In this document: positions 1 to 51,126 of the stretch, piece after piece
Layout: each line of letters starts with the position of its first letter
Position numbering within the stretch: the first letter of the stretch is position 1
NCBI GenBank assembly: GCA_027491215.1
Contig: JAIXWP010000028.1
Location: forward strand, 1-51,126
Length of the DNA: 51,126 nucleotides
DNA from: Flavobacteriales bacterium
GTDB lineage: Bacteria > Bacteroidota > Bacteroidia > Flavobacteriales_D > Sanyastnellaceae
Reading direction: 5' to 3'
Translations under genes and position numbers: made by a program
The notes under the pieces: model-generated
Database searches by the model: none
Seen by the model: only the letters and a program-made list of their open reading frames with translations
What the model was told of the DNA's origin: nothing

Positions 1-3000
1 GGCTATTCTGTAGTTCTTCAGTTCGATGCTACATGGAATGGACCAGGATGGACATATGCTAATAGTGGTGCACTATCTAGTCTCTACTATGAACATGGGG
101 TCGATTTCGGCGGAAATGTAATCGTGTTATTCCTTGAAGCGGATGGTACTACAAACGCTGAAAGTATTTATGGAATAGGTAGTAATTCTCAGGGCGATTG
201 GACAAGTGTAGTTCCATTTCCAATTATTGATTTACCGGGCATTGGTGGTTATGCCACTGAAATCGGTAACTTATATGAAATTACGTATTACCCTACCATT
301 TATACTATTTGTCCTAACGGCATCGTAACAGAGACAAGCCAAATTTCTGGAACTGAACACTGGGATTTTATTCAGAATCTGGATTGTCAGTCGGTTTATG
401 AAGTCGATGCATACATTCATAACTATTCTGGACCAACCGCAACTTGCAGTGATGTGGAAATTAGTTTCGTTTTGTCTAATCTAGGTCTGAATCCGATTAC
501 GACTGGACAAATTACAGTGACTGGTGTTTCTCCAACAATTAACATGACATGGAATGGAAATTTGGGTCATTTGGAGTCTACTCAAATTTCTCTTGGAACA
601 GCTAGTGTTGTTGGCCCTGTTGAAATATCATTTTCGAATTTAGGTGAACAGAATTTTTCTACGAATTCAATTTCACCTAACATATTACTTCCACAGTTTG
701 AAACTTCTAATTTGATACAAGTGGATTTGATGACGGATTGCTGGCCTTATGAAACTTCTTGGGACATCACAGATAGCGATGGAAATGTTATATACACCTC
801 ACCAACTTATGGTGATGGAAATTACACCTCACAAGCTGCCGATTTTGATCTTGTCAATATTGCACTGCCTTCTACGGGATGTTATTTCTTTAATATTTAT
901 GATTTATTCGGCGATGGAATGAATGGAACACAATGGGGTTGTGGCAATGATGGAACCTTTTCGTTGAATGGATTAGATGGCAGCTTAAATCTCTTAAACA
1001 ATCTATACAACCTCCCCGAGGGCCAAGATTTTTCTGTTCTTAGCATTCCTATTCATGTGACTGAAATTTTTGAAATTGGCTATAATGTTACATTAAACGT
1101 TCGCATGGATGAACAAGTTGTTTCTCCTAACGGGGTTTACTTAGCAGGTAGTTTCCAAGGTTGGCTCCCAGGTAATCCAAGTTATGAAATGCATGATTAT
1201 GATGGTGACGGAACATATTCCATTAATTTGAATTTGCCTATAGGACAATATCAATACAAATTCGTCAATGGTAATTCATGGATGGAAGTGAATGAATATC
1301 CTCCTCTCGAATGTACTATAGATGGAAATCGTTTTATTAATGTCACCGGGGAAATAATTAACGAAACTTATTGCTTCAATAGATGCACAGAGAGTTGCTC
1401 TGATCCTGTCGGCCCTCCTACTGGAAATTGCCAAGAAATCTTCATCTCTGAATATGTTGAGGGAACCGCAAATAATAAGGCTCTAGAGATTTACAACCCA
1501 ACAACTAGCCCTATTGATCTTGGGGCGATGGGGTATCAGATTGGACGATTTGCTAATGGATCAACTACTCCAACTATGATGGATGTGACCGGTATTATTC
1601 AACCTCATGATGTCCGAGTATTTGTTTTAGATAAAAGAGATCCTAACGGAACAGGAACTGAAGTGCCAGTGGTAAATGAACTTCAAGCGTTGGCAGATAC
1701 TTTTGTTAATCCTGTGTTTGCGACAAACTTTTCGCCTTTTTATTTTAACGGAGACGATGCTGTCTTTTTGGCAAAGAACGGTGGAAGTACATTGGTTGAC
1801 ATGATTGGTAAAATTGGAGAGGACCCGGGTGTGGGATGGTTTGATCCAAACGACCCTAATATGACTTCTTTGACTCATGATAAAACATTGGTTCGCAAAT
1901 CAAATATTGGTGAAGGTGTAACAGCGAATCCTATAGTTTTTAATCCAATGGATGAATGGGATATTTATGACACTGATGACTTTTCACATCTTGGTTGGCA
2001 TGAGTCGTGGTGCGGAGAAAATACTAGTATTAACGGATGCACCAATCCTCTTGCCTGTAACTACAATCCAGCAGCGACGATTGATAATGGGGATTGTCTT
2101 ATAGTTGGAGCAGCTTGCGATGATAATAATGCGAATACTTTTGGCGATACAATCAATGGAAGTTGTGAGTGTCTTGGAAGTGCATACAACTACGGTGTGC
2201 TGTCTTTAAATGATTATGTGCTGTGTTCTGAGAATACACAAGAAGTGGTTCTTAGCTTCTCATCATTACCTGGCGGAATTTCACAGTACACTTATCAGTG
2301 GTATTGCCGAGACGGGATACAGTCAGCTCCATCAGGTAACTCAACATTGGGATGGACCTTGGTTCCAGGGGCAAACTCTTCAATGTATAGTACTGCTGCA
2401 TTGGAATCAAATAAGACATTTGCTTGCTTTATTACGCCCTTCGCAGGTGTTGGATTGCCTGCGCAATGGGCTTCAGGTGCAATAACTATTGAAGTAGCTA
2501 ATTTCTCAGCACAGTCTATTATTGGTAACCCGAACATAACTCCATTCACGAACTACGTTTATGTAGTCAATCCAATCGTAGGTAACACCTACAATTGGTC
2601 TGTGACTAATGGCGGTATAATTACTGGTCAAGGCACAAATACTGTTACTGTGATGTGGGGACAAAATGGTCCATATCAAATTTCATTGACTGAAAGCAAT
2701 GGTATCTGTTCTGACGAGTCCACATTATTTGTAGTGAATAATAATTGCTCAATTTCTGTTGCTGCTGTCTCAGCGGATGGCAATGCTTTCTGCCCTGGAA
2801 CAATAGCCGCTATTCAAGCAGTGACTGGAGCAACTGGCATTACATATCAGTGGTACTTGAATGGTTCGATTTTGAATGGTGAAACAAATGCTGATTTGCA
2901 AATCGAGACTGGTGGTAATTATCAAGTCATGATCACACAAGGATCGTGCACAGCAATTTCCCAAACACTCGCCATTACTGAATTACCTGCGGTGATTATT

Positions 3001-4008
3001 CCTGACCTAGAATTATCGCAAAGCAATCCAGGTTGCTCAGGTGGAAGCGCTATAATCTCTGCTGTTGGTGGTTCATTCAATTCATATCAATGGTCAAATG
3101 GAGCAACATCACCTTCTATCGAGGTTACTATTTCTGGTGATTACACCGTGGAGCTTTCAGACAATAATGGCTGCGTTGCTACAGCAGGACCTGTGAGTGT
3201 GAATTTTGCATTGCAAGATGTTGTTCCAATTTGCTTGGTGACTGTAGATCCAACAACAGGAAGCAACTTGATTGTTTGGGAGCCTGTGACTTCTGAAGTG
3301 ACCAGCACATATGTGATTTACAAGGAGACCAATGTGGCTGATGTGTATGCGGCAATCGGTACTGTGGATTATGGCAGCGACGGAATGTTTGAAGATGTGA
3401 ATTCGAATTCTGCAGTTCAAGCTAGTCGCTATAAGTTAGCGTTGATTGATACATGCGATATTGAATCATCACTTTCAGATTTGCACAAAACCATTCACCT
3501 TACATCCAATCTTGGTGTCGGTAATACGGTGAATTTAATTTGGTCGCATTACGAAGGTTTTGCTTTTGGTAGTTATAATATCTACCGCGGAACAGCATCG
3601 GATAACATGACTTTGATAGCAACAATCGCAAGTAATTTGAATAGCTATACGGATCTTTTACCATTGACAAACGGATATTATATGATTGAGGTGGAAGGCG
3701 TAAGTTGTGATCCAAGCCGCACGCTTCAAACATCAACTTCTAATATTATAAATTATCAAGTGGAAGGAATTGACGAGATAGAAAATTCATCCCTCAAGGT
3801 TTATCCTAATCCAGCTTATGATCGAGTTACACTGCAATGCGACGCTACGTTAATCGGCAATACATATGTCATCTTTGATGTCACGGGTAGAGAAATAATC
3901 CAAGGAAAAGTAGTCGGAATTACTACTGATATTGCAATCGAACAGTTGAGCAGAGGAGAGTACATTTTAAAGATTGGAAATGATAGAGTGAAGATTGCGA
4001 AGCTGTGA
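1..4008 (+). CDS. Large multidomain T9SS cargo protein with redox-dead thioredoxin-like domain (5' partial)
   Basis: The frame is open from base 1, so the start lies upstream; 1335 residues are visible. Domains in order: a thioredoxin-like fold (residues 1-130) where the usual WCGPC site reads WNGPGW, with a cis-proline-like YYPT near residue 98; a CARDB-like beta region (about 140-200); a carbohydrate-binding/CBM48-like beta domain around nt 1078-1370 (GVYLAGSFQGW); a lamin-tail domain around nt 1435-1990 (IFISEYVEG, ALEIYNP); a Cys-rich GCTNPLACNYNP motif near nt 2035; Ig/PKD-like repeats; and a C-terminal T9SS type A sorting domain (LKVYPNPAYDRV to IAKL). By family knowledge it is exported by Sec, then crosses the outer membrane by the T9SS and is surface-anchored or released. 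No enzymatic site is visible, so adhesion or glycan binding is an inference. No terminator is seen after the stop. Confidence 0.85.
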   Translation, partial: GYSVVLQFDATWNGPGWTYANSGALSSLYYEHGVDFGGNVIVLFLEADGTTNAESIYGIGSNSQGDWTSVVPFPIIDLPGIGGYATEIGNLYEITYYPTIYTICPNGIVTETSQISGTEHWDFIQNLDCQSVYEVDAYIHNYSGPTATCSDVEISFVLSNLGLNPITTGQITVTGVSPTINMTWNGNLGHLESTQISLGTASVVGPVEISFSNLGEQNFSTNSISPNILLPQFETSNLIQVDLMTDCWPYETSWDITDSDGNVIYTSPTYGDGNYTSQAADFDLVNIALPSTGCYFFNIYDLFGDGMNGTQWGCGNDGTFSLNGLDGSLNLLNNLYNLPEGQDFSVLSIPIHVTEIFEIGYNVTLNVRMDEQVVSPNGVYLAGSFQGWLPGNPSYEMHDYDGDGTYSINLNLPIGQYQYKFVNGNSWMEVNEYPPLECTIDGNRFINVTGEIINETYCFNRCTESCSDPVGPPTGNCQEIFISEYVEGTANNKALEIYNPTTSPIDLGAMGYQIGRFANGSTTPTMMDVTGIIQPHDVRVFVLDKRDPNGTGTEVPVVNELQALADTFVNPVFATNFSPFYFNGDDAVFLAKNGGSTLVDMIGKIGEDPGVGWFDPNDPNMTSLTHDKTLVRKSNIGEGVTANPIVFNPMDEWDIYDTDDFSHLGWHESWCGENTSINGCTNPLACNYNPAATIDNGDCLIVGAACDDNNANTFGDTINGSCECLGSAYNYGVLSLNDYVLCSENTQEVVLSFSSLPGGISQYTYQWYCRDGIQSAPSGNSTLGWTLVPGANSSMYSTAALESNKTFACFITPFAGVGLPAQWASGAITIEVANFSAQSIIGNPNITPFTNYVYVVNPIVGNTYNWSVTNGGIITGQGTNTVTVMWGQNGPYQISLTESNGICSDESTLFVVNNNCSISVAAVSADGNAFCPGTIAAIQAVTGATGITYQWYLNGSILNGETNADLQIETGGNYQVMITQGSCTAISQTLAITELPAVIIPDLELSQSNPGCSGGSAIISAVGGSFNSYQWSNGATSPSIEVTISGDYTVELSDNNGCVATAGPVSVNFALQDVVPICLVTVDPTTGSNLIVWEPVTSEVTSTYVIYKETNVADVYAAIGTVDYGSDGMFEDVNSNSAVQASRYKLALIDTCDIESSLSDLHKTIHLTSNLGVGNTVNLIWSHYEGFAFGSYNIYRGTASDNMTLIATIASNLNSYTDLLPLTNGYYMIEVEGVSCDPSRTLQTSTSNIINYQVEGIDEIENSSLKVYPNPAYDRVTLQCDATLIGNTYVIFDVTGREIIQGKVVGITTDIAIEQLSRGEYILKIGNDRVKIAKL

Positions 4009-4055
4009 GTCGCTTGTGGCTTATGGCTATTGGTTTATGGCATTAGTCAGTCTTG

Positions 4056-4120
4056 AATTTTGAGAATTGAATTTCGAATCCCGAATCCCGAATTTCGAAT
4101 TTCGAGAATCCCGAATTTCA
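4056..4120. repeat. Intergenic TCGAATTT/CCCGAAT simple repeat
   Basis: An imperfect tandem array of short units of the type CCGAATTTCGAATTTCGA fills the gap between the large T9SS gene and the small membrane-protein gene, ending just before the putative -7 box at 4122. A short related piece (CCGAATTTCGAATCG) recurs at about 22358-22372. It looks like non-coding simple-sequence DNA; no ORF runs through it. Confidence 0.6.
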
Positions 4121-4121
4121 A

Positions 4122-4129
4122 TATCTTCG
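4122..4129 (+). promoter_or_regulatory. Putative -7 box TATCTTCG
   Basis: One mismatch from the Bacteroidota -7 consensus TAnnTTTG, placed 23 nt before the start of the DUF5362-like gene. No convincing -33 box was picked out. Confidence 0.4.
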
Positions 4130-4151
4130 TTCTACCAAACCAATAATTTTT

Positions 4152-4616
4152 ATGGAAACGCTAGACAACAATATTTCTAACAATTCAGAACAAGGCTTTA
4201 ATGGTCAAATCAGAGACTATATTCTCGAAATCGCACGATGGGCGCGATTTATTGGTATCGTTGGTTTTATAGGCATCGGACTAATGGTCATTTTAGGATT
4301 CTACATGGGTGCTGCAATGAACTCGCTATCAAGACCTGAATTTGGAGAAGTGAGCCCTATGGGAGGAATGAGTGGAGGGATTTTCACCTTTGTGTACCTA
4401 TTGATGGCGGCTTTATATTTCTTTCCTGTTTATTATTTATACAAAAGTGCAATCGGACTTAGAGATGGAATTCGCAATGGAGACATTTCTAGCTTAGAAG
4501 AAGGTTTTAGAAACTTGAAATCTCATTATAAATTTGTTGGTATCCTTCTCATTATTGTGCTTTCCATTTATGCACTTTTAATTGTAGGTGGTCTGCTGGT
4601 TGCCGCAATGGTGTAA
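4152..4616 (+). CDS. DUF5362-like small integral membrane protein
   Basis: 154 residues with three hydrophobic segments at about 32-55, 76-98 and 127-150. The N terminus (METLDNN...) is polar and probably cytoplasmic. A Gly/Met-rich linker (about 64-76) separates TM1 and TM2, and an amphipathic stretch (SAIGLRDGIRNGDISSLEEG) lies between TM2 and TM3. The overall pattern, including the LEIARWARFIGIVG run before TM1, resembles the DUF5362 family of uncharacterised Bacteroidota membrane proteins; this is from memory of the family and not from a search. It sits alone between two secreted-protein genes and its function is unknown. Confidence 0.7.
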   Translation: METLDNNISNNSEQGFNGQIRDYILEIARWARFIGIVGFIGIGLMVILGFYMGAAMNSLSRPEFGEVSPMGGMSGGIFTFVYLLMAALYFFPVYYLYKSAIGLRDGIRNGDISSLEEGFRNLKSHYKFVGILLIIVLSIYALLIVGGLLVAAMV

Positions 4617-4668
4617 CTTTCAATGAACGTATATTAAACTAGACGGTATGACTCCATTGAAATAAATA

Positions 4669-6192
4669 ATGATGAAGTATTTGTTCTCGTGGATTTTGTT
4701 TTTGTGGTGTCATACTGCTCTTTCTCAACCCGGCGGTGGTGGAGGGATTTCCATCATACACGTTTGTGATGAAAATCTAGTTGCTATTCAAAGAGCGGAC
4801 ACGTCCTATTCTTGGATGGTATTAAAAATGGACGGTCACGATCCTAATGCTGCCATAGAAAAAGCCCAAATCCCTCTTCAACCTCGCTATTGGTATCAGC
4901 ATCAGGATGGTCTATTGAGTCTGTCCTGTCCTACAGGTTCACATCGAATAATAGGTATTCATAGCACGGATACTATGATGGTGGATCTTTACAACATCAT
5001 GGGTGAAAATGGAGCTGGCATAAGTGAGGTGATGGACTCGCTCGTTTTCAGAAAAGGAGCTTTTTCATTTGATTGCGGATATATTGATCAAAAAATGATT
5101 CCAACAAGATCTAGAGGAATCACTCCTTCGAGTTTTATTCCACTAGTGGAAGCAGGCATATTAATCGAGTACAATTTTATTCCTTCGAAATTTTTATTAG
5201 AAAAAAACTTTAGTGCATCGCACATGCTTGAACTCGCATCACAATGTGTTTACGAATACAAACGCTATAACGAGGGAATAGAATGGGCTAATAAAGCAAG
5301 AGAGAAAGGACTGAATAAGGTTGACGATCGACGAGCTCGAATGACAATAGCAAAAGGAGAAGAAGGCTTGGGTAATCTAGAGCAAGCTTATGACATTGTT
5401 CGCAGTATGCATGAGAATTCACCGGATGCAGCAGTATATACTATAGAGCTTGAACTTCTCAAAAAAATGGGGCGACACCAAGAAGCACTTGAAATACATG
5501 ATTGGATTTGTCGCGATGGCGCTCATTGGAATATCTCCTCAAGAGCTATTTATAGAGCGACTTACTTAAAAGATTACTGGGGCGCTCTAAATGATTGGGA
5601 TCAGATCATTAATAATATTCCTGAGAAATACATTACTGATAGATGGATGGGTTCTAATGAATATGGATATGCCTACTCTCAAAGAGCTCTAGTACAATTC
5701 GCGCTAAACAATCCATCTAAAGGCTATTCTGATTTCTATCATTCGATGTATTTTTTCGGAAATGAACAACAAATTCCCACGATACTGAATGCGCTTGACT
5801 CATTGGATAGAAGAGGGTTCAATGATCCGAAGGTCCCTCTCATACGAGCGATGGCTTCAATGCGGGCTGGAATGGATTACATGAATACGGATAGACAAAA
5901 AGAAAGTGCTTATGAAAAAGCAATAAAATATTTTGATAAGGTAGATAAGTCTTATCGAAATTTTGGTGATTACTATTTCTTCTTAGCTGAAGCTCATTTT
6001 CTCTATAAAAAATATGATGAAGCCTATGCTGCAATTCAAACGGCTTTCAAATACGATGATGAAAATCCACGATATTATATGATGCGATATGTGATTCGCA
6101 TTCGCTTAGATGGCGATAGAAAAACAGGTGCGGATGAGGACCGTGTGAGGTCAAACGAACTTTCACAGAAGGCCAAATACCCTATCAAATAA
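4669..6192 (+). CDS. Secreted tetratricopeptide-repeat protein, function unknown
   Basis: 507 residues. The N terminus (MMKYLFSWILFLWCHTALSQ) is a Sec signal peptide ending at about residue 20, followed by a glycine run. Residues 20-180 are a domain I do not recognise. From about residue 185 to the end there are helical repeats with TPR-like spacing (MLELASQCVYEYKRYNEGIE, YFFLAEAHFLYKKYDEAYAA). The protein is therefore probably periplasmic or outer-membrane associated and involved in protein-protein contacts; no catalytic motif is seen and no T9SS sorting domain is present. Its stop overlaps by 8 nt the stop of the convergent M28 peptidase gene, leaving no room for a terminator between them. 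Confidence 0.75.
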   Translation: MMKYLFSWILFLWCHTALSQPGGGGGISIIHVCDENLVAIQRADTSYSWMVLKMDGHDPNAAIEKAQIPLQPRYWYQHQDGLLSLSCPTGSHRIIGIHSTDTMMVDLYNIMGENGAGISEVMDSLVFRKGAFSFDCGYIDQKMIPTRSRGITPSSFIPLVEAGILIEYNFIPSKFLLEKNFSASHMLELASQCVYEYKRYNEGIEWANKAREKGLNKVDDRRARMTIAKGEEGLGNLEQAYDIVRSMHENSPDAAVYTIELELLKKMGRHQEALEIHDWICRDGAHWNISSRAIYRATYLKDYWGALNDWDQIINNIPEKYITDRWMGSNEYGYAYSQRALVQFALNNPSKGYSDFYHSMYFFGNEQQIPTILNALDSLDRRGFNDPKVPLIRAMASMRAGMDYMNTDRQKESAYEKAIKYFDKVDKSYRNFGDYYFFLAEAHFLYKKYDEAYAAIQTAFKYDDENPRYYMMRYVIRIRLDGDRKTGADEDRVRSNELSQKAKYPIK

Positions 6193-7039
6193 GGCGAAGT
6201 AGTGAGACTACATATTCAGCCACAATCCTTATTCCATCGTAGTTAATATACTGAGCATCATCCGTGGGTTGATGATAATCTGAATGCAATCCTGTGGAGA
6301 TGTTGATACAAGAAATGCCAGACCGAGTGTTCGTTCGGGTATCGAATAGCTCAAGTTTTTCAGCAGGGTTATAATTGATTTTGATAGGTCTTATTTCAAA
6401 TACTTTATTGCTGTCGAAGTTGTGTGTCACTCGAAGTGTAGGGCTAGCATTATCAAGGCGACCGACCATGTCAAAGTTGATGTGTGCTTTAACGGGTTTA
6501 AATTTTTTCTTTTTTGATATCTCTTCAAATGCTTGTGAGCCGTACAGTCCAATCTCATGAGCGGAATAGAAAACGATGAGGTAATTATATTGATCTGGTA
6601 AAAAATTGAGAAGCTCGAAAACGAGTGTTACTCCTGAGGCATTGTCATCTGCTCCATTGTGAACCTCAATCTTACCGGGAGCTTTAGAAAGCGCTCCGCC
6701 CATTCCGATGTGATCATAGTGAGCACTGATGATAATAGTTTGATCTTTTTTATTATTAATATAGAAATAGCCATTGCTGCACTGTATTGAATCATTTTCA
6801 CCAATGGGTGCATAGAATAATTGTTTTTTCAATTTGATTTTTCCATGTACACGAAGCTCTTTTCCAATAAAATCAAGACTCTTTTTTTCATAAACACTTC
6901 CTGCTTTTCTTCCTTGGAGGCTATCGTTAGCGAGGGTTTGCAGTAAAATTTTCGAGTCCTCTCTTGTCCATGAAAAGTCTTGTGCAAACAGAAGATGAGT
7001 TTGTACAATTACGAAAATGAAAAAGAGAATTATGCGCAT
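6185..7039 (-). CDS. M28-family zinc peptidase-like exported protein with altered catalytic residue
   Basis: 284 residues with a signal peptide (cleavage after about residue 19, LLFAQ). The M28 zinc ligands can be matched: H107 in SAHYDHIG, the bridging D131 in NGADDNASG, E162 in SAHEIGLYGS, D190 in INFDMVG and H256 in SDYHQPTD. In most M28 enzymes the residue before the E162 equivalent is the general-base Glu (GEE or AEE); here it is H161. The protein may still be active with an altered mechanism, or be a non-canonical peptidase or cyclase. Length is typical for short single-domain exported M28 proteins. It is convergent with the TPR gene and lies downstream of the terminator of the collagen-like gene. 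Confidence 0.85.
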   Translation of the reverse strand: MRIILFFIFVIVQTHLLFAQDFSWTREDSKILLQTLANDSLQGRKAGSVYEKKSLDFIGKELRVHGKIKLKKQLFYAPIGENDSIQCSNGYFYINNKKDQTIIISAHYDHIGMGGALSKAPGKIEVHNGADDNASGVTLVFELLNFLPDQYNYLIVFYSAHEIGLYGSQAFEEISKKKKFKPVKAHINFDMVGRLDNASPTLRVTHNFDSNKVFEIRPIKINYNPAEKLELFDTRTNTRSGISCINISTGLHSDYHQPTDDAQYINYDGIRIVAEYVVSLLRLI

Positions 7040-7047
7040 ACTGCAAA

Positions 7048-7080
7048 GAAAAAAGAAAAGACGTCCGAAGACGTCTTTTC
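7048..7080 (-). terminator. Rho-independent terminator of the collagen-like operon
   Basis: A perfect 11-bp stem (7055-7065 with 7070-7080) that on the minus strand has a UUCG tetraloop and is followed by a T-rich tract. It lies 24 nt past the stop of the collagen-like gene and just upstream of the M28 gene start. Confidence 0.9.
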
Positions 7081-7103
7081 TGTGGTTCTAATATTTTTAT
7101 TGA

Positions 7104-9395
7104 TTACCTCTTAGCAGGTGCATTCAAATGAGCTGGAATCGTACCGAATTGGATTGCGTTACCATCCCACCACATACCAAGAGCAGCACCATCAAGATTG
7201 CCATCTGAGTATAATACCTGAGATACGTTGCGATCGAAGTCTGATGCAGAAACCATTGCTGTAGCAGCATCAACAACAGCGTTGTCGATTCTGTTACCTA
7301 CGGCAATCCATGAAATAGCAACATTGCTGCTACCATTACCCATTTCTTTTACATAGAATCCTGTCTTAGAAACAGACTGAACATATACACCGTTACACTC
7401 GCCATTTGCAGAAACAGTCACTACTGGATTTTCTCCAAGAAGTGCAGCGTACTTGCTATCAAATGCGATGAACGTAGTTCCGTTGTTCAAGTTAGCATTG
7501 CCTTTTGCATATAGTGTTGCTTCCATGCTTGTTACTGCATAAACTGGAGTAACAATGCCGTTATTAGAAACAAGCTCTACATTTTTACCTACTGTATAAG
7601 TATTACCTTGATTGTAGGTCGCGAATAAGCTTCCAGAGTTTAATTGACCAATAGTAGCACCCTTCGAGAAGCTACCAACAAAGTCACTAAAGAAACCACC
7701 GCCAATACCAGCACCACCAGCCGCTGGCAAGAAACCTCCACCAGAAGCATATGCAGAGTTTCCGTAAACTCCATAGTTAAGAAGTCCTGAGCTACGGTAT
7801 CCAAGGGAACCCCAAGTAAGTCCGTTAACATCAGCACCCATTACACCACCACAACGAGAGTAGTCGTTATAGTTCCATCCGCCGACTCCCCACGTATAAA
7901 CATCTCCCCAGAAATTAAATCCTGCGGTAGCTGAGTTACCAGTTATTTGCGAATAGCCCGTTCCGTCATTTTGGGAATCACGAGTTCTATAACCGAAGAG
8001 TGAGTGCTGACCATCGCCATTTGCAGTCAATTGTGATCTGTACACATACATTTGATAGATCAGTGATGGCGAAATATTAATTGAAGTACTTGTTCCATTG
8101 TCTTGGAAAAGAGAATTACCGATCGTTGAACCAGTACTAGTCCACTTTGGTAAATAATTATTTGTTCCACTTCCAGTGACTCCAACACCACCAGCAGAAA
8201 CGTTACCAGATGCATCTGTTACAAGTGTGCGCGTACCAACACCTGCTGCAGAGCCAATGGTTAAATTAGTTGTAGATAAACGTGAAGCACCGTTATTCCA
8301 AGTAAGACCTGAAGACCCAGCAGCAGTTCCCGCTGCGTTGTATATAACTTGTGTATCACTGCCACCTACTGGTCCTGCTGGTCCTTGCGGACCAGTTGCT
8401 CCTGTCGCTCCAGTAGCACCTGTTGCTCCAGTCAATCCGATGGGACCTTGTGCTCCAGTTGCACCCGCTGGACCTGTTGCACCAGTTAATCCGATTGGGC
8501 CTTGTGCGCCCGCTGGACCGGTTGCTCCAGTCAATCCGATTGGGCCTTGTGCTCCTGTTGCTCCCGCTGGTCCTTCTGGACCTTCTGGTCCTTCTGGGCC
8601 TTGAGCACCTGTCGCTCCCGTTGCACCAGTTAATCCGATTGGGCCTTGTGCTCCCGTTGCACCAGTTGCACCTGTTGGACCCGCTGGTCCTGCTGGTCCT
8701 GCTGGTCCGGTTAGACCAGTCGCTCCTGTTGCGCCAGTTGCTCCCGTCGCACCTGTTAATCCGATTGGTCCTTGTGGTCCTGTAGCTCCAGTTGCACCTG
8801 TAGCTCCTGCTGGACCTGTCGCACCAGTCATTCCCATTGCGCCCATTGGTCCTTGTGGTCCAACTTCGCCTTGTGGTCCGGTTGCACCTGTTGCGCCTGT
8901 AGCTCCCGCTGGCCCTTGTGGACCTGTTTCTCCTTGAGCTCCTGCAGGTCCTTGTGGTCCTGTTTCACCCTGTGGTCCTGCCACGCCACCATTCAATGCA
9001 TACAATGCGAATGGAACGCTTAATAATTCTTGTGTTCCGGTAATTGTGTAGTTGGTTCCGCCCGTTACATCTGTTTCTGTTTTGATGAAATATGGACCGT
9101 TTTCCCAGTCGATATTAGCAAATACACCAGATGTTACGTTGCCGGTTCCGATTTGCAATGAAACGAGTCCATTTGCATTAGTACCAACAGTGTGATTTTC
9201 GGTATAAACTGCATTTCCATTTTCTGAGCCTTGCAAAATGCTGATTTGCATTCCAACATTTGAGTTCGTTACTAGATCGTTTGATGCGTCTCTAACAACA
9301 GCTTGAAAGCTCATTTTTTGTGGTGACTGCGCATAGCTCAAAATAGCCATGAATAAAGCAATCACAGTTAAAAGTGATTTTGTAAAAGTTCTCAT
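7104..9395 (-). CDS. Exported collagen-like (Gly-X-Y) repeat protein
   Basis: 763 residues. Signal peptide 1-22 ([11 protein letters not shown]), then a beta-rich N-terminal domain (about 24-135; [15 protein letters not shown] to [11 protein letters not shown]) that I recognise as common at the start of Bacteroidota surface-fibre proteins. Residues 137-344 are about 69 uninterrupted Gly-X-Y triplets, rich in GAT, GPQ and GPA; the block [11 protein letters not shown] occurs five times. Residues 345-400 contain a segment shared with fibre-type proteins ([18 protein letters not shown]), followed by a Gly/Ala/Asn-rich C-terminal region. No T9SS sorting domain is visible, so its route beyond the periplasm is unclear. 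It lies 11 nt after the small T9SS cargo gene and is very probably co-transcribed with it. A collagen-like triple helix forming a surface fibre is inferred. Confidence 0.85.
8364..8987 (-). repeat. Collagen-triplet coding repeat
   Basis: About 624 nt of 9-nt-phase repetitive DNA encoding about 69 Gly-X-Y triplets within the collagen-like gene. Larger units of about 45-54 nt (encoding [16 protein letters not shown] and variants) recur, so the copy number is likely to vary between strains by slippage or recombination. Confidence 0.85.
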
Positions 9396-9406
9396 AGTAA
9401 ATAGTT

Positions 9407-9892
9407 TTAGTGTGTTTTGATGACTTTGATAGTATTCGTTTCAACGCCTGATTTGTTGTACAACTTCAGATAGTACATACCATTAGACAAATCACTGAGA
9501 TTGATTTGGGTTTGCGCAGCACGAATGGTTTCAGCTCTTACAAGCTGTCCCAATGCATCAAACATGCGCAGACTTAAATCACCGTTGTGACCTGCAATGT
9601 TGAGTTGAATAAACTTTGAAGCTGGATTAGGAAATACGCTGATATCATACTTTCCTCCCCATTCTTCAACTCCAATAATTTCGAATAATTCATAGGGTTG
9701 CTGAACTCCCCATGTAAGTACGCCGTCATTAGAAGAACTGAAGCTGTAATCGATTTGGCCAACGGAATAGCTTACGCTACCGCCACCTCCAGAGGCATCG
9801 CCCCCAGCACTTAAACTTGCGCTTTGAGAAAACGCAGCATGCGACATGCCGAGCACGGTCGCACACAAAACGAGTTTGTGGATAAAATTCAT
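9407..9892 (-). CDS. Small T9SS cargo protein, first gene of the collagen-like operon
   Basis: 161 residues: signal peptide (to about residue 22, SHAAFSQ), a short Gly/Ser-rich segment ([19 protein letters not shown]) of the type often found in small Bacteroidota T9SS proteins, and a C-terminal type A sorting domain from about residue 80 ([16 protein letters not shown], then [10 protein letters not shown] and a basic C terminus). The mature part before the sorting domain is only about 50 residues, so it is more likely a structural or adaptor protein than an enzyme. It is read divergently from lptB and is followed after 11 nt by the collagen-like gene. Confidence 0.85.
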
Positions 9893-9983
9893 TAGTTATA
9901 AGTTAAGAACCAAGGGAAATGTAATGATTCTGAATTACCCCACAACTCTTTTTTTCAACTGTTCAAACAATCCAATGTTAATT

Positions 9984-9991
9984 TATCTTTG
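9984..9991 (+). promoter_or_regulatory. -7 box TATCTTTG of lptB
   Basis: Exact match to TAnnTTTG, ending only 4 nt before the ATG at 9996. It implies a very short or absent 5' leader and argues against the upstream ATG at 9975 and the longer frame from 9846. Confidence 0.7.
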
Positions 9992-9995
9992 GCCT

Positions 9996-10733
9996 ATGCA
10001 ATTAAGAGCGGAGAACATTGTAAAACGATACGGACCACGCACGGTAGTGAAAGGTGTTTCTTTTGATGTAAGTCAAGGGGAGATTGTGGGATTGTTGGGT
10101 CCAAATGGTGCAGGAAAGACGACTAGCTTTTATATGGTGGTCGGATTGATCAAGCCAAACGAAGGTGCAATTACACTGGATGGGAAAGTGATCACAGAAG
10201 AACCAATGTATCGAAGAGCTCAACTTGGTGTGGGATACCTACCACAAGAAGCGTCAGTCTTTAGAACGCTTTCGGTAGAAGATAATATTAAAGCGGTTCT
10301 TGAAATGACGAAGCTCTCGAAAAAGGAGCAGTCAATAAAGTTAGATAGTCTTCTCGATGAATTCGGTTTAACGCCTAAGAGAACTTACATAGGAAATCAC
10401 TTGAGCGGTGGTGAAAGAAGACGTACAGAAATTGCTCGAGCACTCGCTACAGATCCAAAGTTTATTCTACTAGATGAACCTTTTGCAGGAGTGGATCCTA
10501 TAGCTGTAGAAGATATCCAGCGCATTGTCGCTCAGTTGAAGTTAAAGAATATCGGTATTTTAATTACCGATCACAATGTTCAAGAAACATTGAGCATCAC
10601 TGATAGAGCTTACTTATTGTACGATGGCGAAATATTGAAATCAGGCACCGCTGAAGAGTTGGCGTCTGATGAAGTGGTAAGAAGAGTCTACTTAGGTCAA
10701 AACTTTGAGTTGAAAAGAAGTAAGATATTGTAA
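9996..10733 (+). CDS. lptB: LPS export ABC transporter ATP-binding protein LptB
   Basis: 245 residues from the chosen start ([13 protein letters not shown]), close to the usual 240 or so for LptB. Motifs in order: Walker A GPNGAGKT (35-42), Q-loop glutamine at 84 ([10 protein letters not shown]), ABC signature LSGGERRR (136-143), Walker B FILLDEP (156-162) and switch histidine in ITDHN (about 193). The sequence [15 protein letters not shown] is characteristic of LptB. It would form a dimer that powers LptF/LptG to move LPS from the inner membrane to the Lpt bridge; those partners are not in this window. The frame extends upstream to 9846, but that part runs antisense into the neighbouring T9SS gene and over the -7 box, so it is excluded. 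Confidence 0.95.
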
Positions 10734-10791
10734 TAACGTCTTTTCGTTTCATTAAAAGAACATCTGATCTGATTAATTCAACCTACGATTT

Positions 10792-12708
10792 TTATAGATT
10801 AGGTTCAATCCAGTCGCCGTGCTCTTTAATTAAATCAATCAACTCCTGCACAGCGTGCTCTTCAGTCACATTCTTTTTAACTACTGTTTTTTCCTTATAA
10901 AGAGTGATTTTTCCAGGACCTGTGCCAACATATCCGTAATCGGCGTCAGCCATCTCGCCGGGACCATTCACAATGCAACCCATGATTCCGATTTTGATGC
11001 CCTTTAAATGAGAAGTGCGCGAACGAATTTTAGCAGTGGTTTCTTGTAAATCAAAAAGCGTGCGACCGCAGCTCGGACATGAAATGTATTCTGTCTTGGA
11101 AATTCTTGTACGAGTTGCTTGAAGTATGCCAAATGCGGTGCTATTCACACGCTGCATTGGAAGTTCTGGTGCGGATACAAATACTCCATCTCCTAAACCA
11201 TCTAATAGCAAAGCACCCGCATCTGTAGGTGCATATAGCATAAATTCATCCTCAGTAAGTCCAGTGTACTTTCTTGAAATAATCACAGGAACGTGCAGTT
11301 CGTTTTTTAACAATGAAAAGAAAAACGCACGCATATCCGCTACTGCATGTGTGTTTTCAGTCTCTAAAATCAGCACAAGCCCCGGATGTGTTGTAAACAG
11401 CGTGATATCATTTTCAGTAAATGAATCGGCTGAAACTTTTAAGAAATGTAAACCGAATGAACGTTCGTTCGGGAGATAATTTTCTCTGCTGAATAATGGA
11501 TAACAACGCGGCTGATCAGAGACGTTTTTCCAGTACTCGTAATCATATATTAGTCCTAGAGTACCAGGAATTTCAAATGTTACAGCGTTTTGACCGCAGT
11601 AGATATAATCACAAGCCATATCACTAAGGTTCCATTTATCCAATGGCACACTATAGTTGTAGCCGACACCAAATAATGATGCAGCAGTGATTTCATTCTT
11701 GTGGCTGTAATCCATTATCACACGCGGAACCTGACGTTGACCAATATTTTCAACTTCGGAAGAATGTCTGCGTGTGTATTCAAAAGGGTTAACCATTGGT
11801 TGAACCGGAGTGATAGGTCGCGCCGTAGCGGCGCGATTCACATATCTGTCGGCCAACATTTTTGCAACTGGTATTTCTGCTTCTGGCTCTTCTGTAAGTG
11901 ATACGCGAATGGTGTCACCAATTCCATCTTCGAGCAATGTGCCAATTCCAACTGCAGATTTAATTCGTCCATCCTCACCATCTCCAGCTTCTGTCACACC
12001 TAAGTGTAGAGGGTAATTCATACCGTGCTTCATCATTTCCGAAACGAGTAAACGATATGCTTGCACCATCACTTGAGGATTGGAAGCCTTCATTGATATC
12101 ACGATTTCGTGGAAGTCATGATCTCGACAAATGCGAAGAAACTCCATAGCGCTTTCTACCATCCCTTGCGGGGTGTCGCCATACCTGCTCAAGATGCGAT
12201 CGCTGAGCGAACCGTGGTTGGTGCCAATGCGCATCGCGGTGCCATTTTTTTTACATAATAAAACCAATGGAGTGAAGCGATCACGAATGCGGTCTAGTTC
12301 TGCCTGATAGCTTTCGTCGGTATAGTCTATTTCTTCAAACTTCTTTTTATCGGCGTAATTTCCTGGATTGACGCGCACTTTTTCCACGATACCCGCAGCA
12401 ACTTCCGCAGCGTTTGGAGTGAAGTGAATGTCTGCAACAATGGGGGTATTGTATCCTTTTTCACGAAGCGCTTGCTTAATGGGGGCAAGGTTTTCAGCAT
12501 CGTTTTTACTAGGTGCAGTAATACGCACAAGCTCGCACCCGGCCTCAATCATGCGAATACTTTGAGCCACTGTCGCTTCTGTATTCATGGTGTCGGTGGT
12601 GGTCATACTCTGAAGTCGAATGGGCTGATCTCCACCAAGAAGAAGATCTCCAATTTTTACTTCACGCGTTTTAAATCTGCTGTATGAAAATAGGTCGTTA
12701 CAATACAC
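10792..12708 (-). CDS. ispG: 4-hydroxy-3-methylbut-2-enyl diphosphate synthase (ispG/gcpE), long form
   Basis: 638 residues. It catalyses the penultimate step of the MEP isoprenoid pathway, reducing methylerythritol cyclodiphosphate to HMBPP with a 4Fe-4S cluster. The TIM-barrel N terminus is clear (PIRLQSMTTTDTMN, RVNPGN, RIGTNHGSLSDRIL), as is the C-terminal cluster domain with CPSCGRTL and GCIVNGPGE supplying the three cluster cysteines and the Glu. The protein is about 250 residues longer than the E. coli enzyme because of a middle insertion (A* domain), the form known from Bacteroidota, Chlamydia and plants. It is convergent with lptB (58 nt apart) without an obvious strong terminator between them. 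Confidence 0.95.
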   Translation of the reverse strand: MYCNDLFSYSRFKTREVKIGDLLLGGDQPIRLQSMTTTDTMNTEATVAQSIRMIEAGCELVRITAPSKNDAENLAPIKQALREKGYNTPIVADIHFTPNAAEVAAGIVEKVRVNPGNYADKKKFEEIDYTDESYQAELDRIRDRFTPLVLLCKKNGTAMRIGTNHGSLSDRILSRYGDTPQGMVESAMEFLRICRDHDFHEIVISMKASNPQVMVQAYRLLVSEMMKHGMNYPLHLGVTEAGDGEDGRIKSAVGIGTLLEDGIGDTIRVSLTEEPEAEIPVAKMLADRYVNRAATARPITPVQPMVNPFEYTRRHSSEVENIGQRQVPRVIMDYSHKNEITAASLFGVGYNYSVPLDKWNLSDMACDYIYCGQNAVTFEIPGTLGLIYDYEYWKNVSDQPRCYPLFSRENYLPNERSFGLHFLKVSADSFTENDITLFTTHPGLVLILETENTHAVADMRAFFFSLLKNELHVPVIISRKYTGLTEDEFMLYAPTDAGALLLDGLGDGVFVSAPELPMQRVNSTAFGILQATRTRISKTEYISCPSCGRTLFDLQETTAKIRSRTSHLKGIKIGIMGCIVNGPGEMADADYGYVGTGPGKITLYKEKTVVKKNVTEEHAVQELIDLIKEHGDWIEPNL

Positions 12709-12736
12709 GGTGTTCCGAATTAGTGATGGTAAAAGT

Positions 12737-12786
12737 AAAAAGTCCAGAGCAAGAGATTTTGTTCATCTTTTGCACTGGACTTTTTT
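12737..12786 (-). terminator. Long hairpin terminator after the superoxide dismutase gene
   Basis: Outer stem of about 11 bp (12737-12747 with 12775-12785, AAAAAGTCCAG) and an inner stem GCAAGAGA/TCTTTTGC with one G-U pair; T runs flank both sides. It lies 16 nt past the sod stop and upstream of ispG. Confidence 0.75.
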
Positions 12787-12801
12787 ATTTTTCAAAAAAA
12801 A

Positions 12802-13407
12802 TTATTTCGAAGCTTCAAAGCGACGAGTTACCTCATCCCAATTGATAACATTGAAAAACGCCGAAATGTAGTCTGGACGGCGGTTTTGGTAGTTTAGATA
12901 GTAAGCGTGTTCCCATACATCCAAGCCAAGAATTGGAGTACCACCGCAACCGATGCCTGGCATCAATGGGTTGTCTTGGTTCGCAGATGAACAAACTTCT
13001 ACTTTACCACCTTTCTGAACGCAAAGCCAAGCCCAGCCTGAACCGAAGCGAGTTGTTGCTGCCTTAGCAAATTCTGTTTTGAAGTTTTCATAAGAACCAT
13101 AAGCTGCATTGATAGCCTCTGCTACTGCGCCTGTTGGCTCACCACCTCCGTTTGGAGACATGACTTCCCAAAACAAGTTGTGATTATAAAATCCACCTCC
13201 GTTGTTACGGATGGCAGGGGTATCAAACCCTTTCACCAAAATTTCTTCAATGGTTAAGTTTTCGAGTGGTGTGCCTGCGATCGCCGCATTGAGATTGTTG
13301 GTGTATGCCGCATGGTGTTTGTCATGGTGAATCTCCATGGTGCGAGCATCGATATGTGGCTCCAAAGCGTTGAATGCGTAAGGAAGCGCTGGTAATGTGA
13401 ATGCCAT
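12802..13407 (-). CDS. sodA: Superoxide dismutase, Mn-type or cambialistic
   Basis: 201 residues from the ATG at 13407 ([12 protein letters not shown]); a further 20 in-frame residues upstream are rejected because they cross the -7 box and are not family-like. Metal ligands can be placed at H27 (IHHDKHH), H76 (YNHNLFW), D163 and H167 ([16 protein letters not shown]). The motif ANQDNPLMP carries the Gln typical of Mn enzymes, where Fe enzymes have a different Gln position, so Mn or cambialistic use is favoured; metal choice cannot be settled by sequence. No signal peptide is present, so it is cytoplasmic. It is divergent from mreB and has its own promoter and terminator. Confidence 0.93.
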
Positions 13408-13424
13408 AATAATTAAATTTTGGT

Positions 13425-13432
13425 CAAAAATA
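13425..13432 (-). promoter_or_regulatory. -7 box TATTTTTG of the superoxide dismutase gene
   Basis: Exact TAnnTTTG on the minus strand, 17 nt upstream of the chosen ATG at 13407. It supports the shorter start. Confidence 0.6.
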
Positions 13433-13572
13433 GGAATAATAAATCGAGTAAAGGATATGCTGTTCAATCATTGGGGAATCTTAACAGTGAACATTTCGCT
13501 TGTGTTGATCGTGGTTGATAACTCGTTAAATTTGTTGAAAGCCGCGGCTATCTATTGTCTTAACAATAAGAA

Positions 13573-13580
13573 TATATTTG
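13573..13580 (+). promoter_or_regulatory. -7 box TATATTTG of the mreB operon
   Basis: Exact TAnnTTTG with a TTG at 13555-13557 as a possible -33 box. It leaves a leader of about 85 nt before the mreB ATG at 13668. The rest of the 13408-13667 spacer shows no gene. Confidence 0.6.
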
Positions 13581-13667
13581 TGACCGACTTGGATAAACAA
13601 AAAGTCCTTGTTTTACAAGGCTTTTGGACAAGGTTTAGGAATAGATAACTTAGAGAAACCAACACGC

Positions 13668-14696
13668 ATGGGCATTTTCAGCTTCCTTACACAGGAAATT
13701 GCCATAGACCTGGGTACTGCAAACACGATCATCATCCAAAACGACAAAGTTGTGGTGGATGAGCCGTCTATCATAGCGCGAGATCGCGCTACAGGGAGAA
13801 CGGTTGCAGTAGGTCGCGCCGCGCAACAAATGCACGGTAAAACACACGAAAATATCAAGACGATTCGTCCCCTGAAGGATGGTGTAATCGCGGATTTCCA
13901 TGCTGCAGAAGATATGATCAAAGGAATGATCAAGATGATCAACCGAAGCAAGGGTGTATTTCAACCCTCTCTTCGTATGGTGATCTGCATCCCTTCTGGT
14001 ATCACTGAAGTTGAGAAAAGGGCCGTACAAGATTCCGCTGAACATGCTGGTGCTAAGGAAGTGTTCTTGATTCACGAGCCAATGGCTGCTGCAATTGGTA
14101 TCGGAATCGACGTGGAAGAACCAATGGGAAACATGGTAATCGACATCGGAGGTGGTACTTCCGAAATCGCTGTCATCGCTCTTGGTGGTATCGTAACAGA
14201 CAAAAATATTCGTGTGGCGGGTGATGAACTCACTCAGGACATCGAAGAATACATGCGCCGTCAGCACAACATCCTCATCGGAGAACGTACAGCGGAGCAA
14301 ATCAAAATCGAAGTTGGAGCAGCGCTTCCAGAACTCGATAATCCTCCTTTGGATTATAGCGTTCGCGGTCGCGACTTGATGACAGGTATTCCAAAAGAAA
14401 TCTCTGTTTCTTATTCTGAAATCGCTCACGCTCTCGATAAGTCAATTTCTAAAATCGAAGAAGCAATCATGAGCTGTCTTGAAAATACACCGCCTGAGCT
14501 TAGCGCGGATATTTACAAGACTGGTATCTATCTCGCTGGTGGTGGTGCTTTGTTGAGAGGTCTTGATAAGAGAATCTCTATGAAAACGAAACTTCCAGTA
14601 CACGTAGCTGATGATCCTTTGCGCGCAGTAGCTCGTGGAACAGGTATCGCGTTGAAAAACGTGAACAAGTTCCAATTCCTAATGCGTAGCTCATAG
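13668..14696 (+). CDS. mreB: Rod shape-determining actin homologue MreB
   Basis: 342 residues from ATG 13668 (MGIFSFLTQEIAIDLGTANT); the frame extends upstream 20 codons without homology-like sequence. Actin-fold nucleotide-binding motifs are present: phosphate-1 DLGTANT, phosphate-2 IDIGGGTSEIAV and the adenosine motif AGGGALLRGLD. It polymerises on the inner face of the cytoplasmic membrane and positions the peptidoglycan elongation complex. It opens the mreBCD-pbp2-rodA operon, with 38 nt to mreC. Confidence 0.96.
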   Translation: MGIFSFLTQEIAIDLGTANTIIIQNDKVVVDEPSIIARDRATGRTVAVGRAAQQMHGKTHENIKTIRPLKDGVIADFHAAEDMIKGMIKMINRSKGVFQPSLRMVICIPSGITEVEKRAVQDSAEHAGAKEVFLIHEPMAAAIGIGIDVEEPMGNMVIDIGGGTSEIAVIALGGIVTDKNIRVAGDELTQDIEEYMRRQHNILIGERTAEQIKIEVGAALPELDNPPLDYSVRGRDLMTGIPKEISVSYSEIAHALDKSISKIEEAIMSCLENTPPELSADIYKTGIYLAGGGALLRGLDKRISMKTKLPVHVADDPLRAVARGTGIALKNVNKFQFLMRSS

Positions 14697-14734
14697 TATT
14701 TGCAACTATTCTGAAGCAATAGGTATTTCGGATT

Positions 14735-15589
14735 ATGAGGAATATTCTTGGTCTTATACAACGCTTTTATGTATTCCTGCTTTTCCTAGTACTGCAGGGA
14801 TTTGCGCTATTTGTATTATTCGAGAATAACAATTTTCAAAAGGCTGAATTCCTTACGCATAGTAAAGATTGGACAGGCAAGATTTATTCTTGGAGAACAA
14901 ACTTGAAAGAGTACTGGATATTGGATGAAATCAACGACCGTCTCTCTCTTGAAAATGCCATCCTTCGCAGCCGACTCCCAGAAAATATGTTGGTCATCAA
15001 TCAAGATCAATACCGCCCCACTTCTGATACTGGTGCTGTGCAGAGATACATCTATCGCGATGCACACGTCGAAAACGTCACGCTAAACAGAGAATCGAAT
15101 TATCTTATGATTAATAGAGGCTCAATAGGTGGATTGAAGCGCTCGATGGGGGTTATCAGTAATGGGTCAATTGTAGGTATTGTTAGTAGTGTGAGTGATA
15201 ATTTTGGTGTTGTAATGCCGATTCTTCATAGCAAGTTTAGAGCTAGCGTCCGCATGAAAGGAAGCCGTGATTACGGACTACTTGCTTGGCCAGGTGGTTC
15301 TCCTGAGATCGCTGATGTAAGAGAAATTCCAAAACACGTTCCTGTGGAAGTTGGTGATACCGTTATCACTTCTGGTTTCTCTGATTATTTCCCTGCTGAC
15401 ATGATGGTGGGATACGTGGAGAGCTTGGATGATCAACCAGAAGAGAATTTTCATAGAATTAAAATTAGACTGAGCACGGACTATAGAAAACTAGAGTACG
15501 TTCAAGTCATCGAAGATTTATATAAACCAGAACAAGATTCACTTTTACAAGAAGTGCAAGCATTAGATGCCATTAACAATCCTCATTAA
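14735..15589 (+). CDS. mreC: Rod shape-determining protein MreC
   Basis: 284 residues: a short cytoplasmic start, one membrane segment at about 10-30 (FYVFLLFLVLQGFALFVLF), a helical region at about 45-80 (DEINDRLSLENAILRSRL), then the periplasmic beta-barrel domain (RDAHVENVTLNRESNYLMIN, GVISNGSIVGIVSSVS, DTVITSGFSDYFPADM). This order is diagnostic of MreC, which links MreB/MreD to PBP2 in the periplasm. The 3' end overlaps mreD by 23 nt. Confidence 0.93.
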   Translation: MRNILGLIQRFYVFLLFLVLQGFALFVLFENNNFQKAEFLTHSKDWTGKIYSWRTNLKEYWILDEINDRLSLENAILRSRLPENMLVINQDQYRPTSDTGAVQRYIYRDAHVENVTLNRESNYLMINRGSIGGLKRSMGVISNGSIVGIVSSVSDNFGVVMPILHSKFRASVRMKGSRDYGLLAWPGGSPEIADVREIPKHVPVEVGDTVITSGFSDYFPADMMVGYVESLDDQPEENFHRIKIRLSTDYRKLEYVQVIEDLYKPEQDSLLQEVQALDAINNPH

Positions 15590-16091
15590 TATCATTCGAA
15601 TCGCTTTCTTAATTCTCCTCCAGTGTTTGGTGGTGAATAGAATGCAGCCGCTCGATGGCTTGATATTGCCATGGATTTATATTTTCGGAATTCTAATGCT
15701 TCCTTTCGAAACGCCCCGTTGGCTTGTCCTTGTAATCGGGTTTTCAGTTGGGTGGATCATGGATTTGTTAAGTGGCCCTCCGGGATTGCACACGTCGGCC
15801 TGTCTATTATTGGCGTTTTTACAACCGCTCGTTCAGAAATTGTTTTCACCTCGTGAAGGTTATGAAGTAACACAACGCCCAACGGTGCAAAGTATGGGGC
15901 TGCCTTGGTATATTACCTATGCAGCAATTCTTACTTTCTTTCATCACACCTGGTTGTTCTTTTTAGAAGTGCTTCGCTTCTCCGATTTTTTCTATCAATT
16001 ACTACACATCATCATGAGTACTGCTGCTACAGTGATTCTTATGACGATAGGTCAATATTTAATTTATACTTCTAAAAATTCACAGCAGTGA
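15567..16091 (+). CDS. mreD: Rod shape-determining protein MreD
   Basis: 174 residues, very hydrophobic, with about five membrane segments. It is recognised mainly by position (between mreC and pbp2), size and the GWIMDLLSGPPGLHTSACLL stretch, which fits the conserved G-x-x-x-D-x-x-x-G region of MreD. It overlaps mreC by 23 nt and pbp2 by 4 nt, implying translational coupling. Confidence 0.88.
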   Translation: MPLTILINIIRIAFLILLQCLVVNRMQPLDGLILPWIYIFGILMLPFETPRWLVLVIGFSVGWIMDLLSGPPGLHTSACLLLAFLQPLVQKLFSPREGYEVTQRPTVQSMGLPWYITYAAILTFFHHTWLFFLEVLRFSDFFYQLLHIIMSTAATVILMTIGQYLIYTSKNSQQ

Positions 16092-17899
16092 ATCTTGACG
16101 GACGCAGAATAACCATTATTCTCATCGTTTGTGCTATAGGTATAATCTATGCACTGCGTCTGCTTTCCCTGCAAGTCTTGAATGACGAATGGAAAAATAG
16201 AGGTACCGCACTTACAGAAAAGGAAGTTATCGTTTATCCATCTAGAGGTTTGATCTATGATCGAAATGGAAAGCTCTTGGTAACAAATCAAACTGTTTAC
16301 GATTTGATGGTGTTGCCAAAAGATGTCAAACCATTTGACACGATTGCTTTCTGCGAATTGGTAAGTCTTACAAAGGAAGAATTGGTTTCTGCTCTGAAAA
16401 AGGCGGTGAGTTGGCCCAATGTGCGTTATAAACCATCACCTGTAATCAAACAAATTACACCTCCTGAATTCGCTCGTATTTCGGAGAACCTTTACAAGTA
16501 CCCTGGTTTTTTCGGCACCCCTCGTACACTCCGCACCTACCCACAAAGTATTGGTGCACTGCTACTCGGCGACGTGGCCGAAATTGATAAACGCGAAATG
16601 GACAAAAATCCAGACTATCGCAGAGGTGACTACATCGGAAAAAGTGGTATTGAAAAATCATATGAAAATGAACTGCGCGGAACGCGTGGAGTCAAATATG
16701 TGTTTCGTGACAACCTAGGTGTAGAGCGAAATGTAGCAGAAGGAGAGCTCGATATAGCAGCGGTGGAAGGAACAGATCTGATCGCTACAATTGATGCAGA
16801 ACTTCAGCGATACGGTGAAGAATTGATGGTGAACAAACGCGGTTGTATCGTGGCCATCGAACCTGCTACCGGTGAAATCCTAGCGTTAGTAAGTGCTCCT
16901 ACCTACGATCCTAACTTGTTGGTGGGACGCGCTCGTGGTCGCAATTTCAATTTGCTCAACACAGATCCTCAGAAACCATTGTTCAATCGCGCTACGCAAG
17001 CACAATACCGACCTGGTTCGATTTTTAAATTAGCACAATCGCTTGCTGCATTGCAAATCGGAGCCATCACTCCACAAACACGGATCCAGTGCAATAGAGG
17101 AATCATCGGATGTCACGGCAGTCACTCTTATGATGATTTGGAAATGGCGATCGTTCACTCTTGCAACCCTTATTTCCGAGGTGTGATGCAGCGCGTAGTG
17201 GAAGGAGATCGTGACAAAACAAGTCGTTTCAAAGATGCTCGTATCGGTTTGGATATATGGCAAGGTTACATCAAACGCTTTGGCTTCGGAAGTAATTTGA
17301 ATACAGATATTCCTGGTGTGAAATCAGGTCTTGTTCCAGGTGTTGCCTACTATGACAAGTGGTACGGCGAATTGCAGTGGGCATTCTCAACGATCTATTC
17401 ACTAAGTATTGGTGAAGGTGAAATGTTGATCACGCCAATTCAAATGTGTAACCTCGCGTGTATCATTGCTAATCGTGGCTATTATGTGCCACCACATACT
17501 GTAAAACAAATCGGAGTAGGTGGATTGCCAAGAGAAGAATATCGCGTGCGTTATGAGACCGGCATTGACACCGCTCACTTTACCACGGTGATCAACGCTA
17601 TGGAAAAAGTGGTGGGACCAGGTGGTACAGCAGGTCGAGTGAAATTGAAGGATATAGTTATTTGTGGAAAAACAGGAACGGTGCAGAATGAACCGAAAGA
17701 AGACCACGCCGTGTTTGTTTGCTTCGCGCCAAAGGTTAATCCGAAAATTGCGATGGCCGTGTATGTGGAGAATGCTGGATTCGGTGGTACTTGGGCGGCG
17801 CCTATCGCGAGCTTGATGATTGAAAAATACCTCAACGATACCACATCGAACAAGGCCGCGGAGAAATTATTACTTGAATCAAACTTCCTGAATCGATGA
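16088..17899 (+). CDS. mrdA: Penicillin-binding protein 2, elongation transpeptidase
   Basis: 603 residues with a GTG start that overlaps the mreD stop by 4 nt. There is one membrane anchor (about 8-30), the PBP dimerisation region with the PSRGLIYDRNG motif (51-61), and the transpeptidase domain with catalytic SxxK at S311-K314 (PGSIFK), SxN at S358-N360 (HSCNPYF) and KTGT at 528-531. It cross-links new side-wall peptidoglycan together with RodA. It ends in a 4-nt overlap with rodA. Confidence 0.95.
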   Translation: MNLDGRRITIILIVCAIGIIYALRLLSLQVLNDEWKNRGTALTEKEVIVYPSRGLIYDRNGKLLVTNQTVYDLMVLPKDVKPFDTIAFCELVSLTKEELVSALKKAVSWPNVRYKPSPVIKQITPPEFARISENLYKYPGFFGTPRTLRTYPQSIGALLLGDVAEIDKREMDKNPDYRRGDYIGKSGIEKSYENELRGTRGVKYVFRDNLGVERNVAEGELDIAAVEGTDLIATIDAELQRYGEELMVNKRGCIVAIEPATGEILALVSAPTYDPNLLVGRARGRNFNLLNTDPQKPLFNRATQAQYRPGSIFKLAQSLAALQIGAITPQTRIQCNRGIIGCHGSHSYDDLEMAIVHSCNPYFRGVMQRVVEGDRDKTSRFKDARIGLDIWQGYIKRFGFGSNLNTDIPGVKSGLVPGVAYYDKWYGELQWAFSTIYSLSIGEGEMLITPIQMCNLACIIANRGYYVPPHTVKQIGVGGLPREEYRVRYETGIDTAHFTTVINAMEKVVGPGGTAGRVKLKDIVICGKTGTVQNEPKEDHAVFVCFAPKVNPKIAMAVYVENAGFGGTWAAPIASLMIEKYLNDTTSNKAAEKLLLESNFLNR

Positions 17900-19221
17900 A
17901 GAATAGCCAAAGCATAGCACTTGGAAGAGTTGATTGGGGAACAGTCATCCTGTATGTTGTTCTTGTATTATTCGGGTGGATGAACATTTATAGCGCTGCC
18001 TATGATTCATCACAACCGATGATTTTGGATTTCGATAAAGAGTATGGAAGACAAGCTATTTGGATTTTGGTTTCTTTCTTTTTGGCGCTTTTTGTTCTGT
18101 ACGTTGAAGGTGATTTTTTCAATAAATTCTCTCCATTTATTTATGGGTTTTTTGTGCTACTTCTCGGGCTGGTCTTGGTAATCGGTAAAGAGGTGAACGG
18201 CGCTAAAGCTTGGTTTGGAGTAGGCGCTTTCGGTATTCAACCATCGGAGTTTTCTAAAATTGGCGTCAGTCTTTTATTGGCAAAATATATTTCTTCCACA
18301 GGAGCAAAGTTCAAAACATGGAAGACAAGAATTATCGCGGCAGCGATAATTGGCTTGCCTGCAGGACTTATTCTACTTCAACCAGACGTAGGGTCAGTAT
18401 TGACTTTTGTTGCGTTCATATTCGCTATGTATCGCGAGGGCTTATCGGGCAACGTTCTCATCATTGGCCTCGGTGCAATTGTATTCGGAGTACTCAGTAT
18501 TGTGAGCGGTGCAGGATCCATCGATTTCCCTTTCGCGGGAGAACAGAGCGGAATTTATTTGCTCATTCTCATTGTGGCGCTTTTGGCGATCGGATCATTA
18601 ATCGTGGTGAAGAATTTCATTGTTCCTCGAAATAGAAAAACGCTTTATTGGATCATCGGTATTTCTGCAACGGCGAGTATCATGTTTTCTTTTTCGGTGA
18701 GTTACATCGTAGAAAATGTGCTCGAAGGCCATCATCGCGAGAGAATTTATGTGATGCTGTCAATGCCCGTGGAAAGAGAAGGAGCTACCTATAATAGTGA
18801 AATGGCAAAAATCACGGTTGGCTCTGGAGGCTTTATCGGGAAAGGATTTTTGGAGGGTCCAATGACGCAGAATAATTACGTTCCTGAACAATGGACAGAC
18901 TTTATCTTCAGTGCTGTGGCGGAGGAGTGGGGTTTTATTGGAAGTATTGTAGTGATTGGATTGTTTGTCTATCTAATTATTCGAATCATTAACATGGCCG
19001 AGCGACAGCGCTCACAATTCTCGCGAGTTTATGGTTACTGTGTAGCGAGTATCTTATTTTTTCACTTGATGATTAATGTGGGGATGGTTATTGGATTGGC
19101 ACCTATCATCGGTATTCCATTGCCATTCTTCAGTTACGGGGGATCATCGCTTATGGGCTTTACGTTATTGTTATTTATCTTCCTTCGCTTGGATGCTGAA
19201 CGCTTAAGCGCATTCAGATAA
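17896..19221 (+). CDS. rodA: SEDS glycosyltransferase RodA
   Basis: 441 residues with about ten membrane segments. Family features include GAKAWFGVGAFGIQPSEFSK, LLQPDVGSVLTF and the C-terminal PLPFFSYGGSSLMGF. RodA polymerises glycan strands from lipid II as partner of PBP2. The length exceeds that of E. coli RodA (370) because of an expanded central region (about residues 195-260, with two extra hydrophobic stretches), a form seen in other Bacteroidota. The start ATG overlaps the pbp2 stop by 4 nt. Confidence 0.94.
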   Translation: MKNSQSIALGRVDWGTVILYVVLVLFGWMNIYSAAYDSSQPMILDFDKEYGRQAIWILVSFFLALFVLYVEGDFFNKFSPFIYGFFVLLLGLVLVIGKEVNGAKAWFGVGAFGIQPSEFSKIGVSLLLAKYISSTGAKFKTWKTRIIAAAIIGLPAGLILLQPDVGSVLTFVAFIFAMYREGLSGNVLIIGLGAIVFGVLSIVSGAGSIDFPFAGEQSGIYLLILIVALLAIGSLIVVKNFIVPRNRKTLYWIIGISATASIMFSFSVSYIVENVLEGHHRERIYVMLSMPVEREGATYNSEMAKITVGSGGFIGKGFLEGPMTQNNYVPEQWTDFIFSAVAEEWGFIGSIVVIGLFVYLIIRIINMAERQRSQFSRVYGYCVASILFFHLMINVGMVIGLAPIIGIPLPFFSYGGSSLMGFTLLLFIFLRLDAERLSAFR

Positions 19222-19233
19222 ATTTTAAGTACT

Positions 19234-19241
19234 TATCTTTG
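19234..19241 (+). promoter_or_regulatory. -7 box TATCTTTG before mlaE
   Basis: Exact TAnnTTTG ending 5 nt before the GTG start at 19247, suggesting that mlaE-mlaF have their own nearly leaderless transcript besides read-through from rodA. Confidence 0.65.
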
Positions 19242-19246
19242 CTTCA

Positions 19247-19990
19247 GTGACCAATATCTATAGACATATCGGACGTTACACATTGATGTTAGTCAATGTA
19301 TTCACGAGACCTGAAAAAAGAAAGTTGTATCGCAAACTTATCATTGATGAAATTGATAAAATTGGGATTCAATCACTCGGTATCGTGGCACTCCTCGCTT
19401 TGTTTATGGGCGCTGTTGTAACACTTCAAACAGCGGCAAACATTGACAGCGGATGGATTCCAAAATGGACGATAGGGTTCACAACTCGACAAACAATGAT
19501 TCTGGAGTTTTCTTCTACCATCGTTTGTCTGATTTTAAGTGGTAAGGTGGGAAGTAATATTGCGTCTGAGATTGGCACTATGCGTATCACAGAGCAAATT
19601 GATGCAATGGATATTATTGGGGTTAACTCTGCTAGTTATCTGGTGCTCCCAAAAATCATCGCGTCAATAATCATATTCCCATTTCTGGTAATCATTGCAA
19701 TGGCCTGTGGAATCACAGCTGGCGCACTTATCGGGACATCCACTGGGGTTATTTCACTAACAGATTATGAATACGGGCTTACCTATTCATTCGAGCCTTT
19801 TCAAGTCTCCTATACTTTGATTAAATCTGTTGTATTCGCATTTATTATTACAAGCGTTTCGTCTTATCACGGTTACTATACCAAGGGCGGAGCGCTTGAA
19901 GTAGGGCAAAGCTCAACACGAGCTGTTGTGTATAGCATTATTCTTATCATGATTTCAAACTACATCCTTACTCAATTGCTGCTTTTATGA
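19247..19990 (+). CDS. mlaE: MlaE-family ABC permease (phospholipid transport)
   Basis: 247 residues with a GTG start. The family core is present: LALFMGAVVTLQTA, ILEFSSTIVCLILSGKVGSNIASEIGTM (split over two segments) and TEQIDAMDIIGVNS. MlaE is the inner-membrane permease of the Mla system, which moves phospholipids between inner and outer membranes. The companion ATPase follows with a 4-nt overlap; the MCE-domain protein MlaD is not in the window. Confidence 0.9.
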   Translation: MTNIYRHIGRYTLMLVNVFTRPEKRKLYRKLIIDEIDKIGIQSLGIVALLALFMGAVVTLQTAANIDSGWIPKWTIGFTTRQTMILEFSSTIVCLILSGKVGSNIASEIGTMRITEQIDAMDIIGVNSASYLVLPKIIASIIIFPFLVIIAMACGITAGALIGTSTGVISLTDYEYGLTYSFEPFQVSYTLIKSVVFAFIITSVSSYHGYYTKGGALEVGQSSTRAVVYSIILIMISNYILTQLLLL

Positions 19991-20751
19991 TTCAAGTAAA
20001 GGACATATCGAAGAGCTTTGAGTCAAATGATGTTTTGAAAAATATCACGATTGATTTCCATCCTGGAAAAGTCAACTTCATTATAGGTCGAAGCGGCTCT
20101 GGAAAATCAGTACTCACAAAGTGTATTGTTGGTTTGATGGAAGTGAATAAGGGTGAGATTTTGTTTGATGGAAGAAATTTCACGGCAATGGATCGCTGGG
20201 ACCGCAGAGGCATTCGTCAAGAAATGGGCATGCTATTTCAAGGAAGCGCCTTGTTTGATAGTATGACGGTAGAAGAGAATGTGATGTTTCCTTTGAAAAT
20301 GTATAGCAACATGACAAAACAGGAAATGCAAGCGAGAGTCGATTTTTGCTTGGAGCGCGTCAACCTTTCAGGAAAAAATAAATTATTCCCAAGTGAGATT
20401 TCAGGTGGTATGCAAAAAAGAACGGGGATCGCGCGGGCCATTTCGATGAATCCAAAATATCTTTTCTGCGATGAGCCCAACAGCGGACTCGATCCTGAAA
20501 CAGCTATTGTGATTGATAATCTCATCAAGGAAATTACTTACGAATTCAACATCACTACTGTTGTGGTGAGTCACGATATGAATTCGGTTATTGAAATTGG
20601 AGACTTCATCAACTTCATTTATAAAGGAGAAATGTGCTGGCAAGGAGATCGAAGTCAGATTCTTCGATCAGATAATGACATTCTCAACAACTTCGTATTT
20701 CCATCAGAATTCATGAAGGAAATCAAGGATGTTCTTCGTCGTGAAAGATAG
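19987..20751 (+). CDS. mlaF: MlaF-type ABC transporter ATP-binding protein
   Basis: 254 residues. Walker A GRSGSGKS (34-41), Q-loop LFQGSALFDSMTVEENV, signature ISGGMQKRTGIARA (about 138-151), Walker B YLFCDEP (158-164) and a switch His in VVSHD. The SGGMQKR signature and the ALFDSMTVEENV stretch are characteristic of MlaF. It energises MlaE. The ATG overlaps the mlaE stop by 4 nt. Confidence 0.92.
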   Translation: MIQVKDISKSFESNDVLKNITIDFHPGKVNFIIGRSGSGKSVLTKCIVGLMEVNKGEILFDGRNFTAMDRWDRRGIRQEMGMLFQGSALFDSMTVEENVMFPLKMYSNMTKQEMQARVDFCLERVNLSGKNKLFPSEISGGMQKRTGIARAISMNPKYLFCDEPNSGLDPETAIVIDNLIKEITYEFNITTVVVSHDMNSVIEIGDFINFIYKGEMCWQGDRSQILRSDNDILNNFVFPSEFMKEIKDVLRRER

Positions 20752-20801
20752 CTATTACGTTAATTTTTAGGGATATAATTGTGTTCACCGAATAAATGTC
20801 T

Positions 20802-20809
20802 TAAATTCG
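20802..20809 (+). promoter_or_regulatory. Putative -7 box TAAATTCG
   Basis: One mismatch from TAnnTTTG, 21 nt before the start at 20831. The same octamer lies upstream of the M43 protease gene at 30255. Confidence 0.35.
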
Positions 20810-20830
20810 GTTGTTGCTTAACACCTCACG

Positions 20831-21472
20831 ATGAACACACTCTACGCAATAGTACTTGGTTGTACTAGCCTTTTCTTAAGTTTCTCTCCTTCCTCTATTT
20901 CTGAAAAACCTGAGGCAAAAGAACGAATTATGGCTTTGGTTCTTTCAGTAGACTCTGTCGATGTTAAGTCAGGGAAAACGCTATATCAATTATGTTTAGG
21001 CTATGAGTTAGGGGGACGTCAATTTGCTTCATGCGCCCCCATGATATTGAAAGATTCATTGTTTGCTGGCGACAGAGTAGTAATCGATGTGGATGCAGAT
21101 GAGCCGGAGTCCTGGAAATATAGAGAGTATCTACCTGATGCAACATTGAGCGGAGATAGTCTGTTAATCACAGGCTGGGTTGAAGGAAGAGGGGAAGAAC
21201 CCTTGAAAATTAATATAACGCAACCTACCGAAACTAGAGAGCTTAATTTTCAGAGTGATTTGTATTTTTTCATAGTGGATCATTTGACGGGTTCAAAAAT
21301 CAAATTTCAAGGAGTTGGTGAAAAGTCAAAAACGTTCCACGTGCACCGAGCGGTTATTGGCACACCAGCCATCGTTTATTTGGATCTGAATTTCGCTCAA
21401 GATACACTAGCGTCTGAAGCCGATCTAGTTTTTGATAAAGCACAAGACAATTGGGTATTCAAAGTGAAATAA
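20831..21472 (+). CDS. Exported protein of unknown function
   Basis: 213 residues. The N terminus (MNTLYAIVLGCTSLFLSFSP) looks like a signal peptide with a Cys at residue 11 that is not in a good lipobox. The rest is predicted to be beta-rich (ITGWVEGRGEEPLKINIT, DLYFFIVDHLTGSKIKFQG), and resembles no family I can name. It stands 79 nt after mlaF and 19 nt before a small lipoprotein gene; nothing in the context fixes its role. Confidence 0.65.
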   Translation: MNTLYAIVLGCTSLFLSFSPSSISEKPEAKERIMALVLSVDSVDVKSGKTLYQLCLGYELGGRQFASCAPMILKDSLFAGDRVVIDVDADEPESWKYREYLPDATLSGDSLLITGWVEGRGEEPLKINITQPTETRELNFQSDLYFFIVDHLTGSKIKFQGVGEKSKTFHVHRAVIGTPAIVYLDLNFAQDTLASEADLVFDKAQDNWVFKVK

Positions 21473-21479
21473 TTCGCTT

Positions 21480-21487
21480 TATCTTTG
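21480..21487 (+). promoter_or_regulatory. -7 box TATCTTTG before the small lipoprotein gene
   Basis: Exact TAnnTTTG ending 4 nt before the ATG at 21492. This supports the reality of the very short ORF. Confidence 0.65.
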
Positions 21488-21491
21488 ATGT

Positions 21492-21623
21492 ATGAAGAAA
21501 GCAATATTCATTTTAGCACTTCTAGGACTAATTGCCACAAGCTGTGCAAGCAATAAGAAAAATCGCTGTAACACCTGTCCGAAGTGGGAAGATAGAGTTG
21601 AAACAGTGGGTGAGGTGAAGTGA
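21492..21623 (+). CDS. 43-residue Cys-rich lipoprotein
   Basis: A short ORF below usual length cut-offs. MKKAIFILALLGLIATSC is a lipoprotein signal with the lipobox Cys at 18. The mature peptide is about 26 residues with a CNTCPKW motif at 26-32, which could bind a metal or form a disulfide. Support comes from the exact -7 box just upstream and the 4-nt overlap (GTGA) with the SprT-like gene. Short CxxCPxW lipoproteins are, as I recall, frequent in flavobacteria, but I know no function for them. Confidence 0.75.
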   Translation: MKKAIFILALLGLIATSCASNKKNRCNTCPKWEDRVETVGEVK

Positions 21624-22243
21624 AAAATTCTACAAATTTAGAGTCTGCATTAGAGCGCTTTTTACCAGAGAGCGCATTAAAACTCGCGTGTGATAAATTA
21701 CGAGAGTATCCCCATCACTTAATCATTACGCAGCCGAGATCAACCAAGCATGGAGATTTTCGAACTGCCGGTCATCGGGGCGATCGACATGAAATTACAG
21801 TAAATGGCAACTTGAATAAGTATGCCTTTTTAGTGACGTTGATGCACGAGTTGGCACACTTGGTTGCGCATGTCAAGTATGGCCCAAGAATCAAACCCCA
21901 CGGTGAAGAGTGGAAGCAAAGTTTTCGCGAAACGCTCGGTCCATTTCTAGAATCAGAGATCTTTCCTGGTCCAATTAGAGCGGCATTACGAATGTATCTG
22001 CGTGATCCGGGCGCAACTACTCATAGCGATTCACGATTATTCCTTGAGCTCTCGCGCTACGATAGAATGAGTCCCAATGTGAAGCTGCTCATAGATGTTC
22101 CTGAGGGTGCCTTGTTTATTTATGGCCGCGAACATCGCGTATTTAAAAAGGGCACTCAGCTGCGCAAACGTTTCCAATGCATCGAGGTCAGCACGAATAC
22201 CGTTTATCTATTCGATCCGGTTGCAAAGGTGATGGTGAAATAG
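21620..22243 (+). CDS. SprT-like zinc metalloprotease-family protein
   Basis: 207 residues with a GTG start overlapping the preceding lipoprotein stop by 4 nt. The metal site is HELAH at 76-80 with a third His at 94 (KPHGEEW), the arrangement of the SprT/Spartan family. The N-terminal half (VNGNLNKYAFLVTLMHELAH) matches the family; the C-terminal 90 residues lack the Cys pairs of a zinc ribbon and end in short beta strands. There is no signal peptide, so it is cytoplasmic. Its substrate is unknown; Spartan proteins cleave DNA-crosslinked proteins, but bacterial members are uncharacterised. Confidence 0.87.
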   Translation: MKNSTNLESALERFLPESALKLACDKLREYPHHLIITQPRSTKHGDFRTAGHRGDRHEITVNGNLNKYAFLVTLMHELAHLVAHVKYGPRIKPHGEEWKQSFRETLGPFLESEIFPGPIRAALRMYLRDPGATTHSDSRLFLELSRYDRMSPNVKLLIDVPEGALFIYGREHRVFKKGTQLRKRFQCIEVSTNTVYLFDPVAKVMVK

Positions 22244-22252
22244 AGATCAATT

Positions 22253-22272
22253 ACAAGTGACAAGTGACAAAT
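22253..22272 (-). repeat. Heptamer repeat (ACAAGTG, reverse of CACTTGT)
   Basis: Three tandem units (ACAAGTG, ACAAGTG, ACAAATT) directly after the SprT-like gene. They match, in reverse orientation, the CATTTGT/CACTTGT array at 35049-35125, so the two spacers share one repeat family. Confidence 0.6.
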
Positions 22273-22277
22273 TAAAA

Positions 22278-22338
22278 TAATTTTGCGTTTCATCCCAATG
22301 AATCGCAGAGCCCCGCTGCAGCGCGGCTTCAATCTTTT
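22278..22338 (+). promoter_or_regulatory. Orphan -7 box TAATTTTG followed by inverted repeat and T-rich tract
   Basis: An exact TAnnTTTG (22278-22285) is followed by a near-perfect GC-rich inverted repeat (22309-22328, one mismatch) and a T run (22334-22338), with no gene of normal size downstream on this strand. It could be a promoter for a transcript of about 50 nt, or the inverted repeat could be the terminator of the SprT-like gene and the box a chance match. Confidence 0.35.
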
Positions 22339-22373
22339 TATTGTGCTTGGCTGAAATTCCGAATTTCGAATCG

Positions 22374-22408
22374 AAAAAGAAAAACCCCATCATTTCTGAC
22401 AGGGTTTT
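22374..22408 (-). terminator. Terminator of the sorting-domain-only gene
   Basis: Stem AAAACCC/GGGTTTT (22381-22387 with 22402-22408) with a small inner TCA-GAAA-TGA hairpin, followed on the minus strand by T-rich sequence. It lies about 40 nt past the stop at 22446. Confidence 0.75.
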
Positions 22409-22445
22409 ACCGATTTGTTTGGGTTAATTACTATAGAATCTGATT

Positions 22446-22781
22446 CTATGTCTTTTGAAATTTCAATGTCTTTACTTTTCCGCTCGCACCAGTAATCTGA
22501 ATAATGTAAATACCTCTGCGAAGAGAATCTACTGCATCCAAACGAACTGCTATACATGCATCGCCTTGTGTATCTGGTTTGATTTGAGAAATGATTTTTC
22601 CTGTAAGGTCTTTGATCACTACCGTAATTTCTTCGTGCACTGGCTCGTCAAATGTGAGCGTGGCTTTCGATTCTACTGGGTTTGGTGAAATAGAAGCAGT
22701 AGCAATTGGGTTATTGCTTTGGGCAATACCTGCTGCGCTTATCAATAGGGCGGTAAATAAGAATAGTATTTGTCTCTTCAT
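22446..22781 (-). CDS. Signal peptide plus T9SS sorting domain only
   Basis: 111 residues. After the signal peptide (cleavage near residue 20, AAGIAQ) only about 10 residues precede a complete type A sorting domain (ASISPNPVESKATLTF, VVIKDLTGKII, GIYIIQI, and a basic end). There is no independent passenger domain. It has its own promoter and terminator, so it does not look like a gene fragment. Possible roles are a small surface protein, a competitor or regulator of T9SS export, or a remnant; none is established. Confidence 0.85.
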   Translation of the reverse strand: MKRQILFLFTALLISAAGIAQSNNPIATASISPNPVESKATLTFDEPVHEEITVVIKDLTGKIISQIKPDTQGDACIAVRLDAVDSLRRGIYIIQITGASGKVKTLKFQKT

Positions 22782-22842
22782 ATACCTGGGGGTTTTATAG
22801 TTTCAAAGCAAACTCCTTGCCTCTTATTTATAAAACGCATAA

Positions 22843-22850
22843 CAAATGTA
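22843..22850 (-). promoter_or_regulatory. -7 box TACATTTG
   Basis: Exact TAnnTTTG on the minus strand, about 62 nt upstream of the start at 22781, giving a leader of about 55 nt for the sorting-domain-only gene. Confidence 0.55.
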
Positions 22851-22911
22851 ATGGTTTCATTTCAATTTGAAAAAGAAACCTAATAGAATGTTTCTGTTGA
22901 TTTACAGTGTT

Positions 22912-23322
22912 TTAAAACTGCTTCAGAAAGATTTCTGGTGTAATTACTGAAATACTAGCCTTTTTGTAGTCCTTCACATTTCTAGTGATTAGAACGGTCA
23001 AGCCGTGATCTAGGGCACAAGAATATTGTAATGCATCTTCAAAATCACTGAAGTCTGAGGCAAGAGCAAGATCTATTGTCCTAGAGTCTACCTTAAGAAC
23101 ATTCACTAAGGTTTTAAATTGAGAAATAATCTGCCTAGAATGACGTGTGCTGTATTGTGAGCGCAGCACATAGTCAATGTTAGAGAAGGAAAGTGATGAT
23201 ACAAAAAGCTTAACCTTACTTCTATCCGCTAGCGAAAAAAGTATTTCAGCATGGGTGTTAAAGGGTTCCCTTCCTGATAAGAGATCAATACACACATCTG
23301 TGTCTACAAATGCTTTGATCAT
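22912..23322 (-). CDS. PIN-domain toxin (VapC-like)
   Basis: 136 residues. PIN-domain acidic residues are present: D7 in FVDTDVCIDLL, the central cluster in DFSDFEDALQY, and a C-terminal Asp in ITRNVKDY. These would bind Mg or Mn for RNA cleavage. The length is typical of VapC-type toxins. The antitoxin gene ends 1 nt upstream and both are read from the same promoter. The target (tRNA, rRNA or other) is unknown. Confidence 0.88.
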   Translation of the reverse strand: MIKAFVDTDVCIDLLSGREPFNTHAEILFSLADRSKVKLFVSSLSFSNIDYVLRSQYSTRHSRQIISQFKTLVNVLKVDSRTIDLALASDFSDFEDALQYSCALDHGLTVLITRNVKDYKKASISVITPEIFLKQF

Positions 23323-23323
23323 T

Positions 23324-23569
23324 CTACTTAGTGTATTTTTTTAGTATGCGCTTTTTGTATTCTGCTTTGGGATCAGCTGCACTGCTCAAAGATGCAACAC
23401 CAGATAAACTCCTAACAAGGGGTGTGATTTCTAGCGCATTCTGTTCTTGAGTGAGGAGGTTCAAATATGACTCTACAAGTTGCGAAAGACTAGTGTTCTT
23501 TTTTCTCGCATAAAGCTTTGCCTTTTCGATAATGTCCTCGTCTAGCTTAAGTGTGAGCTTTGTATTCAT
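23324..23569 (-). CDS. Antitoxin of the PIN toxin (DUF6364/ribbon-helix-helix type)
   Basis: 81 residues. The N terminus MNTKLTLKLDEDIIEKAKLY followed by ARKKNTSLSQLVESYL fits a ribbon-helix-helix DNA-binding fold: a beta strand and two helices, as in DUF6364 antitoxins. The C-terminal half (VRSLSGVASLSSAADPKAEY) would wrap the toxin. It precedes the toxin gene by 1 nt, the standard order, and a palindromic operator overlaps its promoter. Confidence 0.86.
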   Translation of the reverse strand: MNTKLTLKLDEDIIEKAKLYARKKNTSLSQLVESYLNLLTQEQNALEITPLVRSLSGVASLSSAADPKAEYKKRILKKYTK

Positions 23570-23575
23570 GGCAAT

Positions 23576-23614
23576 TAATTATACGTGCAAATATAAAAAA
23601 ATTATACGTATAAT
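23576..23614 (-). promoter_or_regulatory. Promoter and operator of the toxin-antitoxin operon
   Basis: On the minus strand an exact -7 box TATATTTG (23595 to 23588) is flanked by a perfect 14-bp palindrome ATTATACGTATAAT (23601-23614) on the upstream side and a second half site ACGTATAATTA (23586 to 23576) over the likely start point. The repeated ACGTATAAT units around the -7 box are what an autoregulating antitoxin dimer would bind. Confidence 0.75.
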
Positions 23615-23619
23615 ATTTG

Positions 23620-25698
23620 CTAAAACTGCCATCTCAATTGAACGGTCACATCACCGCGGCGATTGCCTGCAATTTCATTGGTGCCGCTGCTGATGACATT
23701 GCGATCTGTGTAAATCCATTGGGCGTAGCGTACCCAAAGATCTACGCCGCGCTTGATGTCCCACTTCACCAATCCATACATTCGCTGCCCTTGACCATAG
23801 TAACCCGGAATGCTGAATGCGTAAAGAACATCGGATTCGTAGGCGTAAATTCTTGTATCGTATGATGGGGTGTTAAACAACGCATAACGAACGTTCAAGC
23901 TGATTTTAGATCCCATCTTTTTCCAGATAACATCTTGATAGCACATGAATCCACTTGCTCTGCCCTCATTCTCTTTTTCATAAACATTCCATTCCAAACG
24001 GCTACGCATCTGCACGTTTGGGTGAGGTTGATAGGTAGCATTTACTCTAAAGTTTTGCTGTCGCTCTGGAACAGGATAATCAACCAATTCTCCTTCTTCA
24101 CCTGCATCCTCACTACCATTTCGCACGCGATAGCGGATATAGAAATCTTGCTTTTTATCAGGCTTGTAATTCAACTGAAATAAATAATCACTATTTCTTG
24201 AAGGTGCTTGCACATTAAAGCGCAACCATGGATAAACAATCTGATCACTGTACGCAGTCAAGGTCCAGCCTTTTGCAATGTTTGCTTCCATCCCCACAAA
24301 AAGACCACGTTCATTTTGCGGAGTCGTACTTTCTGCAAATACATTGAAATATTGAACTTGATAATCTTTTGAAAAATGACGATGCACAGCACTCACGGAA
24401 ATACGAGGGTGAATAGAGGCGATCATTCCATTCAACGCAGCTACGCCACCATTTGCACTTCGAGAAATTTCACCAAAGAAATTGAAGTTTTTAAATACTT
24501 TTTGATAATCAAATCCAATATTGGTATTCTCGCGACCAGAGAATCGATAGAGTTGATATAACTGAGCTCTCGGCTGCAAATCGCTCGAATATTCTAATCG
24601 TGCTGCTGTTAAGCCGGCGCTAAAAGTTCGTGTAGAATACTTAATATTTCCCGCATAAATTCTTTCGTCTATGGTATGCTTATCCGCAAGCTCGTTTGCG
24701 GTTCTATGAAAACCACTATTGAGTAGGCTTGATACTATGATATTGTCATCTGTAATAGTAGTATCTTCAATCGATACGACATTTCCATCCATTTTTTTTA
24801 TGGAAGCCAATGCAGTGATTTCAAATTTTCCTAGCGCTATTGTTGTACCCGCTCCGCGCAGATATAAACTTTCATTTACCGATGAATAGGGACGCAGTCC
24901 TTGTGCGTTCTTTTTAACGTTCATCACGAACGGAGATTTACCAAATCCTAATCCATTCCAAAAGGTAAGGCCTTGCCCGAACTGTGCTTGAAAGTCGCCA
25001 AGTGCAATAGCTTTTATGCGATTATTATTTCGGATAAATAAATGTGCGCTGTAAAAGTCAGGACCATTATTCAAACTTTCGCCCGCATCTTTTTCGAGAG
25101 TGAAGCCAGCGGAAATATTTTTGCGATAGGTGAAACGATATCTGCTGTACATATAATCCGGACTCCCTAGAAAATCCGCCGCCTCGCCCGATACCTCATC
25201 TGGCAAATAACCTTTTTGTTCTTGCAACGTTCTTCTGTAGCGCAAGAACAAATCGCTACTCCCTTCCTTCAAAATATTTTTCCAAGAAAAATCTTCAAGT
25301 AGGCCAGCAGCTTGCACCGTAACAAAAGGTTGAATGATGCGAATGGTATTAATGTCAAATCCACGAATCGATTGCAATTCATAAATACTGCGCAATGCTC
25401 CGAAGGTGGAAATGTGTTTTTGCAATGCGTTGATTTGAATATCTGTCAATAGATATAAATCACGCAAATCCTCGGCGCTTGCGCGATTTAGATTGATGGG
25501 GTGTTCGTAATAGTAACTTAGATCTTCAAATAAATTCGTGTAATCGAGTTCGACCGTTTCGTCGAGTGTGGACACAATTACTTCTATACGTTGCTCAATA
25601 ATATTCTGCTTATTCAAATCCTGATCAGGCTGTGCAAAAGCAATTGCGCTCGCGAGAAGCAAGACGAGTAATCCGAATATTTTTTTCAAGAAAACCAT
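23620..25698 (-). CDS. Exported ComEA-like helix-hairpin-helix protein with beta-rich C-terminal region
   Basis: 692 residues. Signal peptide 1-22 (LLASAIAFAQ). Residues about 67-125 form a tandem HhH region of the ComEA type (INLNRASAEDLRDLYLL, IYELQSIRGFDINTIR). The remaining 550 residues are rich in alternating aromatic/polar strands (FQAQFGQGLTFWNGLGF, FNVRYALFNTPSY-like segments) and end in RRGDVTVQLRWQF, with the terminal Phe typical of outer-membrane barrels. The architecture is known in Bacteroidota but uncharacterised. It overlaps the stop of the PorV-like gene by 1 nt (25698), so the two are one operon. DNA binding by the HhH part at the cell surface is an inference. Confidence 0.8.
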   Translation of the reverse strand: MVFLKKIFGLLVLLLASAIAFAQPDQDLNKQNIIEQRIEVIVSTLDETVELDYTNLFEDLSYYYEHPINLNRASAEDLRDLYLLTDIQINALQKHISTFGALRSIYELQSIRGFDINTIRIIQPFVTVQAAGLLEDFSWKNILKEGSSDLFLRYRRTLQEQKGYLPDEVSGEAADFLGSPDYMYSRYRFTYRKNISAGFTLEKDAGESLNNGPDFYSAHLFIRNNNRIKAIALGDFQAQFGQGLTFWNGLGFGKSPFVMNVKKNAQGLRPYSSVNESLYLRGAGTTIALGKFEITALASIKKMDGNVVSIEDTTITDDNIIVSSLLNSGFHRTANELADKHTIDERIYAGNIKYSTRTFSAGLTAARLEYSSDLQPRAQLYQLYRFSGRENTNIGFDYQKVFKNFNFFGEISRSANGGVAALNGMIASIHPRISVSAVHRHFSKDYQVQYFNVFAESTTPQNERGLFVGMEANIAKGWTLTAYSDQIVYPWLRFNVQAPSRNSDYLFQLNYKPDKKQDFYIRYRVRNGSEDAGEEGELVDYPVPERQQNFRVNATYQPHPNVQMRSRLEWNVYEKENEGRASGFMCYQDVIWKKMGSKISLNVRYALFNTPSYDTRIYAYESDVLYAFSIPGYYGQGQRMYGLVKWDIKRGVDLWVRYAQWIYTDRNVISSGTNEIAGNRRGDVTVQLRWQF

Positions 25699-26513
25699 TA
25701 GAAACCTTTAGGGCAATAGGATAATGCAATTTGTGGTGAAAACCCTAAGGCACTATGATAGGATGCCGATATGTCTGCTTTGAAATTTTCATTTCTCCAA
25801 CCAAAACCAAAAGCGCTTAGCGTTGGATTGGATGCAAAGCCAGCACGTACAACGAATGCGTCGATGATGAAATATTCGATGGCTCCAGAGCCAACTACTT
25901 TCTGCTGCGTTGTCTGTTGCACTTGTCCACTCAACTGAACTTTTTCAGAAAAAACATAAGTTGCTCCCATGCGCAGAGTAGACGGCGCTCTCTCATCATT
26001 GTAGTCTGCGATTTTAGCACGGTTCGCATTTTCGATGTGACCGGCAAGAATCAGTGATTTGTTTAGCATGTAACGAAATCCACCTTCAACAGAAAAAGCG
26101 CGACTTACTCCATAACCTTCAGCGATGCGTAGACTATGATAATTCATTTGTACACCCACCGAAAATTTTTCACCTAATTTCATCGCATACGCAAGACCCG
26201 ATTTTGCTTGGGTAAAAGCACTGTATCCAAAGCTTTGATAAGCTAATCCAAAGACACCTTTTCCTACCGGAGTGGCAACAGTAATTCCGCGGTCACCGAG
26301 TTCCTTGATCATGAAACGGTTTTGATAATACGCACCCGCAGTAAGTGATTTTAAATCTGCTAGACCAGCTTGGTTATGAAAAGTAGACCACTCATCATTA
26401 ATCGTTACGGATGTTCCTGCAAGGCCCGCTGCACGCGCTCCCTCGGCGCTTTGCGCAAACATCACAACCGAACATAATATGCCCAAAAGGGTAGTAAGAA
26501 TTTTATTGATCAA
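25698..26513 (-). CDS. PorV/PorQ-family-like outer-membrane beta-barrel protein
   Basis: 271 residues with a TTG start (the only start that keeps the signal peptide, MINKILTTLLGILCSVVMFAQ). The mature start AEGARAAGLAGTSVTINDEW followed by FHNQAGLA is the pattern of PorV/PorQ and FadL-like barrels. The rest alternates strands with aromatic belts. PorV proper shuttles T9SS cargo, but this protein is shorter (PorV is about 390), so it is a family relative and not PorV itself. It is followed with 1-nt overlap by the HhH barrel gene, suggesting that the two act together. Confidence 0.78.
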   Translation of the reverse strand: MINKILTTLLGILCSVVMFAQSAEGARAAGLAGTSVTINDEWSTFHNQAGLADLKSLTAGAYYQNRFMIKELGDRGITVATPVGKGVFGLAYQSFGYSAFTQAKSGLAYAMKLGEKFSVGVQMNYHSLRIAEGYGVSRAFSVEGGFRYMLNKSLILAGHIENANRAKIADYNDERAPSTLRMGATYVFSEKVQLSGQVQQTTQQKVVGSGAIEYFIIDAFVVRAGFASNPTLSAFGFGWRNENFKADISASYHSALGFSPQIALSYCPKGF

Positions 26514-26641
26514 GGCTAAAAAGAATAGGTGGTGAAAGTAGTTAAAAATCTTGATTCTTCTAGCCGGGGCTCATTACTGTTTTGGTTATGGTTAGGTTAA
26601 TTGTAAAGCTATTTCATGACGGGGCATTTTCCGTTTCTTCT

Positions 26642-26649
26642 TAACTTCG
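26642..26649 (+). promoter_or_regulatory. Putative -7 box TAACTTCG of the proline dehydrogenase gene
   Basis: One mismatch from TAnnTTTG, 4 nt before the ATG at 26654, again with an almost absent leader. Confidence 0.45.
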
Positions 26650-26653
26650 CTGC

Positions 26654-27838
26654 ATGGAACCTGCACCTATTTCGTTTGACAACACGGAAATTGCTTTCAA
26701 GGGCAAATCTGATAGCGACCTAAATCGATCATATTATTTATTCAAACTCATTGGAAATCCAAGTCTTGTGAAAGTTGGTGATGTGATGACCAACTTCGCT
26801 TTGGCACTTCATATTCCAATTGGGTGGGCAATTAAAGGAAATATTTTCAAGCAGTTTTGTGGTGGAGAAACCATCACTGAGTGCTCAAGAGCAACCAAAA
26901 TTCTCGATAAAGGAAATATTGGTACCATCCTCGATTATTCTGTAGAAGGTAAGGAGTCGGAAAAGGACTTTGATGCCACAACGGAAGAAACAATGCGCAC
27001 CATTCAAACTGCACACAACAATGATCACATTCCATTTTGTGTATTCAAAGTAACAGGTGTTGCGCGTTTTGCATTATTGGAAAAAATAAATGCAAAAGAA
27101 AAACTCATGGATGAGGAAATTGCTGAATGGCAGCGTGTGAGAGAGCGTGTGGATCGTATTTGTGGGTTGGCCGAAAAAACAGGAACTCCTGTATTTATTG
27201 ATGCAGAAGACAGCTGGATTCAAGATGCTATTGATGATTTGACAAATGAAATGATGGAAAAATACAATGGCAAAAAGGCTGTTGTTTACAACACCATTCA
27301 GCTATACCGTCATGATCGTTTAGCATTTTTGAAGAAATGCCATCAAGACGCAAAATCAAAAGGCTATTATTCGGGATACAAACTTGTACGCGGCGCATAC
27401 ATGGAAAAAGAACGCGCACGTGCAGCAGAGAAAGGATATCAGGACCCAATACAACCTAACAAGGAGGCGAGTGATCGTGATTTTAATTTGGCATTAGAAT
27501 ATTGCTTGGAGAATATTGATAATATTTCCATCTGTTGCGGCTCTCACAATGAGCAAAGCTCTATGCTTTTAGCAACTATGATGGATAAAAAGGGTGTTAG
27601 CAGAAATGATAAGCGCGTGTATTTCGCACAACTATTTGGGATGAGCGATCACATCAGTTTCAACCTCGCGCATGCGGGTTACAACGTAGCGAAGTATGTG
27701 CCCTATGGTCCAATTCGAGAAGTGATTCCTTATCTCATTCGCAGAGCGAAGGAAAACACCAGCGTTAAAGGACAGACGGGACGAGAACTAGGTCTTATCA
27801 TTAAAGAAAAGGAACGCAGAAAAAGCGAACGCAATTAA
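26654..27838 (+). CDS. Proline dehydrogenase
   Basis: 394 residues. FAD-dependent oxidation of proline to pyrroline-5-carboxylate, the first step of proline catabolism. Family signatures: VFIDAEDSWIQDAID, the barrel strand YKLVRGAYMEKERARA and the C-terminal YGPIREVIPYLIRRAKEN with the paired Arg that bind the proline carboxylate. It is a monofunctional enzyme without the P5C dehydrogenase domain, which must be elsewhere. There is no signal peptide. Convergent with the TauE/SafE gene 3 nt away, without room for a separate terminator. Confidence 0.94.
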   Translation: MEPAPISFDNTEIAFKGKSDSDLNRSYYLFKLIGNPSLVKVGDVMTNFALALHIPIGWAIKGNIFKQFCGGETITECSRATKILDKGNIGTILDYSVEGKESEKDFDATTEETMRTIQTAHNNDHIPFCVFKVTGVARFALLEKINAKEKLMDEEIAEWQRVRERVDRICGLAEKTGTPVFIDAEDSWIQDAIDDLTNEMMEKYNGKKAVVYNTIQLYRHDRLAFLKKCHQDAKSKGYYSGYKLVRGAYMEKERARAAEKGYQDPIQPNKEASDRDFNLALEYCLENIDNISICCGSHNEQSSMLLATMMDKKGVSRNDKRVYFAQLFGMSDHISFNLAHAGYNVAKYVPYGPIREVIPYLIRRAKENTSVKGQTGRELGLIIKEKERRKSERN

Positions 27839-27841
27839 TTG

Positions 27842-28231
27842 CTACAATCCTGCTTTCACGGAATTATAGATCATTCTAATTGACATGTAAAGCAAGAAGA
27901 TTCCGAAAACGAGTTTTACTTTTTGCTCTGAAATTTTCAATGCCCACTTGGAACCAAAATAACTTCCGAGAACGAAGGCAAGTCCCATAATGATGACATA
28001 TTGAAAGTTGACATTGCCTGTCTTGTAATAATTGATCACACCAAGAATTCCTACAGGGAACATCAACAAAGCCAAGCTCGTTCCTTGAGCAGTCATTTGA
28101 CTTGCACCCAAAAGAAATACAAGCCCAGGTACGATTATCATTCCACCGCCTACACCAACAAAGCCGCTCAAAAGACCTGCTACTAGGCCTATCATTGCTA
28201 GAATCAGAATGCTGGATGTTGTCATGTCCAT
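27842..28231 (-). CDS. TauE/SafE-family membrane permease (short form)
   Basis: 129 residues from the ATG at 28231. The frame can start at 28273 (14 more residues, MKALTFGQ...), but that start lies close to the divergent gcvH promoter and adds a non-family polar N terminus; the choice is not certain. There are about four membrane segments and the TauE/SafE signature GFVGVGGGMIIVPGLVFL with MTAQGTSLALLMFP. Full-length members have two such halves (about 250 residues); this one has one half and may dimerise. The substrate is probably a sulfur-containing or other small anion by family analogy only. Confidence 0.8.
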   Translation of the reverse strand: MDMTTSSILILAMIGLVAGLLSGFVGVGGGMIIVPGLVFLLGASQMTAQGTSLALLMFPVGILGVINYYKTGNVNFQYVIIMGLAFVLGSYFGSKWALKISEQKVKLVFGIFLLYMSIRMIYNSVKAGL

Positions 28232-28282
28232 GTTTTTTTGAAATAGATTTTGGCCGAAAGTTAAGGCTTTCATCTTTTATCC

Positions 28283-28290
28283 TATTTTTG
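28283..28290 (+). promoter_or_regulatory. -7 box TATTTTTG of gcvH
   Basis: Exact TAnnTTTG, 22 nt before the gcvH ATG. Confidence 0.6.
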
Positions 28291-28312
28291 GCGACCAAAT
28301 AAAAGGACCACA

Positions 28313-28690
28313 ATGAATTTTCCTGCTGAACTTAAGTACACAAAAGACCACGAGTGGGTGCGCATCGAAGGTGATGTAGCAACTGTTGGCATCACTGATT
28401 TTGCTCAAGGTGAATTGGGTGATATCGTTTTCGTTGAAATCGAAACACAAGGTGAGAGCCTTGAGGAGCACGCAATCTTCGGAACAGTAGAAGCTGTTAA
28501 AACCGTTTCTGATTTGTTTATGCCGGTGGCTGGAGAAGTTATTGAAGTGAATCCAGGTTTGGAAGACAATCCTGCTGCAGTAAATGAAGATCCATATGGA
28601 GCAGGTTGGATGATTAAAGTGAAACTTAGCGCTGGAGCTGATCTATCGGGCTTGATGGATGCAGATGCTTACAAAGCAATTGTAGCTTAA
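28313..28690 (+). CDS. gcvH: Glycine cleavage system H protein
   Basis: 125 residues, the usual size. The lipoyl-attachment lysine is K63 in [10 protein letters not shown], and the surrounding folds ([44 protein letters not shown]) are typical. It shuttles the aminomethyl group between the P and T proteins, whose genes are not here. A VanZ-like gene follows after 6 nt. Confidence 0.96.
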
Positions 28691-28696
28691 TTCCAG

Positions 28697-29089
28697 GTGA
28701 AAAACATATTTAGATATTTGGCCGTCCCAATCATTTGGGCGGCCATTATTTTTTTCGTCTATAGCATTCCTGGAGGGGATATCGTTTATCAGGACTTATG
28801 GAGTCTTCTTAAGTTTGATAAACTCGTACATATGGGAATTTTTGCACTTTGGGTAAACATGCTCATAGTCGCATTCAAGAAACAATCGACATCACGCCCA
28901 CTCAAGCAAAACGCCCGTCTTATAGCGGTTTCATTTGCCTTAGCATATGGTGGCATTCTTGAATTTTATCAAAGCAAATGGTTCATAGATCGCACCACAG
29001 ATCCATATGATTTCATTGCTAATACATTGGGCGCTTTTATCGGACTATTGGTATTCCGAATCATCTATGGAAAGTGCGCTGCATATTGA
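28697..29089 (+). CDS. VanZ-like membrane protein
   Basis: 130 residues with a GTG start 6 nt after gcvH. Four hydrophobic segments, with the VanZ family residues DKLVHMGIFALW and GILEFYQ, then DPYDFIANTLGAFIGLLVF. The biochemical role of VanZ domains is unknown (VanZ gives teicoplanin resistance in enterococci), and association with gcvH in Bacteroidota is frequent as I recall. The 3' end overlaps by 45 nt the end of the convergent NadR-like gene. Confidence 0.85.
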   Translation: MKNIFRYLAVPIIWAAIIFFVYSIPGGDIVYQDLWSLLKFDKLVHMGIFALWVNMLIVAFKKQSTSRPLKQNARLIAVSFALAYGGILEFYQSKWFIDRTTDPYDFIANTLGAFIGLLVFRIIYGKCAAY

Positions 29090-29587
29090 TTCAAACGCGC
29101 GCTCAAATCTTTTCTCTCCAACACCTACTATTTCAATCGAAGGAAGTTTGTTCTCAAGAATTATTTTTTTGTACTTCTGAAAAAGAAAGTCTCTATCATT
29201 AGGATTACTGCGCAATGGATCGGGTTCCCACGGTAAATCAGGGGTGCACAAAGCAGTGACATGAGGTCGATGCTTTTTTAAATAGGATTCTATTTCATCC
29301 CATTTTTCTCCGAAAACATAATCTACCCAAACGGCATAGATGATTACGTCACCATCTAAAATTAGATAATTGGCTGGAGTAGCTTGGTGGTCATCCCAAA
29401 GTTCTATTTGGCCCACTAACATCCTTTTTACGTCTTCTTTCGTGTAAGTGCCATCGGGTAAATGCTCTTCCATATATGTGCGAGCAAATTCAGGGCAGAG
29501 AATATTATTCTTCAGTCGCTTGGAGAGATAGGTCGCAAACTCTGATTTGCCGCTGCTTTCTGGGCCTGTGATTGATATTATTTTCAT
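29045..29587 (-). CDS. NadR-like nicotinamide riboside kinase (AAA_28-type ATPase)
   Basis: 180 residues. Walker A GPESSGKS (about 8-15), then PEFARTYMEEH and LDGDVIIYAVWVDY, the pattern of the ribosylnicotinamide-kinase domain of NadR. The NMN adenylyltransferase and repressor domains of E. coli NadR are absent, so it would be a stand-alone kinase. Its start overlaps the end of the pnuC-like gene by 4 nt, so transport and phosphorylation of nicotinamide riboside are coupled in one operon. Other nucleoside kinases of the P-loop class cannot be excluded. Confidence 0.85.
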   Translation of the reverse strand: MKIISITGPESSGKSEFATYLSKRLKNNILCPEFARTYMEEHLPDGTYTKEDVKRMLVGQIELWDDHQATPANYLILDGDVIIYAVWVDYVFGEKWDEIESYLKKHRPHVTALCTPDLPWEPDPLRSNPNDRDFLFQKYKKIILENKLPSIEIVGVGEKRFERAFESICSALSIDDSEYQ

Positions 29588-30153
29588 GTAAAAATTCCTA
29601 AATAAAAATATCCATCAAGGCTCATCACTAGGTAGAGGAGATACATCAGAGAACTCAACACCATTTTTCTTTTGTAGTACATGAAGATGGAAATGGCATT
29701 TATGAAAATGAAATAAAGCCAGTTTTCATGAATGAAAAACATCATCAGAATTGTTCCAATGATACCATATACGGTGGTGACACTATCAAGGTAGGGCAAT
29801 TGAGCATCTGTCTTCTTTTTTAGAAAATAGCCAGAAATAAAAACAATAACTGCCCCCGATGAAATGAGGATTAGATGATTGGTGCCGGAAAACTCACGAG
29901 CGCTGAATCCTGTGTTTGAGAAGTTGACCAACCCGATGATCGTCGAGAGTATATAAATGATTTGCAAAAAGGTTTCTGCGTAAAGTTTCCTTCTAAAACA
30001 TAATATACCGAGAAGTAGTGGCCCCAACAACCCAAAAATGAAGCATTCTTTTACTCCTCTTAAATAAAGAAAAGTAAAAAGCAGATTAAAGGTCACTGCC
30101 AAGACCTCAAGGACAAGCTCTCTGCGATTAGATAAAATTGACAGTACGGCCAT
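29584..30153 (-). CDS. pnuC: PnuC-family nicotinamide riboside transporter
   Basis: 189 residues from the ATG at 30153 (MAVLSILSNRRELVLEVLAV). A longer frame from 30297 is rejected because it crosses the -7 box and the divergent regulatory region. About seven membrane segments. The stretches YAETFLQIIYILSTIIGL and ENWLYFIFINAISIFMYYKR fit PnuC. It would take up nicotinamide riboside for NAD salvage, trapped by the kinase encoded next. No riboswitch structure was recognised upstream. Confidence 0.86.
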   Translation of the reverse strand: MAVLSILSNRRELVLEVLAVTFNLLFTFLYLRGVKECFIFGLLGPLLLGILCFRRKLYAETFLQIIYILSTIIGLVNFSNTGFSAREFSGTNHLILISSGAVIVFISGYFLKKKTDAQLPYLDSVTTVYGIIGTILMMFFIHENWLYFIFINAISIFMYYKRKMVLSSLMYLLYLVMSLDGYFYLGIFT

Positions 30154-30157
30154 GCGG

Positions 30158-30165
30158 CGAAAATA
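30158..30165 (-). promoter_or_regulatory. Putative -7 box TATTTTCG of pnuC
   Basis: One mismatch from TAnnTTTG on the minus strand, ending 4 nt before the ATG at 30153; supports the short start of pnuC. Confidence 0.45.
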
Positions 30166-30254
30166 CGAAAGGACTCCTTTTACGCTCGTGACCCTAAAAT
30201 AACAGCCTGTAGGCTGATTTTGAGTAACTAAGTTGTGTGTGTGAGAAATATTGT

Positions 30255-30262
30255 TAAATTCG
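30255..30262 (+). promoter_or_regulatory. Putative -7 box TAAATTCG of the M43 protease gene
   Basis: One mismatch from TAnnTTTG, 46 nt before the ATG at 30309. Confidence 0.35.
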
Positions 30263-30308
30263 CTTTCCCGCCCTTGATTTAGTAACTTAATAAACAAACA
30301 AACAGATT

Positions 30309-33260
30309 ATGAAAAGAAGACTTCTACTTCTTTTGACAGCGTTTGCTCTCTTCCAAGCAGCTTCTGCGCAACGTATTTGCGGCACTACAGAATCAGAGCA
30401 ATTTGTACGTTCAAATGATGAAAAGTACGATCTACGTCGTCAGCAAATTGAAAACTACACCAATGATTTTATCGCTCACGGAGGTGGTCTAGACCGCGCT
30501 CTTGTTACGATTCCAGTCGTGGTACACGTAGTTTGGAATACTGCTACTGAGAACATCAGTGATGCGCAGGTTCAATCTCAAATCGATGTGTTGAATGCTG
30601 ACTTTAGAAAATTAAATGCTGATGCTTCTTCAGTTCCTAGCGCTTTTGCTGGACTTGCAGCGGATGCTAATATCGAGTTTTGTCTTGCTACTGTGGATCC
30701 AAACGGCAATCCAACAAATGGTATCACAAGAACTCAAACAGCTACAACTGCATTTGGTACCAATGACCAAGTGAAGTCTGCTTCAACTGGTGGGGTGAAT
30801 GCATGGTCAAGAGATCAATACTTGAATATTTGGGTGTGTGATATCAGCGGTGGTATTCTTGGATACGCGCAGTTCCCTGGTGGAGCGGCTAGCACTGATG
30901 GTGTTGTTTGCGATTATCAATATTTCGGTACTAACGGAACGGCTACTGCACCTTTCAATAAAGGTCGCACTGCTACTCACGAAGTAGGCCACTGGTTAAA
31001 CCTATTCCACATTTGGGGTGATGACGGTACTGGCTGTACTGGTTCTGACCAAGTTGCGGATACACCAAACGCTGCTGGACCGAACTACGGTTGCCCAACG
31101 TTCCCTAATGTTACTTGTTCAAATGGTCCTAATGGTGATATGTTCATGAACTACATGGACTACACTGACGATGCTTGTATGTATATGTTCTCGAATGCAC
31201 AGGCTGCACGTATGGCTGCTTTGTTCGCTACAGGTGGATTTAGAGCTCCATTGCTCAATTCTACAGCTTGCGGACCAGTAAGCAATGTATGCGCTGTTCC
31301 TGGTGGTAGAGCAACATCTGCTATCACAGCTGCTGGTGCAACATTCACTTGGACGGCTTCTGCTTCTGCTGCTTCTTACAATGTAAGATATAAAGCTTCA
31401 ACTGCAACAGTTTGGACTAACGTGACTGGATTAACTTCTGCTTCATACACTGTGGCTGGTTTAACAGGATGTACTGCTTATGAGTGGCAAGTTCAATCAG
31501 TTTGCGATGCTACTACTTCTAGTGCGTTCTCTGCATCTACAACATTCTCTACTACAGGTTGCGCTCCATCTTATTGCACTTCTGTAGGTTTGAGCACTGC
31601 TGATGAATTCATCAATCGCGTAGTTATTGGAACAATTGATAATACTAGCGGTAACAATAGCGGTTACGGTAACTTTACTTCGCTTGCTACCACTCTTTCT
31701 ACTAATAATAGCTTTGCATTCAGCGGAACTCCTGGTTATACTGCTTCAGCATTTACTGAATTCTGGAGAGTTTGGATTGACTTCAACGCAGATTTAGACT
31801 TTGACGATGCAGGTGAATTAGTTTACACTTCTGCTGGTTCTACTACTACTGTGAACGGTACTATCGCTATTCCTTCAACCGCGACAATCGGTTCTACACG
31901 TATGCGTGTAAGCATGAAGTACAACGCAGTTGCAACTCAATGCGAATCATTCCAATATGGAGAAGTTGAAGATTACACTGTAAATATTATTGCAGGTACT
32001 GCTCCAACTCCATGTAACGCTCCAACAGGATTGGCAATTTCTGGAATCTCACAAAATGGTGCGACAGCTTCATGGGCTGCTGCTAGCGGTGCGGTTTCTT
32101 ACAACTTCCAGTTTAAGCTTAACTCAGCTACTACTTGGACAACTGTAAGCACAACGACCCCGTCTTATACATTCACCGGTCTTACTGCTGGAACAACTTA
32201 CAACACTCGTGTTGCAACAGTTTGCTCTAATGGTACTAGTGCTAATAGCGCACAAGTGAACTTCACAACTACTGCAGCTCCAACTTGCGGAACTCCTACA
32301 GGATTGGCTACTTCAGGTATTACTACTTCAGGTGCGACATCAACTTGGACTGCGGTAAGCGGTGCTGTTTCTTACAACTTCCAATTCAAGCTAAACACAG
32401 CTACTACTTGGACTACTGTAAGCACTACTTCTAACACTTACACATTCACGGGTCTTACAGCTGGAACAACTTACAACACACGTGTTGCAACAGTTTGTTC
32501 TTTCGGTACTAGTGCAAATAGCACACAAGTGAATTTTACAACTACTGCAGTGGTAGCTTGTACAGACTCTTACGAGACGAACAATACATATAACCAAGCA
32601 AAGTCTATTGCTGTTAACTCAAACATTACAGCGGTTATTAGCTCTTCAACTGACAAGGATTACTTCCGTTTCTCTACGACTACTTCGAATAGAAATATCA
32701 AGATTGATTTGACTAACCTTCCTGCCGATTATGATGTGATTCTTTACAACCCTAGCGGTGTGCAGGTAGGAATCTCTCAAACTTCTGGAACTGCAAATGA
32801 AACAATCATCTATAACAACGGTCCAGTAGGTACTTACAGACTTCAGGTTTATGGTTTCAATGGAGCGTTTAATAGCACCTCATGTTACACATTGCGCGCT
32901 AACCGCAGCAATACAGCATTCCGTGTTGCAGCTGAAGGTGTTGTTATGGAAGAAGGTGAAGAAATGGTTGAGTCTGAAAAGGATGCATTTGTAGTAGAAA
33001 ATGCTGTAATCAATACAGTAAATGTTTATCCTAACCCAACATCAGATAACATCGATGTGACATTTGAAAGCTCTGAGAACACAGTTGTTAGAATTCAGAT
33101 GTTTGATTTGATGGGTCGTGAAATTCACAACTCTCAAATGCAAGTGGTAACTGGATTCAATATCACCAATATTGATATGAATGAATTTGCTCGTGGTTGC
33201 TACACTATGATGATTACAAACGGAGATTCAAGAGAATCTATCCGAGTGATCAAGCAGTAA
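30309..33260 (+). CDS. Secreted M43 zinc metalloprotease with GEVED, Fn3, PPC and T9SS sorting domains
   Basis: 983 residues. Signal peptide 1-20 (LFQAASA). The protease domain, about 60-320, has [11 protein letters not shown] at 224-234, the M43B (cytophagalysin-type) version of HExxHxxGxxH, and the Met-turn MNYMDY. It is followed by a fibronectin III domain (about 336-422), a GEVED domain (about 424-560, ending [10 protein letters not shown]), two nearly identical Fn3 domains of 91 residues each (569-659 and 660-750), a PPC domain (about 752-870; [15 protein letters not shown]) and a type A T9SS sorting domain ([16 protein letters not shown] to IRVIKQ). It is an extracellular endopeptidase by family, probably zinc dependent, for degrading proteins outside the cell. 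A bidirectional terminator follows. Confidence 0.94.
32013..32558 (+). repeat. Tandem 273-nt duplication of an Fn3-coding segment
   Basis: Two head-to-tail copies (32013-32285 and 32286-32558) encode Fn3 domains that are almost the same residue for residue, with DNA-level similarity including shared synonymous choices. This indicates a fairly recent duplication within the protease gene. Confidence 0.85.
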
Positions 33261-33278
33261 TAGCTTTCACATAAGGAC

Positions 33279-33316
33279 AAAAAAATACCCTCGTCATTGA
33301 CGAGGGTATTTTTTTT
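33279..33316. terminator. Bidirectional rho-independent terminator
   Basis: Perfect 11-bp GC-containing stem (33285-33295 with 33299-33309) with A run before and T run after, between the M43 protease gene and the convergent tig gene. It can serve both. Confidence 0.92.
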
Positions 33317-33330
33317 TATCTAATAAAAAA

Positions 33331-34680
33331 TTAGTGCTGTACTCTGTGAACGAATTCGTCATAGCCCAGTGGCTTCTCAACGATGGTACACTTTGATTTA
33401 ACCAAAGCAACCACTTTATCTTCGTACAAGAAGTCATATACATTCTGAGCTTCTTCACGATTTGCTAAAGTCTTTTTAGCCAAATCATTTAATTGCTCTT
33501 CTTCTAGGTTCATGCCGTACTGTGCATAACGCTCAGACATCAAGTTTTTCACGTGAGCCATTGCGTCTTCTACAGTCACTTTAATTTCATTCTCGCGAAT
33601 GATTTTGTTTTCGATCAACTGCCAACGAAGACCGCCAGAGTAGTTTGGATATTCAGCATCCAATACATCTTCAGCAATAGGCTTCTCATTTGTCATTGCT
33701 ATCCATCTTTTCAAGAAAGCATCTGGAAGAGTAGGATTAACACGTGCAACGATTTCTTTAACGAATTCACGCTTGAACATCCAATCGCTATCACGCGCAA
33801 ACATTTTCTCAAGATCCGCTTTAACACGCTCACGCATTTCAGCTTCGCTAGAAATAGTGCCTTCACCGAAAAGCTTATCAAATAATTCTTGATTCAATTC
33901 AGCAGCTTCCATGCGGCGAACTTCGTTCACTGTCATTTGGAAAGATGAAGCCAACTCATGAACGTCATTGTGTGTTACACCGAGCATTTGAGCAAGATCT
34001 TCATGGTTAGAAGACAAATCATGTGGATTTACCGTCACAACATCATTTGCCTTTAGTCCAACCAATGATTTCTTTGTTGCTTCGTCCTTGATGTACTCAA
34101 TAGTAACCGTAGTCTTGCTAGTGATACCACCTTCTTTCACTGATCCGTCTGCATTTAATTCTGCAAGACCAACCATCAACATATCTTCAGCCTCGCTTAC
34201 TTCAGGAGAAGAAAGTTTGCCATAACGACGCGCCAAATCTTTCATTTGACGATCGATTAATTCTTGATTCACATCTACTTTGTAGTAGTCGAATGATTGT
34301 GATTCATTCAAGTTAAGATCAAATTCTGGAGCAAGTCCCAATTCATAGATGAATTTGAAATCGCCAGGATTATCCCAGTTACCGACTTCTTCATCTGTGT
34401 TTTTAGGAAGAGGATTTCCAAGTACATTCAATTTTTGTTCATTGATGTAGGTGTAGATTGCATCTTGCAATACGTTATTGATTTCTTCAGCCAACAACGA
34501 TTTACCGAAGCGCTGTTTGATAAGGCTTGTTGGAACGTGCCCAGGACGGAATCCAGGGATGTTCGCTTTTTTCTTGTAATCCTTTAATGCTTTCTCATAA
34601 CGATCGCTGTAATCCTTTGCTTCTAGTTGGATCGTCAGCTCTGCATTCAATGCGTCGATGTTGTTTTGAACGATATTCAT
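33331..34680 (-). CDS. tig: Trigger factor (ribosome-associated chaperone)
   Basis: 449 residues from the ATG at 34680 (MNIVQNNIDALNAELTIQ), the form usual in Bacteroidota. A frame from 34728 adds MANENQGIIHRHFLSN, is not family-like but would fit a short leader after the -7 box at 34749, so the longer start is possible. The ribosome-binding signature is FRPGHVPTSLIKQRFG (canonical GFRxGxxP). The PPIase-like middle domain is divergent and the C-terminal helical domain is complete. Confidence 0.92.
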   Translation of the reverse strand: MNIVQNNIDALNAELTIQLEAKDYSDRYEKALKDYKKKANIPGFRPGHVPTSLIKQRFGKSLLAEEINNVLQDAIYTYINEQKLNVLGNPLPKNTDEEVGNWDNPGDFKFIYELGLAPEFDLNLNESQSFDYYKVDVNQELIDRQMKDLARRYGKLSSPEVSEAEDMLMVGLAELNADGSVKEGGITSKTTVTIEYIKDEATKKSLVGLKANDVVTVNPHDLSSNHEDLAQMLGVTHNDVHELASSFQMTVNEVRRMEAAELNQELFDKLFGEGTISSEAEMRERVKADLEKMFARDSDWMFKREFVKEIVARVNPTLPDAFLKRWIAMTNEKPIAEDVLDAEYPNYSGGLRWQLIENKIIRENEIKVTVEDAMAHVKNLMSERYAQYGMNLEEEQLNDLAKKTLANREEAQNVYDFLYEDKVVALVKSKCTIVEKPLGYDEFVHRVQH

Positions 34681-34748
34681 GTTTGATAAAAAATGTCGGT
34701 GTATAATTCCCTGATTTTCATTCGCCATGCGCCCTGAAAAAAGGGGTG

Positions 34749-34756
34749 CAAAGATA
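34749..34756 (-). promoter_or_regulatory. -7 box TATCTTTG of tig
   Basis: Exact TAnnTTTG on the minus strand, back to back with the tRNA-Leu promoter at 34794; the two boxes are 37 nt apart. Confidence 0.6.
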
Positions 34757-34793
34757 GTTAAAGTTGGGAATTTTGGATATTCAGAATTTTGAT

Positions 34794-34801
34794 TATCTTT
34801 G
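34794..34801 (+). promoter_or_regulatory. -7 box TATCTTTG of tRNA-Leu
   Basis: Exact TAnnTTTG, with TTTTGG at 34771-34776 as a possible -33 box, 11 nt before the tRNA 5' end. Confidence 0.7.
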
Positions 34802-34812
34802 CGGTCCCTTAA

Positions 34813-34894
34813 GCGGGCGTGGCGAAATTGGTAGACGCACTAGACTTAGGATCTAGCGCTTCACGGCATGGGGGTTCGAGTCCCTCCGCCCGCA
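34813..34894 (+). tRNA. tRNA-Leu, anticodon UAG
   Basis: 82 nt. Acceptor stem GCGGGCG pairs with CGCCCGC, discriminator A. D-arm region TGGCGAAATTGGTAGACGCA, anticodon stem CTAGA/TCTAG with loop CTTAGGA (anticodon TAG), a long variable arm as in class II tRNAs, and T-arm GGGGGTTCGAGTCCCTC. CCA is not encoded. It reads CUA and, with wobble, other CUN codons. Confidence 0.96.
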
Positions 34895-34903
34895 CAAACA
34901 ATC

Positions 34904-34944
34904 AGAGCGAGAATGAGAGCATCAGCAATCTTCTCGCTTTTTTG
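34904..34944 (+). terminator. Terminator of tRNA-Leu
   Basis: Stem AGCGAGAA/TTCTCGCT (34906-34913 with 34931-34938) followed by a T run. Confidence 0.8.
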
Positions 34945-34979
34945 TTTCCCCCCCTGACGATATCCATAACCCTTTTATA

Positions 34980-35047
34980 GGCACGCTTCAGCGTGCCGCT
35001 GCGCACTCCTCCATATCATTTGTCATTTGTTCTCGGCAAAGCCGAGA
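34980..35047. repeat. Two perfect small hairpins in the repeat-rich spacer
   Basis: GGCACGC-TTCA-GCGTGCC at 34980-34997 and TCTCGGC-AAA-GCCGAGA at 35031-35047. The second hairpin is inserted between heptamer units (two CATTTGT units at 35017-35030 precede it). Neither is followed by a long T run, so they are not typical terminators. Confidence 0.7.
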
Positions 35048-35048
35048 T

Positions 35049-35125
35049 CATTTGTCATTTGTCATTTGTCACTTGTCATTTGTCATTTGTCATTTGTCAT
35101 TTGTATTTTGTCATTTCTCATTTGT
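35049..35125 (+). repeat. Tandem heptamer array, 11 units of CATTTGT
   Basis: Seventy-seven nt in exact 7-nt phase: nine units differ from CATTTGT by at most one base and the others are CACTTGT, ATTTTGT and CATTTCT types. It lies immediately upstream of the promoter of the M20 dipeptidase gene. Each unit contains TTTG, the Bacteroidota -33 motif. A frame running through it yields a nonsense hydrophobic repeat that is not a gene. Confidence 0.9.
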
Positions 35126-35141
35126 GTTACCCAAATCCAAT

Positions 35142-35149
35142 TAGTTTTG
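35142..35149 (+). promoter_or_regulatory. -7 box TAGTTTTG of the M20 dipeptidase gene
   Basis: Exact TAnnTTTG. The TTTG inside the last heptamer unit (35121-35124) is 17 nt upstream and could act as the -33 box. The start codon is 15 nt downstream. Confidence 0.6.
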
Positions 35150-35164
35150 TCCAAAATATTTTTC

Positions 35165-36544
35165 ATGGAACAAGTACAGTCTTTCATTACTGAGAACAAA
35201 CAGCGTTTCCTAGACGAGCTTTTTGATTTGCTCAGAATCCCAAGCGTTAGCGCTGACCCAGCATACAAGAATGATGTTATCCTCACTGCAGAGAAAGTTG
35301 CAGAACACTTGCGCAATGCTGGTGCTGATAAAGTTGAACTCTGCCAAACCGCAGGATATCCTATTGTTTATGGCGAAAAAATAATTGATCCTTCTAAGCC
35401 TACTGTTTTGGTTTATGGACACTATGACGTTCAGCCAGCAGATCCAATCGATCTATGGACAAGCCCGCCATTTGAACCTGTTATTCGCAAAACAGAGATT
35501 CACCCTGACGGAGCCATTTTCGCTCGCGGATCTTGCGATGATAAAGGCCAAATGTTTATGCACGTTAAAGCTTTCGAAGCAATGTGGAAAACAGGAAGCC
35601 TTCCTTGTAACGTGAAGTTTATGATTGAAGGGGAAGAGGAAGTAGGTAGCAACAACCTAGGTCCATTCTGTATCGCGAACAAGGAAAGATTGAAGGCTGA
35701 CGTAGTATTGATTTCTGATACATCAATCATCGCAAATGATTGTCCAAGCATCGATAGCGGTCTTCGTGGATTGAGCTATGTGGAAGTGGAAGTAACGGGT
35801 CCAAATCGCGACTTGCACTCTGGGGTTTACGGCGGCGGTGTTACCAACCCAATCAATGCTCTTGCGAAAATGATTGCAAGCATGCACGATGAAAATCATC
35901 ATATCACTATCCCTGGTTTCTATGATGCTGTGGAAGAGTTGAACGCTGCACAGCGCGCGGAATTGAACAAAGCTCCCTTCGATGAGGCAGTATACACAAA
36001 GGATCTAAACATAGATGCGGTGCATGGTGAGAAAGGATATACAACCTTAGAAAGAACAGGTATTCGTCCAACGTTGGACTGTAACGGTATTTGGGGTGGG
36101 TATATCGGTGAAGGCGCTAAAACGGTTCTTCCTTCAAAGGCATTTGCAAAAATCTCTATGAGATTGGTTCCAAATCAATCTTCAGATAAGATCACAGAAT
36201 TATTCAAGAATCACTTTGAAAGCATCGCTCCTGCAGGAGTGAAGGTAGAAGTGAGACCTCACCATGGTGGTGAGCCTGTTGTTACTCCTACAGACAGTAA
36301 GGCCTATATCGCAGCAAGCAAGGCTATGGAAACTACGTTCGGTAAGACCCCAATTCCTACGAGAGGTGGTGGTTCTATTCCTATTGTAGCATTATTTGAG
36401 CGCGAACTAGGCTTGAAGAGTGTGCTGATGGGCTTTGGTTTGGATAGTGATGCACTTCACTCTCCAAACGAGCACTATGGCTTATTCAATTACTATAAGG
36501 GCATTGAAACGATTCCGTATTTCCACAAGTATTTCGCGGAATAA
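35165..36544 (+). CDS. M20-family dipeptidase
   Basis: 459 residues from ATG 35165 (MEQVQSFITENKQRF); the frame continues upstream to 35027 only through the heptamer repeat and is rejected. Metal-site motifs: VYGHYDVQPAD (H86, D88), ARGSCDDKGQ (bridging D125), EGEEEVGS (about 155-162), LRGLSYVEVEVTG and a C-terminal ALHSPNEH. It matches the cytosolic M20/M25/M40 dipeptidases that hydrolyse short peptides with a dinuclear zinc site. The next gene, a lipoprotein, begins 1 nt after the stop. Confidence 0.93.
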   Translation: MEQVQSFITENKQRFLDELFDLLRIPSVSADPAYKNDVILTAEKVAEHLRNAGADKVELCQTAGYPIVYGEKIIDPSKPTVLVYGHYDVQPADPIDLWTSPPFEPVIRKTEIHPDGAIFARGSCDDKGQMFMHVKAFEAMWKTGSLPCNVKFMIEGEEEVGSNNLGPFCIANKERLKADVVLISDTSIIANDCPSIDSGLRGLSYVEVEVTGPNRDLHSGVYGGGVTNPINALAKMIASMHDENHHITIPGFYDAVEELNAAQRAELNKAPFDEAVYTKDLNIDAVHGEKGYTTLERTGIRPTLDCNGIWGGYIGEGAKTVLPSKAFAKISMRLVPNQSSDKITELFKNHFESIAPAGVKVEVRPHHGGEPVVTPTDSKAYIAASKAMETTFGKTPIPTRGGGSIPIVALFERELGLKSVLMGFGLDSDALHSPNEHYGLFNYYKGIETIPYFHKYFAE

Positions 36545-36545
36545 T

Positions 36546-37013
36546 ATGAAATCGAAATTCGCATTAATACTGTTTGTAGCGCTGTGCTCATTTTCTTCTT
36601 GTAAGATGTACAAGGAAGTGAATGTGTCGGATATTCAAGAAGTGAAGATGGGGGAACTCAATTCCGATGGAATTGAGGCTCAGATTTATTTCACCATTGA
36701 GAACCCTAATTGGTACGACTTGAAACTCAAGGAAACCAAGGTGGATGTATTCATTGAAGGTGATTTTTTCGGAACAATTGATCAATTCGGAGAAATTCTA
36801 ATTCCAAAGAAATCCAAAACGACGCAAGCACTCAGAGTTAAAGCGAAGCCAGAAGCTTTTCAAAAGCTTCTGGGAAGCGCTATCAAGCTGTTTTTTAAAA
36901 GCGAATTGAAAATTGAAGCAAAGGGATACGCAAAAGGAAAGGCCTTGTTCATCAATAAGAGAATTGATATCAGTGTGTCTGAGTCCGTGGACAAAGAGGA
37001 TATAGGATTGTAA
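36546..37013 (+). CDS. LEA type 2-like lipoprotein
   Basis: 155 residues. Lipoprotein signal MKSKFALILFVALCSFSSC with the lipobox Cys at 19. The mature part (GIEAQIYFTIENPNWYDLKL, KVDVFIEGDFFGTI, IPKKSKTTQALRV) is the beta-sandwich WHy/LEA14-type domain. It is probably anchored in the outer membrane facing the periplasm. Function is unknown; such domains are tied to stress in plants. It starts 1 nt after the dipeptidase stop, so the two are co-transcribed. Confidence 0.85.
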   Translation: MKSKFALILFVALCSFSSCKMYKEVNVSDIQEVKMGELNSDGIEAQIYFTIENPNWYDLKLKETKVDVFIEGDFFGTIDQFGEILIPKKSKTTQALRVKAKPEAFQKLLGSAIKLFFKSELKIEAKGYAKGKALFINKRIDISVSESVDKEDIGL

Positions 37014-37109
37014 AGTCGTAGATTATCAATGAAATAAGGGGTTCTAGGACCTAGTGAGTAATTTTGTTGAAAAAATGGACTTTTCTATTGTTCAGAAAAA
37101 AAATCGGAG

Positions 37110-37117
37110 TATATTTG
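37110..37117 (+). promoter_or_regulatory. -7 box TATATTTG of rpmH
   Basis: Exact TAnnTTTG with a TTG at 37088-37090 as possible -33 box; leader about 45 nt to the rpmH ATG. Confidence 0.65.
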
Positions 37118-37165
37118 CCACCCTTTTACAAGGAAAAGTAGTTAACGGTTAATACCAAAAGAGAA

Positions 37166-37336
37166 ATGAAACGTACATACCAACCCTCCAATACAAAACG
37201 TAGAAACAAGCATGGTTTCCGTAAGCGCATGGCTTCAGCTAAAGGTCGCGCAGTATTGTCATCACGTCGCCGCAAGGGCCGCAAAAAATTAACGGTTTCT
37301 GACGAAAGACGTCACAAGGGTATCGTTCGTCTGTAA
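37166..37336 (+). CDS. rpmH: 50S ribosomal protein L34
   Basis: 56 residues, shorter than common ORF cut-offs. [20 protein letters not shown] is the universal L34 start, followed by [20 protein letters not shown]; the C-terminal tail ([15 protein letters not shown]) is longer than the 46-residue E. coli protein, as in other Bacteroidota. It has its own promoter and terminator. It is not beside rnpA here, unlike in many bacteria. Confidence 0.97.
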
Positions 37337-37358
37337 TAGAAATATTCAAGATATTTGC

Positions 37359-37393
37359 GGGCTGTCTGTTCAATACGGACAGCCCTTTTTTTT
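37359..37393 (+). terminator. Terminator of rpmH
   Basis: Stem GGGCTGTC/GACAGCCC (37359-37366 with 37378-37385) and a run of eight T, ending 4 nt before the glycosyltransferase ATG at 37397. Confidence 0.9.
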
Positions 37394-37396
37394 CTT

Positions 37397-38524
37397 ATGA
37401 AAATTGCTGTAAACACCAGACTTCTGCTTCGCGACCGACTCGATGGCATCGGCTGGTTTACTTTTGAGGTCTTCAAAAGAATCGTAGCAGCGCATCCCGA
37501 AGTGGAATTTCACTTCATCTTCGACCGTCCATATTCTTCTGAATTTATTTTTGGAAAAAACGTAAAGGCACATGTAATTCCCCCACCAGCAAGGCATCCA
37601 ATGCTGATGAAGATTTGGTATGACTGGTCATTACCCGCTCTTTTAAAAAGAATTAAGCCTGATATCTTCATTTCTCCTGACGCACAGATTTCACTTACTT
37701 CTAGCGTTAAACAACTAGTTGTGATTCACGATATCAACTTCGAACATTTCCCCCAAGATATCCCGAAAGTCTACACAGATTTTTTGAAAAAAAGATCTCC
37801 TCGCTTTGCAGAAAAAGCCTCACGAATTGCTACAGTTAGTGAGTTCAGCAAACAAGATTTAATAACGACTTATCAAGTTAATCCTGATAAAATTGATGTC
37901 GTATATAACGGTGCAAACACAGACTACCGACCGCTTTCAAGTGAAGAGAAAATCCAAGCGAAACAAGAATTTGCTCAAGGTGAAGACTATTTTATTTTCG
38001 TTGGATCAATTCATCCTAGAAAAAATTTACAGCGCCTTATTCCTGCATTTTTAGCATATAAGAAGAGAACAAATAGTGCTGTAAAATTGGTGCTTGTTGG
38101 AAATATTTTCTGGCAAGATGATCAATTGAAGGAGAGTATGACTGAGGCAATTGCTTCAGGGAGTATTCTACTCAAAGGTAGACTTGGGTCCCGTGATCTA
38201 ACGAGGGCTATAGGTGGGGCGCTGGCCTCTGTTTATGTAAGCTACTTTGAAGGCTTTGGAATTCCGATTGTCGAAGCATTTTATGCAGGAGTTCCTGTCA
38301 TTACTTCAAATGTTACATCCATGCCAGAAGTGGCGGGCGACGCGGCTTTGCTGGTAGATCCATTTAGCATTGATGATATTTCTAGCGCATTAGAAAAGAT
38401 CGCGACAGACGGAGCATTGAGAGAATCACTCATTGAGAAAGGATACAAAAGAGCAGAATTATTTCATTGGGATAAATCGGCAGAAGCCATGTGGAATTGC
38501 ATCACCAAAGCAATGCTGAAATAA
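37397..38524 (+). CDS. GT4-type (family 1) glycosyltransferase
   Basis: 375 residues from ATG 37397 ([17 protein letters not shown]). GT-B fold: N-terminal Rossmann half, and in the C-terminal half the donor-binding motifs [15 protein letters not shown] and [20 protein letters not shown] with the E-x7-E-type arrangement. There is no signal peptide; it is a cytoplasmic-face enzyme, probably for surface polysaccharide or glycan. Its ATG lies just after the rpmH terminator, so it needs read-through or a promoter inside that hairpin. It is coupled to rnhB: the stop TAA and start ATG share one base. Confidence 0.9.
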
Positions 38525-39129
38525 TGGCTTCATTACTACCCAAAATAAGTCAATATAATCTTGAAGCAGGATGTGATGAAGCAGGAAGAGGGTGCCTCGC
38601 CGGACCCGTGGTGGCTGCTGCGGTGATCTTACCTCAAGATTTCTCTCATCCACTTTTGAATGATAGCAAACAGCTTACAGAAAAGCAACGAGAAGAATTA
38701 CGTCCCTATATCATTGAGCATGCTATCGCATGGGGAGTGGCTGTAGTGGGGCCGCGCGAGATCGAAGAGATCAATATTCGCAATGCAAGTTTTATCGGAA
38801 TGCATAGGGCTCTAGATCAATTGAAAACTCGACCAGAATACATCGCTATTGATGGAAATGCCTTCATCCCATATCCTGATATCGCCCATGAATGCGTGAT
38901 TAAAGGTGATGGAAAGCTGATGAATATTGCTGCCGCATCGATTTTAGCAAAGACGTTTCGAGATGATATCATGAATGAGCTGGATGCTACATTCCCAGCT
39001 TATCGTTGGAAAAAGAACAAGGGATATCCTACACCAGATCATCGAAAAGCGATTGCTAAAGAAGGGCCATGCGAACATCATAGAATGACGTTTGCTCTTT
39101 TACCCAAACAACTAAAGCTTGATCTTTAG
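38524..39129 (+). CDS. rnhB: Ribonuclease HII
   Basis: 201 residues from ATG 38524 ([20 protein letters not shown]). The active-site [17 protein letters not shown] includes the catalytic Asp and Glu at 18-19, with further acids in [20 protein letters not shown] and [18 protein letters not shown] complete the family pattern. It removes ribonucleotides from DNA and RNA primers from hybrids. The stop overlaps by 4 nt the stop of the convergent T9SS gene. Confidence 0.96.
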
Positions 39130-40895
39130 TTAGTCGCTCCTGGAATAAAAATCTTTCCTGATTGAACGCGAGAATCAGACTTCACGCGAGCAATATAGAT
39201 TCCTGAAGCAAGGTCAGCTGGTAGTTCTAGTTGAATCATAGTGACTCCAGATGCGCCGTACATTGTTTGTTGATACACTGCACGACCGTTCAAGTCATAA
39301 AGAACAACATCACCAGTTCTCAAAACTTCTTGACCATTGGTAGAAATGTTCAGAATTTTTTGTTCTCCATAACCGAAGAGTTCTATGTCCAAATAATCTT
39401 CTCCTGCAATAGAAGACTTAACGTATTCTTCAGAGATTTTTTCTAGCTCGTCCATCATTGTTGGCATTGCCTGAATTGGGGCAGGGGCAGGCGCTACAGA
39501 GAAATAACACCAAGGGCTATAGTCTCCTTGTTGTGGAGAATTACATGTGTTTAATCCAGGTTTGATTCCAACACGGTAGGTGCGATTGGCCACACATTGG
39601 CCGGCAGTAATTAAGCAACCAGAAGTGTTCGAGAAAACGATGGTTGGAGTAGCTATTGGTGTGAAAGGCGATGCGTTGTTTACGCGAGTAAATTGGAAGA
39701 TGTATTGAGTAACTCCTGCATAGAAGTCCACATCGATGAATGAATTGAGTGGAACTTGTGAGAAACAGAAATCATTCGGGGCTGGTCCATTCGGAACAGG
39801 GATAGTAGGCATTGGAGGAGTGAAAATGACACAAGGGTTGGAGTTCGCTCCTGCCACACCGCACCAAGGTCCAGTAATACCACACTCTGTAAGGCGAGCG
39901 CGCAATTGGTAGATTCTATTGAACTGAATACAACTTACTGCCGAAAGAGGCAAAGCTGTTCCTGGTGTGGTGATATAAAGGTATGTTCCGTTTTGTGTCA
40001 AGAATTCCCATTCAACCGAGGCGCCAGGACAGAAACTTGCTACACTTACAGTATTTCCAAGAGGCACTGTAGAGCCTGATGGAGTAGTAATAGTTGTAGT
40101 TGGCGCTGCCTGCATATTTACGGGTCTTGTTAAAGCAACACCGCACCAATGCCCATCAAGTTGAATTTCAACAGAAACATTAAAGTTGGTACCATAGCAG
40201 ACACATGAGAAATTGTTAATCAACTGAATTCCTCCAGAACCAGCAAGAATATGAGTGCATGCACCACTATTCGGTGTAGTCGTTGGGGTAAAAATCCAAC
40301 GCTGATTTTGAATGAGGGCATTACCATTTGCAACGTTATTTCTTCTAATTTGATCACACGAGCTATACCCATCAGTGTCACCAATGGTAGTTGCAGTAGG
40401 CCAGTAGCCAGATCTAACTTCTGCTACAGGGTATGTCTCAACACCAATACTAAAAGAGGCGCCAGTCGAAATAGAAGTTGAACTTACACGAATGTAAAAA
40501 TCGTTTGGAGCAATGATAGGATTGGTAGTAGGGTTGGTTCTTAGAATTCCTCCGGTCACACATTCTTTCCAAGTTACCGATGCATCATAAAAATCAATCA
40601 CAGGACTAAAAGCACTAGTGTTTACAGTGACTTTAAGTGAGCGTGTATCAAGAGTGCTATTTCCTGCAACAGGAATGTTTACACGAAACCATGCCACCGA
40701 TTGAGATCCAACACATGATGGAAATGTTTGAGCGGTACCCAACACGAGAGACGAGCTGATCAAGGTTGGAACGCCAGGTGTCGCATCCAAGTAAGCAGTT
40801 GGAGTGAGAACTATTGCTGTCGCGCTTGTTGCCTGGGAGAAGGCTTTCACTGAAATAAGCATCGCCAGCATTAAAATGAAACGCATCTGATTCAT
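39126..40895 (-). CDS. T9SS cargo protein of unknown function
   Basis: 589 residues. Signal peptide to about residue 21 (VKAFSQ), beta-rich Cys-containing modules in tandem ([40 protein letters not shown]), an acidic linker ([16 protein letters not shown]) and a C-terminal type A sorting domain ([34 protein letters not shown]). The repeated GPWCG-type units look like an internal repeat of about 100 residues that I do not recognise. Enzymatic function is not visible; a surface-exposed structural or binding role is inferred. Confidence 0.85.
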
Positions 40896-40945
40896 TACAT
40901 GAATGGTTAAAGATGATGCAATATAGCTATTTTTTCAATGCACGC

Positions 40946-42304
40946 CTACTGAACCAAGAATTTTGAGGGCTCGAATGGAGCGAAGAAGTACATGCGTTGA
41001 GGTTCAATTTCAACGGACTCATTTTTGAGATACTGCTCGATGGGGTCTTCCGAAATGTTAAGGCCATTCGCAGCACCTTGTTCCACCATGGCTTCGGCAT
41101 AGTCGCGCCCAAGGCCGTCATAGAGCCAACAATAATTTTTAAGTCCGTATCCGATGGCATCATAAATGGTCGTGCTGTAAATACTTAACTGAATCTTAGC
41201 ACGAGAAAACAATTCGGTAATATCAACACCTTTCACTGCAATGGAAATCTGTGGTGAAATGAATTGCTCGTATAAATGAGGATGCTTTTCGAGTGGATGA
41301 AGCTTGATAATCGCATGCCACTCAGGATGATTCAAAAGATGGTTTTTCAAAGCAGAAATCAATGGAAGATATTCGTTTTCCATTCCTTTTTGAGCGGCTA
41401 CAACAATGAGATTTTGCTTCTCAGCAACCACAATTTTATCTTTTACATTGGCCATGTATTCACCTCCAATAATTAATTGGCTCTGCTTCCATTCAGCAGC
41501 ATTATTCAGTATGTTTTTCCAATACTCTCCAAAAAGAATCAGTTTGTCTGGAAAAAATGCCCGCTCTAGATGCTTAGAGAAACGAGGGTTGTAGCAATAG
41601 TAAAGATCTACTTTGCTAATTAGGCCATGCTGAATTTCGATGATTTCGATATTCAAATCATTCATCGCTGCTATGATACCTTCGTTATGATAGTGAGCGA
41701 TAAAATACAATCGCTTTACACCGCTATTTTTTACGAGTCGGTAGAATTTTCTGTAGGTGTCTAGAAAAACATGCAGTGCGCTAGTGATGTAGTTTTTTTC
41801 TGATGCAGAATACCATTTCGAATCTTTCAATTTAGCTGCAACTTCGTTAACAGCTAGTATCATCCTAGTTTCATTTTCATCCAATGGGCCATTGTCAACC
41901 ATCAGATGATCTAATACATAATCACAGCTGATTGGACTATTGCTCCTCAGCAAGATTGTGCTGTATTTTTCATCAATTATTTTTTGAATTTTATCAAAAT
42001 ATATAGATACAATATCGCCGTTTTCTTTGGTGAAAATTCGGCCAGGTTCAAGTATTAAATTTTCTTTTAGAAAAGGTGTTATTTTACTTTTTTTCTTGAA
42101 AAATCCTGAAGATCGATATTTCAATTTTTGAAGAAAAATGGGCCAATGGAAATAGGTTTTTAGTGTTTTATTCTTGCTCTTATTGTGAGCGTAAATCACA
42201 CCATGCTGAAAAATTTTAAAAAAGGAAAAATCCTTTGTGTAAAAAGTTTGGTCGTTTTCTAAACGATCTAGGAGGTGTTTGTTCAGTTTACTGAATGAAC
42301 TCAT
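40946..42304 (-). CDS. GT-B-like transferase (capsular polysaccharide or CDP-glycerol transferase type), uncertain
   Basis: 452 residues, no signal peptide. The C-terminal half (IEIIEIQHGLISKVDLYY, then LIVVAAQKGMENEYLP, IIKLHPLEKHPHLY and IQLSIYSTTIYDAIGYGL) has the QHG and KLHP-type features of GT-B-fold glycosyl or glycerophosphotransferases. The N-terminal 150 residues are Lys/Phe-rich and unlike any family I know, and that part of the gene is visibly more AT-rich than its neighbours, hinting at transfer. It starts 3 nt after selD and is probably co-transcribed, although a functional link to selenium is not apparent. Confidence 0.6.
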   Translation of the reverse strand: MSSFSKLNKHLLDRLENDQTFYTKDFSFFKIFQHGVIYAHNKSKNKTLKTYFHWPIFLQKLKYRSSGFFKKKSKITPFLKENLILEPGRIFTKENGDIVSIYFDKIQKIIDEKYSTILLRSNSPISCDYVLDHLMVDNGPLDENETRMILAVNEVAAKLKDSKWYSASEKNYITSALHVFLDTYRKFYRLVKNSGVKRLYFIAHYHNEGIIAAMNDLNIEIIEIQHGLISKVDLYYCYNPRFSKHLERAFFPDKLILFGEYWKNILNNAAEWKQSQLIIGGEYMANVKDKIVVAEKQNLIVVAAQKGMENEYLPLISALKNHLLNHPEWHAIIKLHPLEKHPHLYEQFISPQISIAVKGVDITELFSRAKIQLSIYSTTIYDAIGYGLKNYCWLYDGLGRDYAEAMVEQGAANGLNISEDPIEQYLKNESVEIEPQRMYFFAPFEPSKFLVQ

Positions 42305-42307
42305 CGC

Positions 42308-43360
42308 TTATAGAATTATGACGGATTTTTCTTCTTTAGAAATCACATTTCCAATGACAGTCAAACAAGAAGAGTGAACATTGTTTTCTCTAAATAATTG
42401 CAACACCTCATCGACTGCTTCAGGAGCAACACTTACAAGCAAACCTCCGCTTGTTTGAGGATCACAATATGTGAATAGTTGACGAGCATCGAGTGTGGTT
42501 ACTTTACTTGTGACCGCTGAGAAATTCTTAGTGGTCATGTCAGGATAAATGAATTGATCCAAGTATGATTTTAGAAAACTAAAAGTAGGAATCTGTTCAT
42601 CGCTCAATGCAACACTGACTTCTGTATCACCTATCATTTCAAGTAAATGTCCGAGTAATCCAAATCCTGTGATATCTGTCATCGCATGCACAGATTGCAA
42701 TTTTGAGAGTGCAATTCCTAGATCGTTCAACTTAGTCATAGATGCGATGGCTTCGTTTAGATGAGAGGCTTCTGCCTTTTCCTTTTTAGCTGCTGTAGTA
42801 ATGATTCCTGTGCCTAAAGGTTTTGAGAGTAACAACACATCTCCAAGATGTACATTGCTGTTTTTCTTCAACCTCTCTTTGCTTGTGATTCCATTTACTT
42901 GTAAGCCAAAGAAGGGCTCTGGTGCTTCGATGCTATGTCCTCCTGCAAGTGGTATTCCTGCGAGATCGCATACTGATTGAGCGCCTTTGATAATTTCTCC
43001 TGCAGCACTCAAAGGAATTTTGCCGATTGGCCAACCTAAGATTGCTAGCGCAAGACTAGGAGAACCACCCATTGCGTAGACATCACTTAGAGCGTTCGTC
43101 GCAGCAATTCGACCGAATGTGAAAGGATCATCAACGATAGGAGTAAAGAAGTCAAGTGTGCTAATCAATAATTGATTATTCCCAATATCCATCACCGCAG
43201 CATCATCATTGCCTTGATTGCCAACAAGCAGGGTAGGAAAGGTGTCAATAGATGTTTTCTTATCCTTCAAAATTTCATGCAAATCTGCTGATGAAAGTTT
43301 GCATCCACAGCCTGCACCTTTGCTGAAAGACGTTAATCGAATGACATCCGAATTACTCAT
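42308..43360 (-). CDS. selD: Selenophosphate synthase (selenide, water dikinase), Cys form
   Basis: 350 residues from ATG 43360 (MSNSDVIRLTSFSKGAG); the longer frame from 43447 runs in mnmH. The catalytic Cys C18 and Lys K21 occur in GAGCGCKLSSADL, so it uses Cys and not selenocysteine. It makes selenophosphate from selenide and ATP. The gene overlaps mnmH by 8 nt (ATGAGTAA), so both are coupled. Selenophosphate would feed 2-selenouridine formation in tRNA by MnmH. No selA or selB gene is in the window. Confidence 0.95.
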   Translation of the reverse strand: MSNSDVIRLTSFSKGAGCGCKLSSADLHEILKDKKTSIDTFPTLLVGNQGNDDAAVMDIGNNQLLISTLDFFTPIVDDPFTFGRIAATNALSDVYAMGGSPSLALAILGWPIGKIPLSAAGEIIKGAQSVCDLAGIPLAGGHSIEAPEPFFGLQVNGITSKERLKKNSNVHLGDVLLLSKPLGTGIITTAAKKEKAEASHLNEAIASMTKLNDLGIALSKLQSVHAMTDITGFGLLGHLLEMIGDTEVSVALSDEQIPTFSFLKSYLDQFIYPDMTTKNFSAVTSKVTTLDARQLFTYCDPQTSGGLLVSVAPEAVDEVLQLFRENNVHSSCLTVIGNVISKEEKSVIIL

Positions 43361-44411
43361 AGTCGGCGAAGGTAAGCAGTTGTTGAAGTAATTTATTTTC
43401 ATCAGTGATTTCAGCATACTCAACGCTTTGCTTTCGGGTGTCCGCATGCTTTTGAAGACTGTGATGATAAGACTTATCGTAATAAGCGAGGAGCATTTCT
43501 ACCCACGCTGTCATATTATTTTGTTCTAATAATTCTACCGCTACTTTATTGACCTCTGGCCCCATTCTACGACTGACGGACTTCGTTTTTTCTATCAATA
43601 TTTCCTTTGGAAATTTACCGTACTCTTCGAGAATGCGCGACACTCTTTGCTCGATAGGTCTTGTCACCTCAACAATTGGTGCATTTTGAATGCGATTGAA
43701 AATAAGATCTGGTACGCGACAACTTCCGATAAGTCGACTTTCATTTTCTATCCAAACCGAACGTTCATTCGGTATTTTTGAAAGTTCAAACCCAAGTAAG
43801 TTTTCGAAGTGTTCTTGCGTAGGTTGCGGTCCTTTATTGATCCCGCCAAAGGCACTGCCCTTGTGGTTTGCCGCTCCTTCTAGGTCAAGAGTATATTCTC
43901 CATTTTTTTTCAAGAAAAAAAGTAGGTCTGTCTTGCCTGTTCCTGTAGGTCCATCGAGTACCATGTATTTGGTTCGTTGACTGAACTGCTCTAGGAGAAA
44001 TCTGCGAAAGCCTTTATACCCGCCATCAACGAACTTCGTATCGAGTCCGCCGAGTGACAAGATCCATTGCATGATTTGGCTTCGCATACCTCCTCGCCAA
44101 CAATACACAACTACAGGACGTCCGTTCGCAATGCGTTGTGCCTCGGTAAGCTTAGATGCAAACTGACTACCAACCAAATCAAATCCTTTCTTGATGGCGG
44201 CGTCCTGTCCTTGTACTTTATAGGTGAGTCCAACGTGATGACGTTCTTCATTGTTGAGAAGTGGTAGATTGATCGCACCCGGAACGTGTCCTTGTGCGTA
44301 TTCATCTGGACTTCGTACATCTAAAATACAAGAACTCGCCTGGTGGGCGAGTTCTAGAAATATGTTTATGTCAATTTTATTATTCACTGAATTATTAGCG
44401 TCCGTCGCCAT
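43353..44411 (-). CDS. mnmH: tRNA 2-selenouridine synthase (MnmH/SelU)
   Basis: 352 residues. N-terminal rhodanese domain with ILDVRSPDEYAQGHVPGAIN and catalytic C104 in VYCWRGGMRS, and a C-terminal P-loop domain with GPTGTGKT (154-161). The double-domain form is characteristic of MnmH, which geranylates and selenates 2-thiouridine at the wobble position of tRNA-Lys/Glu/Gln using selenophosphate from SelD. It overlaps the TIGR00266 gene by 17 nt upstream and selD by 8 nt downstream. Confidence 0.95.
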   Translation of the reverse strand: MATDANNSVNNKIDINIFLELAHQASSCILDVRSPDEYAQGHVPGAINLPLLNNEERHHVGLTYKVQGQDAAIKKGFDLVGSQFASKLTEAQRIANGRPVVVYCWRGGMRSQIMQWILSLGGLDTKFVDGGYKGFRRFLLEQFSQRTKYMVLDGPTGTGKTDLLFFLKKNGEYTLDLEGAANHKGSAFGGINKGPQPTQEHFENLLGFELSKIPNERSVWIENESRLIGSCRVPDLIFNRIQNAPIVEVTRPIEQRVSRILEEYGKFPKEILIEKTKSVSRRMGPEVNKVAVELLEQNNMTAWVEMLLAYYDKSYHHSLQKHADTRKQSVEYAEITDENKLLQQLLTFADYE

Positions 44412-45186
44412 CGAGAAGATTTCCTAGGCCGCCTAAGATACTACCTTCTTCTTTACGATTGCCACTGCCATACGAAATGATACGTGATGCAAGGCGAGAA
44501 ATAGGGAGGGTTTGAAGCCAAACCTTGCCAGGTCCGCGAAGCACCGCAAAGAATACGCCCTCGCCTCCGAATAAGGTGTTTCTAATTCCACCAACGAATT
44601 GGATATCAAAGTCAATTGTAGAAGTGTATGCTACTACACAACCCGTATCAATGCGAAGTGTTTCGCCCGGTTTGAGTTCACGCTCTATAATGTGTCCACC
44701 TGCATGGCAGAATGCATATCCGTCGCCTTCAATCTTTTGCATGATAAATCCTTCGCCGCCGAATAGTCCTGTTCCAAGCTTTCTCTGCCACTCAATACCA
44801 ATTGCAACACCTTTTGCGGCGCAGAGGAATGAGTCTTTTTGGCAAACAATTTTTCCACCTAGTTGCTGTAAGTCTAGAGGAATAATCTTTCCAGGATAGG
44901 GTGAAGCAAAAGCAACTCTTGCTTTTCCAGCTCCTTGATGCGTAAATGCAGTCATGAAAAGGCTTTCACCTGTAAGTAGACGTTTTCCAGCGCCGAGAAT
45001 TTTATCAAAAAAGCCACCGCCCGATTTAGAGCCATCACCAAAGATGGTTTGCATTTGAATGCCATCATCCATGTACATAAATGCTCCTGATTCGGCAACA
45101 ACCGTTTCTTGTGGATCTAGCTCAATTTCCACACACTGCATCTCTTCTCCGAAGACGCGAAAATCTATTTCGTGATTATTTCTCAT
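44395..45186 (-). CDS. TIGR00266/AIM24-family protein
   Basis: 263 residues, cytoplasmic (no signal). Typical family stretches: EIELDPQETVVAESGAFMYM, the glycine-rich SGGGFFDKILGAGKRL, and GGEGFIMQKIEGDG with LKPGETLRIDTGCVVAYT. The fold is a beta-roll of AIM24; the family is uncharacterised in bacteria. It has its own -7 box, then 17-nt overlap with mnmH, so it leads the minus-strand operon AIM24-mnmH-selD-GT-B. Why it sits with selenium genes is unknown. Confidence 0.88.
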   Translation of the reverse strand: MRNNHEIDFRVFGEEMQCVEIELDPQETVVAESGAFMYMDDGIQMQTIFGDGSKSGGGFFDKILGAGKRLLTGESLFMTAFTHQGAGKARVAFASPYPGKIIPLDLQQLGGKIVCQKDSFLCAAKGVAIGIEWQRKLGTGLFGGEGFIMQKIEGDGYAFCHAGGHIIERELKPGETLRIDTGCVVAYTSTIDFDIQFVGGIRNTLFGGEGVFFAVLRGPGKVWLQTLPISRLASRIISYGSGNRKEEGSILGGLGNLLDGDGR

Positions 45187-45207
45187 ATTTTACTGTGAAT
45201 GTTTGGT

Positions 45208-45215
45208 CAAATATA
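45208..45215 (-). promoter_or_regulatory. -7 box TATATTTG of the TIGR00266-mnmH-selD operon
   Basis: Exact TAnnTTTG on the minus strand, 21 nt upstream of the ATG at 45186. Confidence 0.6.
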
Positions 45216-45411
45216 CATTTTGGCTTGAATCGAGGATTACTACAACCAGTTTCTTTGACAAAAGGCCATGGAATGATTTAGAAGGTGAAAATAATATTTG
45301 TGTAGAAGAATCGAAAGCCTGATTACCCTGATTTTATTGATGTTCCAGAGCATTCGAAAGATGGTTGAAAATATTTTTTCAATAAAGCCTTTTTTATATC
45401 AATAACGTGCA

Positions 45412-45419
45412 TACTTTTG
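45412..45419 (+). promoter_or_regulatory. -7 box TACTTTTG of the atp operon
   Basis: Exact TAnnTTTG, 28 nt before the atpB ATG at 45448. The remaining 45216-45411 spacer shows no gene or further structure that I can support. Confidence 0.6.
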
Positions 45420-45447
45420 CCGCGCAATTTTCATAGGGTTAAACCAC

Positions 45448-46689
45448 ATGCAAAACGTGTTGACAAGCATACAAAATACATATACCAAATTCGGAATGGC
45501 GCTGATGGCATTGATGCTATCTGTGACTGTAGCTTTTGGACAGCACGAGGATGCTCATGCAGAAGGCGGACATGAGTTCAAGCCAGGTGATATGATCATG
45601 CACCACATCTCTGATGGTCACCAGATACACATCATTGGTCAGATTTACATCCCACTTCCTGTAATCCTTATCCACGATGGTCATGTGGACATGTTTAGCT
45701 CTAGTAATTTCTGGGATGGCTTCGATGCTCATGGAGAATTGAAATTCAAGCCTTATACAGCCTCTTCTGGAACAACATATGAGAATCACCACGAGATGAT
45801 TCACATTGTAGATTCAAATGCACACGTAGATCACGCTCATGAAGCTGTAGCTCACGCTGATACTTTACACACTGATTCAACGCATGTTGCTGCCGCGCAT
45901 GCTGCTGCTCCGGTAGCTGAGGCTGCTCACGATGAGCACGGTGGGCATGGTGATCATGCAAAGCCAATGGATTTTTCAATCACTAAGAACGTATTTGGTA
46001 TGTTCGTGGTGTTGATCCTTATGATAATCATCTTCAAGTCTATTGCGAATTCATATAAGAAGAGAGAAGGTCAGGCTCCGAAAGGAATGCAGAACCTATT
46101 CGAACCTTTTATTCTATTTGTAAGAAATGAAGTAGCTATTCCATCTATCGGAAAGAAGAAGGCAGATAAGTATGTGCCATTCTTATTGACAGTGTTCTTC
46201 TTTATATGGATGAGCAACATGTTAGGGTTGATTCCTTTCCTAGGTGGTTTCAATATCACCGGTACCATGAGTATTACCTTGGTGCTTGCAGCTTTAGTAT
46301 TTATTATTACTACAGTGAGTGGTAATGGTCATTACTGGGGTCACATTTTCTGGCCTCCTGGAGTGCCACTTCCAATCAAGTTTATTCTAGTTCCAATTGA
46401 ATTTGTAAGCGTGTTCCAAAAGCCAATGGTCTTGATGGTCCGTCTTACAGCGAATATCACAGCTGGTCACATTATCATCCTTGCGTTCGTGAGCTTGGTG
46501 TTATTGTTTGGTCAGAACAGTGCAGTGGCAGGTTACAGTGTAGGCGTAGGCTCTGTGTTATTCATGGTATTCATGTTTTTCATTGAGTTGTTGGTGGCGT
46601 TCTTACAAGCATATGTATTTACATTGTTGGCTGCACTCTATTTTGGAGATGCAACCCAAGAACATCATCACGACGACGAACATCATTAA
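45448..46689 (+). CDS. atpB: F0F1 ATP synthase subunit a, with signal peptide and His-rich N-terminal extension
   Basis: 413 residues, against about 270 in E. coli. Residues 1-31 look like a signal peptide (MALMLSVTVAFGQ). Residues 33-170 contain 24 histidines (examples EDAHAEGGHEF, MIMHHISDGHQIHI, HDEHGGHGDH), then the conserved membrane core begins at about 176. The essential proton-path Arg is in LMVRLTANITAGHI. The C terminus is again His-rich (QEHHHDDEHH). The extension lies outside the cytoplasm if the core topology is normal; periplasmic metal binding or proton buffering is possible but unproven. It starts the operon, followed by atpE after 27 nt. Confidence 0.93.
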   Translation: MQNVLTSIQNTYTKFGMALMALMLSVTVAFGQHEDAHAEGGHEFKPGDMIMHHISDGHQIHIIGQIYIPLPVILIHDGHVDMFSSSNFWDGFDAHGELKFKPYTASSGTTYENHHEMIHIVDSNAHVDHAHEAVAHADTLHTDSTHVAAAHAAAPVAEAAHDEHGGHGDHAKPMDFSITKNVFGMFVVLILMIIIFKSIANSYKKREGQAPKGMQNLFEPFILFVRNEVAIPSIGKKKADKYVPFLLTVFFFIWMSNMLGLIPFLGGFNITGTMSITLVLAALVFIITTVSGNGHYWGHIFWPPGVPLPIKFILVPIEFVSVFQKPMVLMVRLTANITAGHIIILAFVSLVLLFGQNSAVAGYSVGVGSVLFMVFMFFIELLVAFLQAYVFTLLAALYFGDATQEHHHDDEHH

Positions 46690-46716
46690 AATCGCAATAA
46701 TTTAAACCATACAACA

Positions 46717-46962
46717 ATGGAATTTCTTACAGTTTTGTTAGACACTATGATGAACCAAGGTTTGGCAGGTATCGGTGCAGGTTTGGCTGCAGTAGGTGCA
46801 GGTATCGGTGTAGGCCGTATCGGTGGTACTGCTCTTGAGTCTATGGCTCGTCAACCAGAAGCTACTGGTGACCTTCGTGCTAACATGATCGTTGCTGCTG
46901 CACTTGTAGAAGGTGTTGCTCTTTTCGCAGTGATCGTGTGCTTGCTCGTAGCTCTTGGATAA
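46717..46962 (+). CDS. atpE: ATP synthase subunit c
   Basis: 81 residues, two membrane helices with the loop ESMARQPEATGDLR. The ion-carrying carboxylate is the Glu in AAALVEGVALFA. The residues around it (VEGVA) lack the S/T that follows the Glu in Na-type c subunits, so proton translocation is more likely. Glycine-rich helix 1 (GAGLAAVGAGIGVGRIG) is typical. Confidence 0.96.
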   Translation: MEFLTVLLDTMMNQGLAGIGAGLAAVGAGIGVGRIGGTALESMARQPEATGDLRANMIVAAALVEGVALFAVIVCLLVALG

Positions 46963-46998
46963 TAATTAGTGTTTTTTTAATCAAGAAAACCTCAGAAC

Positions 46999-47496
46999 AT
47001 GGAAGGTTTGCTCAGTGTATCCGTCGGTACCGTCTTTTGGGCGAGTGTATCGTTTATTATCGTGCTACTGCTTCTAAAGAAGATGGCATGGGGACCTATC
47101 GTAGCTTCTTTGAAGGAGCGCGAGGAAGGTATTGCTAATGCTTTAAACGAAGCAGAACGCGCTCGTGCTGAAATGGTAAAGCTTCAGGCTGGCAACGAAG
47201 ATCTTCTTCGTCAAGCTCGCGATGAACGCGACCAGATTCTAAAGGACGCTAAATTAGTTGCTGAGAAAATTCGCTCTGAAGCCTCTGCTAAAACACAGGC
47301 TGAAACAGATCGTATGATCACTGCAGCTCGCGCGGAAATCGAGAATCAAAAGAAAGCAGCTATCGCTGAATTGAAGAATTCAGTAGCAACTCTTTCTATT
47401 GACATCGCTGAGAAGTTGGTAAGAGAAAAACTTACTGACGCAGAGAAACAAAAAGCACTCAATCAATCAATGGCTGCTGATATCAGCGCTAACTAA
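46999..47496 (+). CDS. atpF: ATP synthase subunit b
   Basis: 165 residues: one N-terminal membrane segment (about 8-26, TVFWASVSFIIVLLLLKKM) and a long charged helix (ANALNEAERARAEMVKLQ...) typical of the peripheral stalk. A single b gene is present, so b forms a homodimer. Confidence 0.95.
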   Translation: MEGLLSVSVGTVFWASVSFIIVLLLLKKMAWGPIVASLKEREEGIANALNEAERARAEMVKLQAGNEDLLRQARDERDQILKDAKLVAEKIRSEASAKTQAETDRMITAARAEIENQKKAAIAELKNSVATLSIDIAEKLVREKLTDAEKQKALNQSMAADISAN

Positions 47497-47500
47497 GATT

Positions 47501-48061
47501 ATGAAAGGGACAAGAATAGCATACAGATACGCCAAGTCACTACTTATTCTCTCTCAAGAGAAAAGCAAGGTGGATGAAGTGTTTGCGGACATGGAGTTGG
47601 TAGCTAATACTATCACTGCAAACCGTGATCTGTCTTTGCTTCTACACAGCCCTGTAATCAAGACTGACACGAAAGTGAGGGTTTTGGAAGGAATCTTTGG
47701 TAGCCATACCGGTGAAATCTCAAAAGCATTCATGATTCTTCTTACTAAAAAAGGAAGAGAATCTATGCTTGGTGAAATCGCTACAGCATTTGTTGGTCAA
47801 GTAAAGGAGTTTAAAAACATTATCGTTGCTGAAGTAATCAGCGCGGCGGCACTTGACGCTGAAACGAGAGGTGTTATCTCTAAGTTGGCTGGCGATCTTG
47901 CAAAAGGTAAAGCAATTGAATTGGTAGAGAAAGTGGACGCTTCTCTAATCGGTGGATTTATTCTCAAAGTCGGAGACAGTAGAGTAGACGCATCCGTATC
48001 TGGTGAAATAAAGAATTTAAAAAGAGAGTTCGAAAAGAACCCTTATGTGCCTGTAATCTAA
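47501..48061 (+). CDS. atpH: ATP synthase subunit delta
   Basis: 186 residues; starts 4 nt after atpF. The N terminus (TRIAYRYAKSLLILSQEK) and the C-terminal VDASLIGGFILKVGDSRVDAS are the delta/OSCP signatures. It connects the b stalk to the F1 alpha subunits. Confidence 0.95.
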   Translation: MKGTRIAYRYAKSLLILSQEKSKVDEVFADMELVANTITANRDLSLLLHSPVIKTDTKVRVLEGIFGSHTGEISKAFMILLTKKGRESMLGEIATAFVGQVKEFKNIIVAEVISAAALDAETRGVISKLAGDLAKGKAIELVEKVDASLIGGFILKVGDSRVDASVSGEIKNLKREFEKNPYVPVI

Positions 48062-48097
48062 AGATTATAGGCTTTTACATTTAAAAAAATCTGACAC

Positions 48098-49672
48098 ATG
48101 GCAGAGGTTAAACCTGCAGAAGTATCAGCCATCTTGCGCGAGCAGTTGGCCGGTTTCAAATCAGAAGCCGAACTACAAGAAGTAGGAACCGTCCTTCAAG
48201 TAGGTGACGGTATCGCTCGTATTTACGGTCTTTCGAACGTACAATCGGGTGAGTTGATCGAATTCGAAAACGGAGTTCGCGGTATCGCGTTGAACCTTGA
48301 AGAGGACAACGTAGGTGCTGTATTGCTCGGTCCTTCGGGCGAATTGAAAGAAGGCGCTAGCGTGAAGCGCACCAAGCGTATTGCATCGATCATGGCGGGC
48401 GAAGGCCTTCTTGGTCGTGTAATTAACACACTTGGTGAGCCAATCGATGGTAAAGGCCCTATTTCAGGCGAATTATTCGAGATGCCTCTAGAGCGTAAGG
48501 CTCCAGGTGTAATCTATCGTCAGCCTGTAAATGAGCCTCTTCAAACAGGTATCAAGGCGATCGACGCGATGATTCCAATCGGCCGTGGTCAGCGTGAGTT
48601 GATTATCGGTGACCGTCAGACTGGTAAGACCACTGTGGCAATCGATACAATCATCAACCAAAAAGAATTTTACGATAAAGGCGAACCAGTATTCTGTATC
48701 TATGTGGCTATCGGCCAGAAAGGTTCTACAGTTGCAGGTATCGTTAATACGCTTGAGAATGCTGGTGCAATGGCATATACAGTTGTTGTTGCCGCTACAG
48801 CATCTGATCCAGCACCTCTTCAGTTCTACGCTCCATTCGCGGGTGTAGCAGTTGGAGAGTTCTTCAGAGACACTGGTCGTCCAGCATTGATTGTTTATGA
48901 TGACTTGTCTAAGCAAGCAGTAGCTTACCGCGAGGTATCTCTACTTCTTCGCCGTCCTCCAGGACGTGAAGCATATCCTGGTGACGTATTCTACCTTCAC
49001 AGCCGCCTACTAGAGCGCGCTGCGAAAGTGAACGCGACTCAGAGTGTTGCAGAAAAAATGAATGACCTTCCAGAAAGCTTGAAGGGTAAAGTGAAAGGTG
49101 GTGGTTCTCTTACCGCTCTTCCAATCATCGAAACTCAAGCAGGTGACGTATCAGCATATATCCCAACAAACGTAATCTCTATTACAGACGGACAGATCTT
49201 CTTGGAATCAAACCTGTTCAACGCAGGTGTACGTCCAGCGATCAACGTAGGTATCAGCGTAAGCCGTGTGGGTGGATCGGCGCAAATTAAGTCGATGAAG
49301 AAAGTAGCTGGTACATTGAAACTTGACCAAGCTCAATTCCGTGAATTGGAAGCTTTCGCGAAATTCGGTTCTGACCTTGACGATGCGACGAAATTCGTTA
49401 TCGAAAAAGGACGCCGTAACGTGGAAATCTTGAAGCAAGGTCAAAATGCTCCAATGTCAGTTGAGAAGCAAGTTGCTATCATCTACCTTGGTACAAAAGG
49501 TCTCTTGTCTCGTGTTCCAGTTGATAAGGTAAAAGCATTCGAAGAAGAGTATTTGACCTTCTTGGATATGAAACACCGCAACGTATTGGATGGTCTTCGC
49601 GCTGGTCAATTGACAGACGAAATCATCGCAGTATTGGAAAGCGTAGCAAAAGACTTGACTAGCAAGTATTAA
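48098..49672 (+). CDS. atpA: ATP synthase subunit alpha
   Basis: 524 residues. Walker A GDRQTGKT with Gln in the typical alpha position, [13 protein letters not shown], and the catalytic-interface Arg in [11 protein letters not shown]. Length and order are standard. The non-catalytic nucleotide-binding subunit of F1. Confidence 0.97.
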
Positions 49673-49706
49673 TATTTAGGCAATCGGATAAAGGAAAGAT
49701 CGAGTT

Positions 49707-50579
49707 ATGGCAAACCTTAAAGAAATACGTCTTAGAATTACTTCTGTAAATTCAACAATGCAGATCACATCTGCTATGAAGATGGTTTCTGCCGCTAAAC
49801 TAAAGCGCGCGCAGGATGCAGTAACTCGTATGCGCCCTTACTCGGTTAAGCTTCAAGAAATTCTTGCAAATGTTAGTTCTACTCTTGATGGCAATGAAGG
49901 TAAATTCAGCCAGCAGAGAGACGTGAAGAATGTTCTTATCGTCGCTATCACTTCAAACCGTGGTTTGTGTGGTGGTTTCAATAACAACATCATCAAAGAA
50001 ATTCGTACAAGCCTTCGCGGTGAATACGCGAACGCAAATGTGAAAATATTGTCGTTAGGTAAAAAGGCTGGTGATGCATATCGCAAAACCAGCCATTACT
50101 TTACTGATGGCTTCGGCGAAAACCCACACACTATTTTCGATGCATTGACTTTTGACAATGCTTCTAAAATTGCTCAAACGATCATGGATCAATTCGAGCA
50201 AGGAAAATGGGATAAAGTGGTAATCGTGTACAACAGCTTCAAAAATGCTGCAGTGCAAATGGTTCAAAACGAACAATTCTTGCCTGTAAAGCCAATTGAA
50301 GGTGGTTCAACTTCTAAAGTAGATTACATCTACGAACCTAATAAAGAGCAAATTCTTGAGGACTTGATCCCACGCTCATTGAAGGTTCAACTTTTCAAAG
50401 CTCTTCTTGATAGCAATGCATCTGAGCACGGAGCTCGTATGACTGCTATGCACAAGGCTACTGACAACGCGGGTGCGTTGGTGAAAGAATTGAAGATCAC
50501 TTACAACAAGGCTCGTCAAGCTTCGATCACTAATGAAATCCTTGAGATCGTTGCAGGTGCAGATGCATTGAAAGGCTAA
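49707..50579 (+). CDS. atpG: ATP synthase subunit gamma
   Basis: 290 residues. N terminus LKEIRLRITSVNSTMQITSA with MKMVSAAKLKRAQ, SNRGLCGGFNNNI and the C-terminal YNKARQASITNEILEIVAGA are the gamma signatures. It is the rotor shaft. No atpD or atpC follows; the next gene is unrelated. Confidence 0.97.
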   Translation: MANLKEIRLRITSVNSTMQITSAMKMVSAAKLKRAQDAVTRMRPYSVKLQEILANVSSTLDGNEGKFSQQRDVKNVLIVAITSNRGLCGGFNNNIIKEIRTSLRGEYANANVKILSLGKKAGDAYRKTSHYFTDGFGENPHTIFDALTFDNASKIAQTIMDQFEQGKWDKVVIVYNSFKNAAVQMVQNEQFLPVKPIEGGSTSKVDYIYEPNKEQILEDLIPRSLKVQLFKALLDSNASEHGARMTAMHKATDNAGALVKELKITYNKARQASITNEILEIVAGADALKG

Positions 50580-50635
50580 TACATTATTCCTTCTTCTTAC
50601 GTTGTAGCTGGCTCGAAAATTGCGACCTTCGGGGC

Positions 50636-51126
50636 ATGTTTCGTTTCCATCTAACGCTTCGTACTCGTATCTATTTATCCATGATGGCCATCATTTTGGT
50701 GTCGTTCATCGTGACGGGCGGAATTGCGCTGTATGATCATTACGAAGAAAGTGAGCGCTACAATGAATTGCGTCTCGAAAGAAAGGAAAGAGCGGTAAAA
50801 GCTAGCATGGAATATTTCCTTAATCAAAATGGAGGATATATTTCATCCGATAGCGTGCTCTACGCTTTCAATGATAAGATATGTGAGCTAAGTGATGTTC
50901 ACGATCTCTTTATCGCGATGTATGACCTTAGAGGCAATTACCTCATCTCAACAAATTCGGATCTTCTCGACTCTCTTCAGGCGCCTGAATTTCTCAATTA
51001 CACGATTCTCAAACAGCTTATTACTGGTAATCAGCGAGCGGTGACTTCAAAAATGGTAGGTGACCAGCAATATTCATATGCCTATTGGCATTTCAAAGAT
51101 CAAGATCAGAAACCGATTGCTGTGAC
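50636..51126 (+). CDS. Membrane-anchored protein, probably a sensor histidine kinase (3' partial)
   Basis: ATG at 50636, frame open to the window end (163 full codons). The short basic N terminus (MFRFHLTLRTRIYLSM) precedes a membrane segment (about 15-35, MAIILVSFIVTGGIALY), then a charged helix (EESERYNELRLERKERAVKA) and a mixed alpha/beta extracytoplasmic part (VHDLFIAMYDLRGNYLISTN), which looks like a PAS/Cache-type sensor region. The kinase domains would lie beyond the window. Assignment rests on this architecture only. It follows atpG by 56 nt with no terminator seen. Confidence 0.55.
   Translation, partial: MFRFHLTLRTRIYLSMMAIILVSFIVTGGIALYDHYEESERYNELRLERKERAVKASMEYFLNQNGGYISSDSVLYAFNDKICELSDVHDLFIAMYDLRGNYLISTNSDLLDSLQAPEFLNYTILKQLITGNQRAVTSKMVGDQQYSYAYWHFKDQDQKPIAV

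Follow-up and report, generated by a model that had tools for sequence, protein, structure and literature searches.

Among described systems, the pairing of PorV with SprA, the T9SS translocon, comes closest to the gene pair analysed here. PorV is stated to bind CTDs in the accessible passages of two reports (PMC7712824; PMC5562754), a PorA–PorV–Sov complex is likewise mentioned in excerpts of the literature, and Fjoh_0547, a CTD protein of 112 aa, is said in such passages to need neither SprA nor PorV for its secretion (PMC7712824). The pair encoding P0002 and P0001 (Table 1) resembles this system in that a small PorV-family barrel protein is paired with a large outer-membrane protein, and in that its neighbours include a CTD protein in its own clade and porD in other classes. 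It differs from SprA–PorV in that the large protein has about 690 aa as against about 2,400 for SprA, in that it has an HhH domain and also occurs without T9SS, and in that P0002 stays under the PorV and PorQ equivalog cut-offs. With ComEA the pair has in common that an exported protein bears a domain of the HhH_3 type, which probably faces the periplasm, whereas P0001 lacks the GxG hairpins and has a long barrel-like region and a PorV-like partner. BamG, a subunit of the Bacteroidota BAM complex described as a barrel of the FadL type in complex with BamA (PMC12578637), offers a further likeness, P0002 being a candidate small barrel of the FadL/PorV type that may form a comparable complex with a larger one; the BamG model is, however, matched only weakly, and by only 6 of 33 relatives of P0002. 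Finally, GspK of type II secretion is a secretion protein with an HhH-like domain, and its model T2SSK_1st is matched by 6 of 27 relatives of P0001, although weakly and over a short stretch (best E 0.003). No description of the pair was found in full-text searches of an open-licence library (without most subscription papers and all preprints), in line with an earlier note on this DNA, which knew of no characterised system with this pairing.

Table 1 Features of the locus in the window (the whole stretch of 51,126 nucleotides that was analysed).
Feature	Position	Strand	Remarks
PorV-family outer-membrane barrel protein P0002 (predicted)	25698..26513	-	271 aa, TTG start, first gene
HhH-barrel protein P0001 (predicted)	23620..25698	-	692 aa, ATG start, second gene
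HhH_3-like domain, residues 66-127 of P0001	25318..25503	-	HHH_3 match
Barrel-like region, residues 135-692 of P0001	23623..25296	-	inferred from sequence; terminal Phe identical in 27/27 relatives
CTD-only protein	22446..22781	-	111 aa, made up of a signal peptide (by eye) and a T9SS sorting domain of type A, without a passenger

The two reading frames have base 25698 in common (TAATG), on the minus strand, the overlap of 1 nt being the one that the earlier note had given, and both proteins begin with a stretch that, judged by eye, looks like a signal peptide. Among 60 relatives (genomes of the same order, the source genome included), 48 have the large gene and 45 have its small partner; both occur together in 45 genomes, the large gene alone in three, the small gene alone in none and neither in 12 (Fisher p 3e-10, relatedness ignored). 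A later profile detects the small gene in G042 as well, a genome counted here as having the large gene alone. The genes are adjacent on the same strand with the small gene first in 42 of the 45 genomes with both; two of the other three have them on different contigs and one has them 15.6 kb apart. At loci from across the phylum where the partner is the immediate upstream ORF, the gap lies between -19 and +29 nt in 22 of 23 cases, with start codons chosen mechanically. A scan of genome contigs for relatives found one. The pairing of P0001 and P0002 is thus a genuine, widely conserved unit, and the claim of an outer-membrane unit of two genes, one PorV/PorQ-like and one for an HhH-bearing, barrel-like protein, is supported.

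As to the small protein, P0002 matches the PorV_fam model (NF033709) with 48.7 bits (E 8e-13; curated cut-off 90), and all 33 aligned relatives match it at E<=0.1. A profile of these 33 relatives finds the sequence of the solved PorV (6h3i_F) at E 9e-8, and the single sequence of P0002 gave no match in the PDB at E<=1. The score to T9SS_OM_PorV is 17.5 bits, far from the equivalog cut-offs for PorV and PorQ (250 and 220 bits), and T9SS_PorQ is absent from the NCBIfam matches of P0002 at E<=1. By its matches, P0002 is accordingly classed as a distant PorV-family protein and, by the cut-offs, as neither PorV nor PorQ proper. Its 12 amphipathic strand-like stretches, compared with 5.8+/-1.8 in shuffled sequences (maximum 11), give fair support for a predicted barrel; AlphaFold2 run on P0002 alone returned no usable model (mean pLDDT 31.6). 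The PorV-like gene of one genome (G229, contig C7, 1321226-1322026) has one in-frame TAG.

The long C-terminal part of P0001 is likewise predicted to form a barrel, for which its 24 amphipathic strand-like stretches (16.9+/-2.7 in shuffles, maximum 24) give weak support. Searches of Pfam and NCBIfam brought no convincing name for the region of about 560 residues after the HhH domain, a search of solved structures with the P0001 profile gave nothing beyond weak hits to HhH domains (best E 0.075), and AlphaFold2 on P0001 with one relative gave no usable model (mean pLDDT 30.5). DUF6029, considered on account of a GDFxxxFG-like motif, was rejected as a relative of the barrel region by profile–profile comparison (hhalign probability 6.8%); the source genome encodes a DUF6029 protein on contig C14, about 6 kb from sprA (16611-18305 and 24702-31895). 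Wzi gave a match at E<=1e-10 in 1 of 60 genomes of the class. Two apparent fusions (an ORF of 1042 aa at L110 and one of 926 aa at L115) are taken to be false upstream extensions of the ORF.

Among the 60 relatives, SprA (60/60) and ComEC (56/60) are too common to be informative, and the distribution relative to T9SS was read from a phylum sample of 247 genomes, in which the large gene was sought with a profile of 27 relatives. The HhH protein is present in 186 and SprA in 190: both are found in 129 genomes, the HhH protein only in 57, SprA only in 61 and neither in none. An HhH protein confined to genomes with SprA would be expected of a T9SS component, and its presence in the 57 SprA-negative genomes shows the large gene to be independent of T9SS; 54 of these 57 belong to one family, f28. 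Conversely, the HhH protein is missing from all 26 sampled genomes of family f17, every one of them SprA-positive, a lineage-wide absence. Loci were examined in 73 of the 186 HhH-positive genomes, comprising the best-scoring ones and a chosen spread. Among these, 36 of the 44 SprA-positive genomes have a PorV-like gene next to that of the HhH protein, in 15 families, and none of the 29 SprA-negative ones does, 26 of which are from f28. A better PorV-like profile, run on 40 genomes, brought adjacent partners to light in G122, G229, G236, G252 and G288 and placed a partner somewhere in 16 of 18 genomes positive for both SprA and the HhH protein (exceptions G247 and G044) and in 1 of 10 that are SprA-negative and HhH-positive; 11 genomes without the HhH protein gave no partner match above 43 bits. 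With the SprA-negative hit as query, partners were found in 9 of the 57 SprA-negative genomes, all of one genus, and in the comparable ones the partner is not adjacent to the HhH gene. G120 and eight more SprA-negative genomes have the partner, which rules out that it strictly requires T9SS; the PorV-like partner therefore tracks T9SS strongly and not strictly, in a sample whose SprA-negative members come from three families. What emerges is an uncharacterised pair, kept by many of the sampled genomes of the whole phylum.

The pair adjoins T9SS genes in two different ways. The first is through porD, whose product is, in the accessible part of one report, a T9SS component binding PorW (PMC8754138). 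Among 40 loci spanning up to 18 kb, porD and the PorV-like gene are divergent neighbours at 15; these are 15 of the 18 SprA-positive loci outside the class of the source genome, and none of the 15 SprA-positive loci within that class or of the 7 SprA-negative loci shows the arrangement. The porD gene neighbours the PorV-like gene in the stretches from six further genomes (G093, G176, G188, G208, G228 and G260), in the last of which it still adjoins the PorV-like gene with the large gene about 5 kb off; all six of the porD proteins tested exceed the equivalog cut-off of NF052317.

The second is through the gene for the CTD-only protein, which in the window scores 32.5 bits to PF18962 (cut-off 27) and 34.3 bits to TIGR04183 (type A CTD, cut-off 23). 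Among 22 genomes of family f1, viewed mostly with a 1.5 kb flank, eight have such a gene next to that of the large protein (the window, G001, G002, G009, G010, G022, G028 and G029), and all eight proteins pass the TIGR04183 cut-off; against the loci examined, the profile of this protein gave nothing else scoring above 37 bits. In G009, G010, G022, G028 and G029 the CTD-only gene shares the strand of the large gene and begins some 100 to 300 nt past it, and in G001 and G002 it is on the opposite strand; the large gene of G022 is divided over contigs and reads with stops. Stretches of 12 to 20 kb from G003, G016, G020 and G021 do not contain the CTD-only gene, and the contig of G018 ends 410 nt downstream, too soon to judge. 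The gene is kept in G009, G022 and G028 though other neighbours seen in the window are missing there; in G001, G002, G010 and G029 it comes with nearby SprT-like and/or ABC-transporter genes that the window has too. The link is thus partly one of shared local synteny and is limited to one clade. Between the HhH-barrel and CTD-only genes of the window lie a small ORF and, downstream of it, a PIN-domain gene (22912-23569, minus strand), together of toxin–antitoxin-like appearance; this PIN pair was not seen between the two genes in the other seven genomes, where there is no room for it or the order is different.

Taking these observations together, we tentatively propose, with a probability of roughly 0.4, that the pair is an uncharacterised two-barrel outer-membrane complex with a periplasmic HhH adaptor, cooperating with T9SS where it is present. 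In the predicted mechanism, P0001 would be the large barrel in the outer membrane, its HhH domain facing the periplasm as a protein–protein adaptor, and P0002 would dock on it in the manner of PorV on SprA/Sov. In cells with T9SS the pair would work alongside that system, the PorV-like barrel taking or holding a CTD-bearing protein at the surface, and in the clade of the source genome this client may be the dedicated CTD-only protein encoded nearby; a role of the pair would also persist without T9SS. The link to T9SS is drawn because of the PorV kinship, the divergent porD neighbour and the CTD-only neighbour, and the main reason for the proposal is the parallel with CTD binding by PorV, the PorA–PorV–Sov complex and Fjoh_0547. 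The co-inheritance and linkage of the two genes favour it as well. For these proteins, the barrel topology, the physical complex, the periplasmic HhH domain, the CTD binding and the T9SS role are all predicted. Running counter to the proposal are the 57 of 186 HhH-positive genomes without SprA, nine of which keep the PorV-like gene, the 61 genomes with SprA and without the HhH protein, the failure of the porD link at all 15 SprA-positive loci of the own class and the restriction of the CTD-only link to one clade. If the pair does work with T9SS, that system would gain a further uncharacterised module in the outer membrane, equipped with a PorV-like partner of its own and accompanied in one clade by a CTD-only neighbour, and the pair may provide a handle on the placement of small CTD proteins.

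A bolder version, which we regard as improbable, is that CTD proteins find in this pair another station at the outer membrane, apart from SprA–PorV, in which a PorV-like shuttle docked on the HhH barrel receives or exports small CTD-only proteins, with a core older than, or independent of, the T9SS link. Two proteins of this small CTD kind, Fjoh_0547 and PorA, are placed at the surface or in the medium without SprA/Sov in the excerpts available of the relevant reports.

A rather less probable alternative to the two-barrel complex cooperating with T9SS, yet the best placed of the rivals, is an envelope-biogenesis module unrelated to T9SS, such as a barrel-assembly accessory or a device for lipid or polysaccharide handling, with partnering of the kind known for BamG and BamA. 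The retention of the HhH protein in SprA-negative genomes and the weak BamG matches of some small-barrel relatives (best E 5e-5) would both fit such a role. Matches to PorV are, however, stronger than those to BamG, the partner is rare where SprA is missing, and the neighbours porD and CTD-only protein speak against it. Moreover, the recurring neighbours identified at the pair loci, for some clusters only, are porD and housekeeping genes, with no BamA, BamD, BamH or other assembly or lipid gene among them. If the pair has no T9SS role, it would represent an unexplained, widely conserved envelope complex.

The earlier note had instead guessed at a surface DNA receptor or uptake pore, on account of the HhH domain. 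In P0001 this domain matches Pfam HHH_3 with 23.3 bits (E 6.7e-5; cut-off 27), rising to 28 bits in a six-frame search, and the model also picks up 21 of 27 relatives at E<=0.1; the score to the ComEA model TIGR01259 is 16.2 bits (cut-off 152.35). In the HMMER alignment, LLT and GFD of P0001 stand opposite the two hairpins of the ComEA chain, both GIG. The earlier note had named a lack of DNA-binding residues as counting against its guess, and this lack is seen here in part. A full GxG hairpin is kept in none of the 27 close relatives, in 24 of which the last hairpin glycine is replaced by Asp; both hairpins are kept at none of 40 loci, and the second GIG hairpin at six, all outside the own class. 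At one locus (L129) nothing aligned to the HhH domain and at another (L097) it looks degenerate. Because the domain is conserved and yet has lost the glycines that contact DNA, we would rather read it as a protein adaptor. The domain follows the signal peptide and precedes the barrel-like region in P0001, and in two families a PorV-like protein has it at the C-terminus; both termini of outer-membrane barrels lie in the periplasm, which would place the domain there and not at the surface. Its net charge (mean -1.2 over 40 rows) was dropped as a test, the ComEA chain being likewise acidic (-2, counted by hand).

A ComEA-like role, in which DNA passing one of the two barrels would be pulled in by the HhH domain from within the periplasm, is accordingly doubtful, in spite of the kind of domain involved, the six loci with one GIG hairpin and the 39-48 bits that the large or small protein of other lineages reaches against ComEA models. 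ComEC accompanies the HhH protein in 46 of 48 relatives, but it is also present in 10 of 12 without it and so tracks nothing. The Riemerella HhH gene described as essential for transformation in a screen of this member of the Bacteroidota, with its HhH domain at residues 236-301 and predicted to be periplasmic, has a layout unlike that of P0001, as far as the accessible part of its report goes (PMC8459023). The source genome has, besides, another HhH protein with a GIG loop, encoded by a 170-aa ORF with two HhH repeats that is open at the start of contig C24 and appears to be a better ComEA candidate than P0001. This ORF (L165, 3-512) has an apt-like neighbour, which we take to encode an adenine phosphoribosyltransferase. 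With the hairpin glycines lost, a periplasmic placement probable and this other GIG protein at hand, the proposal of a DNA receptor is not supported and, on the sequence evidence, weakened rather than refuted; the pair looks more like protein-export or surface-anchoring machinery than a DNA-uptake pore, and naming these proteins 'ComEA-like' from the HhH domain alone is probably misleading.

Least convincing is a pair for small-molecule or polymer transport, with a FadL/TodX-like small barrel and a large porin plugged or adapted by the HhH domain: the small-barrel profile matches TodX and TbuX at E 0.03-0.17 and Porin_4 is matched by 1 of 27 large-protein relatives (E 7e-4), but PorV is a far better match and the recurring neighbours, so far as their clusters were identified, contain porD and housekeeping genes.

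Returning to the proposed complex with a periplasmic HhH adaptor, the HhH domain is tied to the pair by two genomes of different families, G136 and G144, in which the PorV-like protein has a C-terminal HhH domain of its own and its gene stands away from that of the HhH barrel. This arrangement occurs in 2 of 128 PorV-like ORFs (duplicates counted), and the domains of the two proteins (L160, 4327-5502; L161, 4445-5611) are of the ComEA type.
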